Assembly: GCA_025359965.1 (NCBI GenBank)
Contig: JANYDC010000068.1
Span: 1 to 64,000 of the forward strand
Length of the DNA: 64,000 bases
Reading direction: 5' to 3'
Source: Pedosphaera sp.
Lineage (GTDB): Bacteria > Verrucomicrobiota > Verrucomicrobiia > Limisphaerales > SXQI01
Of the stretch, positions 1-64,000 are shown in pieces. Each line of letters opens with the position of its first letter. The first letter of the stretch is position 1. The position numbers and the translations under genes were made by a program. The notes under the pieces are model-generated. The model was not told the origin of the DNA and searched no databases. It was given only the letters and a program-made list of their open reading frames with translations.

Positions 1-1
1 C

Positions 2-811
2 TCAGTGGGTCATCGAATAGACGATGATGTTGATGCCAAGGGGGAAGGCTTTTTTCTCGGAGAACTCGCGGAAGAAATATTCATACTCCCCTTCCCTTTC
101 CCAGCCGTCGCCCAAATCGGTGTTGTGGCAGATCATGACCATGATGCGGCCTTTGTCATCGAAGATGGCTTTGTATTCAGGAGTTTTGGCGTCGGGACGC
201 TCCCAAGTGATGCCGCCATTGTACTGGCTCTGCATGCCGAGGTTCACGTTGGGCACCTGCGGCTTGGCCTTGAGATCAAAAACGCAGTGGAAGATGGGAT
301 GTTCGATGGGCAGCTCCACCGGCTCGCGCGTGGGGAAAACGCGTTTTAGCTGCTCGTGCAGGTTCTCGTATTCCGCCACGCCCCAAAAATCATCGCACAT
401 CAAAAACCCACCGTTCAGCAGGTAGCGACGAAGGATGACCACCTCCTGCTCAGAAAAAACCAGGTTGCCCGGCTCCACGATGTAGACCCAAGGATAGGAG
501 AAGAACTCAGGATCAGTGATATCAATTACCCGCGCATCCGGATCAGTCGGAATCGAGGTCATCTGCTGGACACGGTAGGAGAGGTTCAGATCACTATCCG
601 GGAAATCGGTTTTCCATTTGTCCCAACCGGAGTAGGAGTCATATCGGATTCGAGCGAAAGTCCAAACGTCTTTGGGGAATGCCGTGGCATTCGTCCAGAG
701 AGGAGTGCCCGTGCTGTGCGACTCCTCCTGTCGCGCGTTGCGCAATTGGGCTGTGACCTCTTGGACAAAGGTCAAAGCCACCAACAAAAATAACACAGTT
801 AGTCGCGCCAT
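2..811 (-). CDS. DUF4159 domain-containing exported protein
   Basis: This 269-residue protein begins with a hydrophobic signal peptide (MARLTVLFLLVALTF, likely cleaved after VTA). The body matches the DUF4159 family, with the segments WTFARIRYDS, YVIEPGNLVF, LLNGGFLMCDDFWG and FPLGINIIVYSM. DUF4159 proteins have a flavodoxin-like or glutamine-amidotransferase-like fold and are common in Planctomycetes and Verrucomicrobia, often near MoxR/VWA gene sets; no reaction is established. The stop codon lies at the very edge of the window, so the gene is complete. Its start overlaps the end of the upstream cinA by 13 bases, which implies co-transcription and translational coupling. The family call is confident; the role is unknown. 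Confidence 0.8.
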   Translation of the reverse strand: MARLTVLFLLVALTFVQEVTAQLRNARQEESHSTGTPLWTNATAFPKDVWTFARIRYDSYSGWDKWKTDFPDSDLNLSYRVQQMTSIPTDPDARVIDITDPEFFSYPWVYIVEPGNLVFSEQEVVILRRYLLNGGFLMCDDFWGVAEYENLHEQLKRVFPTREPVELPIEHPIFHCVFDLKAKPQVPNVNLGMQSQYNGGITWERPDAKTPEYKAIFDDKGRIMVMICHNTDLGDGWEREGEYEYFFREFSEKKAFPLGINIIVYSMTH

Positions 812-2052
812 GGTTTCCCGGTCAATTTTCGACGCAGCATGTCGAGCGCCTGTTGCGAAGTATAATACTTAAAGGTCTCGCGGTCGAACGCGTTGAGAAA
901 CCTACGGACCTGTGTGCCACCCTCAGAGGCCATGGCCACATACACCATGCCCACCGGCTTTTCGGGCGTTCCACCGCCCGGACCCGCAATGCCTGTGATG
1001 GAAAGGGCGAAATCGGCCTTCAACTTTAAGCGGGCACCCTCGGCCATTTCCACGGCGGTCTCAGCACTCACAGCTCCATGGGTGGCCAAGGTCTCAGACT
1101 TCACGCCCAACATCTCGACCTTCGAATCATTACTGTATGAGACCACTCCCCCCCGAAAAACCAAAGAGGAGCCAGGGATGCCGGTAATCCGGTTGGCCAC
1201 GTATCCTCCCGTGCAACTCTCCGCCAAAGCCATGGTCTTTTGCTGCGCGGTGAGGAGATCAACAATGACCCGATCCAAGCTCTCGTATCCTTCGGCAAAA
1301 AAATAATCGCCCAGCAGAGGCGCGGCAACCTGCACAGCCTGATCAACCAGAGTCGCCGCATTCGCCCCGCGAGCCGTGAAACGCAAATCCACCTCACCCG
1401 TGCGCGCGCAATAGCCAACCGACAGACCTTGGGCCAACAACGGTGCTATGTGGCTCGCAATTCGTTCCTCGACCAATGATTCACCCAAACCGGTTGTTTT
1501 GAGCACACGACAAACGAAGGGTTCACGGCTCGGGAACCATGCCTCCAAACGGGGGACCACCTGTTCGTTAAACATGGGGCGAAGCTCGCGTGGCGGACCG
1601 GGCAACATGATCAGCCAGCCCTTGGGCGTTGCAACAGCCAATCCTGGGGCGGTGCCGTAGGCATTATGCAAAACAGTTGCCCCTACCGGCACCATGGCTT
1701 GAATGCGGGTGCTGGAGGGAAGTTGGCGGTGGCGTGCTTTGAAGAAGCTGGCGATGTGCTCCACGATAACGGGATCCTCGACCAGTTTTAATCCAAGCAA
1801 CTCGGCCACCAGATCGCGAGTGACATCATCCGAAGTCGGTCCCAACCCGCCGGTGCAGACAATCAATTCCGCGCGAGGCATAGCTTCTCGGACGGCGTTC
1901 TGGATGGCTAGCCCCTCGTCCGAAACGGTCACCTGTAGATTTACGGTAAAACCCAGATCCCGAAAACGCTCGCACAACCATTGTTGATGGGTGTTCAAGA
2001 CCAAGCCCAGCATCAGCTCGCTTCCGGTGTTGATAATCTCTACAGATGGCAC
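799..2052 (-). CDS. cinA: CinA-family nicotinamide-nucleotide amidase
   Basis: This is a full-length two-domain CinA of 417 residues. The N-terminal molybdopterin-binding-like (COG1058) half shows TGSELMLGLVLNTH, CTGGLGPTSDDVTRD and MLPGPPREL. The C-terminal PncC amidase half (about residues 250-410) shows ESCTGGYVANRITGIPGSS and SITGIAGPGGGTPEKPVG. PncC domains deamidate nicotinamide mononucleotide to nicotinate mononucleotide in pyridine-nucleotide recycling, and the COG1058 domain is linked to ADP-ribose pyrophosphatase activity. The start is GTG (GTG-CCA-TCT). The 3' end overlaps the DUF4159 gene by 13 bases. The historical name 'competence/damage-inducible' comes from relatives, and nothing here indicates competence. 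Confidence 0.93.
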   Translation of the reverse strand: MPSVEIINTGSELMLGLVLNTHQQWLCERFRDLGFTVNLQVTVSDEGLAIQNAVREAMPRAELIVCTGGLGPTSDDVTRDLVAELLGLKLVEDPVIVEHIASFFKARHRQLPSSTRIQAMVPVGATVLHNAYGTAPGLAVATPKGWLIMLPGPPRELRPMFNEQVVPRLEAWFPSREPFVCRVLKTTGLGESLVEERIASHIAPLLAQGLSVGYCARTGEVDLRFTARGANAATLVDQAVQVAAPLLGDYFFAEGYESLDRVIVDLLTAQQKTMALAESCTGGYVANRITGIPGSSLVFRGGVVSYSNDSKVEMLGVKSETLATHGAVSAETAVEMAEGARLKLKADFALSITGIAGPGGGTPEKPVGMVYVAMASEGGTQVRRFLNAFDRETFKYYTSQQALDMLRRKLTGKPWRD

Positions 2053-2174
2053 CCGGCTACCATCTCACCCCACTGGATGGCTGCAACTGAGAAAATTGAA
2101 CAAAAACCAAGATGCAATCACTTTACCATTCGCAACCAATTATCTTTCAACGAGTTAAGAAATAAATTTAAAGC

Positions 2175-2346
2175 TTGAACATTTCAGCGTGCTGTCAGTC
2201 TAAATTGGTGTTGGTTGGTTTGTTTGTTTCGGGTTGGATGCGGGTTGTGCCCGCTTCTCATACTGTTCTCGCCAGCTGGTCTGGTGTGAAACGTTAGTTT
2301 GGTTGTTTGGGTGGGCGGATATCTGGAAGGATATCCGCCTTTTTTG
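2175..2346 (+). ncRNA. Candidate small RNA in the cinA-pseudopilin gap
   Basis: The 318-base gap between cinA and the pseudopilin has no protein gene but holds what looks like a short plus-strand transcription unit, opposite to both neighbours. A possible promoter has TTGAAC at 2175-2180 and TCTAAA at 2199-2204 with an 18-base spacer. A perfect hairpin GCGGG-TTGTG-CCCGC follows at 2240-2254, and a strong intrinsic terminator ends the unit at 2314-2345. An in-frame ATG at 2239 could encode 19 residues but has no ribosome site. The promoter is weak by inspection and the RNA is inferred mainly from the orphan terminator. The rest of the gap should hold the cinA promoter, which I could not assign. 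Confidence 0.35.
2314..2345 (+). terminator. Intrinsic terminator pointing along the plus strand
   Basis: A perfect 10-base-pair stem, GGCGGATATC (2314-2323) with GATATCCGCC (2330-2339), encloses a six-base loop and is followed directly by six T residues (2340-2345). On the minus strand the hairpin is followed by CACCCAAAC, so it is a good terminator only for plus-strand transcription. All flanking genes are on the minus strand. Confidence 0.75.
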
Positions 2347-2370
2347 TGCAATCCATTGGCCGCAGTCGAC

Positions 2371-3138
<768 letters not shown>

Positions 3139-3172
3139 GCGAGCAGCGGAGTTGAGGGTTGGCGGACCTAGA

Positions 3173-4684
3173 TCATACCAGTAGTTTTGTGATCACCTCA
3201 CCATGGACGTCGGTGAGCCGACGGTCGATACCATTATTTCGAAAAGTAAGTTTTTCATGGTCAATACCAAGAAGGTGCAGGATGGTGGCGTGAATGTCGT
3301 AGACCTCAGTTCCCTTGCTGCGATCCAGAGGTTTGTAACCCCACTGATCGCTTTCTCCGGTGACCACTCCCCCCTTAATCCCGCCTCCGCAAAGCCAGTT
3401 GGTAAAACAATAGGGGTTGTGATCCCTGCCCTTCCCTCCCTGCGTGCTCGGCATGCGTCCAAATTCAGTGGTCCATAGGATAATGGTATCATCCAGTAAA
3501 CCACGCTGCTTGAGGTCGCGTATCAGCGCTGAGGCTCCCTTGGCAAACCCTCGAGCCAGGGGGCCGTGATCTCGTTCCACATCCTCATGTGAATCCCAGT
3601 TTCGGCGCGGGAAGCCATTGTCGTTGCCGCTCCAAACCTGCACAAAACGAACCCCACGTTCCAAAAGGCGGCGGGCAGCGAGGCATTTGCGCCCGAAGTA
3701 ATCCATCTCCTCTGGAGCGTTGATTTCCTTTGGCCACGTTTTGATATCGTTCCGGATGCCGTACATCTCCAGCGTGGCTGCGCTTTCCTTCGAAATATCG
3801 AGCGCTTCGGGAGCAGCCAGTTGCATACGCGCTGCGAGTTCATAGCTCCTAATGCGTGAATCAAGGCGCTCATCACCCTGACGAGTGGTGGCATGCTCTC
3901 GATTCAAACTGCTGAGCAACGTGGCGGCTCCGGCATCACTTGCAGGGGTGATGTAAGAGCCACGCTTGTCCGGAAAAAGATCGGAGATGGGCGTCTCTGA
4001 ACCAGGATAGATGACCGTCCCCTGATGCTGGGCGGCCAAGAACGCAGAATCCCAATTCTTGGTCCCGTTGGAAGCCAGCCCACGGTGGTCTGGCAGTACT
4101 ACAAAAGTTGGAAGGTTATCATTAAGGGAACCCAAACCATAACTAACCCAGCTTCCCATACCGGGGAATCCTGGGCGGTTAAATCCTGTGGTTTGGAGCA
4201 GAGTGCCCTGCGAATGCACCCCTGTCTTACCCACCAGATTATGCACCCAAGCAATCTCATCCACCACACTCCCGATCTCCTCAACCACCTCGCCCAGCAT
4301 CTTACCGGACTTGCCGTAAGGTTTGAAGGGCCAGACAGGCGCCTTCCAAGGACCGAGACCGTCTTGAAACGCTTCCACCGGTTCGCCAAACTCGGACTTC
4401 TCCCCGTGCCGCTTGATTAACTCGGGTTTGTAATCAAAGAGATCAATGTGACTTGCGGCACCGGCCATGAATAATTGAACCACTCGTTTGGCCCGGGCGG
4501 GATGATGCAGCCTGCCGGTCAGCATCCTCGGAGAAGTCGCAGCCAGCAGACTTTCCTGACCTAATATTGAAGCCAGCGCAATGCCTCCCAAGCCTCCACC
4601 GCTGGACCAAAGAAATTCTCTGCGCGAAACCGGGCGGGTGGCTGCAAATCGATTTTGAAATGAGTGATATTTGCTCATGCACAT
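3173..4684 (-). CDS. DUF1501 family exported protein with Tat signal
   Basis: A 503-residue DUF1501 protein. The N-terminus carries a twin-arginine signal ([13 protein letters not shown] followed by a hydrophobic stretch to about residue 45). Family hallmarks include [24 protein letters not shown] near the start, [58 protein letters not shown] and [20 protein letters not shown]. The fold is alkaline-phosphatase/sulfatase-like, but I see no formylglycine sulfatase motif. Members are nearly always paired with DUF1549/DUF1553 genes. Here the ATG overlaps the partner's TGA by one base (TGATG), so translation is coupled. The biochemical function is unknown; a role in extracellular polysaccharide degradation is often suggested from context. 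Confidence 0.9.
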
Positions 4685-7431
4685 CAGTCGATGAAGGCAA
4701 ATTCGTTCAGGTTCACGATAAGCCTGCAGGCGTTGGCCAGGCCATGAGTCTCAGCATAGCGAATCAATGGTTGAAGCTCAGACGCACGAGGAGCGCGCTG
4801 GAACGCCAGTTGAAAGGCCCGCTGGATTTGACGTTTCGGCTCCGAGCCGACATCTGCCGCCACCCTCTCCGAAAAGTGGGCCGCCATCACCACGCTCAGT
4901 TGGTTGTTCAATTGGGCGAGAGCCTGCAATGGGGTAAGGGTCTGGTTTCGCTTTTCCACCAGCATGGAAGGATCGGCGCAATCAAGAGCGGCCATCCAAG
5001 GCTGCTGCTGGCTGCGGACGATAAACCGATAAATGGACCGACGGTGCAAGGCCGGGTTTTCCATGTCAGCCAATTGATATTCATAGTGCGGCGAATGTTC
5101 GGGATGGGTCACCACAAAGTCCTGAAAACTGGGCCCGCCCATTTTAAAATCCATCCTGCCTGCCAGCGTGAGAAGCGTATCGCGCATGGCCTCGGCCTCC
5201 AGCTTCCTACGGTTCATACGCCAGAGAAGGTGGTTCTCCGAATCAATCTCCACGGAGGTTTTCTCGATGATATCCGAGCGCTGGCAGTAAGTCTTGCTGG
5301 TGACGATGAGCCTGTGCAGGCGTTTGAATGAACCTTGAAAATCATCGCGAAAAGTGACGGCCAGCCAATCAAGCAATTCGGGATGAGTTGGCAACTGGCC
5401 CATCCGCCCAAAATCGTTTGGAGAATCCACAATGGCCCGACCGAAATGATACTGCCAGACTCGATTCACGACGCTCCGCCAGGTCAGCGGATTGCGGTTA
5501 TCCACCAACCAATTGGCCAGGGCAGCGCGGCGCGCCGACTCGGGGGAAGTTTCGGGGATATCAAAGCGTGAAGGAAGAGCTGACACACAACTGAGTGAGC
5601 CGGGAGGAACCTCGCGTCCTGGCTTGCGCACATCCCCGCGCGCCAGCATGCGGATGACTCGCGGCTTTCCGCCTGCGCCGCCTGTGCCCGAGAAGGCTCC
5701 ACTCCCCTGATACACCGTTCCTGAATAAACCCGGCTCGCTGGAGTAAGTTTGCCCAATTGCCCAGCATTGTTGGTCAAGGACGCCTCCACCTCGGACAAC
5801 TCCACGAGCACTGCAGCAGCGACGCTCTTGCGAACCAACCTCGCCTTCTCCTCTTTAAGGGCGGCGAGTACAGCTGGGGTAGCCGATTTCTTCGAAGGAT
5901 AGATCCCATCGGTCAAGTTGGACATGCTCCAACGCGGACCCGCCTCGATACTGTCGGCGGCGGTCACCTTCGCAGCCAGTGCACGGTTCACCCCCGCTTC
6001 GCCAAAAGCCTGAAGTTCGGCCAGTGCAAAAATGAAATCCCCCATGCGTGGAGCAAGGCGAGTGGCCGTGACCCGCACGTAACGACCTTTGCGGCCGGAA
6101 CAGTTGTGTGATTGCAGCGAGACTCCCGGTGCGGTGACGTCTGCGGCACTGAAATCCGCCACCATCGAAGCCCCTTCATGGAACTCCGGCTCTTCGGCCA
6201 ACTGCACTGTGTAACGAAGCGGGAAACCGAATCCGTCGCCGATGCCGTTGAAATCATCGTGACACGGAGCGAGCACAATTTTTTCGAGCGCCATCGATTC
6301 GCCCAAATCGACCTGAACCCATTTGCGCGCGTTCTGCTCCAAACTAATGGCCGAATGATAGCCATAAGCCTCACTCGGCATGGATGTGGAGGTTTTGGAG
6401 GCAGCGGAAATTTTCTCGTCTAAAGCGGCTAAAGAACTTCCAACCTGCTCCATGATTTTTGCGTTCAGGGCATCGCGGCGGCTGATAAAATTGGTTCTTT
6501 TGCTTTCCAACTCCCCGCGCGCTCGCCCCACCGCAGGGTCCAGGTCATAAATTTTATCAGCCCGATCCACCGCAGCAAACACCGCCTGCAACGAATAATA
6601 ATCCTCCTGACTAATGGGATCGAATTTGTGGTTGTGGCATTGGGCGCAGTGAACTGTTGCCGAGCAAAAAGTGTTGATGGTGTTGGCCACCATATCGTCC
6701 CGATCTAGATGCCGGGCGATCTTTCCATCAATCTTCGTTTCGGGCACTTCGGCATGGCCAATAAAATCCCATGGACCAGCGGCAATGAAACCCAGAGCTT
6801 CAATCCCATCCTGAGTGCCGGGAAAAAGCGCATCGCCCGCCACCTGCTCGCGCACAAACCGTGCGTAAGGCTTATCGGAATTGAAGGCGCGTATCACATA
6901 GTCGCGATAGGGCCAGGCATTGGGACGAGGCTGATCCTTGTCGTAGCCATGCGTCTCGCCGTAGTGAACCACATCAAGCCAGTGCCGCGCCCAGCGCTCC
7001 CCATAACGCGGCGAATCAAGCAATCGATCCACCACCTTGCCGTACGCGTCCGCGCTCCCATCCTTAATGAATGCCTCGACCTCTGCCGGTGACGGCGGCA
7101 GCCCGGTCAAATCAAAATAGACCCGACGAATCAGGGTGCGTTTGTCAGCGGGTGGGCTTGGCCTTAATCCTTTGGCTCGCAGGGTGGCGCGGACAAATGC
7201 GTCCACCGGGTTAGCCTCGCCCAACGGCGCGGCTGGTTTCACCAAAGGTTGAAGCGACCAAATATTGGATGCCCCATCCGAAGTTTTTCCTTTCGCCGCC
7301 AGATCCGCAGCATGGGATGCACCCCCCACAACCAAGATCAACACCAAATAAAAACCAAACCCGCGCAGACCGCGCAAGTTCCGGGCCAGAGGCTGGCGTT
7401 GTATGGAAACCCCCATAAGATCAGCAACCAT
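4684..7431 (-). CDS. DUF1549/DUF1553 (PSD1-type) exported protein with discoidin-like insert
   Basis: A large exported protein paired with DUF1501. The chosen ATG at 7431 is preceded by a good ribosome site (GGGAGG, about five bases upstream); an in-frame ATG at 7479 would add 16 residues. A signal segment (GFGFYLVLILVVGGASHA) follows. DUF1549 covers roughly residues 70-290 with LIRRVYFDLTGLPPSPAEVEAF and YGERWARHWLDVVHYGETHG. A single haem-binding-like motif CAQCH lies near residue 265. An inserted coagulation-factor 5/8 C (discoidin)-like domain (about 350-480; WVQVDLGESMALEKIVL, GRYVRVTATRL) precedes DUF1553 (NPLTWRSVVNRVWQYHFGRAIV, MNRRKLEAEAMRD, MLVEKRNQTLTPLQALAQLN). The discoidin-like insert suggests carbohydrate or surface binding; the function is not established. 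Confidence 0.88.
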   Translation of the reverse strand: MVADLMGVSIQRQPLARNLRGLRGFGFYLVLILVVGGASHAADLAAKGKTSDGASNIWSLQPLVKPAAPLGEANPVDAFVRATLRAKGLRPSPPADKRTLIRRVYFDLTGLPPSPAEVEAFIKDGSADAYGKVVDRLLDSPRYGERWARHWLDVVHYGETHGYDKDQPRPNAWPYRDYVIRAFNSDKPYARFVREQVAGDALFPGTQDGIEALGFIAAGPWDFIGHAEVPETKIDGKIARHLDRDDMVANTINTFCSATVHCAQCHNHKFDPISQEDYYSLQAVFAAVDRADKIYDLDPAVGRARGELESKRTNFISRRDALNAKIMEQVGSSLAALDEKISAASKTSTSMPSEAYGYHSAISLEQNARKWVQVDLGESMALEKIVLAPCHDDFNGIGDGFGFPLRYTVQLAEEPEFHEGASMVADFSAADVTAPGVSLQSHNCSGRKGRYVRVTATRLAPRMGDFIFALAELQAFGEAGVNRALAAKVTAADSIEAGPRWSMSNLTDGIYPSKKSATPAVLAALKEEKARLVRKSVAAAVLVELSEVEASLTNNAGQLGKLTPASRVYSGTVYQGSGAFSGTGGAGGKPRVIRMLARGDVRKPGREVPPGSLSCVSALPSRFDIPETSPESARRAALANWLVDNRNPLTWRSVVNRVWQYHFGRAIVDSPNDFGRMGQLPTHPELLDWLAVTFRDDFQGSFKRLHRLIVTSKTYCQRSDIIEKTSVEIDSENHLLWRMNRRKLEAEAMRDTLLTLAGRMDFKMGGPSFQDFVVTHPEHSPHYEYQLADMENPALHRRSIYRFIVRSQQQPWMAALDCADPSMLVEKRNQTLTPLQALAQLNNQLSVVMAAHFSERVAADVGSEPKRQIQRAFQLAFQRAPRASELQPLIRYAETHGLANACRLIVNLNEFAFID

Positions 7432-7454
7432 CAACGCCTCCCTCTCGCCGGAAA

Positions 7455-7482
7455 GTGACACTGGGCGGGCGCGCCGCATTAT
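7455..7482 (+). promoter_or_regulatory. Candidate divergent plus-strand promoter
   Basis: GTGACA at 7455-7460 (five of six matches to the -35 consensus) is followed after 16 bases by CATTAT at 7477-7482 (four of six). It points away from the DUF1549 gene toward a small ORF and an orphan terminator. Assigned by eye only. Confidence 0.3.
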
Positions 7483-7526
7483 GGGAGGTGCATGATATCC
7501 TCAAGCAATAATGCAAGGAGGACTTC

Positions 7527-7601
7527 GTGACAACAATCGATTCTGTGTGGAGGGCCTGGCCGCAGCCAAGGCCCTTTTTATTGGGGAGCCACCTTTTGTA
7601 G
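7527..7601 (+). CDS. Possible 24-codon small ORF with strong ribosome site
   Basis: A GTG at 7527 is preceded by AAGGAGG at 7515-7521, the strongest Shine-Dalgarno match noticed in this window, at a five-base spacing. The frame runs 24 codons to TAG at 7599-7601, with a Trp- and Pro-rich peptide (segment VWRAWPQPRP). The hairpin-plus-T terminator at 7551-7579 lies inside it, so a full-length peptide would need readthrough. It may be a leader peptide, an sRNA with a chance ORF, or noise. The minus-strand protease gene ends inside this ORF, so the two overlap tail to tail. Confidence 0.25.
   Translation: MTTIDSVWRAWPQPRPFLLGSHLL
7551..7579 (+). terminator. Second plus-strand-oriented hairpin terminator
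   Basis: AGGGCCTGGC (7551-7560) pairs with GCCAAGGCCCT (7565-7575), allowing one bulged base, across the loop CGCA. T residues run through 7579. The T-run covers the stop codon of the minus-strand protease. On the minus strand the hairpin is followed by CCACACAG, so it favours termination of plus-strand RNA. Confidence 0.5.
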
Positions 7602-10600
7602 ACGGAAGAACTGGACTGTCGATTCCGGTGAAGGCAGTGAGATACTAGTCCGCCCGCTGGTGGCCGTGACGGAACTGACCCCTAGCCAGCCGGTGAGATC
7701 AGTAGAGGATTCGAGTGAGTAACGTTCGCCTACCAAGCTCAAGAATGAAAGAGTGCGCTGATCAGCACTGATCCCAAGTTGCAGGGGCTCGACCGAGACC
7801 ACCATTCCAGAGGAATCAGGCTGACTCGCCAGCAGCGTTACATCTGCAGGTGCTCCGGTATTATTGATTACAGTGACGCGGTAAGTGCCATTCAAAGAGC
7901 CTTGTGAGTTCAAAATGGTCCACACCAAAGGCTGTCCGTTATACGAGACCATCTTCACACCATCCTCAAGGCGCATGACTTGGATATCCACACCGGGCGG
8001 GCGTCCAGCCACCTCAAACACGAGGCGGGATGGATTCGAGCCAACCGAGACATCACGCTGAGCCAGGCTATCGGCACGGATGGTGAAGGTTTGGGGGATG
8101 TTCAAATCCAGAGGCGGGTTACCGCCGGCGGGATCACTTTCCTGGTACGATGCCGTCAAAAGCGTTGGCGTTTCAACAGGGTTATCAACCGTCACGATAT
8201 AAGTGCCAGGCCGAATGGGAGCGGTGCTGCTACCTGCTGAAAGCATCACAACGAAGGGAACCCCACCCCCTATCTCAAAATAAGTTGTTAGTTGCGGTCC
8301 ACCTTCAACAGGACCTTGAAGCGTCGCCAGAAGCGTGGATTGGTCCCCGGCCCTTAGCGCGAGGCTTGCCGTTGTGGATTCGGGGCCAACATTGAACGTC
8401 AACTGTTGTCGCCCGGCCACTCCGTTCGCCGTCGCGCTGCTGACCGCCAGACTGTTCGTTTGCCCTGAAGCGAGGGCGAACAGGAAGGGTGCAGAGCAGA
8501 TGCCATCATAATCCACACGAAGTGTGAAATAATTTGTGGAATCAACAAACTGATTCGCAACGGCCACGAACATGATTGGCTCGGCTGGGTTCAGCGGTGC
8601 GCCATAGGGGCGCAGATCCGTGATGTGCAAGGTGGCCGCCCCGTTGGTGCTGGGGAAATTTTGATTGTTCAACAAAGGCACGTAATCATCGGTCAGGGGA
8701 TTTCCCGTGGGGAAACCCGAGTGATCGGCGTACATGACCAATCCGCCAAAATTATTACTCCCGATCAAGGTCACAAACAGATCAGTGGAGTTCGAACAAT
8801 ATGGAATATAAAAATACTGAACCTCGTTCTTGGCAACGCGTCCTGGAATGAAAGTCGAAGGGGGATTGGTCAGGCTCTGATTATTCAGAGTGGTGGGATA
8901 GGTGGCTCCGTTTCGCATTATTTCCGAGGGTGGGAATGCGGGTGAGACATCCAGCTCAAGCCTCCATGAAACCACCACACCATCACCGAGAGGAGCGCCC
9001 GTGCGGAAGTCCTCGACCTCCAGCCTCCAGATGCCCTTGGCTAATTCGCCATTGATCAATTCAAACGGTTCCTCGGGCTTGGCAAAAACAGTTCCAGTAT
9101 CGATCAACTCGACGTCATCAATTTGAGCCAGACCGTTCAACAAACTGGCAAACGTCAGAGACTGATTGGTGGCCGCAGCGAAGAAGTTGATCGTCACCGT
9201 CCGGTAATCAGCTGCAGAGGCATAAGTATTCGTAAACGAACCTTCGAGTTCCAAGGCGAACGAGCCGGGAAAACTTCCAGCCGAATTGACCGGCAAGGCA
9301 TAAACCACATTGCTGAAACCGGCGGTAGCCGTACTACGGGTCTGCAACTGAAGCTGAGCGCGAACGCCTGTGGGCGCACCCGCGTTGGTGGTCACCAAAT
9401 CCATGGTGTTCAGGCCGAGGATGAGGTTCGTTGATGTGAGGATGGGGGCATTGAATACTGTGTGTCCCGAGCCGGCGATCCGAGTGGATTTACCGTTCAC
9501 CAAAATATCAAATCCCCCGTTGTCAGCGGCCCAAATCCCAGTTATGCGCGCGTTCAACGGATCGCCTGTGAGGGTAAACGAGGTCCGATAAGTATAAACG
9601 CCGGGGTTTGCGGAAAGGAGATGATAACCCTTGGGGGTGATCCACTGTGACTTTGCGTCATTGGCAATCCAATAGCTTGCAGCCGCCGCAACCACGGGAG
9701 TTCCCAGCGGAATTTTTGGATCAGCGGAACTTGCCAGAAAATAATGCAAGTCAGCCTGCCCCTGTAAAAGGTCTGTATTAGTCGCATTTTTGCCGGTGCT
9801 GAACAACGGAATTACAGGCGCCAACCGGTGTTTAAAACGCAGTTGGTAGGGACGACCCGGCTCAGTCGGAAGGTTGGTTGTGATGGCACCGCTGCCCAAA
9901 GAAACGCTATTGTTTCCGGAAGCGGCCAAAGCAGCAGCTCCGATCACATTAACCTTGTTGCTCTTCACAACCCAGCCATCAAGGTTCTCGCCCACCGAAT
10001 AAATGCCAGGAGCAGCCCCCTCGAAACCGTTGAAGAAAACCTGTCCGCGATTAGTCCCGAAATCAGCAAAAGGCGGTTTCAGGAATTTGACCGGAGTGGT
10101 GACAAATTCACTGTCGCTCAAGGTAAAGTAAGAATTCTCCAAGTTGCCAAAGGAGTTGGTAAACACGGAACCCAAACCAAACTCATTGGTGCCGCCCCGG
10201 TTCTCCATCAGCAGAAGCCTTGTTCCCTGTGGAGTAATCAAATGAATGCTGAGGTCTGACACGCGTGAGTGATCTACGCGAAGGCCGACTCTTGTTCCAG
10301 CCACAACGGTGTCGCGAGGCTGAAAAATGGAACCCGTGGTGAACGCCTCATCGGTGATTCCAAAACCACCCACCACGCGAGTATATTGATTATCCCCTTC
10401 CGCTCCGTACTCAAACAACGCCAGCAGATCATACCCCACTGGGATGGTGTTGGGATTGTCGATGCAAACGTACCAAGTACCCGGTGAGATGGGGGGATTG
10501 TTGGTCAAACCAACCTGCAATTCATAATTGCCGGGGGTGATGGCCGTGGCGACGCCATCATTGATTGTGGCAGTGGGAAGATCGTCTTTCTTGATGTACA

Positions 10601-13600
10601 TCCTCAATGGCAGGGGTGCTACATCCTTTTGAGTGAGTCGCAAAATGAGGTTGGTCACCCCGGCAGGCACATCCACCGGATAACAAATAGTCCCGCCTTC
10701 ATCGAGCACTCCGCTGATGAGTATTCCATCCTTCAGACTGGGCGGAAGAGGATCCACCCGAATCGACACCTGAGACACACGACCGGTATGCACGGGTTGA
10801 TTGTCAATTTCAGCCAAGATCCAAGCCCCTGTCATGGGTATTCCCAAAAAATTCCTTAACGAGCCGGGACCGTCCGAAACGATGCTGTTGGGAGTATCGA
10901 CCGTCACACCTGAGTCATTGTAAATGAGACGCGTAAAACCTTCGAACTGACCGTTGTTCAAGGTATGGTTGTTGAGCGTGACGGAATGACGGTTGTGCCG
11001 CAGCACACCAACCAGATCGCCCAGCAATTGATGGGTGATATCGTTGGTCACCACCACTCTGCGCGCTCTGAAACTGCTAAGCCCCACTGCCATCACAATA
11101 CCCGCCCTCGGTCTGTAGCCAGACCCATCCGGAATATATGCGGCTCCTGGAAATCCCGTCAAAATGCGGCTTCCATTCGGCCCATCGCGTTCAAAAAGCG
11201 AATCACTGGAGATGGAAAGGATGGAGAACTCAGCCGCTTTTTGGTCTTCTGATTTTACGGCCACGTAGAAAACATCCTTCGGCGTTCCGTTGCTGTAGAC
11301 CAGCAACTCCTCGCCTCCCCGTTCAACCGAGCGATCCACCGCCGAAGAGGCCAGAAACACCGGATTCAAACTGAAAAGGTTGCTGTCACGTGAAACATAC
11401 AAATCGAGATCTGCATCCAACACGCGGGGCGTCGATAAGTTGGGCGGGTTGAAAATGGCGAATGCAACGTTGGAACCATTCGTGATGTCCGTGAGACCGT
11501 TGGGAATATAGAGGTTGGTGAAAACAAAGAAATGCCATTGGTTGGTGATGCCGTTGGTGCTGACCAAAGTGGCATTGGCCCCAACCCGCTGCTCGAAAAG
11601 CGGCAACCCGTTGGTCATGGTTGTTGGTGGCAGGTGGGTGTCAGTAAGCACAGGAAATGGAACGGCTTTCGTGATCGTGAAAACATTGGTGGTGTTAATC
11701 AGATCGGTGGACATAACCAAGGCAAAATCCTGCACGACATCATTCGTGCTGAGGTTGTCCGGCGTATGCTCGGCGAAGAAATCGCCAATGGCGTTCACAT
11801 TCACACGGCGCGCGCGGACGGTCACGGTGAAGTTGGTACCATAGAGCGAGGGATCCTGAATGAAGATGTTTTCGACGTTGTTCACCTTGTCGTACACGTC
11901 ATCATTCTCACTGTCCACATACTCGCGGGCAAAAACGAAATCGCTGCTATTCCCAAAATCATTGCCAATGAACACCCCTTCCACATCAAGGTTGGTCACG
12001 ATTAGATCGAGATCGTTAACCAGCTTGATGCCCGCACCGGGATTTCCCGGGGGATCGGTCCAGACCAAAGTGAAACGCAAAGGCAAACGGCTTGCCTCCT
12101 CGCTAAGCACAACGTTCCAAGTGCGGCTCTGGCCGGTGGCCAAGGCGTTGGAGGCACTTTGGTCGATGATCCTCAAAGGCCAGCTTGCCTCAGGCAAGGT
12201 AAGCATGTTGGTGCTGAGAATCCTCGGCAGGCTGGGCGAACCCCAACCTTGATAGTTGATCCCCGGCTTGGTCTCCAATGAATACTGGCCATTCACAGAC
12301 CGGCTGCCGTTGATCAACAGCGCTTTGGAAAGCGCCGGGCTAAGGCTTCGCCTTAATGCAACTGGCAGCGTGTGCTCAAAAAATTCCTGCATCAGCACCA
12401 GCAAACCCGACACACCCGGCACGGCAAAGCTGGTGCCGCTTTCCATGCGGTATTCGCCCAAAGTCTTGTCGATATTGGACAAAACGGGGTAAATCACGCT
12501 ATTCGTGTCAAATCTCTCCTCCAATTTGAAATCCTTGGAGCGGCCTGAAACGATCATGGTGCCTGGCGCGACCACGTCCGGTTTGAACCGTCCGAATTCA
12601 CCTTCCACGCCGATACCCACATTGCCGCGGCTTGAGAATGAAGCCACTTCAGAAGAGGAATCGCTCAATTTCAGGAACGGTGTGTTCGTCACGACGTTGG
12701 TGAACAGCGTGCCGGAATCCTCATCCTTGACGATGTTGGTCACGACATAGCTGTTGGTCATGTTCCGAAACTGCTCCACCGCTCCCACCGTGATCACATT
12801 CTTGGCTGTGGCGGGGGATCGGATGGAATCTGATTCGCCACCCGTTCCTTCTTCGTTGCCATCGCCGTTGTTGCCCGCTGGGAATAGAAACACCATGCCC
12901 TGCGGTCCATTGACTTCCGGAAGACTGTCGCGCACAGCCGAATCGTAGCGTGCCGCCGCCGAATCGTACTCTCCTGAATTTTCGTAAACCCAGCTGTTGT
13001 TGGAAATCATCGGCCCCCTGTTGGTCAGCACGACGTAATTGGTCGCCGCAGCCGTATGCTGGAGCCAGGCATCTGTGACAAAATCATGCACATTGCCTCT
13101 GTCAATCAAAGGCAGGGCAAACAGTTTGGCCTTGTCAGCAATGCCTCGCAGGTTGATCCCGTTGGTCGGTGATCCAGACAGATTGGTTACCGTGTCCGAA
13201 CCAGCGCCATCACCCGCCAATGTCACGGCCACAAAAGTACCGTGACTAGCATTGTTCGTCGGCAGGATGGGCCCACCCAGCAAAAACCGGTCCTTCAAAG
13301 CGGCGTAATTGGTGTCGAAACCAAAATCGTTGATGTTTACCACGATCTTGTCGCCCGTCAGGCCGAGGAAATTGGTGGTGTTGGTTTGATCCGCTGAAAC
13401 GCCAAGATACACACGAGTCAAATCATTTGCCGACACGCGAACCCTCTGCTGCTCCACCCATTGCACGGAATCCAGCCGCGCCAGGTTCGCCAGCGGAACT
13501 GAAGGGGGGCGCACCACCAATTGGGGACCAAAAGGCGAACGATCCACAGCCAGCACTTCCCCGCCCTGATTCTCAAACCATTCCCGAGCCACATCCTCCT

Positions 13601-14240
13601 GGCCTGCGAAGAGAGTCAGCCGATACACTGCGTCGGGCGCAATGGGCACATCGTCCACCGCTTGCTGCAAAAGTTTGCCGGCTAATTTGTAGTAAGGCTC
13701 AAAAACCACCATGGCACCCACCCCGGCCTCCGTGCGCAACGCTTCCACCTGAGCAGGGTCAATGCGAACCAGATAGGCGTTGTTTGGAATGTAAGAAACC
13801 AGTTCAGCACCATGATCACGCAGCGTTTTACGGAATGCGGCGGTCACGACTCCTTTGGCCTGTACAACATAGGACGAGGCTTCACCTTCGGTGCGAAGTT
13901 GCTCAGGAATTTCAGGAGTTTCTCCAGTGGAGGTATCAATCAATGCATTGCGCAGCAGAAGGGCTGTGTCGCTAACCGAAAGCTTGCGAATGGATTGTGA
14001 GGTGTTGGCAACACGCAGACTTGTCAGCAGCGGGCCCTTGGAGGCTGAGCTTCCAAAGGCGGCCGTACTAAACAGATTGGTGAGCACCCCGCCCGAAGCG
14101 GGATTTGTCGCACCGACTGTGCCCTGCTCAAGCACGGCCTTGCGCCGAGCCTGAATCTGGTTGCCGGTGTACCAGCTGTAAAATCCTCCCGTGAAGAGGA
14201 TCACGCTGAGTATTGCCCATGTTCTCGCTGTGAAACGCAT
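7578..14240 (-). CDS. Giant exported subtilisin-like (S8) serine protease
   Basis: About 2,220 residues. I start at ATG 14240 (MRFTARTW) rather than the upstream TTG at 14252. A signal anchor (WAILSVILFTGGFYSWY) is followed by a propeptide-like region and an S8 domain. The catalytic residues are Asp in INDFGFDTN (about 307), His in SHGTFVAV (about 337) and Ser in SGTSFAVPG (about 607); the oxyanion Asn is in FPAGNNGDG. Downstream are beta-rich regions. A proprotein-convertase P domain starts near residue 1280 (FSVGSI-type TGSIFQPRDTVVAG) and appears interrupted by a DUF642/CBM-like insert (about 1395-1715) before its last strands (GIWRLEVEDF). The last 70 residues form the shared C-terminal domain (YSLESSTDLTGW...FFRL). 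The product is probably extracellular, degrading protein or processing other exported proteins. Confidence 0.85.
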   Translation of the reverse strand: MRFTARTWAILSVILFTGGFYSWYTGNQIQARRKAVLEQGTVGATNPASGGVLTNLFSTAAFGSSASKGPLLTSLRVANTSQSIRKLSVSDTALLLRNALIDTSTGETPEIPEQLRTEGEASSYVVQAKGVVTAAFRKTLRDHGAELVSYIPNNAYLVRIDPAQVEALRTEAGVGAMVVFEPYYKLAGKLLQQAVDDVPIAPDAVYRLTLFAGQEDVAREWFENQGGEVLAVDRSPFGPQLVVRPPSVPLANLARLDSVQWVEQQRVRVSANDLTRVYLGVSADQTNTTNFLGLTGDKIVVNINDFGFDTNYAALKDRFLLGGPILPTNNASHGTFVAVTLAGDGAGSDTVTNLSGSPTNGINLRGIADKAKLFALPLIDRGNVHDFVTDAWLQHTAAATNYVVLTNRGPMISNNSWVYENSGEYDSAAARYDSAVRDSLPEVNGPQGMVFLFPAGNNGDGNEEGTGGESDSIRSPATAKNVITVGAVEQFRNMTNSYVVTNIVKDEDSGTLFTNVVTNTPFLKLSDSSSEVASFSSRGNVGIGVEGEFGRFKPDVVAPGTMIVSGRSKDFKLEERFDTNSVIYPVLSNIDKTLGEYRMESGTSFAVPGVSGLLVLMQEFFEHTLPVALRRSLSPALSKALLINGSRSVNGQYSLETKPGINYQGWGSPSLPRILSTNMLTLPEASWPLRIIDQSASNALATGQSRTWNVVLSEEASRLPLRFTLVWTDPPGNPGAGIKLVNDLDLIVTNLDVEGVFIGNDFGNSSDFVFAREYVDSENDDVYDKVNNVENIFIQDPSLYGTNFTVTVRARRVNVNAIGDFFAEHTPDNLSTNDVVQDFALVMSTDLINTTNVFTITKAVPFPVLTDTHLPPTTMTNGLPLFEQRVGANATLVSTNGITNQWHFFVFTNLYIPNGLTDITNGSNVAFAIFNPPNLSTPRVLDADLDLYVSRDSNLFSLNPVFLASSAVDRSVERGGEELLVYSNGTPKDVFYVAVKSEDQKAAEFSILSISSDSLFERDGPNGSRILTGFPGAAYIPDGSGYRPRAGIVMAVGLSSFRARRVVVTNDITHQLLGDLVGVLRHNRHSVTLNNHTLNNGQFEGFTRLIYNDSGVTVDTPNSIVSDGPGSLRNFLGIPMTGAWILAEIDNQPVHTGRVSQVSIRVDPLPPSLKDGILISGVLDEGGTICYPVDVPAGVTNLILRLTQKDVAPLPLRMYIKKDDLPTATINDGVATAITPGNYELQVGLTNNPPISPGTWYVCIDNPNTIPVGYDLLALFEYGAEGDNQYTRVVGGFGITDEAFTTGSIFQPRDTVVAGTRVGLRVDHSRVSDLSIHLITPQGTRLLLMENRGGTNEFGLGSVFTNSFGNLENSYFTLSDSEFVTTPVKFLKPPFADFGTNRGQVFFNGFEGAAPGIYSVGENLDGWVVKSNKVNVIGAAALAASGNNSVSLGSGAITTNLPTEPGRPYQLRFKHRLAPVIPLFSTGKNATNTDLLQGQADLHYFLASSADPKIPLGTPVVAAAASYWIANDAKSQWITPKGYHLLSANPGVYTYRTSFTLTGDPLNARITGIWAADNGGFDILVNGKSTRIAGSGHTVFNAPILTSTNLILGLNTMDLVTTNAGAPTGVRAQLQLQTRSTATAGFSNVVYALPVNSAGSFPGSFALELEGSFTNTYASAADYRTVTINFFAAATNQSLTFASLLNGLAQIDDVELIDTGTVFAKPEEPFELINGELAKGIWRLEVEDFRTGAPLGDGVVVSWRLELDVSPAFPPSEIMRNGATYPTTLNNQSLTNPPSTFIPGRVAKNEVQYFYIPYCSNSTDLFVTLIGSNNFGGLVMYADHSGFPTGNPLTDDYVPLLNNQNFPSTNGAATLHITDLRPYGAPLNPAEPIMFVAVANQFVDSTNYFTLRVDYDGICSAPFLFALASGQTNSLAVSSATANGVAGRQQLTFNVGPESTTASLALRAGDQSTLLATLQGPVEGGPQLTTYFEIGGGVPFVVMLSAGSSTAPIRPGTYIVTVDNPVETPTLLTASYQESDPAGGNPPLDLNIPQTFTIRADSLAQRDVSVGSNPSRLVFEVAGRPPGVDIQVMRLEDGVKMVSYNGQPLVWTILNSQGSLNGTYRVTVINNTGAPADVTLLASQPDSSGMVVSVEPLQLGISADQRTLSFLSLVGERYSLESSTDLTGWLGVSSVTATSGRTSISLPSPESTVQFFRLQKVAPQ

Positions 14241-14339
14241 AACAACTAACAAATACGGACACTAAAAATATCGACTGTGCTGATCAACCCCATGATCGCT
14301 TCCGGAGTATTGAATCGAATTTGGCGGTAGGGGTTCATT

Positions 14340-17300
14340 CTATTCGGCCGGGGGAAGGATATTGTAACTCTCCACAATGGTGCGAATGGGTTGACTGAGT
14401 CCCCCTGGTGTCGGCTCAATCCTCAAAACAGTCTTCGAGATAAACTCTCCGCTAACCTGATAATTCGTGCAAAGATTGTAAAAATTAACCTGCGTGGTCA
14501 ACGAACGCTCCGCCGGTTTTAAAGACTGCCCGTAGGCGTAAATCACAAACCTCGGCTCATCCACACGCATCAAGCCAAGGATCTGGCGTGGAATCGCCTC
14601 CAAAGTTTGGTCATTCAATCCCACCTTCAAATTAACATAGGGCGACCCAAACGAAAGTCCTGAAGCCGAAAGGACCGATCCCAAATTTGGAAAAGTTCCT
14701 CCCGGGAAGGAATTCTTCGCGCCGACCACGGTAGAAACAATGTTCGACATCTGGGGCGACGAAGGTGAGATGATCAGGTCTGCGTAGGTGGGGGAATTGC
14801 GTCCAAGTTCGGCTGCCGCACTCAAGGTGTTCGTAATAACCTGAACACCGGCCAACAAGGCATTCCACGCAGCAGCGTTCGTTTGATTCACTGACATCAA
14901 CCCGCGCGCCGCATTCTCGTTAATCGCTGCCGTGAAGAGACCCACCAAGTTCCAGTCATGCGACGGATAATTGGCACTATGATTTGCCCAACGAGTAGTC
15001 CAAACATCTTTGCTCCTTGAGTTATTAACACCGTAAACTGAACTGTAATCCGACTTAAGAAAAATGGTCTGCCACGGCGTTCCCCGATGAACCGCACCCA
15101 GCGCACCCAAGGAAGGAAAGACAAAGAAATTGCTCGTGACCGTGCTGATGGGGAATTCCCAGCTATCAGAGTTTACCACTCCGACATCCCGGAAAAGTGG
15201 ATCAAAATAGCCCGGAGTAGATTGGGCGGTCGCTTCCTTGCCAGGGGGTACACCCCAAGGGAAATAGCGCGTGCTGAGATGGCGCAAACTTTGGTTTTTG
15301 AGAACCGCATTATCGTTGGGTTTGACAAAGTCCGAGAGTACGCTTGGATCTCTAAGATCAGCTTCCATGTAGTGGACCAATGGATCATTGGGCTGCCAGA
15401 TATTCCTCCTCCGCAATTTCCGCACGGGTGAGAAAGGTGCTTGGTGTACGAGTGCATTCTTGACCTGATTCGATTCTACAGCAGTCAATTTCACCGTGTT
15501 CGCCAATCCCAAAAAATCTCGAAATGTCCCAACAGACCCGGGCTTGTCACCAATCTGCGCACTGTAACTCCTCCAAAAAGTACCTTGGTTTGTGGTGTCG
15601 ATAGAGGTAGCGATTTGGGCCAATGCGCCTTTGGAGATGCCATTGGTGAGTTCGAAATTCCAAAATGCGCTCTCCCCTTGTGGCAAGTCAGCTGTACTGG
15701 TTAATACGCTTGATTCACTGCGTTTAAGCCCCAAAGCATCAGAGATGTCGGTCTGCACCGAGAGCTTGTCGAGGTTGACGAAATCCACAATGGCACCCGA
15801 CAGTGTGTCCACAGCCCAGTAAATGACCCGGTTAGTGAGATAGAGATGCCAGTCAGGCACTCGCGTTGTTTTCGAGAATCCGGTGAGTGTTCCAGTCTGA
15901 AACCATGGGGAATTGTTCAGGAACACCATGTCGGGAAGGAACACCTGATTGGTAAACAATGGTATTCGGAAACCATTGGTGATGATTGGCGTCAATAGCG
16001 GATTGAGTCTGTCGACGGATGGCTCCCAAGAGTTGGCGTTAAGAGTCAGATTGGTGATAAGTGACAAAGTCTTGCTCTGCGTCAATGGGAAAACCCGAGT
16101 GGCAACAGCGGGGGCAATCCCGTTGCTCAACGCCATCCCCACATCAATCTGCGCATGAATGCGCAAGGCGCGAGGGAATGTTTTGATATAGGAGTTCCAA
16201 GCTTCAATGCCAAACACGTTGCTGATGCCCAGCAGATACATTTGGTTGGTCGTATTTACCGCAGCGTTGGTGGCCGGCCTGCTAAGCTCCAGCTTGCGCG
16301 TCACCTGCGCGAAGGTCTCCACCGAAAACTCGTTGAAATTGGGATAGCCTTTCTTGGCCCCAATCACCAGCGGTTGCCCGTAAACCATCACATTGGTCCA
16401 AAGTCGTCCGTTCGGAGTGCCTTGGTCATCAATCAAAGTAGCAGCCTCACGCCAGAGCGAGTTGGTAAGAAAGGCTGACCCTTTCTCCTGCACCCACCCG
16501 GCAATTGTCACGTTGGTGGCTGTACCCCGGTAAATAGGGCGATAAACAGAAGGCAGGTACGGATAACTCGTACCCCGGTTGGTCATGTTGTCGTAAATAT
16601 TCGCCGCAACCTGCAAAAAACGATGGACCGGAGCGGTGTACTCGTTGCTCGTCCCGGCAAGATTGGTGCGAGGGGGGACGTGGTAAATCTGAATGTTGGT
16701 GATGTTAATGTTCGAACGAACCTGGGTGTAGGGATCGTTTTCAATCATGAAGTTCGTCCACTGAAAAGTAGTAAAAAAATTATTAGTGACTGTAAACTTC
16801 GTGAGCGTCACACTTTTGCGGAGCATCGCATCAGCTGCATACAGGAAGAAATCGTTCGTTTTGGTGGTCCCCACAAACGATTCGTTCCGCGTCCAAGGCA
16901 CGAGATTCGTCCCAATTTTTCCCGGTGCATTGGTGTAGTTCAAGTGAACCAAGTTACCAATGGTCGGCGGCGAATCCACGCCCATGGATGCAAGATAACG
17001 GTAGAACGTGTAACGGTCGTAGGTGCTCTGGGAATTGGTTCCCGCCCGGTCTAAATCAGTTTTGATCAGATTATAGCCCGGAATAGTCTTAGCGCTCAAA
17101 ATCTCCTGAACGTCATTGAAGACAAAATAATTGTCACTACCGGACCAGCGGCGGACAGTTGAAATGTCGTTATCAAAGTCACTTGAAGTCCCAGGCCCTC
17201 TGTAGCGAGTGAAAGGACCGTCACTGTAGGAATCGACGCGGTCACGGTCGAACCCGCTGGCCGCAGGGCCGGAAAAATTCTTGGCCATGGTCAAAAGATT

Positions 17301-18227
17301 GGCTCGACTGCCATTGTAGCGATAAGAAAGAACCCCAAAAGCCTCATCAAATGCCTTGCCCGTGCCAGGTTTACCCACAAGCGGGTCGTAGCCTTGGTAA
17401 CTGGCGTTCCCCCAAATATTGGTATTAAGCCCGCGGAAAAATCCCGCCAGATTTAACTCCCATGACCCCACACCTTGATTGCGCGCATAGGCACTCGCTG
17501 ACAAGGTGTTCATTGGATCAACGGTCGTATTGGCCTGATTATGAATGTAGTTCAAATCCAAGGTTTTCCCCGCAGGCAGCACAATAAAAGCGTAGCGCCC
17601 CACAAACCGGTTGGTCTCAGAGTGGGGAAAATCAGGATGCTCCAAAACGCCAATCCACTCCGGATCACCCACCAATGGACTCAACACCGTTTTCGTGCCG
17701 CCAGCGGAGATCTGTTTCACGGGAGAGCCGAAACGATCTAATTCCGTGCGGAGACCGTTCGGCTCAAAATATCCGTTGCGGTTGAAATCCAGATAGAAAC
17801 GAAAATCATTGGTGGTGGCTCCCTTAACAGGCAGGTAAACCGGAGGACGTGGGTCAATCTGAAGGTTGGCCACATTTTGCAACTGATCGGCCCGGTTCAA
17901 TGGGGCGCCACTAGCGTAGGTGTAGCTGACGTTGGTGGGGTTGACCACGCCCGGCTTGAATCCCTGACCATTGATGTAATTGGTCGAAACAAAAAGATCG
18001 TATGCGAGGGGATTGTTGTACGCGCGGATGGTTGCCACGGCTTGGGCCTGGGCGCGTGCCAGGGCGGATTCAGCCATCAGCTTGGCCGTCGCCTGATCCT
18101 CGCTGACCTTCACCGAAACACGTTCGCGGCGGCTGAGGGCAAGAAACACCACAGCCATGAAAGTCACGACGCTGAGCATGACGAGCGTGATGACAAGAGC
18201 GATGCCCCGTTGAGACTGGCGGTTCAT
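14340..18227 (-). CDS. Verru_Chthon cassette protein A-like, PilX-type N-terminus
   Basis: 1,295 residues. The N-terminus MNRQSQRGIALVITLVMLS, with a long hydrophobic helix then SRRERVSVKVSEDQATAKLMAESALARA, is the PilX/GspK-like start of Verru_Chthon cassette protein A (TIGR02600 type). Gly precedes IAL, consistent with a prepilin-like cleavage site. The remaining 1,200 residues are a large Asn/Thr-rich exported region without a recognised catalytic domain. By position, and by analogy with GspK, it may cap a pseudopilus tip; that is inference. Its start overlaps the upstream protein C gene by four bases, and it is the last gene of the six-gene operon. The length is unusual even for minor pseudopilins. 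Confidence 0.8.
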   Translation of the reverse strand: MNRQSQRGIALVITLVMLSVVTFMAVVFLALSRRERVSVKVSEDQATAKLMAESALARAQAQAVATIRAYNNPLAYDLFVSTNYINGQGFKPGVVNPTNVSYTYASGAPLNRADQLQNVANLQIDPRPPVYLPVKGATTNDFRFYLDFNRNGYFEPNGLRTELDRFGSPVKQISAGGTKTVLSPLVGDPEWIGVLEHPDFPHSETNRFVGRYAFIVLPAGKTLDLNYIHNQANTTVDPMNTLSASAYARNQGVGSWELNLAGFFRGLNTNIWGNASYQGYDPLVGKPGTGKAFDEAFGVLSYRYNGSRANLLTMAKNFSGPAASGFDRDRVDSYSDGPFTRYRGPGTSSDFDNDISTVRRWSGSDNYFVFNDVQEILSAKTIPGYNLIKTDLDRAGTNSQSTYDRYTFYRYLASMGVDSPPTIGNLVHLNYTNAPGKIGTNLVPWTRNESFVGTTKTNDFFLYAADAMLRKSVTLTKFTVTNNFFTTFQWTNFMIENDPYTQVRSNINITNIQIYHVPPRTNLAGTSNEYTAPVHRFLQVAANIYDNMTNRGTSYPYLPSVYRPIYRGTATNVTIAGWVQEKGSAFLTNSLWREAATLIDDQGTPNGRLWTNVMVYGQPLVIGAKKGYPNFNEFSVETFAQVTRKLELSRPATNAAVNTTNQMYLLGISNVFGIEAWNSYIKTFPRALRIHAQIDVGMALSNGIAPAVATRVFPLTQSKTLSLITNLTLNANSWEPSVDRLNPLLTPIITNGFRIPLFTNQVFLPDMVFLNNSPWFQTGTLTGFSKTTRVPDWHLYLTNRVIYWAVDTLSGAIVDFVNLDKLSVQTDISDALGLKRSESSVLTSTADLPQGESAFWNFELTNGISKGALAQIATSIDTTNQGTFWRSYSAQIGDKPGSVGTFRDFLGLANTVKLTAVESNQVKNALVHQAPFSPVRKLRRRNIWQPNDPLVHYMEADLRDPSVLSDFVKPNDNAVLKNQSLRHLSTRYFPWGVPPGKEATAQSTPGYFDPLFRDVGVVNSDSWEFPISTVTSNFFVFPSLGALGAVHRGTPWQTIFLKSDYSSVYGVNNSRSKDVWTTRWANHSANYPSHDWNLVGLFTAAINENAARGLMSVNQTNAAAWNALLAGVQVITNTLSAAAELGRNSPTYADLIISPSSPQMSNIVSTVVGAKNSFPGGTFPNLGSVLSASGLSFGSPYVNLKVGLNDQTLEAIPRQILGLMRVDEPRFVIYAYGQSLKPAERSLTTQVNFYNLCTNYQVSGEFISKTVLRIEPTPGGLSQPIRTIVESYNILPPAE

Positions 18228-19252
18228 GGTGTAAACTGGCGGATCGTTACTATCTGGCGGTAAAGTTGCGTGCGGCTGAGACGGGCCCGAACGTAAGACC
18301 CCGCCCGGGGGTTGCTATCGGCCACCATCTGGTTGTATTGGCGGACCACATCCGGCTCCAGCAAACCTATCTCCACCTGGACATACGCAGGCAGCGCGTT
18401 GCTACGGAAGGTGGCCGTGCTCTCAGGTCCTACGGATAGCAGTTGGCCGATGATGATATTTGCGTCGGCCAAATTCGTGGCAGTGGTGCCATTTATGCCG
18501 GTATCTTTAATGATAGTGCCCCCAATGGTCGTTCGGGCAACAAAAGGCGGCGTATAACGGTTGGGTTGCGTGTAACGTTTGGGGCTGGCGTTGGTGAGGA
18601 CCAGAAGATTTTGAGAGGAAAGCAGGAGGTTGGTGGAATCCCAGCGAAAACGCCGGCCGTCCTGATCCACGGGGATGATCTTAAAATGCACCAAGCCCTC
18701 CGCCACGTAATGCATATTCGAGGCGGATGTGGAATTCGTGGAAATGGTTTGGAACTGCTTTAGAAAGAAATTGCTGCTGGGCAGCAGATGCTGCGGTTCT
18801 GGCGAAAACCGGATCAACGTTCCCACCCCGTCCCGGGAGTTAAGCACCCGGTAACCAATCGCACCCCAATTGGTGGAGGTGCGGGTCAGAAAAAACAGAT
18901 CGTTCAGAACATTCGTCTGAATCGAATTATCGAGAGGGTTGGTGTAAGTAGTCGTAAACTCGGGCAATTGCGCCGGGCTGATGTTTAGATTTTCCTGCGC
19001 TGAGGCCCTGCTTGCCACCATCTGCTCCAATTCCCGCGTAACCAACTCCATCACCGCGCGGGATTTCTCCGAAATATCGTTCTGCGCCTCGTTGTGCCGC
19101 ATCGCTTTCTGCGTCTGGTTAAACACCGAGTACAAAACCAAAATAATCAGGGACATCAAACCTATCGCCACCATCAACTCTGTGACAGTGAACGCCCGCC
19201 GCAACTTGGCCGGTTGCGCAGTGGGTTTGAGGGTGATCCGCATGAGACTCAA
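18224..19252 (-). CDS. Verru_Chthon cassette protein C-like minor pseudopilin
   Basis: 342 residues. The prepilin-like segment LRRAFTVTELMVAIGLMSL has Ala at -1, Phe at +1 and Glu at +5, followed by a GspJ-like helix (VFNQTQKAMRHNEAQNDISEKSRAVMELVTRELEQM). This matches cassette protein C (TIGR02599 type) and GspJ minor pseudopilins. The C-terminal part contains PAYVQVEIGLLEPDVVRQYNQM, close to the family end. Four-base overlaps on both sides show tight translational coupling. It probably assembles in the inner-membrane pseudopilus tip complex. Confidence 0.85.
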   Translation of the reverse strand: MSLMRITLKPTAQPAKLRRAFTVTELMVAIGLMSLIILVLYSVFNQTQKAMRHNEAQNDISEKSRAVMELVTRELEQMVASRASAQENLNISPAQLPEFTTTYTNPLDNSIQTNVLNDLFFLTRTSTNWGAIGYRVLNSRDGVGTLIRFSPEPQHLLPSSNFFLKQFQTISTNSTSASNMHYVAEGLVHFKIIPVDQDGRRFRWDSTNLLLSSQNLLVLTNASPKRYTQPNRYTPPFVARTTIGGTIIKDTGINGTTATNLADANIIIGQLLSVGPESTATFRSNALPAYVQVEIGLLEPDVVRQYNQMVADSNPRAGSYVRARLSRTQLYRQIVTIRQFTP

Positions 19253-20052
19253 AATTGGTTGGGGTTAAGAGAGGAGAGGATCATCGGCTCCGTCACGCCG
19301 GCAAAAGTGATGAAGCCCGTGGTGACATTTCCTGAGACCAATGCCGAAAGTGTTTTGCGGCTGTTGCCCACCGACCAATTATTGGCACCGCGCTCAAAGA
19401 CCGGCCAGCTCACCGTGACCCGAAGTTCGTAGAGCGAGCTCACCATGCGGTTGCTGTAAGCGAGATTGTTGAAAAATGCTGGGTTGAACGTGCTGGAAAA
19501 ATTGGTGGAAAATGTGTTCGATGAAGTCCGGGAATATGCAGGCACCAAATCCGCCTCGACCTTGTAGCGAAACCCTGCCTGGCTCGTAATTTTCACCTTC
19601 TCAGCCGCCGCTCCGTTAATGGGCCGCACCAAGGCAAATGCCCGGTTGAAATTGGTTTCACCGGCGCCGTTAAAAGTGAACCTGTCCTTGACCAGAAGCG
19701 CCCCAATGATCCGCTCACCATCCAAGTATCCCGGAGTCCAAGTGGCGGTCCCCTTTACGTTGGTTTTACCAAGAGGATTGAGCTGTTCACGCCGAACTTC
19801 CTGGACGAAGTTCGTCAAATCATCAATCCCGTGCGCGCCGCTGCGAAGGGCATCGAGAAAATACTGCGCCTCACTTTTCATGAGGGTATCCTCACGATTA
19901 TCCTTCTGCACGTTGATCCCCGCCGGCAACACACCCATAATGGCCACCAAAGCGAACGCCACAATCGCGAGACTCAACGCGATCTCGATCATGGTGAAAG
20001 CGCGCTCGCCGGAGCGGGCTTTCAGGGAGGGATTGAGCGGGTGAATCGTCAT
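19249..20052 (-). CDS. Verru_Chthon cassette protein B-like minor pseudopilin
   Basis: 267 residues with a 17-residue leader ending SGERA, then FTMIEIALSLAIVAFALVAIMGVLPAG. This is the GspI-like pattern of cassette protein B (TIGR02598 type). The first residue of the mature protein is Phe, with Glu at +5 and Ala at -1. The body contains the YELRVTVSWPVFERG strand, typical of GspI-like proteins. It sits between proteins D and C with four-base overlaps, in the order D-B-C-A by transcription. It probably pairs with the GspJ-like and GspK-like products in a pseudopilus tip. Confidence 0.85.
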   Translation of the reverse strand: MTIHPLNPSLKARSGERAFTMIEIALSLAIVAFALVAIMGVLPAGINVQKDNREDTLMKSEAQYFLDALRSGAHGIDDLTNFVQEVRREQLNPLGKTNVKGTATWTPGYLDGERIIGALLVKDRFTFNGAGETNFNRAFALVRPINGAAAEKVKITSQAGFRYKVEADLVPAYSRTSSNTFSTNFSSTFNPAFFNNLAYSNRMVSSLYELRVTVSWPVFERGANNWSVGNSRKTLSALVSGNVTTGFITFAGVTEPMILSSLNPNQF

Positions 20053-20861
20053 GGAAGTTTCTCCGCTCGGGCGCGCCCTGTCAGCCAGTCAATCCGGATG
20101 ACGTTGTTGCTGCGCGTGTTGTTTTTAGGGGTTTCCACAACTTCAGGGGCAATCGGCAGCGGTGGGTTGCCCGGTGCAGTCGAGTACACGAGACTGCCGC
20201 GTGTGAGCATCAGATACTCATCACCCTGTGCCGAAAGCTGTCCTTGAAAGTTGAATGAAATAGTCGGCAGAGGAAACGGCACGCCGTTCTGCGAAGGGAA
20301 AGGCAGCGACACGTAGTGAAGGGGGCGGTTGGTAAGGTTCGGAACGGCCTTCCAAATATTGTCATTCAATACGGTAAATTCGTTGGTCGCAATAAACACC
20401 CCTTCCGGCAGGCTGCGCCATGGAGTCAAATAACGTCCGTTTTTCGCTCCAGGCTGATCGCCCATGGTGCGCTTGGCGTAAAGAGCGTAACTGCTGTATT
20501 GCGCATTGGTTAAATGCGTGAGTTGAAGAATCTCAATGGTGTTGGTAGTCAGCTGGAGCTTTAAGTTGGCTGAATCGACCTGCGTCATGGGAGGCACAAA
20601 GACCATCAATACTTCCGACCGGTTGTTCAACGCCGTCTGACGCGCCAGCGACATGTCGTCCATCAACTGCCGAGTGGCAGCCGAGACCGCATTCGATGAC
20701 CCAAAACCTTTCAAGGCCGGGATGCCGATGCTCGCCAGCACCCCGATAATGGCAATTACCACCAGCAATTCTATCAGGGTGAACGCAGCCACGTGACGCA
20801 GCTCTGCCGTAGACCTCAATGGTCGGGCGAGGAACGTGAATGGAGTAGCTGCGGTACGCAT
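20049..20861 (-). CDS. Verru_Chthon cassette protein D-like (GspH-type) pseudopilin
   Basis: 270 residues. A long basic leader ends HVAA, then [24 protein letters not shown], followed by the GspH-like helix AATRQLMDDMSLARQTALNNRSEV. This fits cassette protein D (TIGR02596 type). The globular part is beta-rich and ends with SNNVIRIDWLTGRARAEKLP, including the family's 'R.D.lTGRar' ending. Its stop overlaps the start of protein B by four bases. Ala rather than Gly precedes the cleavage site. Confidence 0.85.
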   Translation of the reverse strand: MRTAATPFTFLARPLRSTAELRHVAAFTLIELLVVIAIIGVLASIGIPALKGFGSSNAVSAATRQLMDDMSLARQTALNNRSEVLMVFVPPMTQVDSANLKLQLTTNTIEILQLTHLTNAQYSSYALYAKRTMGDQPGAKNGRYLTPWRSLPEGVFIATNEFTVLNDNIWKAVPNLTNRPLHYVSLPFPSQNGVPFPLPTISFNFQGQLSAQGDEYLMLTRGSLVYSTAPGNPPLPIAPEVVETPKNNTRSNNVIRIDWLTGRARAEKLP

Positions 20862-20863
20862 GA

Positions 20864-21673
20864 TTATTTCCAGTTGGTGATGTTGTCCTTGTTCAAACCG
20901 ATGTCAGCGTGGACTGTATTATCGGCTGCCCCATCAGGTCCCAGAGACCAAACCATGACAGGCGTGCGCGATTCATACCTATCGGACAAGGTCGGGTCGG
21001 ATGAGAATAAACCATTTAACCCCTTGCCATCGTTTCCTTTGGAGACGGCGGTTTTACTGTAAAACGCATCCCGGCATTGATCGTCGTAATCCAAATCCAA
21101 AGTGATGATATAAGGCGCACCCCACGGATCACGATAAACCCCGTCAGGCCCAACCCCCGCCAACCTGGCGTTGTTAACAAACTTGAGGTCCAAATATTTT
21201 TGTCCTTGGGGATTCTCTGCGTTGCCGGTCACAGGATTCTTCCAATCCTTCACATTCATTAGTATGGCCATGACCTCAGAGTTATTCGTATTGGATAGCA
21301 CTGAAGCAGGATTTAAAATGGTCGTGCCTACGTTTTTTTTATTGGTGAAAGTGTCGAAAGGCCCCCCCGTGCTCGGATAAAACGACTGGTATGTTCCGAA
21401 TGTAAAATCAGGACCTGAAGCCGTCACGGAAGTCCGCGTTCTCTTGGAGGTTGGCCAGCGACTGGTATCGCTTCGATATTGGGTGATGGCTGCAGCAATA
21501 GCCGTGATCTCAGTTCTCGCCTTGGCCACTTGCGCCGTCACTTTGGCCTTCGACAACGCAGGCAAGATCATGCCAGCCAAAATGCCGATGATCGAAATCA
21601 CCACCAGCAATTCAATTAGGGTGAATCCACCCGTTCGACGCTTTATAGGGGACAAATCAGTCTGATGCTTCAT
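20864..21673 (-). CDS. GspG-like pseudopilin
   Basis: The start at 21673 gives a compact leader (MKHQTDLSPIKRRTGG) before [19 protein letters not shown], the best-formed class III signal of the operon with Gly at -1. An in-frame ATG at 21760 would add 29 residues and sit three bases past the upstream stop, so coupling could favour it. After LLPALSKAK the helix continues into ARTEITAIAAAITQYRSDTSRWP, the GspG pattern. GLNGLFSSDP, DPWGAPYIITLD and MVWSLGPDG resemble the calcium-binding C-terminal loop of GspG major pseudopilins. It is a likely major-pseudopilin candidate of this cluster. Confidence 0.8.
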   Translation of the reverse strand: MKHQTDLSPIKRRTGGFTLIELLVVISIIGILAGMILPALSKAKVTAQVAKARTEITAIAAAITQYRSDTSRWPTSKRTRTSVTASGPDFTFGTYQSFYPSTGGPFDTFTNKKNVGTTILNPASVLSNTNNSEVMAILMNVKDWKNPVTGNAENPQGQKYLDLKFVNNARLAGVGPDGVYRDPWGAPYIITLDLDYDDQCRDAFYSKTAVSKGNDGKGLNGLFSSDPTLSDRYESRTPVMVWSLGPDGAADNTVHADIGLNKDNITNWK

Positions 21674-21762
21674 AATATCGCTCTGTGAAAAGGTTGAGCG
21701 CGGGATTAAACAACGGACCGCGTGCTCACGGCAAACAGGTTTCTCGCTTAAATGGTTCATGC

Positions 21763-22461
21763 TCAGTTTTTCCAGTTTCCCACTTCTTTATTGGTACGTC
21801 CCACCATGTACTTCGCCGAAATATCAAAACCGCCCGGGTTATGCCGGTTCGTGCTGGAACTGTCGTAACGCCAAGGGTTAATGGTTGTCTTACTATTCAC
21901 ATCCACCAACATTTCGGATAACAACCCCTCCACCGGCACTGCAAGGATTGAGACTCCGCCAGAATCCTTAATTTCCTTATATTCCGAGGACTTGAAAGAG
22001 AATTGGCGAAAAGGCACATCCCTTAAGCGCCTGGCTGAGTTGACCACACCCTCGGCACCCAACGTGGTCTTAAGCTGAGTGGGAGTCACCGTCTCAGACT
22101 TGGTCAAAATTCGGAAAGTGGCATCAGATGGGCCGGTATTGCTGAAAATACAACCCGACAACTCATAAAGCAGGGCATTGCGCCCCAACCGCTGCCAATT
22201 AGTCGAATTCTGCGCCCCGTAAATGGTGGGATTGTCTGGAGGGTAATACCCCACCTGTAATTTGTAATTCTCAATGGCCGTGATCAGCTTTTGCAACTCC
22301 GTCTGCACGCGGTAGTCACGCATTTTGCGTGAAGCCAACCCCGACATCCCCGTCACCAGCGAAGCCAGCAAACCAATGATCGAAATCACCACGAGCAGTT
22401 CGAGCAAGGTAAATGCCTTGATCATTCGCTGCTTCTGTTGGTTTTTCGATTGGGCGCTCAT
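21763..22461 (-). CDS. GspG/PilE-like pseudopilin, first gene of the pseudopilin operon
   Basis: I start at ATG 22461 rather than the GTG at 22476; the ATG at 22425 (MIKAFTLLELL) would give an even more typical short leader. The mature start is FTLLELLVVISIIGLLASLV with Ala at -1, then MRDYRVQTELQKLITAIENYKLQVGYYPPDNP, a clear GspG-type helix and proline loop. The C-terminus (INPWRYDSSSTNRHNPGGFDISAKY) again resembles the GspG calcium loop. The antitoxin stop lies four bases upstream, so transcription from the toxin-antitoxin promoter could continue into this operon. Confidence 0.78.
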   Translation of the reverse strand: MSAQSKNQQKQRMIKAFTLLELLVVISIIGLLASLVTGMSGLASRKMRDYRVQTELQKLITAIENYKLQVGYYPPDNPTIYGAQNSTNWQRLGRNALLYELSGCIFSNTGPSDATFRILTKSETVTPTQLKTTLGAEGVVNSARRLRDVPFRQFSFKSSEYKEIKDSGGVSILAVPVEGLLSEMLVDVNSKTTINPWRYDSSSTNRHNPGGFDISAKYMVGRTNKEVGNWKN

Positions 22462-22465
22462 TACT

Positions 22466-22741
22466 TTATCGATCACGTAGTTCCGACTCTAACCGTTCCC
22501 CGAGCCATTGTTTGATCATGCTCTGATAATTTAGGTATCTACTCCGAGCGATCCGCTTAATTCGTGCCAACATTCGCGGATCCATTCGCAGGGTGATCGT
22601 CACTGAATCAGTTGCCTCCCCGGAGGTGGCCACCGCTGATTCCATCAACCTCACATCCACCCTCGTTTCCAACCAAAAAGTACCCTCCGCTTCCTCGCTA
22701 TCGAAGATCGGCACTTCTTCCCAGTTGGAAATAACATTCAT
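22466..22741 (-). CDS. CopG/BrnA-type antitoxin
   Basis: I place the start at ATG 22741 (MNVISNWEEVPIFDSEEAEG), giving 91 residues; an upstream in-frame ATG would add 40 residues overlapping the toxin gene. The N-terminal motif (I-P-x-F-x-S-E-x-E..FW) is characteristic of the CopG_antitoxin/BrnA family. The C-terminal half (SVTITLRMDPRMLARIKRIA then YQSMIKQWLGERLE) is the ribbon-helix-helix DNA-binding domain. It should neutralise the BrnT-like product encoded ten bases upstream and repress their shared promoter. Confidence 0.85.
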   Translation of the reverse strand: MNVISNWEEVPIFDSEEAEGTFWLETRVDVRLMESAVATSGEATDSVTITLRMDPRMLARIKRIARSRYLNYQSMIKQWLGERLESELRDR

Positions 22742-22751
22742 ACTCAACCAC

Positions 22752-23039
22752 TTACGGTGCCAGTGCTTGATCCAACTTCCGTTGGTACAAGTACTGTTCC
22801 TCCGGAACAAACGGACGCGCACTGAGCACCCGAAAAATCTTTCCGTTCGTACGATACACACTAAAGACCCCTACCCCGCTCGCACTCCGGCCCAAGTTAA
22901 AATAACGGGACTGCACCGCATACCGAGGCGAATCCGGCAAAAGTTTTACAGCAAAAGGGTCTTCGAAAGACTCTTCAACATCGCGTGGTGTCAACGATTG
23001 ATCAAAAGCGAAGGGCGGTTGGTTCCAGTCAAACTCCAT
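22752..23039 (-). CDS. BrnT-family toxin-like protein
   Basis: 95 residues from ATG 23039 (MEFDWNQ); an in-frame ATG at 23069 would leave almost no 5' leader after the predicted promoter. The sequence follows the BrnT layout: EFDW at the start, VEESFEDPFAV in the middle, then RYFNLGRSASGVGVFSVYRT and FRVLSARPFVPEEQYLYQRK. BrnT proteins are RelE-fold ribonucleases that inhibit translation. The usual N-x-x-KHG segment after the first motif is not recognisable (PPFAFDQSLTPRD instead), so the toxin may be divergent or attenuated. Gene order, toxin before a CopG-type antitoxin, matches brnTA modules. Confidence 0.75.
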   Translation of the reverse strand: MEFDWNQPPFAFDQSLTPRDVEESFEDPFAVKLLPDSPRYAVQSRYFNLGRSASGVGVFSVYRTNGKIFRVLSARPFVPEEQYLYQRKLDQALAP

Positions 23040-23086
23040 GCAGAGAGTGTCTGTATATCCAAGGACCATGCAATGTATGTACTATG

Positions 23087-23115
23087 TATTTACATCCAGA
23101 TCCGCAAAGTGTCAA
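23087..23115 (-). promoter_or_regulatory. Consensus-like promoter of the toxin-antitoxin pair
   Basis: On the minus strand TTGACA (23115-23110) is a perfect -35 hexamer, followed after exactly 17 bases by TAAATA (23092-23087). Transcription would start near 23080, about 40 bases before the toxin ATG. Repeated TATGTA units lie at and just downstream of the -10 element (about 23073-23090), which is a plausible CopG operator. Because the next genes follow with 10- and 4-base gaps, this promoter could also feed the pseudopilin operon. Confidence 0.6.
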
Positions 23116-23259
23116 GTGTGAGTTCATTTGGGCCACAGGCGTCCCTTAAGACTTAACAGACCTCCCGCCCATCCATCAAGGCCATTTTGGCGGCCCTGAT
23201 TTTCTTCCTCCTTTGTTTCCTCCCTGCCCTTCTGTAAATTCCCCATCAAGTTTCATCCC

Positions 23260-24369
23260 ATGTCCGCAGACGACCGCACCATCATCATAGTCTCGCCCGA
23301 GTTTCCGCCGACCCAAGGCGGCGTGGCCGATCACGCTGCCATGTTGCAAAAATGCCTGCGCAGAAACATCAAGACCCTGGTCCTAACCACCGGCGATGAG
23401 GGCATTCAAAACTGGCAGGATCACGATGCCATTGAGCGTGCCGTCCTTGCCCGCACTATGAGCGGCCTTAGCACCCCCCGCCGAACAACCGTGGTTTGGG
23501 AATACGTTCCCGAACATTACGGAAGCGGCGGAGTCAATCGGGCTTTGGAAAAAGCCATGGCAAGCTTGAAGGTTTACGGAATTAAACAAGTGCTTCTGGC
23601 CCACGAAATCGCCAAAAGATGGTCAGCCGTGCCTAACCACGCCTACTCTGCCTGGCAACAACGCCAACAATGGCTGGCCGTGACCCAACAAGTCGACGCC
23701 ATAGGCCTATCTTCCCAACCCGCCTTCGACCACTGGAAACCCCGGTTGCCCGGCAAACGCCTTTTCCTATTCCCCTCGCCCTCCAACATCCTCGTCCACC
23801 ACCCCCAACGCGATCTCCTGCAAGACCTTCCGCCCAAAGAATTCATCCTCCTCTTCTTTGGCGCGGTCAACGCACTCAAACAATTTGGCTGGGTCGTCGA
23901 TGCCCACAAAGCCCTTCTAAGCCAAGGAATTAACGCGCGTCTTGTACGGATCGGCCATGGTCCATGCAAACCCTCCGGCCACGGTCCCTTCCTAAACCTC
24001 GGCTCACTCCCCGCTCCCGAAGTCTCAACCTGGCTGGCCCGCGCCGACCTCATCACCCTGCCCTTCAAAGACGGCGTCTCCGAACGACGCGGCTCCTTCA
24101 TGGCCGCACTCGCCCATGGCCGCCCCGTGCTAACAACTTTCGGCCCCGCCACCGGCAAATCATTGCGCGAAAGCTCCGCCTTCTTCTCCGCCGAATCCAA
24201 GGATCGCGCCGCCTTCATTCAAAAGGCACTCCAACTCGTTAACCAACCCACCCAACGAAACCACGTCGCCGCCCAAGGCCGCGACCTCTACGAAAGCGAA
24301 TACAGTTGGCCCTGCATCACCGACCAGCTCCTCGGAATCCTCGAAAAACTGGACACCCCAGAAAAGTAA
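23260..24369 (+). CDS. Glycosyltransferase, GT4-like
   Basis: 369 residues with the two-Rossmann (GT-B) layout of family 4 glycosyltransferases. The N-terminal acceptor domain begins IIIVSPEFPPTQGGVADHA with a Gly-Gly loop. The donor half contains FILLFFGAVNALKQFGWVVDAHKAL, RADLITLPFKDGVSERRGSF and MAALAHGRPVLTT, corresponding to the nucleotide-sugar-binding region and E-x7-E-like motif. Donor and acceptor cannot be told from sequence. It opens the plus-strand block and is followed by a C-rich gap, so it may be monocistronic. A pyrimidine-rich leader and no Shine-Dalgarno site precede the ATG. Confidence 0.82.
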   Translation: MSADDRTIIIVSPEFPPTQGGVADHAAMLQKCLRRNIKTLVLTTGDEGIQNWQDHDAIERAVLARTMSGLSTPRRTTVVWEYVPEHYGSGGVNRALEKAMASLKVYGIKQVLLAHEIAKRWSAVPNHAYSAWQQRQQWLAVTQQVDAIGLSSQPAFDHWKPRLPGKRLFLFPSPSNILVHHPQRDLLQDLPPKEFILLFFGAVNALKQFGWVVDAHKALLSQGINARLVRIGHGPCKPSGHGPFLNLGSLPAPEVSTWLARADLITLPFKDGVSERRGSFMAALAHGRPVLTTFGPATGKSLRESSAFFSAESKDRAAFIQKALQLVNQPTQRNHVAAQGRDLYESEYSWPCITDQLLGILEKLDTPEK

Positions 24370-24374
24370 ACTCA

Positions 24375-24482
24375 TCAAATTCCCTACCCGTCCTATCCCT
24401 TCCCCTCTAACTCCGCGTCTTTCCCACCCGTCCGTGGTTCATCTTTCCTTCCCGCCCCACCAAACCGCTTGTCTTTCCCCCA
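24375..24482 (+). terminator. Candidate Rho-utilisation (C-rich, G-poor) region
   Basis: Directly after the glycosyltransferase stop about 100 bases are strongly C-rich and very poor in G (for example CCCTTCCCCTCTAACTCC and CTTTCCTTCCCGCCCC), with no stem-loop. That composition is the signature of a rut site for Rho-dependent termination on the plus strand. An alternative reading is a pyrimidine-rich leader for the next gene. Confidence 0.4.
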
Positions 24483-24509
24483 TGATCGGCCAAGACTAAA
24501 TTCCAGCCT

Positions 24510-25787
24510 ATGAACAAGAAGCACGCTTTTACTCGCAGGGATTTCCTTAAAACCTCCATCGCCACCTTCGCCACCCTGAGCTTGGTTCCACGCCATGTTC
24601 TAGGTGGGCCAGGATTCACCCCGCCCAGCGAGATCCTGACCCGCGCCGTCATCGGCACCGGCGGCATGGGCATGGGCCACGTCACCGGCGTTAACACCGC
24701 CTGCAAACTCCTCGCCGTTTGCGATGTCGACGAACTGCATTTGGCGCAGGCCCTCAAAGCCGCCGGACCCGACGCCAAAGCCTACAAGGATTGGCGCGAA
24801 GTCATCGCCCGCAAAGACATCGATATCGTCCACATCCCCACCCCTCCGCATTGGCACGCCCTCATCTCCATCGCCGCCGCCAAAGCCGGCAAGGATATCT
24901 GGTGTGAGAAACCCATGACGCGCACCATCGCTGAAGGCGAGGCCGTCGTGGCTGCCGTTAAAAAGCACAAGCGCATCTTCCGCCTCAACACCTGGTTCCG
25001 TTTCGACAGCGATTTTTACGGCATGGGCACCACCGTCAAACCCATCAAAAAAGTCGTGCAAAGCGGCATGCTCGGCTGGCCGCTAAAAGTCACCCTCAGC
25101 GCCTCCACCGGTTTCGATTGGAAATTCTCCTGGGTCGGCCGCACCAATTTGACTCCCCAACCCGTCCCCGCCAACTTGGATTACAACTTCTGGCTCGGGC
25201 CCGCCCCCTTCAAACCCTACCATCCCCACCGCGTCCATCAGACCTTCCGCGGCTACTGGGATTATGATGGCGGCGGACTCGGCGATATGGGCCAGCATTA
25301 CCTCGATCCCGTGCAATACATCCTCGGCAAAGACAACGAGAGCCCCATCGAAATCGAGTCCGAAGCCCCCAAACAGGATATCGACGCCGTTGGCACCTTC
25401 CGTCGCATCCGCCTTAAATACGCCGATGGCTGCGAAATCATTCTCGACGGCGCGGACCAAGACAAAAACGCCGCCTTCATCTCCGGCTCAAATGGCAAAA
25501 TCATGAAAGGCTTCAAGTCCGACATTCCCGACTTCGCTAAAAAAGTCGCCGCCCTGCCCGATCCCGAACCTCAGGTCACCGACTTCGTGCAAGCCGTCAA
25601 AACCCGCCAGAAATTCGCCCTCAACGAAGTCAACGGCCACCGCTCCTGCACCCTCATCAACCTAGCCAAAACCGCCCTACAGACCGGCCGCGTACTCCGC
25701 TTCGACTCCAAAAAACAACGCTTCATCAACGACAAAGAAGCCAACACCTACATCAGCCAACCCATGCGCGCCCCTTGGAAACTTTGA
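24510..25787 (+). CDS. Gfo/Idh/MocA family oxidoreductase with Tat signal
   Basis: 425 residues. A twin-arginine motif (TRRDFLKTS) and hydrophobic stretch at residues 8-30 predict export in folded, cofactor-loaded form. The Rossmann nucleotide loop is GTGGMGMGH (about residue 48), and the conserved EKPMTR motif contains the family's catalytic-site Lys. C-terminal elements include GGGLGDMGQHYLDPVQYILG, with the conserved GGG..D.G.H pattern of exported Planctomycetes/Verrucomicrobia members. The substrate is unknown; relatives act on sugars or inositols. It is flanked by a C-rich gap upstream and a strong terminator downstream, so it is probably transcribed alone. Confidence 0.88.
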   Translation: MNKKHAFTRRDFLKTSIATFATLSLVPRHVLGGPGFTPPSEILTRAVIGTGGMGMGHVTGVNTACKLLAVCDVDELHLAQALKAAGPDAKAYKDWREVIARKDIDIVHIPTPPHWHALISIAAAKAGKDIWCEKPMTRTIAEGEAVVAAVKKHKRIFRLNTWFRFDSDFYGMGTTVKPIKKVVQSGMLGWPLKVTLSASTGFDWKFSWVGRTNLTPQPVPANLDYNFWLGPAPFKPYHPHRVHQTFRGYWDYDGGGLGDMGQHYLDPVQYILGKDNESPIEIESEAPKQDIDAVGTFRRIRLKYADGCEIILDGADQDKNAAFISGSNGKIMKGFKSDIPDFAKKVAALPDPEPQVTDFVQAVKTRQKFALNEVNGHRSCTLINLAKTALQTGRVLRFDSKKQRFINDKEANTYISQPMRAPWKL

Positions 25788-26087
25788 GAATGAATTAAAA
25801 AGTAGAACCGGCATTCGCGGACGCCCAAACCACATAGAGTACGCTCAAACGAGTGCCCGCATGATTTATCCTCAAAAACGCCCAGTCTAAACACCGGGCG
25901 TTTTTATCCCCCTGAGAGCGCTGGCATCTTTGACGGCGTCCCTCCCCCTCTTTCCAAAGTCCCATGTGTGCCAATCTCAGAATCCTGAGACACCATTGAA
26001 ACTTGCATCTGGACCGCTTTTGCCTATGCTACCTGCCAGTGAAGGCTGCATCAAACCCCGCCAGCCTTTCAAAAACCCAGTCAACCT
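25788..26087. other. 300-base intergenic gap before gcvP
   Basis: This gap contains the bidirectional terminator at 25874-25905 and a C/T-rich tract around 25935-25965. I looked for a glycine riboswitch ahead of gcvP and found no recognisable aptamer core. No small gene with a ribosome site was found. The gcvP promoter must lie between the terminator and 26087 but could not be assigned. Confidence 0.5.
25874..25905 (+). terminator. Bidirectional intrinsic terminator after the oxidoreductase
   Basis: AAAAACGCCC (25874-25883) and GGGCGTTTTT (25896-25905) form a perfect 10-base-pair inverted repeat around a 12-base loop. The A and T runs make it able to terminate on either strand. It closes the oxidoreductase transcript and isolates gcvP. 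Confidence 0.85.
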
Positions 26088-28949
26088 GTGAACGACTTTT
26101 CGCATCCAGATCGTTTTGTCAGCCGCCACATCGGACCCAATGCCGAGGAACAGGCCGCCATGCTCTCCACCCTTGGCCTGAAATCCCTCTCGGAACTGGT
26201 GGCCAAGACCGTCCCTGCCTCCCTCCTGACCCAGCGCCCACTCAAGACCCCGGCCGCGAAGTCGGAGTACGATCTCCTGCGCGATCTCAAAGTCATCGCC
26301 AGCGGCAACCAAGTGTACCGCAGCCACATCGGCATGGGTTACTACGGCACGATCACCCCGCCCGTCATCCAGCGCAATATCCTCGAAAACCCGGGCTGGT
26401 ACACTCAGTACACTCCGTACCAAGCCGAGATTGCCCAAGGGCGGCTTGAATCGCTGCTGAACTTTCAAACCATGGTTTGCGACCTCACCGGCCTGCAAAT
26501 CGCCAACGCCTCTCTCCTCGATGAAGGCACGGCCGCCGCCGAGGCCATGGGACTTTGCCAAGGTGTCAAAGGCAGCGATGCAGCGGGAATCTTTTTCATC
26601 AGCGATGCCTGCCACCCCCAGACTATCGACGTCGTGCGCACCCGCGCCGTTCCTCATGGCATCGAAGTCATTATCGGCGACTGGCACACCTTTACTCCCC
26701 CTGCCGGTTTGATCGGGGCTTTGGTGCAATACCCAGACACCCTCGGAACCGTCGAGGATTTCCGTGGGTTCGCTGATAAAATACATCAGGCGGGCGGTCT
26801 GCTCGTTGTTGCAACCGACCTTCTCGCACTCACTCTTTTGACCCCGCCCGGCGAGTTCGGCGCAGATGTCGCCGTTGGCAGTTCCCAGCGTTTCGGTGTG
26901 CCCATGGGTTACGGCGGACCTCACGCCGCTTTCTTCGCCACCCGCGACACCTTCAAACGCCAGATGCCCGGACGTCTCATTGGTGTTTCCAAAGATTCAC
27001 AAGGAAAGCCTGCCTATCGCCTATCGCTGCAAACGCGCGAGCAACACATCCGCCGCGACAAAGCCACCAGCAACATTTGCACTGCCCAGGCTTTGCTCGC
27101 CAACATCTCCGCCATGTATGCAGCCTACCATGGACCGACCGGTCTCAAAGCCATCGCCCAGCGCGTTCGTAATCTGACGCAGCTTCTGGCCGCCGGTCTT
27201 GGCAAGCTTGGTTACAATCTTGGCTCCGGCACTTACTTTGACACCCTCACCGTTTCTACCGGACCCCGCGGCGGCGCGGAACTGCTGAAACTGGCCGATG
27301 CCCAGCGTGTCAACTTACGCGCCTTCGACAACGGCGCTGTCGGCTTATCGCTCGACGAAACCACCTCGCTCACGGATGTCGATGCACTGCTCGCAATATT
27401 CAACGGTGGCACGGCCCCGGCCTTTGAGGCCAAATCCCTCGCTAAAGCCGCTCTCACTCCCCTCCCCTCCGAGTTCGCCCGCCAGAGCAAGTACCTTAGC
27501 CACGAGGTCTTCAACAGTTATCATTCAGAAACCGAGCTGCTCCGTTACATGCGGCTGTTGGAATCGCGAGACCTTTCGCTGACCGTTTCCATGATCCCAC
27601 TGGGCTCCTGCACCATGAAGCTCAACGCTTCGGTCGAAATGTTCCCGGTGACCTGGCCCGAGTTCGGCAGCCTCCATCCCTTCGCCCCCGTGGCGCAGAC
27701 CAAGGGTTATCAACAACTCTTCACCGAACTCGAAGCGTGGCTGGCCGACATCACCGGTTTCGCCGCCGTCTCCCTCCAACCCAACGCTGGTTCCGCCGGT
27801 GAATACGCAGGGTTGCTGGCCATCCGCGAGTACCACGCGGCCCGCAAACAGACCGGACGCAGCGTTTGCCTGATCCCCACCTCAGCCCACGGCACCAATC
27901 CGGCCAGCGCGGCCATGGCTGGCATGAGTGTTGTGGCCGTCGCCTGCGATACACACGGCAACATCGATTTGGCCGACCTCAAAGCCAAAGCTGATGCCCA
28001 TGCCGTCGATCTTGCGGCCTTGATGATTACTTACCCCTCCACCCACGGTGTGTTTGAGGAAGGCGTGAGCGAAGCCTGCAAGATTATCCATCAGCACGGC
28101 GGATTGGTTTACATGGACGGAGCGAACATGAACGCGCAGGTCGGCCTGACCAGCCCTGGAGAATTGGGCGCGGACGTCTGCCACCTGAACCTGCACAAAA
28201 CCTTTTGCATCCCCCACGGCGGTGGAGGCCCCGGTGTTGGCCCCATCTGCGTCACCCAGGCTCTCGCGCCCTACCTGCCCAAGCACCCCGTGATCGGCAT
28301 CGGCGGAGCGCCTGCCAGCGGCTCGGTCGCCTCGGCCCCATGGGGCAGTGCAAGCATCCTCCCCATCTCATGGATGTACATCGCCCTCATGGGACCGGAC
28401 GGCCTGCGCAACGCCACTGAGGTGGCCATCCTGAATGCCAACTACATGGCCCGCCGTCTTGAAGCCTATTACCCTATCCTATACAAAGGTGCTCAGGGCA
28501 TGGTCGCTCATGAATGCATTCTCGATTTGCGCGGTTTCAAAATTGTGACCGTCGAAGATGTTGCGAAACGACTTATGGATTACGGCTTCCACGCTCCGAC
28601 TATTTCGTGGCCGGTTGGCGGCACCATCATGATCGAGCCGACTGAGAGCGAATCCAAAGCTGAGTTGGATCGTTACTGCGATGCCATGATCAGCATCCAC
28701 GCCGAAATCCTCGCCATCGAAAACGGTCGCGTCGACAAAGCCAACAACGTCATTAAAAACGCGCCACACACCGCCAGCGCCGTCATCTCCGACAAGTGGG
28801 ATCGCCCCTACCCTCGCGAACAGGCCGCCTTCCCGGCCCCGTGGTTGCGCCGCCATAAATTCTGGCCCTCAGTCGGCCGCATTGACAACGTCTTTGGCGA
28901 CCGCAATCTCATCTGCAGCTGTGTCGGCATGGAAGCTTATCAGGCGTGA
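26088..28949 (+). CDS. gcvP: Glycine dehydrogenase (decarboxylating), glycine cleavage P-protein
   Basis: 953 residues, the full-length single-chain P-protein. The start is GTG at 26088, giving [18 protein letters not shown], the usual first motif (F..RHiGp). Other hallmarks are [31 protein letters not shown] (positions 80-110), [20 protein letters not shown] in the first half, [10 protein letters not shown] opening the second half, and the pyridoxal-phosphate lysine in [17 protein letters not shown]. The enzyme decarboxylates glycine and transfers the aminomethyl group to the lipoyl arm of GcvH in the cytosol. gcvT and gcvH are not in this window. The stop overlaps the downstream gene by four bases (GTGA). 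Confidence 0.97.
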
Positions 28950-29734
28950 ACCTGCTTTTCATCGGAGACATCGTGGGCGAACCCGGCCGGCGCGCCGTGA
29001 GCAGTTTGCTGCCCAAGCTCAGGGCCTCGCTCAACGTTGACGTAGTTATTGCCAACGGAGAAAACTCCGCCGGCGGCTCGGGAATTACACCCCAAACCGC
29101 CGCTGACATCTATAGCGCGGGCGTCGACATCATCACCTGTGGAGATCACCTCTGGGATCAAAAAGAAGTCATCCAACTGCTGGACGGCGAGACCCGCTTC
29201 GTGCGCCCCGTCAACTATCCTCCGGGCACGCCTGGACAAGGCAGCACCGTGTTCACGCGCGAGGGTCATCCGGCCGTCGGCGTGATTAATGTCCAAGGCC
29301 GCACCTTCATGCAGCCGCCCTTGGAAAACCCGTTTCTCGCTGTGCAACGCGAGGTTTCGCGCCTGCGCCAAATCACCCCCATCATCTTTGTCGACATCCA
29401 CGCCGAGGCCACTTCCGAAAAAATTGCCATGGGTCGACTTCTAGACGGACGGGTCAGTGCGGTGGTGGGGACTCATACCCACGTCCAAACAGCGGACGAG
29501 CAAATTTTCCCGGAAGGCACCGCCTACCTGACCGATGCCGGCTTCACCGGCCCGCACGACAGCGTGCTGGGTCGCGAGATCGACCCCGTCATTAAACGCT
29601 TCCTCACCAGCACTCCCCAACGCTTCGGTGTCGCCACCGGACGTGTGCTCCTGCAAGGCGCGCTCATCGAGATCGACGAGAACAGCGGCCGTGCCAAATC
29701 CATCCGCCGCATCTCCGAACCCTTCGTGAGATAA
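28946..29734 (+). CDS. YmdB-like metallophosphoesterase (TIGR00282 family)
   Basis: 262 residues, family-typical length. Metal-binding motifs in order are [13 protein letters not shown] (Asp near residue 8), [10 protein letters not shown] (Asn/Glu), [22 protein letters not shown] (His) and [14 protein letters not shown] (His pair). Relatives are 2',3'-cyclic-nucleotide phosphodiesterases; Bacillus YmdB influences RNA levels and biofilm/sporulation choices. Translation starts at a GTG that overlaps the gcvP stop, so the two are coupled although no metabolic link is obvious. Confidence 0.9.
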
Positions 29735-29738
29735 AAAA

Positions 29739-29763
29739 AGCCGATCCACTAAAGGACCGGCTT
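29739..29763 (-). terminator. aroF intrinsic terminator
   Basis: On the minus strand AAGCCGGTCC and GGATCGGCTT form a 10-base-pair stem with one G-U pair, followed by seven U residues in total. It lies 24 bases past the aroF stop. On the plus strand the stem has a mismatch and no U-tract, so it serves aroF more than the converging ymdB-like gene. Confidence 0.8.
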
Positions 29764-29786
29764 AGGTACGAATGTTTCAAGTCAAA

Positions 29787-30800
29787 TTACTCGCGGCCCG
29801 CCGCAGCAATGAAAGGCTTGAGTTCCTCCATCAGCTTTGCAAAACCTTCCAAAGAGAGCTGTTGGGCAGCATCACTCAAAGCCTCGGCGGGGTTCGGATG
29901 AACTTCGATGATCAGAGCATCAGCTCCCATGGCCACAGCACCTTTGCACATGGCTACCACTAGATCCGCGCGTCCAGCGCCCTGGCTGGGATCAATAACG
30001 ATGGGGCAGTGCGATTCCTTCTTGATGATGGGAATCGTGCTCAAGTCGAGCGTGTTGCGGGTGTATGTCTCAAAGGTGCGAATGCCGCGCTCGCAGAACA
30101 TCAAGTTTGCGTTCTCATTGGCAAGAACGTACTCACCAGCCAGCAGCCATTCATCGATTCTCATGGAGAGACCGCGCTTGAGCATCACCGGCTTGCCGGT
30201 TTTGGCGGCGGCGATCAGGAGTTGGAAATTCTGGGCGTTGCGCGCGCCGATCTGCAAAATGTCCGCATATTCCGCAACCATTTCGGCCTGCTGTTCGCTG
30301 AGAAGCTCGGTGATGATGGCGAGGCCGGTTTCCTTGCGGGCCTTGGCCAGCAGCTTCAATCCTTTTTCGCCAAGACCTTGGAATTCGTAGGGGGAAGTGC
30401 GGGGTTTGAAAGCACCGCCCCGCAGAATGGTGGCGCCGGCTTTCTTCACGGCATGTGCAGTGGTGAGAAGCTGTTTCTCGCTCTCGACGGAACAGGGACC
30501 GGCCATGATCTGGACCTTCTTGCCGCCGATGATGTTTCCCCGCACATCGATCGTGGAATTGCCCTTGTGGGCCTCGCGGCTGACCAGTTTATAACGTTTT
30601 TGCACAGGCATGACACTTTCAACGCCGGGCATTACCGTGAGTGCCTCGAGCGTGTTGTGGGTGCGCTCGTCGCCAATGGCACCAACCACTGTCCGCTCGA
30701 CACCCCGCATCACATGCGGGCGGTATCCCAGTTTCTTGATTTCCTTCAGAACAAGGGCTTCTTCTTTCCGGCTAATGCCGGGCTTCAGGACTATGATCAT
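29787..30800 (-). CDS. aroF: 3-deoxy-7-phosphoheptulonate (DAHP) synthase
   Basis: 337 residues, of the type with a fused N-terminal regulatory domain (TIGR01361 class, as in Thermotoga). Residues 1-65 form a ferredoxin-like/ACT-like domain (MIIVLKPGISRKEEALVLK) associated with feedback inhibition by aromatic amino acids. The barrel follows with MAGPCSVESEKQL, LRGGAFKPRTSPYEFQGLG, ITELLSEQQ, QIGARNAQNFQLL, PVMLKRGLSMRIDEWLLAGEY, PIVIDPSQGAGR and ALIIEVHPNPAEALSDAAQQL. It condenses phosphoenolpyruvate and erythrose 4-phosphate, the first step of the shikimate pathway. The leader shows transcription attenuation by an aromatic-rich peptide, so control is probably at both enzyme and RNA level. 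Confidence 0.96.
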   Translation of the reverse strand: MIIVLKPGISRKEEALVLKEIKKLGYRPHVMRGVERTVVGAIGDERTHNTLEALTVMPGVESVMPVQKRYKLVSREAHKGNSTIDVRGNIIGGKKVQIMAGPCSVESEKQLLTTAHAVKKAGATILRGGAFKPRTSPYEFQGLGEKGLKLLAKARKETGLAIITELLSEQQAEMVAEYADILQIGARNAQNFQLLIAAAKTGKPVMLKRGLSMRIDEWLLAGEYVLANENANLMFCERGIRTFETYTRNTLDLSTIPIIKKESHCPIVIDPSQGAGRADLVVAMCKGAVAMGADALIIEVHPNPAEALSDAAQQLSLEGFAKLMEELKPFIAAAGRE

Positions 30801-30833
30801 ACTTTGGTTGGCAGTGGCGTCTGACGGCTCAAT

Positions 30834-30860
30834 AAAAAAACCGCAGGCGTCGACCTGCGG
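30834..30860 (-). terminator. Attenuator terminator in the aroF leader
   Basis: On the minus strand CCGCAGG (30860-30854), loop TCGACG and CCTGCGG (30847-30841) form a perfect seven-base-pair stem followed by seven T residues (30840-30834). It lies 33 bases before the aroF ATG and after the leader-peptide stop, so it would prevent aroF transcription unless disrupted. Its 5' arm is also complementary to a segment inside the leader ORF. Confidence 0.88.
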
Positions 30861-30901
30861 TATTTTGGGTTACTTCCAATTCAGACACGCCCAAACCGCA
30901 G
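30855..30901 (-). promoter_or_regulatory. Antiterminator helix of the aroF leader
   Basis: On the minus strand CTGCGG (30901-30896) can pair with CCGCAG (30860-30855), and the adjacent TTTGGG (30895-30890) with CCCAAA (30869-30864). That gives two six-base-pair helices separated only by a three-base AUA bulge. This structure uses the 5' arm of the terminator, so the two folds are mutually exclusive. The upstream arms lie within leader codons that a terminating ribosome would cover. Confidence 0.8.
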
Positions 30902-30964
30902 CGATGGGGAGGTAAAAAAATACCCCCACGCAAACTCGCCGCTAAATCGGGCATAGGTCATCAT
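30881..30964 (-). CDS. Aromatic-rich leader peptide controlling aroF
   Basis: A 27-codon ORF (start ATG-ATG at 30964/30961, TGA at 30883-30881). Eight of 27 residues are aromatic: Tyr4, Phe7, Phe11, Trp13, Tyr15, Phe16, Phe17 and Phe24. The core W-G-Y-F-F is encoded at 30928-30914. The size, the position between a promoter and an attenuator-type terminator, and the amino-acid content matching the product pathway are those of attenuation leader peptides such as those of trp and pheA. Ribosome stalling on the Trp/Tyr/Phe codons would leave the antiterminator arm at 30901-30890 free. No Shine-Dalgarno site is seen close to the ATG. If the promoter below is right, the message is nearly leaderless. 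Confidence 0.82.
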   Translation of the reverse strand: MMTYARFSGEFAWGYFFTSPSLRFGRV

Positions 30965-30973
30965 GTGAGGTCG

Positions 30974-31001
30974 AAAATACCAGAGCATGCCTCTCAGTCA
31001 A
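30974..31001 (-). promoter_or_regulatory. Candidate aroF leader promoter
   Basis: On the minus strand TTGACT (31001-30996) and TATTTT (30979-30974) are 16 bases apart. The start site would fall near 30967, only a few bases before the leader-peptide ATG. An upstream start or readthrough from the small gene at 31027 is also possible. Confidence 0.5.
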
Positions 31002-31026
31002 TCCTTCAGTTTTGCCGGAAACGAAA

Positions 31027-31371
31027 TCAGACGCACTTAAGCGCGGCCGCAACAGCTTTATTTTTCACCCGTATCATTTTCTTGGCTGAGATGCGAATGC
31101 CAAACGTGCCTCGAATCCAACCCTTCTCGCGAACATTTCTTCCATAGAACCGGTTTAATTCACTCCGAAAAAACTCGGCGTCAGTCAGAGTGGAAATTTC
31201 CCGGATAAAATCCAAATCCTCACGAAACAAAGCGCGGCGGTGGTTGTAAAGCCAGGAGGCAAAGGGTCTTGCGTACCATTCGAGGGTGCGTCGGAAAACA
31301 AATCCCTCATAGGCTTCAGGTTGAAGCCCATAGTATTTGCAGATCATGACTTTAAGCGTGTGTGGCCACAT
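31027..31371 (-). CDS. Small basic protein of unknown function
   Basis: 114 residues from ATG 31371; ATG 31347 (MICKYYGLQ) is a possible shorter start. I do not recognise the family. The sequence is rich in aromatic and basic residues (YEGFVFRRTLEWYARPF, WLYNHRRALFREDLDFI, NRFYGRNVREKGWIRGTFGIRISAKKMIRVK), with no signal peptide or membrane segment. The C-terminal third is strongly basic, so RNA or DNA contact is conceivable but unproven. It sits between the terminator of the giant gene and the aroF leader on the same strand, and coding looks genuine because no competing frame has such regular composition. Confidence 0.5.
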   Translation of the reverse strand: MWPHTLKVMICKYYGLQPEAYEGFVFRRTLEWYARPFASWLYNHRRALFREDLDFIREISTLTDAEFFRSELNRFYGRNVREKGWIRGTFGIRISAKKMIRVKNKAVAAALKCV

Positions 31372-31420
31372 CCGTTGCGAGCTTTATGAACGCGATCAAG
31401 CCAAATGGCAAGGCGCAGAA

Positions 31421-31455
31421 ATGGGGAAGCCTTAACTTAAACAAGGCCTCCCCAT
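31421..31455 (-). terminator. Hairpin terminator after the 2,714-residue protein gene
   Basis: A 13-base inverted repeat, ATGGGGAAGCCTT (31421-31433) and AAGGCCTCCCCAT (31443-31455), has one position that pairs as G-U on the minus strand, with a nine-base loop. The minus-strand 3' flank is TTCTG after the stem, so the U-tract is short. It lies 18 bases past the stop codon. Confidence 0.6.
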
Positions 31456-31472
31456 TCAAGTGAAATAATTAA

Positions 31473-34400
31473 TTACGGCCTCGAACGCTTAATGCGATAA
31501 AACTGGACCGTACTGGCACTCGGCAATGGAACAGAAATAACATTACCAGTGCCAACAATGGTCGCAGTTGCAGCAGTCCAATCCGCCATGTCAGCGGACA
31601 CCTCGACCAAGTACGAGATGCCCAATTGACTCTCGAAACTAAGCGCAAAGCCATTCGCAGAGGGCGAAAGAGCAAGAATCCGGGGCTGCACAGGCATGTT
31701 GCCATTGATCCGCGCGATACCCCATCGCGGCTGGAGATCTGCGGTGCTGAATGCGCCTGCAATCAACACATTTCCGTCAGCGGGCTGATAGAGAACTGCA
31801 TAGACGGTGCCGTTGGCGCCATCGCCGGTCTTGAATGTCGTATCCAAGGAGCCGTCAGCGTTAAGCCTTGCAATCCTGTTTCGTTGCACGCCATCCACCG
31901 TGGTGAAGTCGCCACCGATCAGGATCTTTTGATCATCCTGCAAGTCAATGCTGTAAACGACGCTGTTGGGGCTGCCGTTAGTGAATGTCGCATCCAAGGA
32001 GCCATTTGGCATAAGGCGCGCAATGCGGCTGCGTGGCTGGCCGTCAAACTGGGTGAAGTCACCCACGACCATAATGTACTCGTTCTGGAGAACGTAAACA
32101 TCGTAAATGGTGCCGTTAGCTCCAGCTCCGGGCATGAAGCTGGAATCACGTTCACCTGTATTCTTTAAGCGCGCGATGCCAGGACTGCTAACTCCGTTGA
32201 CAGTAGTAAAGGCACCAACGACCAGAATGTTGGTGCCGTGCAGCACGTTGATGGAGTATACGTTGTTGTCAACATTTGCAGTAAACGCAGTGTCAACGGT
32301 TCCGTCATGGTTCAAGCGAGCCAAGTGGTCGCGATTTGCGGCACTGGTCTTGTCAAAGAATCCTCCGATCAAGACTTTGTTGCTGAACTCTTCCCAAGCC
32401 ACGGCGGAGACCTGACCGTTGAGACCGAGCGGCAAGTCAAAACCCATGTCGAGAGAGCCATCCATATTGAAGCGTGCAACCCGGTTCTTCAGTTGGTTAT
32501 TCACGTTATTGAAGGAACCAGCAGCTAAAAAGTCTCCGCCGTCAAGAGTAGCAATGGCCCGAACACCTTTATCAGGACCGATTCCTGGGTTGAATGATGC
32601 TACCACGGAACCATCGGAATTGATTTGAGCCAACCGAGTCAGATTGGAGCCGTTGTATGAGGTGAAATCACCACCGATTAGGTAACCGCCGTTGGCCATG
32701 CGAACCACAGCCCTAACTGCCGCATTGGTACCGTTAGCCATGGCACCAGGAGCAAACAATGAGTTCGTGGGATTAAAGGAAGGGTCAAGACTTCCAGCGC
32801 CCAAATCGTTGTCAACAATGGTCAACACCACTGTAGTGGGGTCATCAAGGATTGCGCCCCCGCGAACATTTCGCAGGCCCACCAAGACCGTTTCATTCCC
32901 TTCGACAGCAGTGTCGTCATTGATGGGAACAGCAAAGGATTTAGAAACTTCGCCATCAGCAAAGGTGAGGATTCCCACCACATCCCGATAATCACCCGCA
33001 GCACCCGCAGTGGCGGTTCCAGCGGTGGTAAAATAATCCACGGAAATTACACCTGTGGTGCCGCCTTTGCGGGTGACGGTTATGGTGGCTTCGCCCTGAC
33101 TTTCACCCACTTTGAAACTCGCTTCGCTGAAACCCAGATGCCCCGGCGAGAAATCGTTATCCACAATAATCACCTTGGACTGAGCAATTCCGAGCCTTAA
33201 CCCGCTATTGCCTCCGTCTATGCCATTGGTGGTTAAAGTGATTCCGAAATCATGGTCGCCCTGTACCAATAGGTTATCAATAATACCGATACCAAAGGTC
33301 TGGCTGACCTGACCTGCGGCAAAGGTGATCGTATTAGTGGTCGGCTGAAAATCAATGCCGGACTTTGCAGAGTTGGTCAGTTCAACCGTCTTGAAAACTA
33401 CACTCTCGGTTCGGAGAGTTGAACCGGTACGGACAACGGTAATGAAAACTGAACCTCCCGGGATGCCTTCATTCACAAGATACTCAGCCTGAGAGAAGGA
33501 AACCTGACTGTCGTCGCTCTGAATGTTGATGACCGCAGTCGGTTGAAAGCCCAGAGTTCCGGGGGAAACCACATTGGTCAGTTGAAGCAAAACGGTCTCC
33601 ACCGATTCCAGAAGGTTGTCGTTGATGATACGAACCACGAAATTAGTGGCTACCTCCCCTTCAGGGAATACGAGAACATTGCTGGGTGAAGCTGGATCCA
33701 AAGGAACGTAATCCAGATTGGCTGTCGCGGATCCGTCCCTAGTGCCGATGCTTACCTTCAATTCACCAGTAGTACCACCCGTTCGCACCACTGTGATGAG
33801 CGTGTTCGTCGAGGATTCGCTACCATTAAACTGGGCTTTGGAGAATTGCACGCTTCCGGAACCATCCAAGGAACCACCAAAAACACGAGCAATGCGTGTT
33901 TTGGGAACGCCATTGTATTCCGTGAAACCGCCGCTGAACACAATCTTTCGATCGGGTTGAATCAAAAGGGAGGAAACGGTTCCATTCGGACCAAAGCCAA
34001 AATTAATGGTAGGATCAACCGAACCATCAGCGCGAAGGCGGGTGAGTTGATTGCGAGTCACACCATTAAAGCGGTGAAAGTCACCGCCCACCACAATTCG
34101 ACTATCAATCTGAACTGCGATGGCGTTTACAGGACCATCCGCGCCCCAGACGACTCTAGAGTCAGTCAAGCCGACGGAAGGATTAAACGTAGGATCCAAA
34201 TTGCCGTTGGAGTCCAAGCGCAGGATACGTCCAACCTTGGCACCGTTGAAATCGGTGAACAATCCGCCCACCAGAATCATACCATCGCTTTGGATGGCGA
34301 TGGAACGAACCGAGCCGCCGAAACCAGTACCAGAATTAAAATTAGTGGCTCCGAAAGCGGTATCAGTGGTGCCATCTGAGTTCAGACGAACAAGCCTGAA

Positions 34401-37400
34401 TTGACTACTGCCATCAAAAGTGGTGAAATCTCCACCTGCAATAATTTTCCCGTCAGATTGGATGGCGGTGGCGTACACAGTACCGTTAGCTCCCGTACCC
34501 ACATCAAAGGAAGCATCGATGACTCCATTAGTCTGCAGCCGGACCAGTCCACTTCGTTGAAATCCATTGAAAGTGCTAAAACCACCACCTAAGACAACCT
34601 TTTGGTCGGGCTGTACGGTGACGGAGTAGATAGGGTTATCAGCACCTGACCCAGGGTTGAAACTGACATCAACAGAGCCGTCAAGATTAAGGCGAGCGAC
34701 ATAATTACGATTGGTGCCGGCCACATTAGTGAACAGACCAGAAATCACGATACGTTCATCGAGGGTTAAAGCCATTGACCGAATCGCGCCCCCAGAGACG
34801 CCGCTACCTATATCAAAAATAGGATCCAGCGTGCCGTCATCGATAAGCCGAGCCAAGCCTGTGCGGACGACATTGTTGACGTAACGGAAATCGCCTGCCG
34901 CAACAACAGACCCATCCGCCTGCAAGAGAGTTGAGTAAACAAAATCATCAACGCCGTTGGCAGTAAAGGTGGGGTCAAGCGAGCCGGCTGGCTCGCGCAA
35001 CAACTCGTTGTCAATAATAGTCAAAACGGACGATGGAACCAGTATGGTTCCAGGAGCCGCACGACTCAACAGGAGTGAAATAGTACGATCACCGTCCGCA
35101 GCATTATTGTCGATAATGGGGATATCGAAGCTCCTGCTCACTTCACCCGCCGCAAACAGCAGGTTGGTGGCGACCGCAGTAAAATCAATACCGTTAATCG
35201 CGGTCAGGTTGGTGACCGTGACATTCACCGAATTAGCACCCGCCTGACCGCCAATGCGAAGGACGGTAACGCGTATTTTCCCAGCATTTTCGTCGATGGC
35301 GTAGTTGCTTTGACTGAACTTGAAGGAGCCGGGAGTGTCGTCATTGAGTATGCGTACACTGACAATGGTGCGGCTACCCAAGGCGTTGTTATTAGCGTTA
35401 TTGTCAATGAAGGCATTGGTTAGCTGAAGCTGGAAAGTCCTGTCTGGATCCACGACAAGGTTATTAATCAGCGGAACGGTGAGAGTGCGTGAGGTGATAT
35501 CACCAGCAGCCCAAGCAAGTGTGCCGGAAATAGGCAAGTAATCACGACCAGCCAGAGCAGAACCATCAACAGTGGCGTAATCAACACGCAAATCACCCAA
35601 CACGCCGCCTGTGCGTTCTACGACAATAGTTGCGAACTGAGCGGACTCGGAGTTTGTGTAGGTAGATCGCTGAAAAGAGATGCGACCGGGCAAGAAATCA
35701 TTGTCCAGAATCGTCAAAAGCGCCTGAGCACGGGTTGGATTGATCCTAAGTGATTGGGGTGTATTGGTAGGGAACCCTGTGGGGTTCACCAAGAACAAGT
35801 TAATTGTCTCATCAAGCTCAGCCTTGGTATCATCGTTGATACGAACGTTGAAGGATTTTTGAACAACGCCAGGACCAAAAGTTAAAGTCCCGGTAGCTTT
35901 GTCGTAATCGCCGCCAACGTTAGCCTTGCCCTGCGTGGCGGTGCCGTCTTTGGTGGAATAATCAACCGCGACGGTCCCAGAACTGCCGCCCTCGCGCACC
36001 ACGGTAATAATGGCATTAAGGCCATCCTCCTTCACGGTGTATTCGGTTGAAGCGAATGCGAGAGTGCCGAAATCAAAATCGTTGTCCGCAATGGTCAGCG
36101 TGGCAGTGGAACGACCCAGAGCAAAACCAACTGGAATGGGTTCACCTCCAAGAGTGAGAGAACCTTGAGCAGAGAAAAGTACCAGATTAACAGATTCATC
36201 GCCCTCATGAATCAAATCGTCGGTGATTTTGACGTTAAAATTATTGGCGGAAGTTTTTTGGTTAAAGGGACCAGACCTGAGTGGTCCATTAAACTCCTGA
36301 TTCCCGGTAAACACTTCGTCGTTACTTGGGCCGGAAAGCGCATCACTAACTTGTCGGGTTCCGTTTTCTTTTCCTGTATAGGTCGACGGATACGCAGCTG
36401 AGGAAAGCAATTGTGTGAAATCGAGCCCTTCAGTTGCCGACCCGGGTCCGCTCGGGGAAGCCACCGTAGCAATACCCACTGCAGCTGCCGCAAGACTGCC
36501 ATTTTCGCGCCGGAGCGTGACAAAAGTAGTGCCAGCGTCCTCATCCGCGAAGTACTGATCTCGGTCAAAGCTCAAATTACCTGGTCCCGGCGTCTGTCCA
36601 CCGATAACGCGCGCGATGTATGACTGAGACAAGACATCATCCCGATTAGTGCCGCCACCGACCCGGCGGAAGCGTCCGCCTATGTAGAAATAATCCAGAG
36701 TAATGTCGTTCGACACCGAATTGGTGAAAATGTTTAAGGAAGCGGTTTGGCGAACAAAATTGGTTCCGACGAAATTAATATTTGTCCGATAATGTGTAAT
36801 GGAACGGACGAAGTTCTCTTGTGAGTTAATATTATCCGTGCTGAGGCGATTGGGGAGACCGGCAAATTGATTATAAGCGGTATCCATGAATGAGGTATCC
36901 AAGGATCCATCATAATTCAGACGCGCCATTCCCAAACGGCGATTGCCGTTAAAAGAGGTAAAAAGACCGCCAAGGACTGGCTTGCCATCAGGTTGAATCG
37001 CGATGGAATAAACAGTCTTATCAAAACCTGAGCCAGGGGAGAAAGCCGTATTCAATGAACCATTCGCATTGAGTTTGGCAATTCCATTGCGGCTGCGGAA
37101 GTCGACCGTGGTGAAGTCGCCCGCGATGATGATCGAGTCCCCTTGAAGGGCCACACTGTAGACTATGCCATCAACGCCAGTGCCAGGGTTGAAGGTTGGA
37201 TCAACCACGCCATTAAGGTTTAATCGAGCCACGCCGCTCCGGTTGGCTCCAGCAAACTCGGTAAACTGACCGCCGACGACTGGCCTCGAATCGCCGGGCG
37301 TCAAAGCAATGGAATATACGGAACCATTAAAGCCCTGACCCGGATCAAAACTGGTGTCCAAAAGACCCGAAGGAAGCAAACGGGCTATGCCAGCACGGTT

Positions 37401-39617
37401 AGTGCCGCCATAGCTGGAGAAAGTACCGCCAATGTAGATTCGCTGTTGATCATCAATTACAGCCGCATTAATGGCACTATCGTTGTCTATACCAAGTCCA
37501 GGATCGAACGAAGGATCCAGTGTGCCATCGGGTAACAATCGAGCGATACCAAGCCTGCCGACTCCGTTGATAGACCTGAACTGTCCCGCCACAATAATCT
37601 TTGAATCAAGAGATTGGAGCACAAGTGCGCTCACGGTGCCATCGGCCCCGGTGCCGGGCTGAAAAGTAGTGTCGAGGGAACCATCCGCGTTCAAACGGGC
37701 GATACCGGCGCGGGAAATGGTGTTCACCTTGGTAAAATCACCGCCAATGACGACCTTGCCGTCAGATGGCTGGACCAGCGTGGCGTGAACGGTGTTATTG
37801 GCCCCGGGCAGAGTATTGTTCGGGGGATCAGTCTGCTCTTGATTGGCTGGATTGAAAGTGCGATCCGCCGCACCAGCGGGTTGTTCCCCAATTTCCACAT
37901 AACCGTTGTTGACGCGCATTCCTTGAAATTGATCAGCAAGAATGTTGACGTGGGCATTCCTATTCACACCCATTATTCCAGTATCCCCAACGTCCTGCCA
38001 TAGTCGAAGGAACATGTCTTCAGAAAACTCGACCCTATCGTCGTTGATAATGGGAATGACGGCAGGTTTCCAACCGACTTCAGTTGCGCCCCAATTAAGG
38101 GTGTTAGGAACGGCCGTATCGGGGCCAACAAATTCACGCCAGATACCCGTGAGAGGCGGAAGAAAATCCGCGTAAGGCGTGGCATATTCGTTGCCAGCAT
38201 CAGTCTCGAATCCATTATCCTTTAGCGTTCCACCTCCGTTACTGAAAAGTGTTGGATCAACGTTGTAACGAACCGTCACACCATCGCTGAGCGGGCCTGA
38301 ACGCCTCACCCATAGGCGCGCCTGCCTCTGGTCCTTGACCGGATCAAGGTTTGGCGGGTTTGAGTTGGGTATTGGGTCACGCGAGGCTGGCTCCACAACG
38401 GGCTGGGTTTCACTAAACTGACTGCGGTAACGGATTAGATTGAACCCAACTTGAACATCTCTGATATCGACAGTTGCCGAGGTGTTTCGCCCAAAAATGG
38501 GCTTGATCAAGGCAGGATCCTCTTGTGGGTCCGCCCTGAGATTGGATAAGTTAACGTTGAAAAGCCAATGCGCAGGGTTGAAATAGTTAGTGGGGTAAAT
38601 ATCCCCAAAGAATGTACCTCCAAACGCGCCACCACCGTCAGTAGGCACCTCATCAAAGATCCTTTTGACAATGCGAACCAGAAAGGTCGCGCTCATCTGG
38701 AAATCATCAAAAACGATGGTGCCGTTGGTGGGAAGAAAATCGGCAAAAGGTCTCGCGTTGTCAGTATAACCAAACGTTATTAAATTGGTGAGGTCAAAAA
38801 TATTAGTGAAAGAAAGCGGAGGACCGTTCGTGGTGGTGGCAAAGTCAAGCAGTACTCTTCCAACGGAGCCGGCGTTGCGTGTCACTGTCAGCAACACACC
38901 AGGCTGTGACTGATCAGCGTCGTCAAGAACGGCCTCAGCGTGTGATGTGATATAATTGGCTTTACTGAACTGAAATGTACCGGCAGGCGAAACCTCGCCA
39001 GTGCCTTCATTATCCTGAATCTCAACTACCGCAGTGGGAATTAAGCCACCGAGTTCTCCATTTTGAGGGTTTGAAAGGCGCAAGGCAATGGTTCTCGGAG
39101 CGTTGGTAAAGCCATTGTCCAAAATGGTAATATTGAAAGTATCCGTACCGGTGAAAAGATTAGTGCCTCCAAAGCCCGACTGAAGAACAGCCGTACCTGA
39201 AATAGGAATATAATCTGCACCGGGTATGGCGGTGCCGACGCCATCGTCTGTAGTGTAATCTACAGTCATGAAGTCACCAAAAATGATGCCGTTTGTTGAA
39301 AAAATTGGATCGAATTGAGCAGTGATGGTGATGGTCACAGAACCGCCTGCTTCATTGATTGTGTAGGTTGGCGCACTGAAATCAGCAAGCCCGGTACCAA
39401 AGAAAATGATCTGCGCACGCGAAGTCCCTTGTGTCAAAACAAAAAGGAACAGGAAAAGTAAAAGACTTGTGGAGATCGACCGGCAGGCTCCGAGCAAACT
39501 CCCGACAATGGACGCGCCAAAACGCAGCAGGCGCGATAGTGGGGCTTCAGCCGCGACTGTTGACACGGCGGCACACGGGGACAATTCGTTTTTGGTCACA
39601 GGATTAAAGCAACACAT
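31473..39617 (-). CDS. Giant Calx-beta / delta-60 repeat exported protein, downstream paralogue
   Basis: 2,714 residues. A long N-region and hydrophobic core (LLLFLFLFVLTQGTSRA) form the signal peptide. Then follow two or three Calx-beta domains (about 70-580), a first block of seven delta-60 repeats (about 583-1006), four Calx-beta domains, a second block of seven (about 1543-1914), three Calx-beta domains, a third block of seven (about 2278-2640) and the shared C-terminal domain. Typical delta-60 units read GGDFTTVDGVQRNRIARLN-x-DGSLDTTF; Calx-beta units read F-x-x-x-Y-x-V-x-E-x-G. Calx-beta domains bind calcium in adhesion proteins, so a surface or matrix adhesin is likely. It is a tandem paralogue of the gene 45 bases upstream. 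Confidence 0.88.
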   Translation of the reverse strand: MCCFNPVTKNELSPCAAVSTVAAEAPLSRLLRFGASIVGSLLGACRSISTSLLLFLFLFVLTQGTSRAQIIFFGTGLADFSAPTYTINEAGGSVTITITAQFDPIFSTNGIIFGDFMTVDYTTDDGVGTAIPGADYIPISGTAVLQSGFGGTNLFTGTDTFNITILDNGFTNAPRTIALRLSNPQNGELGGLIPTAVVEIQDNEGTGEVSPAGTFQFSKANYITSHAEAVLDDADQSQPGVLLTVTRNAGSVGRVLLDFATTTNGPPLSFTNIFDLTNLITFGYTDNARPFADFLPTNGTIVFDDFQMSATFLVRIVKRIFDEVPTDGGGAFGGTFFGDIYPTNYFNPAHWLFNVNLSNLRADPQEDPALIKPIFGRNTSATVDIRDVQVGFNLIRYRSQFSETQPVVEPASRDPIPNSNPPNLDPVKDQRQARLWVRRSGPLSDGVTVRYNVDPTLFSNGGGTLKDNGFETDAGNEYATPYADFLPPLTGIWREFVGPDTAVPNTLNWGATEVGWKPAVIPIINDDRVEFSEDMFLRLWQDVGDTGIMGVNRNAHVNILADQFQGMRVNNGYVEIGEQPAGAADRTFNPANQEQTDPPNNTLPGANNTVHATLVQPSDGKVVIGGDFTKVNTISRAGIARLNADGSLDTTFQPGTGADGTVSALVLQSLDSKIIVAGQFRSINGVGRLGIARLLPDGTLDPSFDPGLGIDNDSAINAAVIDDQQRIYIGGTFSSYGGTNRAGIARLLPSGLLDTSFDPGQGFNGSVYSIALTPGDSRPVVGGQFTEFAGANRSGVARLNLNGVVDPTFNPGTGVDGIVYSVALQGDSIIIAGDFTTVDFRSRNGIAKLNANGSLNTAFSPGSGFDKTVYSIAIQPDGKPVLGGLFTSFNGNRRLGMARLNYDGSLDTSFMDTAYNQFAGLPNRLSTDNINSQENFVRSITHYRTNINFVGTNFVRQTASLNIFTNSVSNDITLDYFYIGGRFRRVGGGTNRDDVLSQSYIARVIGGQTPGPGNLSFDRDQYFADEDAGTTFVTLRRENGSLAAAAVGIATVASPSGPGSATEGLDFTQLLSSAAYPSTYTGKENGTRQVSDALSGPSNDEVFTGNQEFNGPLRSGPFNQKTSANNFNVKITDDLIHEGDESVNLVLFSAQGSLTLGGEPIPVGFALGRSTATLTIADNDFDFGTLAFASTEYTVKEDGLNAIITVVREGGSSGTVAVDYSTKDGTATQGKANVGGDYDKATGTLTFGPGVVQKSFNVRINDDTKAELDETINLFLVNPTGFPTNTPQSLRINPTRAQALLTILDNDFLPGRISFQRSTYTNSESAQFATIVVERTGGVLGDLRVDYATVDGSALAGRDYLPISGTLAWAAGDITSRTLTVPLINNLVVDPDRTFQLQLTNAFIDNNANNNALGSRTIVSVRILNDDTPGSFKFSQSNYAIDENAGKIRVTVLRIGGQAGANSVNVTVTNLTAINGIDFTAVATNLLFAAGEVSRSFDIPIIDNNAADGDRTISLLLSRAAPGTILVPSSVLTIIDNELLREPAGSLDPTFTANGVDDFVYSTLLQADGSVVAAGDFRYVNNVVRTGLARLIDDGTLDPIFDIGSGVSGGAIRSMALTLDERIVISGLFTNVAGTNRNYVARLNLDGSVDVSFNPGSGADNPIYSVTVQPDQKVVLGGGFSTFNGFQRSGLVRLQTNGVIDASFDVGTGANGTVYATAIQSDGKIIAGGDFTTFDGSSQFRLVRLNSDGTTDTAFGATNFNSGTGFGGSVRSIAIQSDGMILVGGLFTDFNGAKVGRILRLDSNGNLDPTFNPSVGLTDSRVVWGADGPVNAIAVQIDSRIVVGGDFHRFNGVTRNQLTRLRADGSVDPTINFGFGPNGTVSSLLIQPDRKIVFSGGFTEYNGVPKTRIARVFGGSLDGSGSVQFSKAQFNGSESSTNTLITVVRTGGTTGELKVSIGTRDGSATANLDYVPLDPASPSNVLVFPEGEVATNFVVRIINDNLLESVETVLLQLTNVVSPGTLGFQPTAVINIQSDDSQVSFSQAEYLVNEGIPGGSVFITVVRTGSTLRTESVVFKTVELTNSAKSGIDFQPTTNTITFAAGQVSQTFGIGIIDNLLVQGDHDFGITLTTNGIDGGNSGLRLGIAQSKVIIVDNDFSPGHLGFSEASFKVGESQGEATITVTRKGGTTGVISVDYFTTAGTATAGAAGDYRDVVGILTFADGEVSKSFAVPINDDTAVEGNETVLVGLRNVRGGAILDDPTTVVLTIVDNDLGAGSLDPSFNPTNSLFAPGAMANGTNAAVRAVVRMANGGYLIGGDFTSYNGSNLTRLAQINSDGSVVASFNPGIGPDKGVRAIATLDGGDFLAAGSFNNVNNQLKNRVARFNMDGSLDMGFDLPLGLNGQVSAVAWEEFSNKVLIGGFFDKTSAANRDHLARLNHDGTVDTAFTANVDNNVYSINVLHGTNILVVGAFTTVNGVSSPGIARLKNTGERDSSFMPGAGANGTIYDVYVLQNEYIMVVGDFTQFDGQPRSRIARLMPNGSLDATFTNGSPNSVVYSIDLQDDQKILIGGDFTTVDGVQRNRIARLNADGSLDTTFKTGDGANGTVYAVLYQPADGNVLIAGAFSTADLQPRWGIARINGNMPVQPRILALSPSANGFALSFESQLGISYLVEVSADMADWTAATATIVGTGNVISVPLPSASTVQFYRIKRSRP

Positions 39618-39662
39618 GTTGGTGAAAGTTTTGGCATCGTTCGCAAGGAGAACCTCTCATGA

Positions 39663-42600
39663 TCAACGCGTGATAACTCGGTAGAATCGGTAATTGTTTG
39701 TGTCAGATGGAGGTCCGACCAAATCGGTCGAGCTGCCGGTTGCTGTAGCATCAGTCACATCAGCCCATTGGCTAAAATTGCTGGAAGCTTGAAGAGTGTA
39801 TTTACGCCCTGCAATCGAATCAAAAGTGATGCGAAGCGATTGGTTGGCCAGAAGTTTGGCGGCAGTAATATTGAAAGGCAGGAGTGTGGCGACTGGATCC
39901 CCGTCCAACCGGGCCAAGCCTGGGCTTACAAAACTATTGACCGTGAAAAAGCTGCCGCCCAACAGGATCTGTCCGTCGACTTGAATACCTAAGGCAAACA
40001 CGGAATCGTCAGGTCCCGTGCCGGGATCGAAATTGGTATCGAGTGTTCCATCAGGATTGTAACGAGCAACACGGACGCGATCCACATTGCCGCATTGCAG
40101 GAAGTCGCCGCCAATGACCACTTTGCCGGCACTGTCAATGGCAATGGCGCGCACTGTGCCCTTTGGAGGGGTGGCTCCGAGGAAAGTAGTGTCTACTCCA
40201 CCCGTTGCTTTCAACCGGGCCAAGCGAGACCGGGCAACGCCACCGACTGAAGCGAATTCACCACCAATCAGAATGCGGCCATCATTTTGCCGAGCAATAG
40301 CATACACAGACCCAGGAACACCGACGGAAGCGGTTACTGCGCTATTAGTAAAGGTTGTGTCAAAAACACCGAATTTTGAAACACGGGCCAGCGACATCGC
40401 GGTGTCAGAGCCCAATTTAGTGAATGTGCCGCCAACCAAGACACTTCCGTCTGGCTGCAACAAGAGGGCGGAGACATCACCGTCGGTGCCACCCTCGACG
40501 TTAAAACTAACATCCAAACCGCCCTCGGCGGTGAGTCTAGCCAGATGCCGAACCGGGAAGGTAAAGGAACCACCTACAATCAACTTGCCGTCAGGCTGAC
40601 AGACAGCAGCCAAGATTTTACCATTTAGCCCCGCATTCTTTTTGAAGGCGGTGTTGTACACACCGTTTGAGGAAAGCAGCCCAACATATTGGAGGACTGC
40701 ATCACTTCCGGTAAAGTCGCCGGCGATGTACAAACCATTGGCCGGGCGTGGCGAGATGGAAAAAACGCTACCGCCCAAAAATGTTTGGTTACGGAAGATG
40801 CTATCGGCTGTGCCATTGGGCAAAACACGGGCGACATCGTATGAGGAAACATTTCCGAATGTATCAAAATCCCCGCCCACCAAAACGCGTTGGTCAGCTA
40901 GAATTGCCAACGAACGCACAGATCCCTGGAGACCGGTGGCATTGTTGAACGCGCCGTTGCCCACGGAATAATTCCGGTCGAAACTGCCAGGACCGAAATC
41001 ATCGTCGCGAATGGCAACCGTGGTATCAGAGATACCCAGAGTTGCACCACCTGTGACATTACGCAGTTGAACACTTAAATATTCGGTAGATTCGCGAATG
41101 AGATCCTGAATGATGGGAATGGAAATAGTTGCGCTGGCGACGTTGTCCTGGAACACAAGTTGTCCTGACACTGGTGTGTAGTCTGTCCCCTCAGAGGCGG
41201 AGATCGGACTAACAGAATATTCCACCGTTACAAGACCACTCTTGCCATTGAGCCTCTCCACTACGACAGCCGCCGTTCCAGCCCCTTCATCAACAGTAAA
41301 GAGACTCGAACGAAAATTGAGTTCGCCCGGGGCAAAATCATCATCTATAATGCTTAGGGTAGCGCTCGCTGGTTTGAGGATGACTGAGCCCCCGCCATTG
41401 ACTGACAGATTTAAGCTGACCGTCTCAGTGCCTTCGATGATTAAATCGTCAATAATTGGAATGGTGAAAGTGGCGGTTCTTACGCCTTTGGGGAAGAACA
41501 AAGAACCGGACACATCGGTATAATCGCTGCCCGGAGAAGCAGTCTGGCCGGAAGTGAAATAGTCGACAGTGAGCGGCAATGAGATTAGCCCTTTACGCTC
41601 AACGGTAATTAAAGCGCCACCGCCAACTGCCACTTCTCCAACGCTATAGGATCCCCTGTTGAATCCAACTTCGGTATCATCGTTCTGAATAGTAAGCACC
41701 GCAAAAGGCTGGTCGCCTACTGTGGCTCCCCCAGTAACTTGACTCAAAGACAGACTTACGGTGCGATCCAGATCAGCAATATCGTTGTTGATGATAGTGA
41801 CGGCCACGGTCTTGAAAGTCTCGCCCTCCGCGAAAATGAGGTTTGTTGAAAGGTCGCTATAATCCGAGCCGTTGACGGCGCTAAGGCCTGAAGTGGTCAA
41901 GATGACACCAACGGAGCCCATTGTTCCGCCAACACGCCGGATTGTGACCAAGGCCGTACCGACATTTTCAGTCACCGAGTAATTAGCGGCGGTAAATTCA
42001 ATTTGGCCGTTTCCAACAATCGAACCACCATACAGAGCAGCAAGATGGGCACGAGGAATTCCATTGACCTCAGTGAAGCCGCCGCCAATCAAAATTCGGC
42101 GGTTGGCCTCAAGGGCAATTGAGGAAACGTAAGCGTTGGGACCCGTACCAAAGTTAATGGACGGGTCCACGTTACCATCAAAACCCAGTCGAACAAGTCG
42201 GTTAATGCCCAATCCATGGAACGAGTTGAAATCACCACCGACCAAGATCGCGCCATCAGGCTGGATGGCCATTGCAAATACGGGGCCGTTTGCGCCAGGC
42301 AGCCCAATGAACGAGGAGTCAAACGCACCGTTTGGCAGTAACCGGGCGATACCATTAGCGGGGGCACCCGAGACGGTGTGGAACGAGCCACCCAGTATAA
42401 TCGAATCGTCGTCTTGAAGCGCAAGGGCTCGGACCACATCATCAACTCCCTGACTTGGAATATTGAAGGTAGTATCCACAGATCCATCAGCATTCAAACG
42501 GGCTATGTTTCTGATGCTAACGCCGCCCACCGATAGAAAATCTCCGCCGATCACGATTTTGCTATCGCGTTGAATGAGAATTGCGTAAACGGTTCCGTTA

Positions 42601-45600
42601 ACTCCACCCCCTGTGTTGAAGGTTTTATCAGCCGTGCCGTTATCATTCACACGAGCAAGTCCTCTAGAGGCAAAGCCATTAAAACTACTAAATCCACCTC
42701 CAATGAGGGTTTTGCGTTCGCCCGCGACGATGACTTCAACAATAGCCAAGACTTGGCTGTCAGTCCCGGAGCCAGGATTAAAGGACGTATCAAGGCTGCC
42801 CAAGGAACTGAGGCGGGCGAGAAAGCGATATGGCACGGTGGAAACTGCTGTAAATGCACCACCGGGCAGGATTTTACCAGATGTTGGCGAGACCCCCAGC
42901 ACGTGTACGCTGGCATTGACGCTGAGATCAGGTGCAAAACTATAATTAAGAGATCCGTCTTTGTTTAATTTGGCCACCCTGCTTTGCTCGTCGCCGTTAA
43001 CCTGTGTGAAATCGCCACCAATATAGATTGAACCATTTGCCTGAGGTTTAATGTCGTAAACCACGCCGTTGGCACCACCACCAGCAGCAAAATCCGTATC
43101 CACACCACCTGCTGGAATGTTTTTCGTTTCGTTGTCAATAATCGTCAGAGTAATGGCGATTGGCAGCCCGAGTGCGGCATTGGTTGCCTTGCTAAGACGC
43201 AACGAAACAAGGCGATCACCATCTGCGATGGTGTCGTCGAGGATCGGAACAATGAATGAGCGCATTACTTCTCCCGGCCCAAACACAAGTGTTCCGTTTA
43301 CAGGTTGAAAGTCTTTGCCTGAAATGGCGGTTGTGGCCGTGGCAGCGTAGTCTACCGAGACTGTACCGGAGACTCCGTCGCGCCGCACTACTTGAACAAT
43401 GGCGTTCAGCCCATTCTCGTCGCTATAAAGGGCCGTTGTATTAAACTGAAGCTTGCCGAAGGCATCCTCATCCAGAATAGTTACTATCTCGTTTGTCTTA
43501 CTGCCCAAGGCTCCGAGAGGCGAAGCATTGGTTAATGAAATCGAGAAGCTCTCAGGCCCCTCCACAATACCATCGTTGACGATGGGAATCTCAATTGTCT
43601 TCGGGAGTGTGTCGCCGTCATTCCATACCACCAACCCGTTGATTGCCTGGTAGTCCGCACCAGCTGAAGCGGTTATGTCCTGAGTAAAGAATTCGGCTTG
43701 GACGATTCCCCTGCTGCCTCCTAAACGTTTAGCTATGACAACCACTTTCCCAGCGGATTCGGCGACACTGTTGGTAGTGGTAGAAAAACTGATCACACCA
43801 GGTTGGAAATCATTATCTATGATGGTGACAACTGCATTTGAGTTGGCACCAAGAACGGCACCCGTCCCAAGCAAGCCTGACAACGACACAGCTATGGTTT
43901 CATCAGGCTCGACGATGAAATCGTCGCGTATTGGAATGATGAAGGAATGGTTGGTTTCCCCGTTCTTAAAATTAAGAGTGCCTGAAACCATTGTGAAGTC
44001 GTCACCCGGAGTCGCCCGGCCTGCCACCGTGCCTCCGGAAGTCGCATACTTAACCGAGAAGCTACCGGAAATATTTCCAGTCCGATAAACGTTGATGGTC
44101 GCAAAACCGTCCCCTTCATTAACCTCGTACTCGGTTAAAGAGAAGCCAATGGTGCTGCCAGATTTATCGTCATCGATTATGGTAGCTATGGCTGATGTGT
44201 GGCCGGCGTATGCAGGTATAGTAATGATCGGCTCGCCCCCCAATCCAATGGAGGCTGAGAGAGCGCCTATTAACAAAGAAAACTCTTCGTCACCCTCGAT
44301 GATCTTATCATCAGTGACGGAAACTGAACTCAAATAATTTGAGGATACCTTATTACTCCAAAACGCTGAACCCACAAAGTCGACGTAATCAATTCCTTTC
44401 AATGCACTGGCATCGGTCGTCGTAATCGCAGCGGAGAGATCTCCAAGGCTACCACCTGTTCGACTGAGGGAAAACGGCAGGCGGGCTCCACCTTCACTGG
44501 CACTAAATGTAGAAGCGACAAATTCAACGCTTCCAGGGCCATCGGTGCTTCCGCCAACTAGTTTGGCAAAATTGGAACGAGGGTGAATGGCTGCCCTAGT
44601 GTTGCCACCACCAACTGCCTGAAACAAGCCACCCACCAGAACACCGCCATCCGGCGTTGTCGTGATGGACAACAAAACTCCGCGAGGTGCGAAACCATCA
44701 ACATCGGGGAAGCCAGCGTATTGATTGTAAGCAGTGTCCAAGAAACTTGTGTCGAGGACGCCAGTGGGAAGGATTCTCGCCAAATTAACCCTGCGTGACC
44801 CATTGTAATTTAGGAATCCGCCTCCCACATAAACCTCGCGAGCAGCGTCTACGGCAATTGCTTGAACGGCACCATCTGGTCCTGTACCCGTGGCGAACGA
44901 AGTATCAACCGTGCCATTTGTCAAAACATGAACCAAGTAGGGACGGATCCTGCTGTTAAACTTCTGGAACGCACCACCCGCATAAATTGTGCCTTCCAGG
45001 CCTGCTGCCAAGGCATACACAGAGTTGTCAGCTCCTGCACCAGAGGAGAATGGAGCGTCAACCACACCCTCTCTGCTTACGCGGGCAATTCGATTTGCCT
45101 TATTGGTGCCGACTAAGGTGAAATCACCCCCAAGAAACACGCCAGGGTTACCCGCAGGCTGAATTGTGGCAGCGAACACGAAGGACACATCATCGTTGGT
45201 GTTCCCTTCGTTCACGACAAATTTCAGCTTAGTGGTATTAGCTGGTCCAAAAACGAAACTGTTGGTAATCGGAAATGTGTTAGTCTGTATGGTTCCATCC
45301 AAGTTTGTGGAAATAGTGACGCGATTAGTGAGTCCGCTGTCAAAAATTCGGTTTGTTCCTGAATAAACTCGCAAGAAATCAGGTGTTAAACCAAAATCAT
45401 AAACCAACTCCACTGATCCGGACTTAGAACCCGTATCTACTATTGTGGTGTATTCAGGAGGAGCATTAGTCAGGTAATTGGCCAGAACCGTGATGGGGTC
45501 GAAGGCCATGTCGAGTAAAGTATAAACAGTACCGTTTGGTCCGTCACCAAGGTCGAAACTGCGATCGATTGATCCATCAGGAAGAAGTCGAACGACACGA

Positions 45601-47045
45601 TTGTGAGGTTCTCCATTGAAAAGGCTAAAATCGCCACCTATCAAGATTCGATTGGATCGATCTATCGAAACGGTGTAAATGGGGCCGTCCGCTCCTGAAC
45701 CGGTATCAAACCCAGAATCAACATCTCCACTAGGAGACAGCCGGGCAATGGAATTTTGAAGACTTGTGCCCACACTGTTGAATCCGCCCACTATGACCGC
45801 GCTGTCTAGTAGCGTGCCTGTTTTGTGAATGGCAACAGCACTCACAAAATCGTTGGCTCCAAGCCCAGGGTCGAAGCTCTCATCAACCGATCCATCAGCA
45901 TTCAAACGTGCCACACGATTTCGCTGGAGACCGTTCACAGAACTAAATGTGCCTACAATGACCGATTTCCCCTTCGAGGAAACTGCTGATCCGTAAACGG
46001 TATCGTTTGCGCCAGGATTGGGATTATTAACGGGCGTGGTAGAGAGATCATTATCAGCATTAAAGAGCTGATCAACAGAGCCGGCAGGCTGAGGGGCAGG
46101 CGCGATGCCGTTGAATTGTATCACTACACGAGCAGATCGAGTGTTACCCAAAACAAAGTTTGCATTGGTAGGGTTCTCGGCTGTTCCTTTGTTAACAGAT
46201 CCCTGAGGATTTTGGAGCGAAACGATAAACTCCTCGTTAAACTCAATGAGCTGATCATTAACTATGGGGACGCTAATCGTCGCTAATCGGTTGGCTGCAT
46301 CAAATGTGAGAGTTCCGGTTGTTAATGCATAATCCAGCGTCTCCAAGGCAATATCGTTTCCAGGCAAGGGCTTTGTCGTGACCTCGGTGGTGAAATCTAC
46401 TGAGACCGGACCAGTGGCATCGGAGGGTGGGGCATCCTTTAATTCGACGATGAGTTGTGCATCCCCGCCAGACTCCGAAACATAAACGACATCGGACCTG
46501 AAATTAAACTGCATTGGCGCATCGTTGTCTTGAATCTTTAACTTAACCAATTTGAGTGCACCAATGGTGGGAAGATTGGTGAACGTTTCACCGACGGCAA
46601 CTTTAGGATTTGATAAGCCAAAGGTGACATCGTTGGCCTTATTCGTGACATCGTTATCAATCAACTGAACGGGAAATTGTAAACTTGATTGAAAATCGTT
46701 GAACACCAAGGTCACGTTGGTCAACCCAACCCCCGTGTTCGTAGTGATAATGCCTTTATTGGTGGTGAATAGTAGCAAGGAAGAATTAACCCAGCTCAGG
46801 TCAACCGACACTTTCCCGTCCAAGCCGTTGGTGCGGATCACAGTCACCAATACGGTCCCTGCGGATTCAATTGTATCGTATGAGGCTACAGCAAACGAAA
46901 AAGTGCCAGGCGACTTGTCTTGAGCATTGACAGCCACTCCTGCGACCAAGAGCAAACACATCCACGCAATCATCGACAGCACCTTGTGAGAGGCGCGGTT
47001 CGTTACAAATTTCAAACGACTGGACAAATCCATAAAACGGCTCAT
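39663..47045 (-). CDS. Giant Calx-beta / delta-60 repeat exported protein, upstream paralogue
   Basis: 2,460 residues with a signal peptide ending in VAVNAQ (about residue 42). The layout is two Calx-beta domains, seven delta-60 repeats (about 325-835), four Calx-beta, seven delta-60 (about 1312-1672), three Calx-beta, seven delta-60 (about 2021-2382) and the shared C-terminal domain (YTLQASSNFSQW...FYRV). The first block contains an extra approximately 100-residue insert after blade three (VELVYDFGLTPDFLRVYSGT region) that looks like an independent beta-sandwich. The order of domains and details such as DTAYNQ after blade six are shared with the downstream gene, indicating tandem duplication. 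It probably acts at the cell surface. Confidence 0.88.
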   Translation of the reverse strand: MSRFMDLSSRLKFVTNRASHKVLSMIAWMCLLLVAGVAVNAQDKSPGTFSFAVASYDTIESAGTVLVTVIRTNGLDGKVSVDLSWVNSSLLLFTTNKGIITTNTGVGLTNVTLVFNDFQSSLQFPVQLIDNDVTNKANDVTFGLSNPKVAVGETFTNLPTIGALKLVKLKIQDNDAPMQFNFRSDVVYVSESGGDAQLIVELKDAPPSDATGPVSVDFTTEVTTKPLPGNDIALETLDYALTTGTLTFDAANRLATISVPIVNDQLIEFNEEFIVSLQNPQGSVNKGTAENPTNANFVLGNTRSARVVIQFNGIAPAPQPAGSVDQLFNADNDLSTTPVNNPNPGANDTVYGSAVSSKGKSVIVGTFSSVNGLQRNRVARLNADGSVDESFDPGLGANDFVSAVAIHKTGTLLDSAVIVGGFNSVGTSLQNSIARLSPSGDVDSGFDTGSGADGPIYTVSIDRSNRILIGGDFSLFNGEPHNRVVRLLPDGSIDRSFDLGDGPNGTVYTLLDMAFDPITVLANYLTNAPPEYTTIVDTGSKSGSVELVYDFGLTPDFLRVYSGTNRIFDSGLTNRVTISTNLDGTIQTNTFPITNSFVFGPANTTKLKFVVNEGNTNDDVSFVFAATIQPAGNPGVFLGGDFTLVGTNKANRIARVSREGVVDAPFSSGAGADNSVYALAAGLEGTIYAGGAFQKFNSRIRPYLVHVLTNGTVDTSFATGTGPDGAVQAIAVDAAREVYVGGGFLNYNGSRRVNLARILPTGVLDTSFLDTAYNQYAGFPDVDGFAPRGVLLSITTTPDGGVLVGGLFQAVGGGNTRAAIHPRSNFAKLVGGSTDGPGSVEFVASTFSASEGGARLPFSLSRTGGSLGDLSAAITTTDASALKGIDYVDFVGSAFWSNKVSSNYLSSVSVTDDKIIEGDEEFSLLIGALSASIGLGGEPIITIPAYAGHTSAIATIIDDDKSGSTIGFSLTEYEVNEGDGFATINVYRTGNISGSFSVKYATSGGTVAGRATPGDDFTMVSGTLNFKNGETNHSFIIPIRDDFIVEPDETIAVSLSGLLGTGAVLGANSNAVVTIIDNDFQPGVISFSTTTNSVAESAGKVVVIAKRLGGSRGIVQAEFFTQDITASAGADYQAINGLVVWNDGDTLPKTIEIPIVNDGIVEGPESFSISLTNASPLGALGSKTNEIVTILDEDAFGKLQFNTTALYSDENGLNAIVQVVRRDGVSGTVSVDYAATATTAISGKDFQPVNGTLVFGPGEVMRSFIVPILDDTIADGDRLVSLRLSKATNAALGLPIAITLTIIDNETKNIPAGGVDTDFAAGGGANGVVYDIKPQANGSIYIGGDFTQVNGDEQSRVAKLNKDGSLNYSFAPDLSVNASVHVLGVSPTSGKILPGGAFTAVSTVPYRFLARLSSLGSLDTSFNPGSGTDSQVLAIVEVIVAGERKTLIGGGFSSFNGFASRGLARVNDNGTADKTFNTGGGVNGTVYAILIQRDSKIVIGGDFLSVGGVSIRNIARLNADGSVDTTFNIPSQGVDDVVRALALQDDDSIILGGSFHTVSGAPANGIARLLPNGAFDSSFIGLPGANGPVFAMAIQPDGAILVGGDFNSFHGLGINRLVRLGFDGNVDPSINFGTGPNAYVSSIALEANRRILIGGGFTEVNGIPRAHLAALYGGSIVGNGQIEFTAANYSVTENVGTALVTIRRVGGTMGSVGVILTTSGLSAVNGSDYSDLSTNLIFAEGETFKTVAVTIINNDIADLDRTVSLSLSQVTGGATVGDQPFAVLTIQNDDTEVGFNRGSYSVGEVAVGGGALITVERKGLISLPLTVDYFTSGQTASPGSDYTDVSGSLFFPKGVRTATFTIPIIDDLIIEGTETVSLNLSVNGGGSVILKPASATLSIIDDDFAPGELNFRSSLFTVDEGAGTAAVVVERLNGKSGLVTVEYSVSPISASEGTDYTPVSGQLVFQDNVASATISIPIIQDLIRESTEYLSVQLRNVTGGATLGISDTTVAIRDDDFGPGSFDRNYSVGNGAFNNATGLQGSVRSLAILADQRVLVGGDFDTFGNVSSYDVARVLPNGTADSIFRNQTFLGGSVFSISPRPANGLYIAGDFTGSDAVLQYVGLLSSNGVYNTAFKKNAGLNGKILAAVCQPDGKLIVGGSFTFPVRHLARLTAEGGLDVSFNVEGGTDGDVSALLLQPDGSVLVGGTFTKLGSDTAMSLARVSKFGVFDTTFTNSAVTASVGVPGSVYAIARQNDGRILIGGEFASVGGVARSRLARLKATGGVDTTFLGATPPKGTVRAIAIDSAGKVVIGGDFLQCGNVDRVRVARYNPDGTLDTNFDPGTGPDDSVFALGIQVDGQILLGGSFFTVNSFVSPGLARLDGDPVATLLPFNITAAKLLANQSLRITFDSIAGRKYTLQASSNFSQWADVTDATATGSSTDLVGPPSDTNNYRFYRVITR

Positions 47046-47085
47046 GAAATACAGCTACAAGGGCACCAAGCTAAGCACAGACTCA

Positions 47086-47115
47086 ATTTTGGTTAGGAAA
47101 CCAATTAACGGTCAA
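47086..47115 (-). promoter_or_regulatory. Candidate promoter and palindrome upstream of the giant genes
   Basis: In the 142-base gap after coaE, minus-strand TTGACC (47115-47110) and CAAAAT (47091-47086) are 18 bases apart. An inverted repeat TTGGTT-AGGA-AACCAA (47089-47104) fills the spacer, a common place for an operator. Weak by itself; transcription may also come through from upstream. Confidence 0.33.
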
Positions 47116-47187
47116 ATCTTCCAAAAAGCAAGAAGTTATCGGTTGCGAAAATGGCGCAGTACAAACAATCGCGTAACCGTAAACTCT

Positions 47188-47772
47188 TCATTCCGTGCCA
47201 TTTACACAGACAATTTGCTCCAACAAAATCTCTCTCGAACTCTCGTTCCACAAAACATGATCCGCACGGCGGACTTTCTCTTCGGGACTTAACTGTGCCC
47301 GAGAACGACGTTCCAACTCCTCAATCCTCCAACCTCGTTGCTCAACGCGCTTAATCTGAGTCGCAAAGGTGGTTGATATGGCTACGACAGAGTCGAATGT
47401 TGACTCTGATTGCGTCTCGAACAACAACGGTATGACCACTACACCAATCTCCACACCATTCCTTCTCCAACCACTAACTATTTCCTGCCACAAATGTCGC
47501 ACCCTAGGATGGACAATTGTATGAACCCGTTCCCTAGCGGAACTATCCTCAAAAATCAAATCGGCCAACACTCGGCGGTTCAGATTACCGACTTCATCAA
47601 GCACCGAACCTCCAAAACGCTGTCGCAACTCGTGTAAGGCGTCCGAATTACGCTGCAAAACAGTTCGGGCCAAATCATCCGTATCAACGACCGCTGCTCC
47701 CAACTCCAACCAACATTCGGCCGCCGTTGACTTTCCCATCCCAATTCCACCGGTCAAACCGTACAAGCGCAT
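47188..47772 (-). CDS. coaE: Dephospho-CoA kinase
   Basis: 194 residues from ATG 47772; the preceding GTG codon is a weaker start. The P-loop GLTGGIGMGKSTAAECW is followed by VVDTDDLARTVLQ, RRVLADLIFEDSSARERVHTIVHPRV, IPLLFET and RVEQRGWRIEELERR with the lid arginines, all standard for CoaE. It phosphorylates dephospho-CoA in the last step of coenzyme A synthesis. The gene lies 20 bases downstream of a secreted-protein gene and is unrelated in function to its neighbours, so its expression may depend on that transcript. Confidence 0.95.
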   Translation of the reverse strand: MRLYGLTGGIGMGKSTAAECWLELGAAVVDTDDLARTVLQRNSDALHELRQRFGGSVLDEVGNLNRRVLADLIFEDSSARERVHTIVHPRVRHLWQEIVSGWRRNGVEIGVVVIPLLFETQSESTFDSVVAISTTFATQIKRVEQRGWRIEELERRSRAQLSPEEKVRRADHVLWNESSREILLEQIVCVNGTE

Positions 47773-47795
47773 CACTTCCCCTACAAAGCAACAAA

Positions 47796-50700
47796 CTAAG
47801 GAGCGTAAACAATACGATACATCCTAATTTGATCTGCGGTTGTGGTCGGGTCAGTTAGGACAACGGGCTTGCGCCCTTGGCCAGGCACGGTCTTGCGGTC
47901 AACTGTAACCCAATCATTGCTCGCGATATCACGCTTAAACTGCAAGTCATAAGTCATCCCGCCAGCACCATAAAACGTAACCTCAAATTGGTTATTATCA
48001 GGATTCAAGCTCAGTCCGCCGATTGTAATAGGCTTGAACGGAAACTGCTGTAAACCATTGGGAATGCCATCTGCGTCGGTGTCAATTCGCAGGCTGTTGC
48101 GAAGTGTTCGGTTCACGCGAATAGGAGCCAGGTTAGCAGAAACTAACGCATCCGTTCCTCCAAATAATCCCGCAAAATTGCGGACCCAGACCATCTTTCC
48201 TGCACCATAAATCTTGCCTTCAGTTCCATCATCCTCAAACAACATTTCAGCGGTAATATCAGGATTCGTAGGACAAACCAATTCGGCGACGTAGAGAGTG
48301 ATGTTCTCCCCGATGAACAGGTTCTCCAACATACCTTCAGGAGTGTCCAGAGCCGCACCATTTACTTCAAGGGAATCAATATACAAAGCATAATGACTAC
48401 CATCCTGCAAACCATCGAAGTGAATCTGGCTGTTGATATCGCCGTTCAGACTGAGTTTACCAACGGCCACGTTGTTGTCGTATCCTAAGGATAGAGAGCC
48501 GAGATCGTTTCCAGCCCAAAGATGTGAAATTGAGCGGTCACTCTCTGCCGTTGAAGAGATGATCGTGTTTAAAAGATCACCAGTTGTACCTGCAGAGCGC
48601 AGTTCAAAGCCATTCGTAGTGTAAAAGAAGTTCGGAAACCCGGTTTCACCCGGGTCAGTGAGTATCCCGTGAACACCTCCCGTACCCTGAATGTCAAAAA
48701 CTAAACCCAAACCCGACGATAACGTGGAATTGTTGAACTTCCAAATAGGGCCGTTGAACTGTATTTGCCCGAGAGTTGATAGAGACCCTCCATTGCTCAA
48801 AGCCTGCTTTCTCGCATTTATACTGATAGTACCAAGCGTGCTGAAGGAATTTGTGAACCGAAATGTAGTTCCCAAACAGAAATTGGTAAAGAAGATAGTG
48901 CTATTTTGAGTGGAGCCAATGAATCCAGTGTTCTCAAAATATTCGGTGTCAATGCTGTGTGAGTAAGCATAAACGCGTCCGTGATTAACCCAATTTTGAT
49001 AAGGGAAGTTCGGTCTGTCTTCGCCGAAATTGGCTTGATTACCAATTTGAAACAACCCTGCATTGGTGAGACTTTTTAAATATGGAGCTGTAGCAACGGA
49101 CCAATCAAGCAGACTACCTAGGACCAAACCGCCCTTGATGTCCAACCGCTCAGCCGACATGTGAAAATTGTCCTCTACATTTAACCGGTCGGAAACGGTC
49201 ACAGACGTGTTAGGGCGGCTGTCACCAAGCACCAATTCATGTACTTGAACCGGAAGAACCGAGCGTAGGTTCGAAGCATCAACAATCAACAACTGGAGTT
49301 TAACTTCGATGTTGGGAGAGTTGGTATCAGTTGGGTCCGTTAATGTCGGAACAATGATGTTGGTCCATGCGGAGCTGTAACAAATAATAGGACCTTCCAC
49401 ACGCTGAACTGAAGGCAGTGTGAGGTTACTTAACTCCAGGTTTCCACTGAGACTACCCAAATTCATGCTGACATGAGCCGCATCAATCAAAGCTTTTGAC
49501 GATGAAATCAAATTGGTGGTTTTAATCGAGACGAGTCCTTCGCCTCGTATGCGCGTTCGCTCTAAATTCAAGTTTCCAGCATTAATCTCCACCCGACCTG
49601 AAGCGTTTGTTTGCCCGACGTCAGACAATCGAGGCAGCCTGCTTGCTGTGCTTTCAATTTGTGCCGCATAGGCTGCGAAAATGTTCGTCACAACGATATT
49701 CGCATAAGATGGGCTTGAGAAATACGCAGGATTAAACACAGTGTTGGAGGTGGCCGCAAAATCGAAGTCGAATGGACGGGATCTAGTAACAATATAGTTG
49801 GCTGGACGTACCGTATTCTCCCTAAAATTATTTACGAGTGTTAAATTAGTTAGTGCGGCTAATTGATCGACAACATAAATCGAATTGGTGTATACCGCCC
49901 TGGTGGCCAAATTGGTTGCTTTGGAACTCAACTCCAAATAGAGCTGTTTAAAGTCAGTCGCCTGCGCATTGGCGTAAAAAGAATCAGAAAAGCGTGCAGA
50001 CGTTTTAATTCCTGAGTCAGCAGTGGTCACGGCGATGACCTGATACACAACTTGAGTCGAATTCGGCGAAGAAAGATAGGTATAAACGGGCCCATTTGTT
50101 GATGCAACCAATTCAAAGCAAGAATAGAGAGAATTGGTAACCTCAACTAATGGACTCCTAAAAGTCGGCACCGCACCCCCACCCACTATGTTACCAGGAA
50201 AGAAATTGGTGGTAGAACCAATCGACCAAAATGCATCATGAAGGCCCGATGAAGGAATAAAGTTTGACGAAGATAGAAAGAATCCAAAAAATGAATTAGT
50301 ACCTTCCAACCCTGCGACTGGGTTAACAAGAACGGAACTTCCAGAGAGATCGATCTGATTTCCAGTGAGAGATATAAGTCCACCTGCGCCAACCGCTAAC
50401 GTGCCACTGCTTCGGATATTGGTGGAGTTTACGAGAAGGTACGAGCGATCATCGTTGAAAAAATTAAATGAAACTGCTCCACCTGATGCAGCACTCACCA
50501 ATCCACCACCATCCAAAATATCAATGGATCCGGTATTTACGAATGCCTGCAGCGGCGAACGTTTGAAGCCAGTGCTGGAAGAACCAATTAGACTTTGAAG
50601 ACGAACCCCCACACTACCCGTAATTAATCCACTATTAGTGAAGGCTCGTGTGTTTTGCGTATCCCAAGGCTGAACTGCAGTGTCGATAAAAATAGTTCCG

Positions 50701-50855
50701 GTATTCAGAACATTAGTGGCATCAACCACAGGGGTATCAACAAATCCTCCATTTTTATAGATGGAAAGCGGATCCGCGTGCAACACGGCGATCATACAGA
50801 GCCCGCTGAATGCGGACACAATTTTTTTCATAACGGTATGTTGCGGAATGATCAT
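47796..50855 (-). CDS. Exported beta-helix-like protein with shared C-terminal domain
   Basis: 1,019 residues from ATG 50855, which overlaps the upstream stop as ATGA; the ATG at 50831 (MKKIVSAFSGLCMIAVLHA) gives a cleaner signal peptide. The mature part is rich in short Asn/Gly/Ser strand repeats (NVLNTGTIFIDT, FTNSGLITGS, FVNTGSIDILDGGGLVSA, SSGTLAVGAGGLISLTG), the pattern of right-handed beta-helix or haemagglutinin-like repeats. No enzyme motif was found. The last 70 residues (YDLQFKRDIASNDW...MYRIVYAP) belong to the shared C-terminal domain. An adhesin or matrix protein secreted by the neighbouring machinery is plausible. Confidence 0.7.
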   Translation of the reverse strand: MIIPQHTVMKKIVSAFSGLCMIAVLHADPLSIYKNGGFVDTPVVDATNVLNTGTIFIDTAVQPWDTQNTRAFTNSGLITGSVGVRLQSLIGSSSTGFKRSPLQAFVNTGSIDILDGGGLVSAASGGAVSFNFFNDDRSYLLVNSTNIRSSGTLAVGAGGLISLTGNQIDLSGSSVLVNPVAGLEGTNSFFGFFLSSSNFIPSSGLHDAFWSIGSTTNFFPGNIVGGGAVPTFRSPLVEVTNSLYSCFELVASTNGPVYTYLSSPNSTQVVYQVIAVTTADSGIKTSARFSDSFYANAQATDFKQLYLELSSKATNLATRAVYTNSIYVVDQLAALTNLTLVNNFRENTVRPANYIVTRSRPFDFDFAATSNTVFNPAYFSSPSYANIVVTNIFAAYAAQIESTASRLPRLSDVGQTNASGRVEINAGNLNLERTRIRGEGLVSIKTTNLISSSKALIDAAHVSMNLGSLSGNLELSNLTLPSVQRVEGPIICYSSAWTNIIVPTLTDPTDTNSPNIEVKLQLLIVDASNLRSVLPVQVHELVLGDSRPNTSVTVSDRLNVEDNFHMSAERLDIKGGLVLGSLLDWSVATAPYLKSLTNAGLFQIGNQANFGEDRPNFPYQNWVNHGRVYAYSHSIDTEYFENTGFIGSTQNSTIFFTNFCLGTTFRFTNSFSTLGTISINARKQALSNGGSLSTLGQIQFNGPIWKFNNSTLSSGLGLVFDIQGTGGVHGILTDPGETGFPNFFYTTNGFELRSAGTTGDLLNTIISSTAESDRSISHLWAGNDLGSLSLGYDNNVAVGKLSLNGDINSQIHFDGLQDGSHYALYIDSLEVNGAALDTPEGMLENLFIGENITLYVAELVCPTNPDITAEMLFEDDGTEGKIYGAGKMVWVRNFAGLFGGTDALVSANLAPIRVNRTLRNSLRIDTDADGIPNGLQQFPFKPITIGGLSLNPDNNQFEVTFYGAGGMTYDLQFKRDIASNDWVTVDRKTVPGQGRKPVVLTDPTTTADQIRMYRIVYAP

Positions 50856-52822
50856 CGGCCAGGAAAGAGTTTACTCTCCAAATCCTTCAGAGTTAGTTCA
50901 CTCGGATAAAGGACGGGAGCGTTGGTGGACCCATCGAATGATCCAAAAAAGTAAGATTTGCGCGAAGTTTCCTCGCTTAGATCCGAGTTAAACGGGAAGA
51001 AGTTTAAATATGCTGGACCGATTTTTGAGAAAGTCAAAACAACCGGCGTTGTGATCTCACCCGGCCCTACCAACGCGGTTCCCGCTCCATTGATGCCCGC
51101 ATTATTGATCCAGTTACCACCGACGAGAGTGCGAGTGAAAGGGATGGGAACGCTGCCGTTTAAAGGAAAACCCAGATCGCCAGCACTGATTAAAAAATCT
51201 GGCGAGGTTTGCACCTGCTGAACCAATTGAGTGGTGGCAATTCCGTTGGTGTAAGCCACTATGTAGTAGCTATTCGTGAACCGATATGTCTGAGGATTTG
51301 CCTCGTCGTAATGAACACGAATGAAGCTCAATTTATCAACGCCACCTCGCAGAGCAGCGGTAACCGCGTTGGTGGTGATCGGGAAGCCTGCAAGAACGAG
51401 ATTTGTCTCGGTGATGATCGTTTGACGTGTGAAGGACTCACCATTTGCCAAATTAGTGCCCGTGAAAACAAGATTGGTGAGGGTGAGGATGTTGGTTAGC
51501 ACTGGGAAACTGACTCCAGAAGGGTCCACAAAGCTGTAGCCGGTAAGATTTGCGAAATTGGCTGACGCCGCGTTAATAAAGATTCTGCCACTTGGTATAT
51601 TCGTGACAACGTACCGAGAGACGAAAGAATTAACGAATGGAGAAGAAGCAGGTGCAAATGGAGGAAGCCCAAACGTCGAATCGCGCACTTCCACGACAGA
51701 ATTAGTGGAGAATAGATTGGTTACCACATTTGCATACGAATGGTGGTAGACTTGAACAAATCCATTAACAAAATTGGTGGCCTGAATAGGCCCGAACAAT
51801 GCAGAAGCAGGAATGCCCGGTTGAACAAGGTTGGTTATATAAACACTAGCCACCAAAACTGCTGAAGTAAGGGTTTGGACGGTGTTTGTGATGACCAAAC
51901 CTGGATACAAAAGTGTCAGAGCTGCGGCATTGTTGGTCAAACTGCGAATGGAGAACTCGGTTAAATCGAAAGTTGTTACAATTTCTGCTGCGTCGAAATT
52001 TGTTAAAACCAACACACTGCCGTTGACGGCGGTACCCTCAACGTTTCGGTTGAAATTATTGTATATATAACGCAAGCCACCAACGTCATCACGGCTCAGA
52101 TCAATGGCATATACGCCGAAACCGCCGTTTTCGCTGCCACCACCACCGGTAGAGCCAGCAATACTATTGTAGGGCACTGGTTTTGATCCGTCAGCCGGAG
52201 CTTCAATTGCGTCAGCGAATGTGACTGGGTTCAGAAACTCCGCGATATTGTAAGTGTATCTAATGTCGTTTACGTATTTCGATGGTGCAAACGTTAATGG
52301 ATCAAAATTACGCTGAACCACGGTGTAATTGGTAGCATTTGGATTTGTGGTGGTAAGCTTTTGGCGTAGACAAAACACCCAACGCTCGGGATTAGCTAAA
52401 CCGAGTTCTTCAAGAATGGCACCCAATGCCGTGGTTTTTAAATCCAACAACCTAAGACTTGCGGCAGTTCCATTTTCCCTATAAGTATCGCCCGTAGGGT
52501 ATGAATTTAAATCATCAGCGGTCAGCGTGCTGAATTGCGGCAAGCGATTCATGATGCCGAAGGCTTCATCGATTGCGCGAACACCATTGGTGCCGTAATA
52601 GTTTAGGAAAGCGGAATCAAACGCGTACGTAATGTTGGGAGTTGTCCATCGATACTCCTCCCCGATGTTGTGTGGCCCCCCAATGTCGGTATTTAAATAA
52701 TTATACCCAATCCCAGCAACCTGCCAGGCTTCGAATGGCCCGATTAGCGAGAAGGCGCGTGCCCGCGTCATCCCCGCAACGAGGAGGCAAGCGCACAAAA
52801 GAATTCGAAACGATCTCAACAT
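50852..52822 (-). CDS. Exported protein, possible catalytically dead matrixin-like fold
   Basis: 656 residues with a clear signal peptide (LLCACLLVAGMTRARA). The region after it (YRWTTPNITYAFDSAFLNYYG then VRAIDEAFGIMNRLP) resembles the opening strands and helix of matrixin-type metallopeptidases, and DLSRDDVGGLRYIYN near residue 260 resembles their closing helix (DDIAGIQALYG). The expected HExxH zinc site is missing; ALGAILEELGLANPERW occupies its place. The C-terminal 380 residues are Asn/Thr-rich strands with no recognised domain. Unlike its neighbours it lacks the shared C-terminal domain and ends in LKDLESKLFPGR. The exported status is sure; the matrixin relationship is tentative. Confidence 0.62.
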   Translation of the reverse strand: MLRSFRILLCACLLVAGMTRARAFSLIGPFEAWQVAGIGYNYLNTDIGGPHNIGEEYRWTTPNITYAFDSAFLNYYGTNGVRAIDEAFGIMNRLPQFSTLTADDLNSYPTGDTYRENGTAASLRLLDLKTTALGAILEELGLANPERWVFCLRQKLTTTNPNATNYTVVQRNFDPLTFAPSKYVNDIRYTYNIAEFLNPVTFADAIEAPADGSKPVPYNSIAGSTGGGGSENGGFGVYAIDLSRDDVGGLRYIYNNFNRNVEGTAVNGSVLVLTNFDAAEIVTTFDLTEFSIRSLTNNAAALTLLYPGLVITNTVQTLTSAVLVASVYITNLVQPGIPASALFGPIQATNFVNGFVQVYHHSYANVVTNLFSTNSVVEVRDSTFGLPPFAPASSPFVNSFVSRYVVTNIPSGRIFINAASANFANLTGYSFVDPSGVSFPVLTNILTLTNLVFTGTNLANGESFTRQTIITETNLVLAGFPITTNAVTAALRGGVDKLSFIRVHYDEANPQTYRFTNSYYIVAYTNGIATTQLVQQVQTSPDFLISAGDLGFPLNGSVPIPFTRTLVGGNWINNAGINGAGTALVGPGEITTPVVLTFSKIGPAYLNFFPFNSDLSEETSRKSYFFGSFDGSTNAPVLYPSELTLKDLESKLFPGR

Positions 52823-52829
52823 AGTCAGT

Positions 52830-54791
52830 TTAGCGGAGGCGGATCACGCGATAGTAACGGATATCATTGCTGCCGCTCGTTGAGGCGGAGTCGGTTGAAC
52901 CAGCGGCAAAACGTGGGGAACCTGTGTCCATCCAAGTTTGCAAATCACTGGTGTATTGTATCTGATAGACGAACCCGGGCTGGGTATTCCACGTAAGAAT
53001 AGAGCTGACTGGCGTCGTCGTGAGAGATAGACGAAGACAACTCGCGGGGTCATTGGGATCGGTGCCTGCCAAAAACTCTTCATAATTGGAGGCACCATCT
53101 CCGTCTGAGTCTGAAGCAGCGGAGTTGTATTTGGCTTTCCATCCACCACCAAAGTTATGAATCTGCCAATCATCTGGCAATCCGTCCTGATTGCTATCGG
53201 CACCCCAAAGATTAAAGCTGACGGGCACAGAGGATGCAGAGACCAATCCACCCGCAGTCCTGTAGGCCAGACTAATCGAATGAGATGACCCAGGAATCCA
53301 TTCGACGTTGCTCAATTGGATGTAAAACTCATTTGCAGCGACAGATTGAACCACGCTACCATCGACAGAAATGAGATAAGAATCCACAGCGACGCCAATG
53401 ACACTCGGCCATGAGACACTGACTGAATTCGCGCTAATGGGTGAAGCCACAGGTGTGGCTGGAGCAGGAATATCCATCAGCGAATCCAATGAATAAATTT
53501 GAGCGGCGAGATCCATTCCGGCACTAACCCCGACAAAAGAGCTCCAAACTGCAATAAAAGAATGATTGCCATCTGAAGCCACAGAAGGCTCCATCTGACG
53601 ACTCACCGTAGTGGAATTAACTCGGAACTCCGTTCCCACTGGACTTCCATCAGAATTTAAGGAGCGACCAAATATCCCTTCCTGCGAGCCATCCTGTAAG
53701 TCACTGGTCCATACTGCGAGTGCCGTATTGCGTAGAACAGCAATTCGAGGGTTTAATTGGTTACGCGCTACATTTTCGTTCACACGTTGCGAAGAGGAAT
53801 TGGTTTTAAAGTTATTTCCATCCAAGGTGAATCCCCTTGAATAAATGTTCCAATCAAGTTTGCCATCGATAAGGGAAAGGCGGTTCCATATTCCCACAAC
53901 GCTATTTTGGCCAATGCTGGCCAAGGAAGGCGCGGAGATGATATCCTTTCCATCGTTTAATAACTGTTCGCCAGTCAAAGCATTTCCTTGAGCATCGAAT
54001 ACCCGTGCGAACGCATCAACGCCATCGATGTCAATTTGACCTTCCGAAATCCACGCCACTGCGAAACGGTTGTCTGGCAATGCCAAAACACTTGAAGATC
54101 GTTGGTTTAATTCCGAAGTGGTCGCCACCTTTATTTCGTCGCCTTGTTTGTCGCCGCTTATTGGGGAAAGAAGCTGAGCGTAAACACCCGCCATGCTGCC
54201 ATCCTGACCAGAACTTGTGTAAGTAACAACGATCGTGCCATTGCCCAGAACAGCCAGTGCCACATCTGAATGGCCAAAAGATGCGCCGCTGCTTACCAAA
54301 ATATCATCAGTGATAAACTGATTTTCGGGAGGAGCAGATAGCAACCTCGCCCAAACTTGTTGCTTACCCGTTGCCCCTCCCTGCCAAGACACCACGGCAC
54401 CTCCATCAGCAAGAATGGCCACTTTGGGTTTCTCTTGGTTCCCTGCTGTGTGGCTGTTAATTCGGAAGGAGTTTTGCTCCAGAACATTGACACTGCTTAA
54501 TCTTCTAGCACTGATACCCAAGCCGTCTGCATCGGTGTCATTATCCTGCCATACCACGTAGCCACCTTTGCTACCAATAGCCACGGATGAGTTGTCTTGA
54601 TCACCAGGTTTGGAAAATTGTGAATTAATCTCACTGCCGGTTGCCGTTAGCGGCTGGGCGGCAGTTGCTTTTGGTTGAGACAGGCCCAGCACGGCAAAGC
54701 CAATAGCCATGCAAGTTTGGACTACCACTCCCAGCGACAAACGAGCACCGCAGTGCCGGATCAGTCCGCTTTTTTTAATATTGGCCGTCAT
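52830..54791 (-). CDS. Exported propeller-like protein with Fn3, calcium-loop and shared C-terminal domains
   Basis: 653 residues with a signal peptide ending near ATAAQ. Residues 60-440 contain seven repeats marked by a V-x-W/Y strand and a following G-[IV]-x-[AG]-R strand (YVVWQDND..., AVVSWQGG..., IVVTYTSS..., FAVAWISE..., VVGIWNRL..., ALAVWTSD..., FIAVWSSF...), suggesting a seven-bladed propeller. A fibronectin-III-like segment follows (PATPVASPISANSVSVSWP), then two calcium-loop motifs (DSNQDGLPDDWQ and SDSDGDGASNYEEFLAGTD) and the shared C-terminal domain (YQIQYTSDLQTW...YYRVIRLR). Probably surface or secreted, ligand-binding. Confidence 0.78.
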   Translation of the reverse strand: MTANIKKSGLIRHCGARLSLGVVVQTCMAIGFAVLGLSQPKATAAQPLTATGSEINSQFSKPGDQDNSSVAIGSKGGYVVWQDNDTDADGLGISARRLSSVNVLEQNSFRINSHTAGNQEKPKVAILADGGAVVSWQGGATGKQQVWARLLSAPPENQFITDDILVSSGASFGHSDVALAVLGNGTIVVTYTSSGQDGSMAGVYAQLLSPISGDKQGDEIKVATTSELNQRSSSVLALPDNRFAVAWISEGQIDIDGVDAFARVFDAQGNALTGEQLLNDGKDIISAPSLASIGQNSVVGIWNRLSLIDGKLDWNIYSRGFTLDGNNFKTNSSSQRVNENVARNQLNPRIAVLRNTALAVWTSDLQDGSQEGIFGRSLNSDGSPVGTEFRVNSTTVSRQMEPSVASDGNHSFIAVWSSFVGVSAGMDLAAQIYSLDSLMDIPAPATPVASPISANSVSVSWPSVIGVAVDSYLISVDGSVVQSVAANEFYIQLSNVEWIPGSSHSISLAYRTAGGLVSASSVPVSFNLWGADSNQDGLPDDWQIHNFGGGWKAKYNSAASDSDGDGASNYEEFLAGTDPNDPASCLRLSLTTTPVSSILTWNTQPGFVYQIQYTSDLQTWMDTGSPRFAAGSTDSASTSGSNDIRYYRVIRLR

Positions 54792-54811
54792 GCTTCTGTG
54801 AAAAATCGTAA

Positions 54812-55720
54812 CTACAAAAGGGCTGGCTGAGTCACTACACGAGATTCAAGTTCGCGCTTCATTGTGTTAAAGCCCCATCTTAAGTACAAACCGATGAGTT
54901 CGGACATGTCTGGCGTTCCAACTCGGCAATCTGCTATTGCCAAAGGAAGGCTTAATTCAGACCGCAAAGTAATCAGATCCCTGTTCCTTTTCAAAATATC
55001 TCGCCGGGTATCAATTGCTGCTCTGATACGCGCGCTCGGAATGCTGGCGATGTTATTCAAAATGGCATCGATTGAACCAAAGGTATTCAACAATTCCGCA
55101 GCAGTTTTCGGACCGACGCCCGGTATTCCGTCAATATTGTCAACTGAATCGCCCAGTATGCTCAGATAATCGACGATTTGAGCAGGAAGCACGTTCGTCT
55201 TTTCTTGGACGTCTGTCTCTGACCACAAGCGGTCCCGTTTATCCCCGGGATTGCTTAAGCGAATATTGGGACCCACCAACTGCATGAAGTCTTTGTCTGA
55301 ACTGGCGATCACGACATCCATTTGGACTGACGCTGCCGCCAAGGCATAAGAAGCAATCAGATCGTCAGCTTCTATCCCGTCCACTGAAATTCCGGCCACT
55401 CCAGATGCGCGAAGAAAATCCTGTATCTGAGTGAATTGGACATCCAGAGAGGGAGGAGTAATGGGGCGCTGCGCCTTATATTCCGGTAACAGCTGAGTTC
55501 GGAGACTATCCAAGCCGGCATCCCAAACCACCAAAATATGTGTGGGGTTAAGATTCTCCTGCAATTTTTGCAGCATCTTCACAAAACCCAAAATGGCGTT
55601 GGTTGGCTGCCCGTCCGGACCACTCAATTCGCGAATGGCAAAGAACGCCCGATAAGCATAGGCATGCCCATCCACAAGCAGGAATCTGCCGGCTTTACGT
55701 TCTAGTTTCACGAAATCCAT
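54812..55720 (-). CDS. Stand-alone 5'-3' exonuclease (FEN/PolI N-terminal type)
   Basis: 302 residues corresponding to the 5'-nuclease domain of DNA polymerase I without the polymerase. Motifs are LLVDGHAYAYRAFFAI, LVVWDAGLDSLRTQLLPEYKAQRP, VDGIEADDLIASYA, VVIASSDKDFMQLV and the H3TH signature LGDSVDNIDGIPGVGPKTAAELL. The Asp-rich active site for two metal ions is intact. It would remove RNA primers or 5' flaps. It may replace or supplement the nuclease domain of PolA, which is not seen here. Its place directly behind the secretin genes (22-base gap) is odd for a DNA enzyme. Confidence 0.92.
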   Translation of the reverse strand: MDFVKLERKAGRFLLVDGHAYAYRAFFAIRELSGPDGQPTNAILGFVKMLQKLQENLNPTHILVVWDAGLDSLRTQLLPEYKAQRPITPPSLDVQFTQIQDFLRASGVAGISVDGIEADDLIASYALAAASVQMDVVIASSDKDFMQLVGPNIRLSNPGDKRDRLWSETDVQEKTNVLPAQIVDYLSILGDSVDNIDGIPGVGPKTAAELLNTFGSIDAILNNIASIPSARIRAAIDTRRDILKRNRDLITLRSELSLPLAIADCRVGTPDMSELIGLYLRWGFNTMKRELESRVVTQPALL

Positions 55721-55742
55721 GGATCAAGGATTCGACAGTGGA

Positions 55743-56375
55743 TCAGGGCTGCACGGCCTTGACGGGAGTCTTCTGGTCAGGAATTGCGTTAGGATCGTAA
55801 GGGAGATTATCGGGGGTATGAATGCGATTTCCGGCTGGGTCGATGATGGTAGGAGTAACGAAGATCATCAAATTCTTTTTATCGGTCCGGCTAAACTCGC
55901 TGCGGAAAAGCCTTCCTAGCAAGGGTATATCACCCAAGACAGGTACTTTGCTTCGGTTCTTCGAAACAGATTCGGCAATAAGACCGCCTAGCACGATAGT
56001 TTGTCCGTCCCATACTATTGCACTGGTGGTTACCTGACGAACGCGGAACGACGGAAGCGGAGTCGGTTGAACGATTCCGTTACCAACCACCGTTTGAAAC
56101 TGAGTGGCGTTGTCGAGGTCGTAACCCAGAAACTCTGAAAGCGTGGGGACAATGCTCATTTGGATCGTATATCCGTCAGCAGAGACGTACGGAATAACAT
56201 CCAAAACCGGACCGAAAGGGATCTGCGCGGCTGTGGGAGTGATCGCTGGCACTACTGCAGCCTGATTGACGACCTGAGCTGAGGCAGAAATGCTGCCGAA
56301 AATGGCTGCCAACGCCAAAGTAATTAAAGCACGGGAATTCATGTTTCTGGAAATGAAAGGTTTCGTTTGGATCAT
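55743..56375 (-). CDS. C-terminal half of a split secretin
   Basis: 210 residues. MNSRALITLALAAIFGSISASAQ is a convincing signal peptide, starting at residue 12 of the ORF. The mature part holds the C-terminal secretin strands: LDVIPYVSADGYTIQMSIVP, SAIVWDGQTIVLGGLIAESV and the signature VPVLGDIPLLGRLFRSE followed by NLMIFVTPTIID. The N-terminal secretin strands are absent and lie at the end of the upstream gene, whose stop codon is immediately adjacent and in the same reading frame (TAA-ATG). The two products together make one secretin domain, forming the outer-membrane channel in the PilQ/GspD position. Confidence 0.85.
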   Translation of the reverse strand: MIQTKPFISRNMNSRALITLALAAIFGSISASAQVVNQAAVVPAITPTAAQIPFGPVLDVIPYVSADGYTIQMSIVPTLSEFLGYDLDNATQFQTVVGNGIVQPTPLPSFRVRQVTTSAIVWDGQTIVLGGLIAESVSKNRSKVPVLGDIPLLGRLFRSEFSRTDKKNLMIFVTPTIIDPAGNRIHTPDNLPYDPNAIPDQKTPVKAVQP

Positions 56376-58673
56376 TTAATTACCCCTTGCTCCCGTTGTG
56401 CCAGCTGCAGTGGCAGCGCCACCGCCAAGCGCTTGAACGCTCGTCCCCACTATGATTGTCTTGGTTTCTTCAACAGAAATACGAGCTTGGCGGCCACTGA
56501 CAGTTGTGATCTTGGGAGAAGAAATGAGATCAACTCCATCGCGTGTCTCCATGGCCCGAATAACCACCCGGAATTGTGGATCAGTCAAAATGCCGCTTAT
56601 GGTTGCGACTGGAGCGATCTGAGTATTATTCTGACGCAGCCCCGCTGTTAAGTTTTGGTCGGTAAGAGCATTAGGCGCAATCGAAGGCAGACCACCCGAA
56701 TAAGGGAACGGAAGCGCGGTCGGGTTTGCCTTACTGGCCGCGCTGGTTAGTGACTCCGAACTGCCACCTCCAAGAGCAACTTTACCACCGCCACCAAGGA
56801 TGTTACCAAGGAACCAATCAAACCCAACACCTTTGCTATCGGTTTGCGAGATTTCGGCAAACTTAGCCTCAATGGTAACTTGGCTTGGAGTGATGTTCAA
56901 AGCGTGAATAGCACCTTCTATGATGTCCAAATCGCGCAGAGTAGCCCTAACAAACAAGGCCCCGGTGCGATCGTTGAAAAAGAGTGCCTTGTTCTGCACG
57001 GGAGGCTGACCAGGTTGTCCTCCAAATTGTCCCCCACCCTGACCGGCTCCCTGACCAAATCCCCCAGCGGCTTGGTTGGTGTTAACTGCCGGAAAGTCTA
57101 CGCCAGCTGCTTGGAAAAACAGTCGCACCTCTTGTTGAATCGTGGAAAGTGATGCATTGGTCAGTGAAACAACGTACGCAATGCCGCCGGCGCTTTGGCC
57201 ACCCGCGCCACCACCACCACCACCGCCACCACCCTGACCGCCTTGGCTGCTGCCGCCGAAGGCAAAGTAACCTCCTGCACCACCGCTTTGTCCGTTTTGC
57301 CCACCTTGTCCACCGCCAGCACCGCCGCCCCCGCCGCCGCCCCCGCCGCCTTGACCACCCTGGCTTGTAACCAAACCTTGGAACGGATTGGCACTGAATC
57401 CCATACCTTCCAACCCCTGTTTGAAGGTATTTGGATCAACACGGAAATTACGAACAAACAGTTCCTGAGCCTCCGCTGTACGCTGGGTGAAGACGATGGC
57501 GTAATCCTCAATCGAGTACTTGATACCAGGCGCAGTAACACCTTGTGGAGCTTTGGCTACTTTGATGATTGCGTCCAAAACATCGGCCACCCTCACATTA
57601 CGAAGTGGCGGATCCATACGGACCAAGAAAGCCTCAACTTCGACAGGAGCGTCGTTGGCCGCCGGAATGGGTTGCTGTGTCAGCGGGTCAATTCCGCCAA
57701 ACGCATTGGCTTGAGGCCGATCAATTTGAGAGCTGATGATGAAATTGAGTCCTCGTTTATCCGGGTCGCGTTTACGGATTTCACTGCTCAGTTCCTTGAT
57801 CACTTCGTCAAGGCGGACTTCGCTTGGAACCGCCCATTCCTCCAGCACGATATTTTCAATCTTGCTGCTGATCTGTTGCCGACCGCGGCTGGTGTAAATT
57901 CGGTTGGTGCGTGCATAAGGGTTGCTTGCAGGCAAGAGCTCACGCTGAACGGGTTGATTCCAACTCTTTTCGACATCAATCAGCAAATCCTTGGCCGAGC
58001 TTTCGTGCTTGCGGGTTTCTTGAGAAAACCGGCTCTCCTTGATCAGGTTTAGATAGTAATAAGCAGCGCGACTTTCGGGATCATCTTTTGCGGCCTGCTT
58101 TAATTTGGCTTCTGCTTCATCCAATTTGCCCATTTCCATGAGCAATCGGCCATCTTGAACGAGAACTGATGTCTTGACACGTTCAGCCTTGAATTCTGGA
58201 ATCTTGGCCAATTCTTCCTTACTGGGAGAACGTCCTAAGTTTTCCAGAATCAGTTTATCATTTGCGGCTTTGAATGCCAGTGCCTGCTGGTTTTTCGGAT
58301 CAATACGCAGGGCGCGTGATACTTGCACGTCGGCTTCCTGAAAATCCTTTGTTCCAGCTGCGGCCTTGGCCAGCCCAAGCCGAGTTGCCACAAAGCCAGA
58401 TACGGTTTCTTCTCGCTCGGCATCAATATTAGTGCCGACACGATTCATCAGATTGGCGGCATCCTCGTATTTTTTTGCGGCGTTGACCAAGTCTCCCTTT
58501 TCACGGAGTACTTTGGCCTCAGCAAGAGTTCGGCGCAACTGGATTGTATCCACTTGGCGGTGGAGTGCCTCTTCAGCGGCGGCCTCCGAAGGGGTTGGTT
58601 GGGCGGACACTGGCCGGAGAACACCGATCAGGGCGGCGGCAACAATCAGGGACGATGAAACTGCTTTAATCAT
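56376..58673 (-). CDS. N-terminal part of a split secretin with TPR and Gly-rich regions
   Basis: 765 residues. A signal peptide ends in RPVSA|Q. Residues 30-220 are TPR-like helices (NAAKKYEDAANLM, QVSRALRIDPKNQQALAFKA, KLDEAEAKLKQAAKDDPESRAAYYYL). Residues 280-430 hold secretin N-domain-like folds (LNFIISSQID, NVRVADVLDAIIKVAK). Gly-rich stretches at about 436-493 and 535-560 interrupt the next domain. ALFVRATLRDLDIIEGAIHALN and VTIEAKFAEISQ open the secretin domain, which runs to DLISSPKITTVSGRQARISVEET and then stops. The rest is encoded by the next gene. By content and synteny it corresponds to Akkermansia Amuc_1098 and PilQ. Confidence 0.85.
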   Translation of the reverse strand: MIKAVSSSLIVAAALIGVLRPVSAQPTPSEAAAEEALHRQVDTIQLRRTLAEAKVLREKGDLVNAAKKYEDAANLMNRVGTNIDAEREETVSGFVATRLGLAKAAAGTKDFQEADVQVSRALRIDPKNQQALAFKAANDKLILENLGRSPSKEELAKIPEFKAERVKTSVLVQDGRLLMEMGKLDEAEAKLKQAAKDDPESRAAYYYLNLIKESRFSQETRKHESSAKDLLIDVEKSWNQPVQRELLPASNPYARTNRIYTSRGRQQISSKIENIVLEEWAVPSEVRLDEVIKELSSEIRKRDPDKRGLNFIISSQIDRPQANAFGGIDPLTQQPIPAANDAPVEVEAFLVRMDPPLRNVRVADVLDAIIKVAKAPQGVTAPGIKYSIEDYAIVFTQRTAEAQELFVRNFRVDPNTFKQGLEGMGFSANPFQGLVTSQGGQGGGGGGGGGGAGGGQGGQNGQSGGAGGYFAFGGSSQGGQGGGGGGGGGAGGQSAGGIAYVVSLTNASLSTIQQEVRLFFQAAGVDFPAVNTNQAAGGFGQGAGQGGGQFGGQPGQPPVQNKALFFNDRTGALFVRATLRDLDIIEGAIHALNITPSQVTIEAKFAEISQTDSKGVGFDWFLGNILGGGGKVALGGGSSESLTSAASKANPTALPFPYSGGLPSIAPNALTDQNLTAGLRQNNTQIAPVATISGILTDPQFRVVIRAMETRDGVDLISSPKITTVSGRQARISVEETKTIIVGTSVQALGGGAATAAGTTGARGN
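57195..57365 (-). repeat. Low-complexity Gly codon tracts in the secretin gene
   Basis: Two runs of GGN codons (about 57198-57240 and 57305-57360 on this strand) encode G-rich stretches with interspersed Gln, Ala and Ser. Such tracts can slip and vary in length between strains. They sit between N-domains, where a flexible linker is tolerated. Confidence 0.6.
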
Positions 58674-58694
58674 GGCTTGGTCGTTCGAAATTGA

Positions 58695-59489
58695 TTATTT
58701 GCTCGCAGCGCTTAACTTTACAGACGTTTGTTTCTGGTTGGATTTGGCAGAAAATACAACTTCGTCCTGCTCGATGGCAACGATATTATAAGTTTCTCCA
58801 CCCAAAACTACGATATCACCCTTGCGAACCCCCTTGCGAGTCAGGTTTTCGGGCTCGTATCGAAGGTCCGCAGAGAATCCGATGACTTTGGAGAAGGGTT
58901 TGTCCTTCGATATAGTCACCACATCACGCTCGGGCTTGATTTGCACTGTTATGGAACCAGGGTTCTCAACAGGTCCCTGCACGCTTTTGATGGCCAGACT
59001 GGAGTTTTCTGACATCGGGATCATCTGGCGTGTGGTTTTTCTATTCTGCGAGGGCGCAGTTTCACGAATTAAGGTCAATGTGTACTTGAGGTTATCACCA
59101 GTTCCAGCGATTTCATCCAAACTAAGCGTCAAATAAAGGGGATTCATCCCGGTTACCTGCATTGCTGCAAGCCCGACTTCTTTGCCTGTTTGTATTTTAA
59201 TCAAAGTGCCGTCGGACTTCTGCTGCCACCGAACTGGATTAAAAAGATTGTGTTCACCGATAAGAGCGAAGTTCACAGGGGTCTGAATGCGCTTGAGAGT
59301 AATCTCATTGGTGGTCAGGTCCACCGGAGCATAAGCTTTCACTTTGGGTCGGAGCAAATCCGAACGACGGTCCTCTTCTTCCTGGCGCTGCTTGGAGACG
59401 AGAATGGGCATCATGGCAGCTGCTGCGGCAAGCAATAGCAGCACCAAGCTGAGGATGATTTTCTCGTAATGCTTTTTGAGGAACTCCAT
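58695..59489 (-). CDS. Amuc_1099-position / PilP-like pilus assembly protein
   Basis: 264 residues with one N-terminal membrane helix (IILSLVLLLLAAAAAMMPIL, residues 10-30) and a periplasmic remainder. The C-terminal 80 residues (FSADLRYEPENLTRKGVRKGDIVVLGGETYNIVAIEQDEVVFSA) look like a small beta-domain of the PilP/GspC homology-region type, which contacts the secretin. The gene lies between the Amuc_1100-like gene (6-base gap) and the secretin (21-base gap), exactly where Amuc_1099 lies in Akkermansia. The role as coupler between inner-membrane platform and secretin is inferred from position and layout. Confidence 0.65.
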   Translation of the reverse strand: MEFLKKHYEKIILSLVLLLLAAAAAMMPILVSKQRQEEEDRRSDLLRPKVKAYAPVDLTTNEITLKRIQTPVNFALIGEHNLFNPVRWQQKSDGTLIKIQTGKEVGLAAMQVTGMNPLYLTLSLDEIAGTGDNLKYTLTLIRETAPSQNRKTTRQMIPMSENSSLAIKSVQGPVENPGSITVQIKPERDVVTISKDKPFSKVIGFSADLRYEPENLTRKGVRKGDIVVLGGETYNIVAIEQDEVVFSAKSNQKQTSVKLSAASK

Positions 59490-59495
59490 GGCGGG

Positions 59496-60422
59496 TTAAT
59501 TCTTACCGCGCACGCGCACGGAATCGAGCTGAAGGGTGAATCTGAGCTTATTTTCGTCCAAGAGCGTGTTTAGACCACGAGCACTTGCAGCGGGACGCCC
59601 TGGCATGGCCTGGGGAATACCTCGATTGCCGTATCTCATCTGCATTTGTAGTGCAGCTGAATCAATAGGCGGTGCAGATGATTGCACGGGTGGTGCCGGC
59701 GCTTTGTCTACAGCGACAGTGCGAATAATGAAACATTGTTTGGCGTTGGCCAGACCAGCCGATACACGTGCCAAATCTCCACTAAATCCTTGAAAAGTAA
59801 TTTCGTAAGGGGTCACGACTGCCCATTCGTTGGTCTGTGGTTTTCGATCAATGTAATCCTTGTACCCTGAATCGTCATCACTGGCACGCGGACGCTTCAA
59901 CTCAAAGATCGACTGAACTCGGGCGTTGATGAGGATGGCGGCTATGGCTTTGATATCACCTAATTGAGATGCCAAAGTCTCCAAACCTTTGAATTCGACT
60001 GAGGATCTCTGACTCAGAAAAGTAAACCAGTAATTGGTCACGGGCAGACCGACGTTATTGCGCTGGGCATCACCCAGCATTTCAGTGATCGATTTATCCA
60101 ACAGTGAACGAAATGTCTTGTTATCCAAGTCTTTTGGAACTTCACCAGAGGAAAGATAACCCCTCAATGAACCGGCAAAAAGCTTTAGACGAGCGGCGTC
60201 GTTGGTCACCAACACGAAATTATTCAACTTGGCATCGCCAGGAAGCAGCGGTTTACCGTTCAACTCTTTGTAGGAGGCTGCTGCGGCCGCAAGGCTCTCG
60301 GCCACAGTTCCATCATTAGTATATTGACTGTAGGCATACCAACTGGCTGCTCCGAGCAGCAACAGAGTGATGACCCCGCCGATAACTAAAATTAAATTCC
60401 GCTTCAACCAAGCCATACTCAA
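59496..60422 (-). CDS. Amuc_1100-like inner-membrane pilus-biogenesis protein (PilO position)
   Basis: 308 residues. The N-terminal anchor is LILVIGGVITLLLLGAASWYAY; a helical region and two ferredoxin-like lobes follow. PYEITFQGFSGDLARVSAGLANAKQCFIIRTVAV matches, in order and spacing, the part of Amuc_1100 that reads P-x-E-I-S-F-Q-G ... F-x-V-x-S-I-x-I, as remembered rather than aligned. A Pro/Ala-rich linker and a final strand (RFTLQLDSVRVRGKN) follow, as in that family. Amuc_1100 is the Akkermansia outer-surface or pilus-associated protein known for host immune effects. Its genomic role is in a pilMNOPQ-like set, which is what is seen here. The start overlaps the pilM-like gene by four bases. 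Confidence 0.78.
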   Translation of the reverse strand: MSMAWLKRNLILVIGGVITLLLLGAASWYAYSQYTNDGTVAESLAAAAASYKELNGKPLLPGDAKLNNFVLVTNDAARLKLFAGSLRGYLSSGEVPKDLDNKTFRSLLDKSITEMLGDAQRNNVGLPVTNYWFTFLSQRSSVEFKGLETLASQLGDIKAIAAILINARVQSIFELKRPRASDDDSGYKDYIDRKPQTNEWAVVTPYEITFQGFSGDLARVSAGLANAKQCFIIRTVAVDKAPAPPVQSSAPPIDSAALQMQMRYGNRGIPQAMPGRPAASARGLNTLLDENKLRFTLQLDSVRVRGKN

Positions 60423-62302
60423 ATTTTCATGGGATTGCGCAATTTAAGGGTCATTCCAAACGTAAACGTTTGGGCGCTACTTTCAACTTGTTCCAATTCA
60501 CCAGAAAGTTTCGTGCCATCAGCATCGAAGAATGTGGATTGTTTAAATTCGTCCTGCACCGCGTAGGCAAGGTTGCCGTTGGCTGCACTGTCGCCGGTTT
60601 TGTTCAGGTTAACTGCCCGGAACTTGACGTTAATGGTCACCACGTTGGTGTTGGCCGGGGTGGCTGCCTTGGGTTTGGCTGCTTCCTTCCTTTCCTCAAC
60701 TTCTGCGGCGGGATCCTTGGTGATCTTCATGCCCTGAGGAATCAGTCCATAGCGTTTTGCCAGCTCTGGATTCATCAGGTAGAATGCCATGGAATTCATT
60801 CCCATGCCTGAAGATGAAGTTTCCTCGGGGATGTCATCGGCAGCCACAGTGCCGAATGTCTCAATCCATACGCCGACATCCGCGCCAGGACGCGTCTGCT
60901 TCTGCTCGGTTTTCAGGAGAAGGTTGCGCATTTCAACCAACGCGTCCGGCCAGAAGAAACGATCCTTCAAATAGGCTGAATACTGGTCGATTTCCTTCTG
61001 TGCTGTCTTGACGACACCCAGCGCATCTTCCAATTGTTTGGTTTTTTTCTGCGCGGGCTCGATTTCAGCGTTCAATTCCTCCAAGGATTGCTGCTTCAGA
61101 CCGGCCAGCTTGCTAAAAAAGAATCCGTAGGCGAACACGACCAGCACCAAACTCAGCGCGGATGCGATGAAGTAAGGCTTTTTCTGATCAAACGCCTGTT
61201 TTTGACGAATGCTCTTGGGAACTAGATTCAGTTCAACCGGGCACTGGGCCAAATTGCGCAGACCCAAGCCCACCACTTCGCCGAATGAGTGCGCCACTTT
61301 GGAAAGCTCCTCGAGATCGACGGCCGGATCAATTTGAATACTGCGGAAAGGATTAAAATAATCAACTTCCATGACGAGTTTTTCCGCAAAAAACTCTTTG
61401 GTGTAAGGAAGAATGGACCCACCACCCGCCAAAAACAGGCGTTGTGGTGGCGAACCACCCTGTTGGGCGCGGTAGGCTTGAATCGTTTGGTTGACCTGAA
61501 TGTGCAACCGCGTCAGAACCTGGCGGGCAATCTTTGAAATGGCCGCTTCCTGCGCATCATCCGGCTCTGCATAAGCGCCGCCGAGACTGACTGAACCTTT
61601 GACAATCTTGGCCTCCTCTGCCTTCGCCCAAGGCAGCTTAGATTCAGTGACAAAGTCTTGGGTAATGGAGTTTGCACCAATCGTGATGCTGCGCGAATAG
61701 ACTTTACCCTTCTCGAAGAAAAGAAGATTGCTCGTCTTGGCTCCAATGTCCAAAAGCATGGTGCAGCCTTCCAAATCGCCGTAATTGAAGCGGAAGGAAT
61801 TGCAAAGGGCAGCAGGACTTACGTCAACCAATTGCAGCTTCAACCCACTGGAGCGACCCACGCGAAAAAGGGTTTCCACAGCCTCAGCTTTGATCGCGAC
61901 CAAAAGAACCTCCAACTCCCCGTTGGCGGAGGTTCCCATGATCTGATAATCCCACACGGCCTCTTCCATCGGGAATGGCACGTTCTGTTGGGCCTCGTAC
62001 TGAATTAACTGTGTGACCTTGGTGCTGTCAGCCGGAGGGAGCTTGATGAACTTGGAAAAAACTTGAAAGCCGGGGGCGCAAACGTTGACTTTGCGTGCTC
62101 CGTAGCTTTTTTGGGACAACAGCTCGGCGACGGCCTTGGTAATAGCCGCCTCTCGCTTGGAATCCTGCGAGCCTTCGAGGCCCAAGGATTTGATGCCAAA
62201 CTGCTTGAGTGTCAACGAATCAGATTCGTTGGCTTCGAACTCAGCGAGCTTGACACTGCCAGCCCCGAATTCGAGGCCAAGAAATGACTTGGTTTTGAGC
62301 AT
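60419..62302 (-). CDS. pilM: PilM-PilN fusion protein of a type IV pilus-like apparatus
   Basis: 627 residues. Residues 1-360 form the actin-like PilM fold: SFLGLEFGAGSVKLAEFE, FIKLPPADSTKVTQLIQYEAQQNVPFP, MLLDIGAKTSNLLFFEKGKV and RLFLAGGGSILPYTKEFF with nucleotide-binding loops. ELNLVPKSIRQKQAF at about 360 is the PilN start motif (normally at a PilN N-terminus), followed by a membrane helix (FIASALSLVLVVFAYGFFF, 378-400), a coiled coil (LEELNAEIEPAQKKTKQLEDAL) and a periplasmic domain. Normally PilM and PilN are separate and bind each other; here the interaction is made covalent. The gene heads the secretion operon and corresponds to Amuc_1101. Confidence 0.88.
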   Translation of the reverse strand: MLKTKSFLGLEFGAGSVKLAEFEANESDSLTLKQFGIKSLGLEGSQDSKREAAITKAVAELLSQKSYGARKVNVCAPGFQVFSKFIKLPPADSTKVTQLIQYEAQQNVPFPMEEAVWDYQIMGTSANGELEVLLVAIKAEAVETLFRVGRSSGLKLQLVDVSPAALCNSFRFNYGDLEGCTMLLDIGAKTSNLLFFEKGKVYSRSITIGANSITQDFVTESKLPWAKAEEAKIVKGSVSLGGAYAEPDDAQEAAISKIARQVLTRLHIQVNQTIQAYRAQQGGSPPQRLFLAGGGSILPYTKEFFAEKLVMEVDYFNPFRSIQIDPAVDLEELSKVAHSFGEVVGLGLRNLAQCPVELNLVPKSIRQKQAFDQKKPYFIASALSLVLVVFAYGFFFSKLAGLKQQSLEELNAEIEPAQKKTKQLEDALGVVKTAQKEIDQYSAYLKDRFFWPDALVEMRNLLLKTEQKQTRPGADVGVWIETFGTVAADDIPEETSSSGMGMNSMAFYLMNPELAKRYGLIPQGMKITKDPAAEVEERKEAAKPKAATPANTNVVTINVKFRAVNLNKTGDSAANGNLAYAVQDEFKQSTFFDADGTKLSGELEQVESSAQTFTFGMTLKLRNPMKI

Positions 62303-62340
62303 TTGTCAGTTGGACAGCTTTCGCACACTAAACGTTCGCG

Positions 62341-62389
62341 TGGAGAGTGTCTCCATGAAGAGCATAGCTTGTGAAAGTCGGTCGGTTAA
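62341..62389 (-). promoter_or_regulatory. Candidate promoter and operator of the secretion operon
   Basis: On the minus strand TTAACC (62389-62384) and TATGCT (62366-62361) are 17 bases apart, each with four consensus matches. A perfect inverted repeat TGGAGA-GTG-TCTCCA (62341-62355) covers the predicted start site near 62354, a position suitable for repression. The ATG of the pilM-like gene follows about 50 bases later. Confidence 0.35.
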
Positions 62390-62437
62390 GTACGGAAAAA
62401 CAACTGAAGGGTCAAACGAAAAAAGCAAAAGCCGTGT

Positions 62438-63442
62438 TTATTTTAGTTTTGAACGGGGGGAACTACCCTGGCCCACCTTTGTCTTAAAGTAGGCGATTGT
62501 GGTCGCCATACCCTCCGCAAGCTCCACTTTGGGTTCCCACTTCAGCATCGCACGCGCACGCGTAATATCAGGCTGGCGGAGCTTTGGATCATCCTGCGGG
62601 AGCGGTTTGAACACAATCTTACTCTTCGATCCCACGGCGGCGATGATGACTTTTGCAAATTCCAGCATCGACAACTCGCGCGGATTACCAATGTTCACTG
62701 GCAATGGACTGTCGCACATCATGAGTCGGTAAATACCCTCGATCAAATCCGAGCAATAACAAAAACTCCGGGTCTGCGAGCCATCGCCAAAAACTGTGAC
62801 AGGCTTGTTTTCGAGCGCTTGGCTGACAAAGGCAGGCACCACACGACCGTCATTGAGGCGCATTCGCGGTCCGTAAGTGTTAAAAATCCTGACAATACGG
62901 GTCTCCAAGGCGTGTTCGCGGTGGTAAGCCATGGTCATGGCTTCGGAGAAACGTTTGGCTTCATCGTAACATCCACGGGGTCCTATGGTGCTGACATTGC
63001 CCCAATAGTCCTCCCTCTGCGGGTGAACCAATGGGTCTCCGTAAATTTCCGAGGTGGACGCAATGAGAAAGCGTGCATTCTTGTTTCGAGCCAGGCCGAG
63101 TGCCTTATGTGTCCCCAATGAACCAACTTTCAGTGTTTGAATGGGCAATTCGAGATAATCGATGGGACTGGCGGGGGAGGCAAAGTGCCAGACGTAATTT
63201 ACAGGACCTTCCAGAAAAAGGAATTCGGTGACATCCTGTTGAATGAACTTGAAATCAGGATTCCCTGCCAAGTGGGCAATGTTATCGACTGATCCAGTCA
63301 CAAGATTATCAATCCCGACCACCTTGTGGCCTTTAGCCAAAAGGTAATCGCTTAAATGGGAGCCGAGAAATCCAGCCGCACCAGTTACAACTGAAACTGG
63401 TTTTTCTTTAACAGTTTTGGAACGAACCGGGGATTTTTTCAT
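62438..63442 (-). CDS. UDP-glucuronate decarboxylase-like NAD-dependent epimerase/dehydratase
   Basis: 334 residues from ATG 63442; a GTG at 63472 would add ten. The extended short-chain dehydrogenase features are [17 protein letters not shown] (NAD-binding Gly motif), [28 protein letters not shown] (catalytic Ser/Thr) and [11 protein letters not shown] (YxxxK). [43 protein letters not shown] and [13 protein letters not shown] are typical of UDP-xylose synthase. It would make UDP-xylose from UDP-glucuronate for surface polysaccharide. It precedes the pilM-like operon on the same strand by 135 bases. Confidence 0.9.
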
Positions 63443-63607
63443 AGTCAAATCGGAAGCGATTGTCGCTCGCACGCAGGAGTATCTATCGATTCACGGCAAT
63501 TAAGCAAGGCTGGCCCGTGAAACGACGCCTCTTGGAGTGACCGCAACAAAGGTGATACTAAAGCGGCGCCAAGGGTGATCCGATAGCATCAAATAGCGCA
63601 CAATCCT

Positions 63608-64000
63608 GTGAGCATACCGCCCAAGCCAGCGATGAACGAACCTAAAAACCGCATTCATGCCACGAAGGAAAAGAATTCCGCATTCAATCCAGGGCTGGTG
63701 TCGGACACCGTGCAAACATCACTAATTGGGAAGGATGACTACGAGTTTATTCGCCAACTCGTCTATGACCACAGCCGCATCAATCTGGGAACGGACAAAA
63801 TGATGCTGGTTACCTCTCGCTTAGCCAAACGGCTCAGAGCGCTCAAAATCGCTACTTTTTCCGAGTACATTAATATACTCCGAGGTCCCACGATGGAGGA
63901 CGAATTGAGCCATTTGGTCGATGTCATCTCCACCAATCACACTCATTTTTTCAGGGAGATGCAGCACTTCGATTTTCTGAAGTCGCATGTTTTTCCAAAA
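63608..64000 (+). CDS. cheR: CheR-type protein-glutamate methyltransferase, N-terminal part
   Basis: An open frame runs from GTG 63608 (or ATG 63632) off the window edge, giving about 130 visible residues. YEFIRQLVYDHSRINLGTDKMMLVTSRLAKRLRAL is the CheR N-terminal helical domain with its conserved K..M..SRL..R pattern. TFSEYINIL and VDVISTNHTHFFREMQHFDFLKSHVFP match the linker and first segment of the S-adenosylmethionine domain (T-N-x-T-x-F-F-R-E). CheR methylates chemoreceptor glutamates in adaptation; non-flagellar chemosensory systems controlling pili or matrix also use it. It is divergent from the UDP-sugar gene; the 135-base gap shows no clear promoter. Confidence 0.88.
   Translation, partial: MSIPPKPAMNEPKNRIHATKEKNSAFNPGLVSDTVQTSLIGKDDYEFIRQLVYDHSRINLGTDKMMLVTSRLAKRLRALKIATFSEYINILRGPTMEDELSHLVDVISTNHTHFFREMQHFDFLKSHVFPK

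Follow-up and report, generated by a model that had tools for sequence, protein, structure and literature searches.

What does the short interval in front of aroF in a Verrucomicrobiota genome do, and is it read by a ribosome? The gene lies in the window, by which we mean the whole stretch of 64,000 nucleotides that was analysed, from a 5.1-Mb draft genome of Pedosphaera sp. (order Limisphaerales). The original prediction held that an attenuator with an aromatic leader peptide controls aroF, and it named a promoter pair, a leader ORF, a W-G-Y-F-F cluster, an antiterminator and a terminator; the position of each of these proved correct to the base. The conserved codon cluster, its spacing, mutually exclusive covarying helices and the linkage to aroF bear out the proposal as a whole, and on the strength of these comparisons we consider it very likely that the element attenuates transcription of aroF, the DAHP synthase gene, in the ribosome-mediated manner of trp leaders.

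Anatomy of the aroF leader region

The aroF product matches the profiles NF006421 (465.7 bits) and TIGR01361 (373.7 bits) as well as both PF00793 and PF18152. The gene stands alone: its downstream neighbour is convergent, so that control by the attenuator would be confined to aroF. The element sits between aroF and an orphan ORF, all on the minus strand (see the table). This ORF has no match in Pfam or NCBIfam and is absent from all other aroF loci searched; its lack of conservation assigns the leader to aroF. As side observations on the locus, the aroF ATG has no evident Shine-Dalgarno sequence before it (30801-30830, minus strand; ccaaccaaagtATG), and a 2714-residue ORF at 31473-39617 on the minus strand contains many repeats that, on inspection by eye, look like those of the Calx-beta and delta-60 (beta-propeller-like) types.

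Features of the aroF leader region, in the coordinates of the window
Feature	Position	Strand	Basis
Orphan ORF, 114 residues	31027-31371	minus	ORF list
Promoter: TTGACT (31001-30996), 16-nt spacer, extended -10 TGgTATTTT (TATTTT 30979-30974)	30974-31001	minus	sequence and scan
Leader peptide ORF MMTYARFSGEFAWGYFFTSPSLRFGRV; ATG 30964 or 30961, TGA 30883-30881	30881-30964	minus	sequence, relatives
Region 1, 5' arm of the protector helix (AUGCCCGA, GCGGCGA); partner about 30904-30887	30936-30954	minus	fold and swap test
Control codons W-G-Y-F-F	30914-30928	minus	sequence
Small hairpin GGGGGUA/UACCUCC, Phe codons in the loop	30908-30927	minus	minimum-energy fold and swap test
Region 2, 5' arm of the antiterminator, CTGCGGTTTGGG, within the ORF	30890-30901	minus	sequence and swap test
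Region 3, 3' arm of the antiterminator, CCCAAAauaCCGCAG, common to the 5' arm of the terminator	30855-30869	minus	sequence, swap test, covariation
Intrinsic terminator ACCGCAGG-TCGACG-CCTGCGGT (30861-30840), U7 (30840-30834)	30834-30861	minus	sequence and scan
aroF, DAHP synthase with N-terminal ferredoxin-like domain	29787-30800	minus	profile matches

The anatomy of the element corresponds to that of a trp-type attenuator: a short ORF with many codons for the pathway's products precedes a biosynthetic gene, and an intrinsic terminator lies between the two. The leader ORF comprises 27 codons from the first ATG (26 from the second), eight of them aromatic, and its aromatic fraction (0.32, start codons excluded) is reached in 0.4% of base shuffles. 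A longer in-frame ORF from an ATG at 30988 was rejected: its start falls between the -35 and -10 boxes, and the relatives start at the 30964/30961 position. The promoter scan returned two promoter-like sites where 0.2 are expected from shuffles.

The antiterminator consists of two helices, CTGCGG (30901-30896) with CCGCAG (30860-30855) and TTTGGG (30895-30890) with CCCAAA (30869-30864), and the terminator pairs CCGCAGG with CCTGCGG plus one extra A-U pair, its T7 ending at 30834. By its geometry, region 2 would be covered by a ribosome sitting at the stop codon. The leader region as a whole folds strongly (z = -4.3). The antiterminator duplex alone is modestly unusual in the window (46 of 1000 dinucleotide shuffles); it is convincing because it is conserved across relatives, not from the statistics of a single sequence. 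The helices of the original prediction were thus right as far as antiterminator and terminator are concerned, but it had missed the protector helix in the early leader and the probable leaderless start.

Conservation across the order and beyond

The comparison of aroF leaders from related Verrucomicrobia that had been proposed with the original prediction revealed both conserved aromatic codons and covarying helices. We read 91 non-identical loci upstream of aroF; the closest relatives by the aroF protein are labelled Limisphaerales, Pedosphaera, Verrucomicrobiales or Verrucomicrobia. In a strict test that demands a terminator and an aromatic leader, 68 of the 91 loci pass as against two of 91 on the opposite strand. 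Most of the 91 loci share a common layout: an aromatic ORF, an arm of the form CCTGCG...GGGCTG, the stop codon, CCCG..CCGCAGG, the loop of the terminator, CCTGCGG and finally the U tract. We derived a covariance model from 49 curated leaders; it scores the window at 88.8 bits and nothing in the rest of its own genome above 20.9. Among 195 genomes of the order, 89 contain a match of at least 37.8 bits. We inspected 20 of the loci found with this model, picked mainly among middling and weak matches: 17 precede an aroF orthologue, and the other three are ordinary terminators. All strong matches inspected precede aroF. Weak matches elsewhere (e. g. L230, L234 and L241) were discarded as ordinary gene-end terminators. 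The element is thus an evolutionarily conserved companion of aroF.

At least three aromatic codons within five occur in 44 of the 49 curated leaders, with typical clusters such as YYFS and WFYF; Phe is encoded in all 49, Tyr in 47 and Trp in 42, Phe codons being the commonest. In the curated set, whose ORFs were chosen partly by aromatic content, the in-frame aromatic fraction is 0.232 as compared with 0.069 and 0.104 in the other two frames. Choosing the ORF from the promoter alone, blind to its residues, removes the circularity of picking aromatic ORFs, and the 66 loci that have a 15-45-codon ORF by this choice show a mean aromatic fraction of 0.227. Beyond the aromatic cluster, no peptide motif is fixed across the leaders, and the C-terminal sequence of the peptide looks dictated by the RNA arm that it overlaps (Leu-Arg from CTGCG).

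The promoter is conserved as well: TTGAC is found 34-40 nt before the leader start in 48 of the 49 curated leaders and is followed by a conserved TGnTAnnnT, giving the overall form TTGACg-N16-TAnnnT. The end of the -10 box is usually 6-10 nt from the start codon (9 nt from the ATG in the window), too near to leave room for a ribosome-binding site, and Shine-Dalgarno-like tetramers precede the leader start in just four of the 49 loci. Initiation at the usual spacing from so near a -10 box would place the 5' end of the transcript no more than a few bases from the AUG or GUG, and the leader mRNA is probably leaderless.

Support for the RNA helices comes from a swap test, in which the four regions were paired within their own locus or with partners exchanged among 55 loci (5000 permutations). 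Own arms pair better than swapped arms for regions 1:2 (-27.1 versus -21.6 kcal/mol), 2:3 (-20.1 versus -18.2 kcal/mol) and 3:4 (-22.8 versus -21.2 kcal/mol), in each case with none of the 5000 permutations reaching the observed value, whereas for the control pairing 1:3 own arms are no better than swapped ones (2103/5000). The outer protector helix alone is supported as well (-19.2 versus -15.2), and so is the hairpin around the control codons (0/5000). When columns are anchored, most of the strongest antiterminator covariation among 221 tested column pairs lines up along a pair of neighbouring antiparallel diagonals (8 x -3, 9 x -4 and 6 x -1; 13 x -7 and 11 x -5), as a helix requires. These anchored columns and the swap test were used since a MAFFT alignment of the leaders fails to align the antiterminator columns, and RNAalifold on this alignment returns the terminator only. 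The terminator stem is nearly invariant, with its outer pair swapping between G-C, A-U and G-U in relatives. One family of the order (L067, L070 and L224-L227) has GCCGCCGGC in place of the stem CCGCAGG, with the leader arm changed to match. The antiterminator thus covaries and excludes the terminator.

The element is not universal. It is lacking at the aroF loci L025, L097, L100, L104, L105 and L107. At L047 and L048, promoter and terminator are kept upstream of aroF and the leader ORF has no aromatic codons (MLVSSANRRSLPAVFL); judged by their sequences, these two loci represent natural decay of the attenuator. A rough scan of 14 genomes with crude start sites found no equivalent leader upstream of trpE, pheA or tyrA candidates, and trpE itself could not be located in the draft genome to which the window belongs. 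Most aroF genes examined outside the order have no such element, but a genome from another class of the phylum (G043) carries, on the minus strand before aroF (L121), an aromatic leader of its own, MEKNHHHPAVYRGRSQTGDFARDAHAVYFWFFYFSAGPRKWG, which includes VYFWFFYFS and is preceded by the promoter TTGACA-N17-TAATCT. Read by eye, CGGCCCAC within this ORF and GTGGGCCG in the arm of the terminator are complementary; a second copy of aroF that this genome carries (L185) has no such leader. This separately built element may reflect repeated or ancient use of aroF as a control point.

Ribosome position, the predicted switch and its alternatives

The spacings in the leader match what a translating ribosome would need. 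The median distance from the last aromatic codon to the antiterminator arm is 12 nt and that from the arm to the end of the stop codon is 21 nt (39 loci each), and the window has exactly these two values. We also folded the leader RNA in silico at the moment when region 3 has just emerged. In the window, the probability that region 3 is captured by upstream RNA is 0.26 without a ribosome, 0.86-0.88 with a ribosome stalled on the W, the Y or either F codon, 0.20 with the ribosome two codons past the control cluster and 0.16 with the ribosome at the stop codon. Across the 49 loci, simulated capture amounts to 0.85 for the stalled ribosome versus 0.32 at the stop codon, and to 0.61 in the ribosome-free state; just seven of the 49 combine a free value below 0.3 with a stalled value above 0.7. 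According to the simulation, the protector pairing 1:2, conserved by the swap test, would persist in the window when no ribosome is present, but only weakly in many relatives. Leaders swapped between loci barely alter the simulated switch (0.81 versus 0.85), so the simulation is not used as proof and indicates compatibility with a switch. That a stalled ribosome would free region 2 and a terminating one would cover it is what geometry and simulation point to. At full equilibrium, the complete window leader shows no switch: the terminator wins in every state, even with the ribosome stalled. The switch must therefore be kinetic, decided during transcription, as is standard for known attenuators.

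From this arrangement we infer how stalling, termination and the amino acid response would be connected. RNA polymerase would start on the leader AUG or no more than about 3 nt from it, and a ribosome would begin on the leaderless RNA end. If charged Phe-, Tyr- or Trp-tRNA is scarce, the ribosome would stall in W-G-Y-F-F, destroying the protector helix 1:2 and freeing region 2, which could then catch region 3 as it emerges; no terminator would form, and aroF would be transcribed. If the aromatic amino acids are plentiful, the ribosome would reach the stop codon and cover region 2, leaving region 3 to pair with region 4, and transcription would end at the U tract. With no ribosome loaded, region 1 would tend to hide region 2, and termination would win as well. 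Thus, aroF is probably turned on when Phe, Tyr and Trp run short.

Could the hairpin instead terminate the upstream gene, or a small RNA, next to a fortuitous ORF? A co-directional ORF, the orphan described above, does end 166 nt upstream of the terminator, and intrinsic terminators are common, but this ORF accompanies none of the other aroF loci searched, and promoter, ORF, antiterminator and terminator recur together before aroF across the order; we give this explanation hardly any credence. A metabolite- or tRNA-sensing RNA, i. e. a riboswitch or a T-box-like element that switches the terminator while translation of the ORF is incidental, would agree with the strong fold of the leader and is also compatible with the terminator/antiterminator layout. 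Yet Rfam yields no match at E <= 1 except a spurious miRNA match outside the element, and the conserved features are those of coding: in-frame aromatic codons, start, stop and spacings that match a ribosome footprint. We regard a sensing RNA as very improbable.

Other alternatives would leave the attenuator in place and add to it or narrow it. The leader peptide or the terminated RNA may also act in trans, like peTrpL/rnTrpL of Sinorhizobium meliloti, whose RNA likewise begins at the AUG of a leaderless ORF (PMC7298713), as is probable here; against this stand the apparent dictation of the C-terminal peptide by the RNA arm and the lack of a fixed peptide motif beyond the aromatic cluster, and we deem such an additional role improbable. 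The narrower and compatible proposal that the attenuator reads a single amino acid, most likely Phe, with the Tyr and Trp codons as passengers, deserves more attention: Phe codons are the commonest and occur in every curated leader, and C. glutamicum aroF is reported to respond to Phe but not to Tyr limitation despite its F-Y-F leader (PMC11802643). It has to be set against the retention of Tyr and Trp codons in most leaders, and we consider it possible, if rather doubtful. As to the attenuator in its widest form, it is tempting to speculate that an order-wide, probably leaderless element senses all three aromatic amino acids via the mixed codon cluster and thereby sets the entry into the shikimate pathway at a single gene; this is a tentative proposal, somewhat more likely to be wrong than right.

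Relation to known attenuators

The mechanism is classical, and its occurrence is new to Verrucomicrobiota within the literature searched: we found no description of peptide attenuation in this phylum there (most subscription papers lay outside the search), and no family of Rfam 15 matches the aroF leader. The view that attenuation of a DAHP synthase gene had gone undescribed thus holds for Verrucomicrobiota, but there are precedents elsewhere. In Corynebacterium glutamicum, a Phe-Tyr-Phe leader, aroR, is reported to precede the DAHP synthase gene aroF, with the operon being transcribed more when ribosomes stall for want of Phe (Neshat 2014, cited in PMC11802643; PMC4046766). The two systems, likened here by description, share an aromatic leader peptide before a DAHP synthase gene; they belong to different phyla, and aroR controls an operon whereas aroF of the window stands alone. 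In Acholeplasma, attenuation has been proposed for the uORFC-13-1 motif (PMC8632094), which also places a promoter, a small ORF with one or more Phe codons and a terminator before aroF. Unlike the Verrucomicrobiota element, which lacks a Shine-Dalgarno site and mixes F, Y and W in its cluster, this motif includes a ribosome-binding site, and its U run encodes at least one Phe. The probable start of the RNA at the leader AUG is shared with the trpL attenuator of S. meliloti, but there a 14-codon Trp leader precedes trpE(G) (PMC7298713), and here the leader precedes aroF.

The order-wide conservation, the probable leaderless start and the mixed Phe/Tyr/Trp control codons set the aroF leaders apart. 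They widen the range of peptide-based attenuation to a phylum that is large and mostly uncultured, and provide a sequence-level prediction of how aromatic amino acid synthesis may be gated in Verrucomicrobiota. With about 90 natural variants, they make a good system to study the co-evolution of three competing helices with a codon cluster, as well as attenuation from leaderless mRNA.

Ribosome-mediated attenuation as formulated in the Yanofsky model is textbook knowledge for trp and pheA in enterobacteria. The aroF leader has the same four-region logic of 1:2, 2:3 and 3:4 pairings, with control codons and a stop codon near region 2. It differs from the enterobacterial systems in its target, the first common enzyme of the pathway, in its codons for all three aromatic amino acids, and in being probably leaderless.
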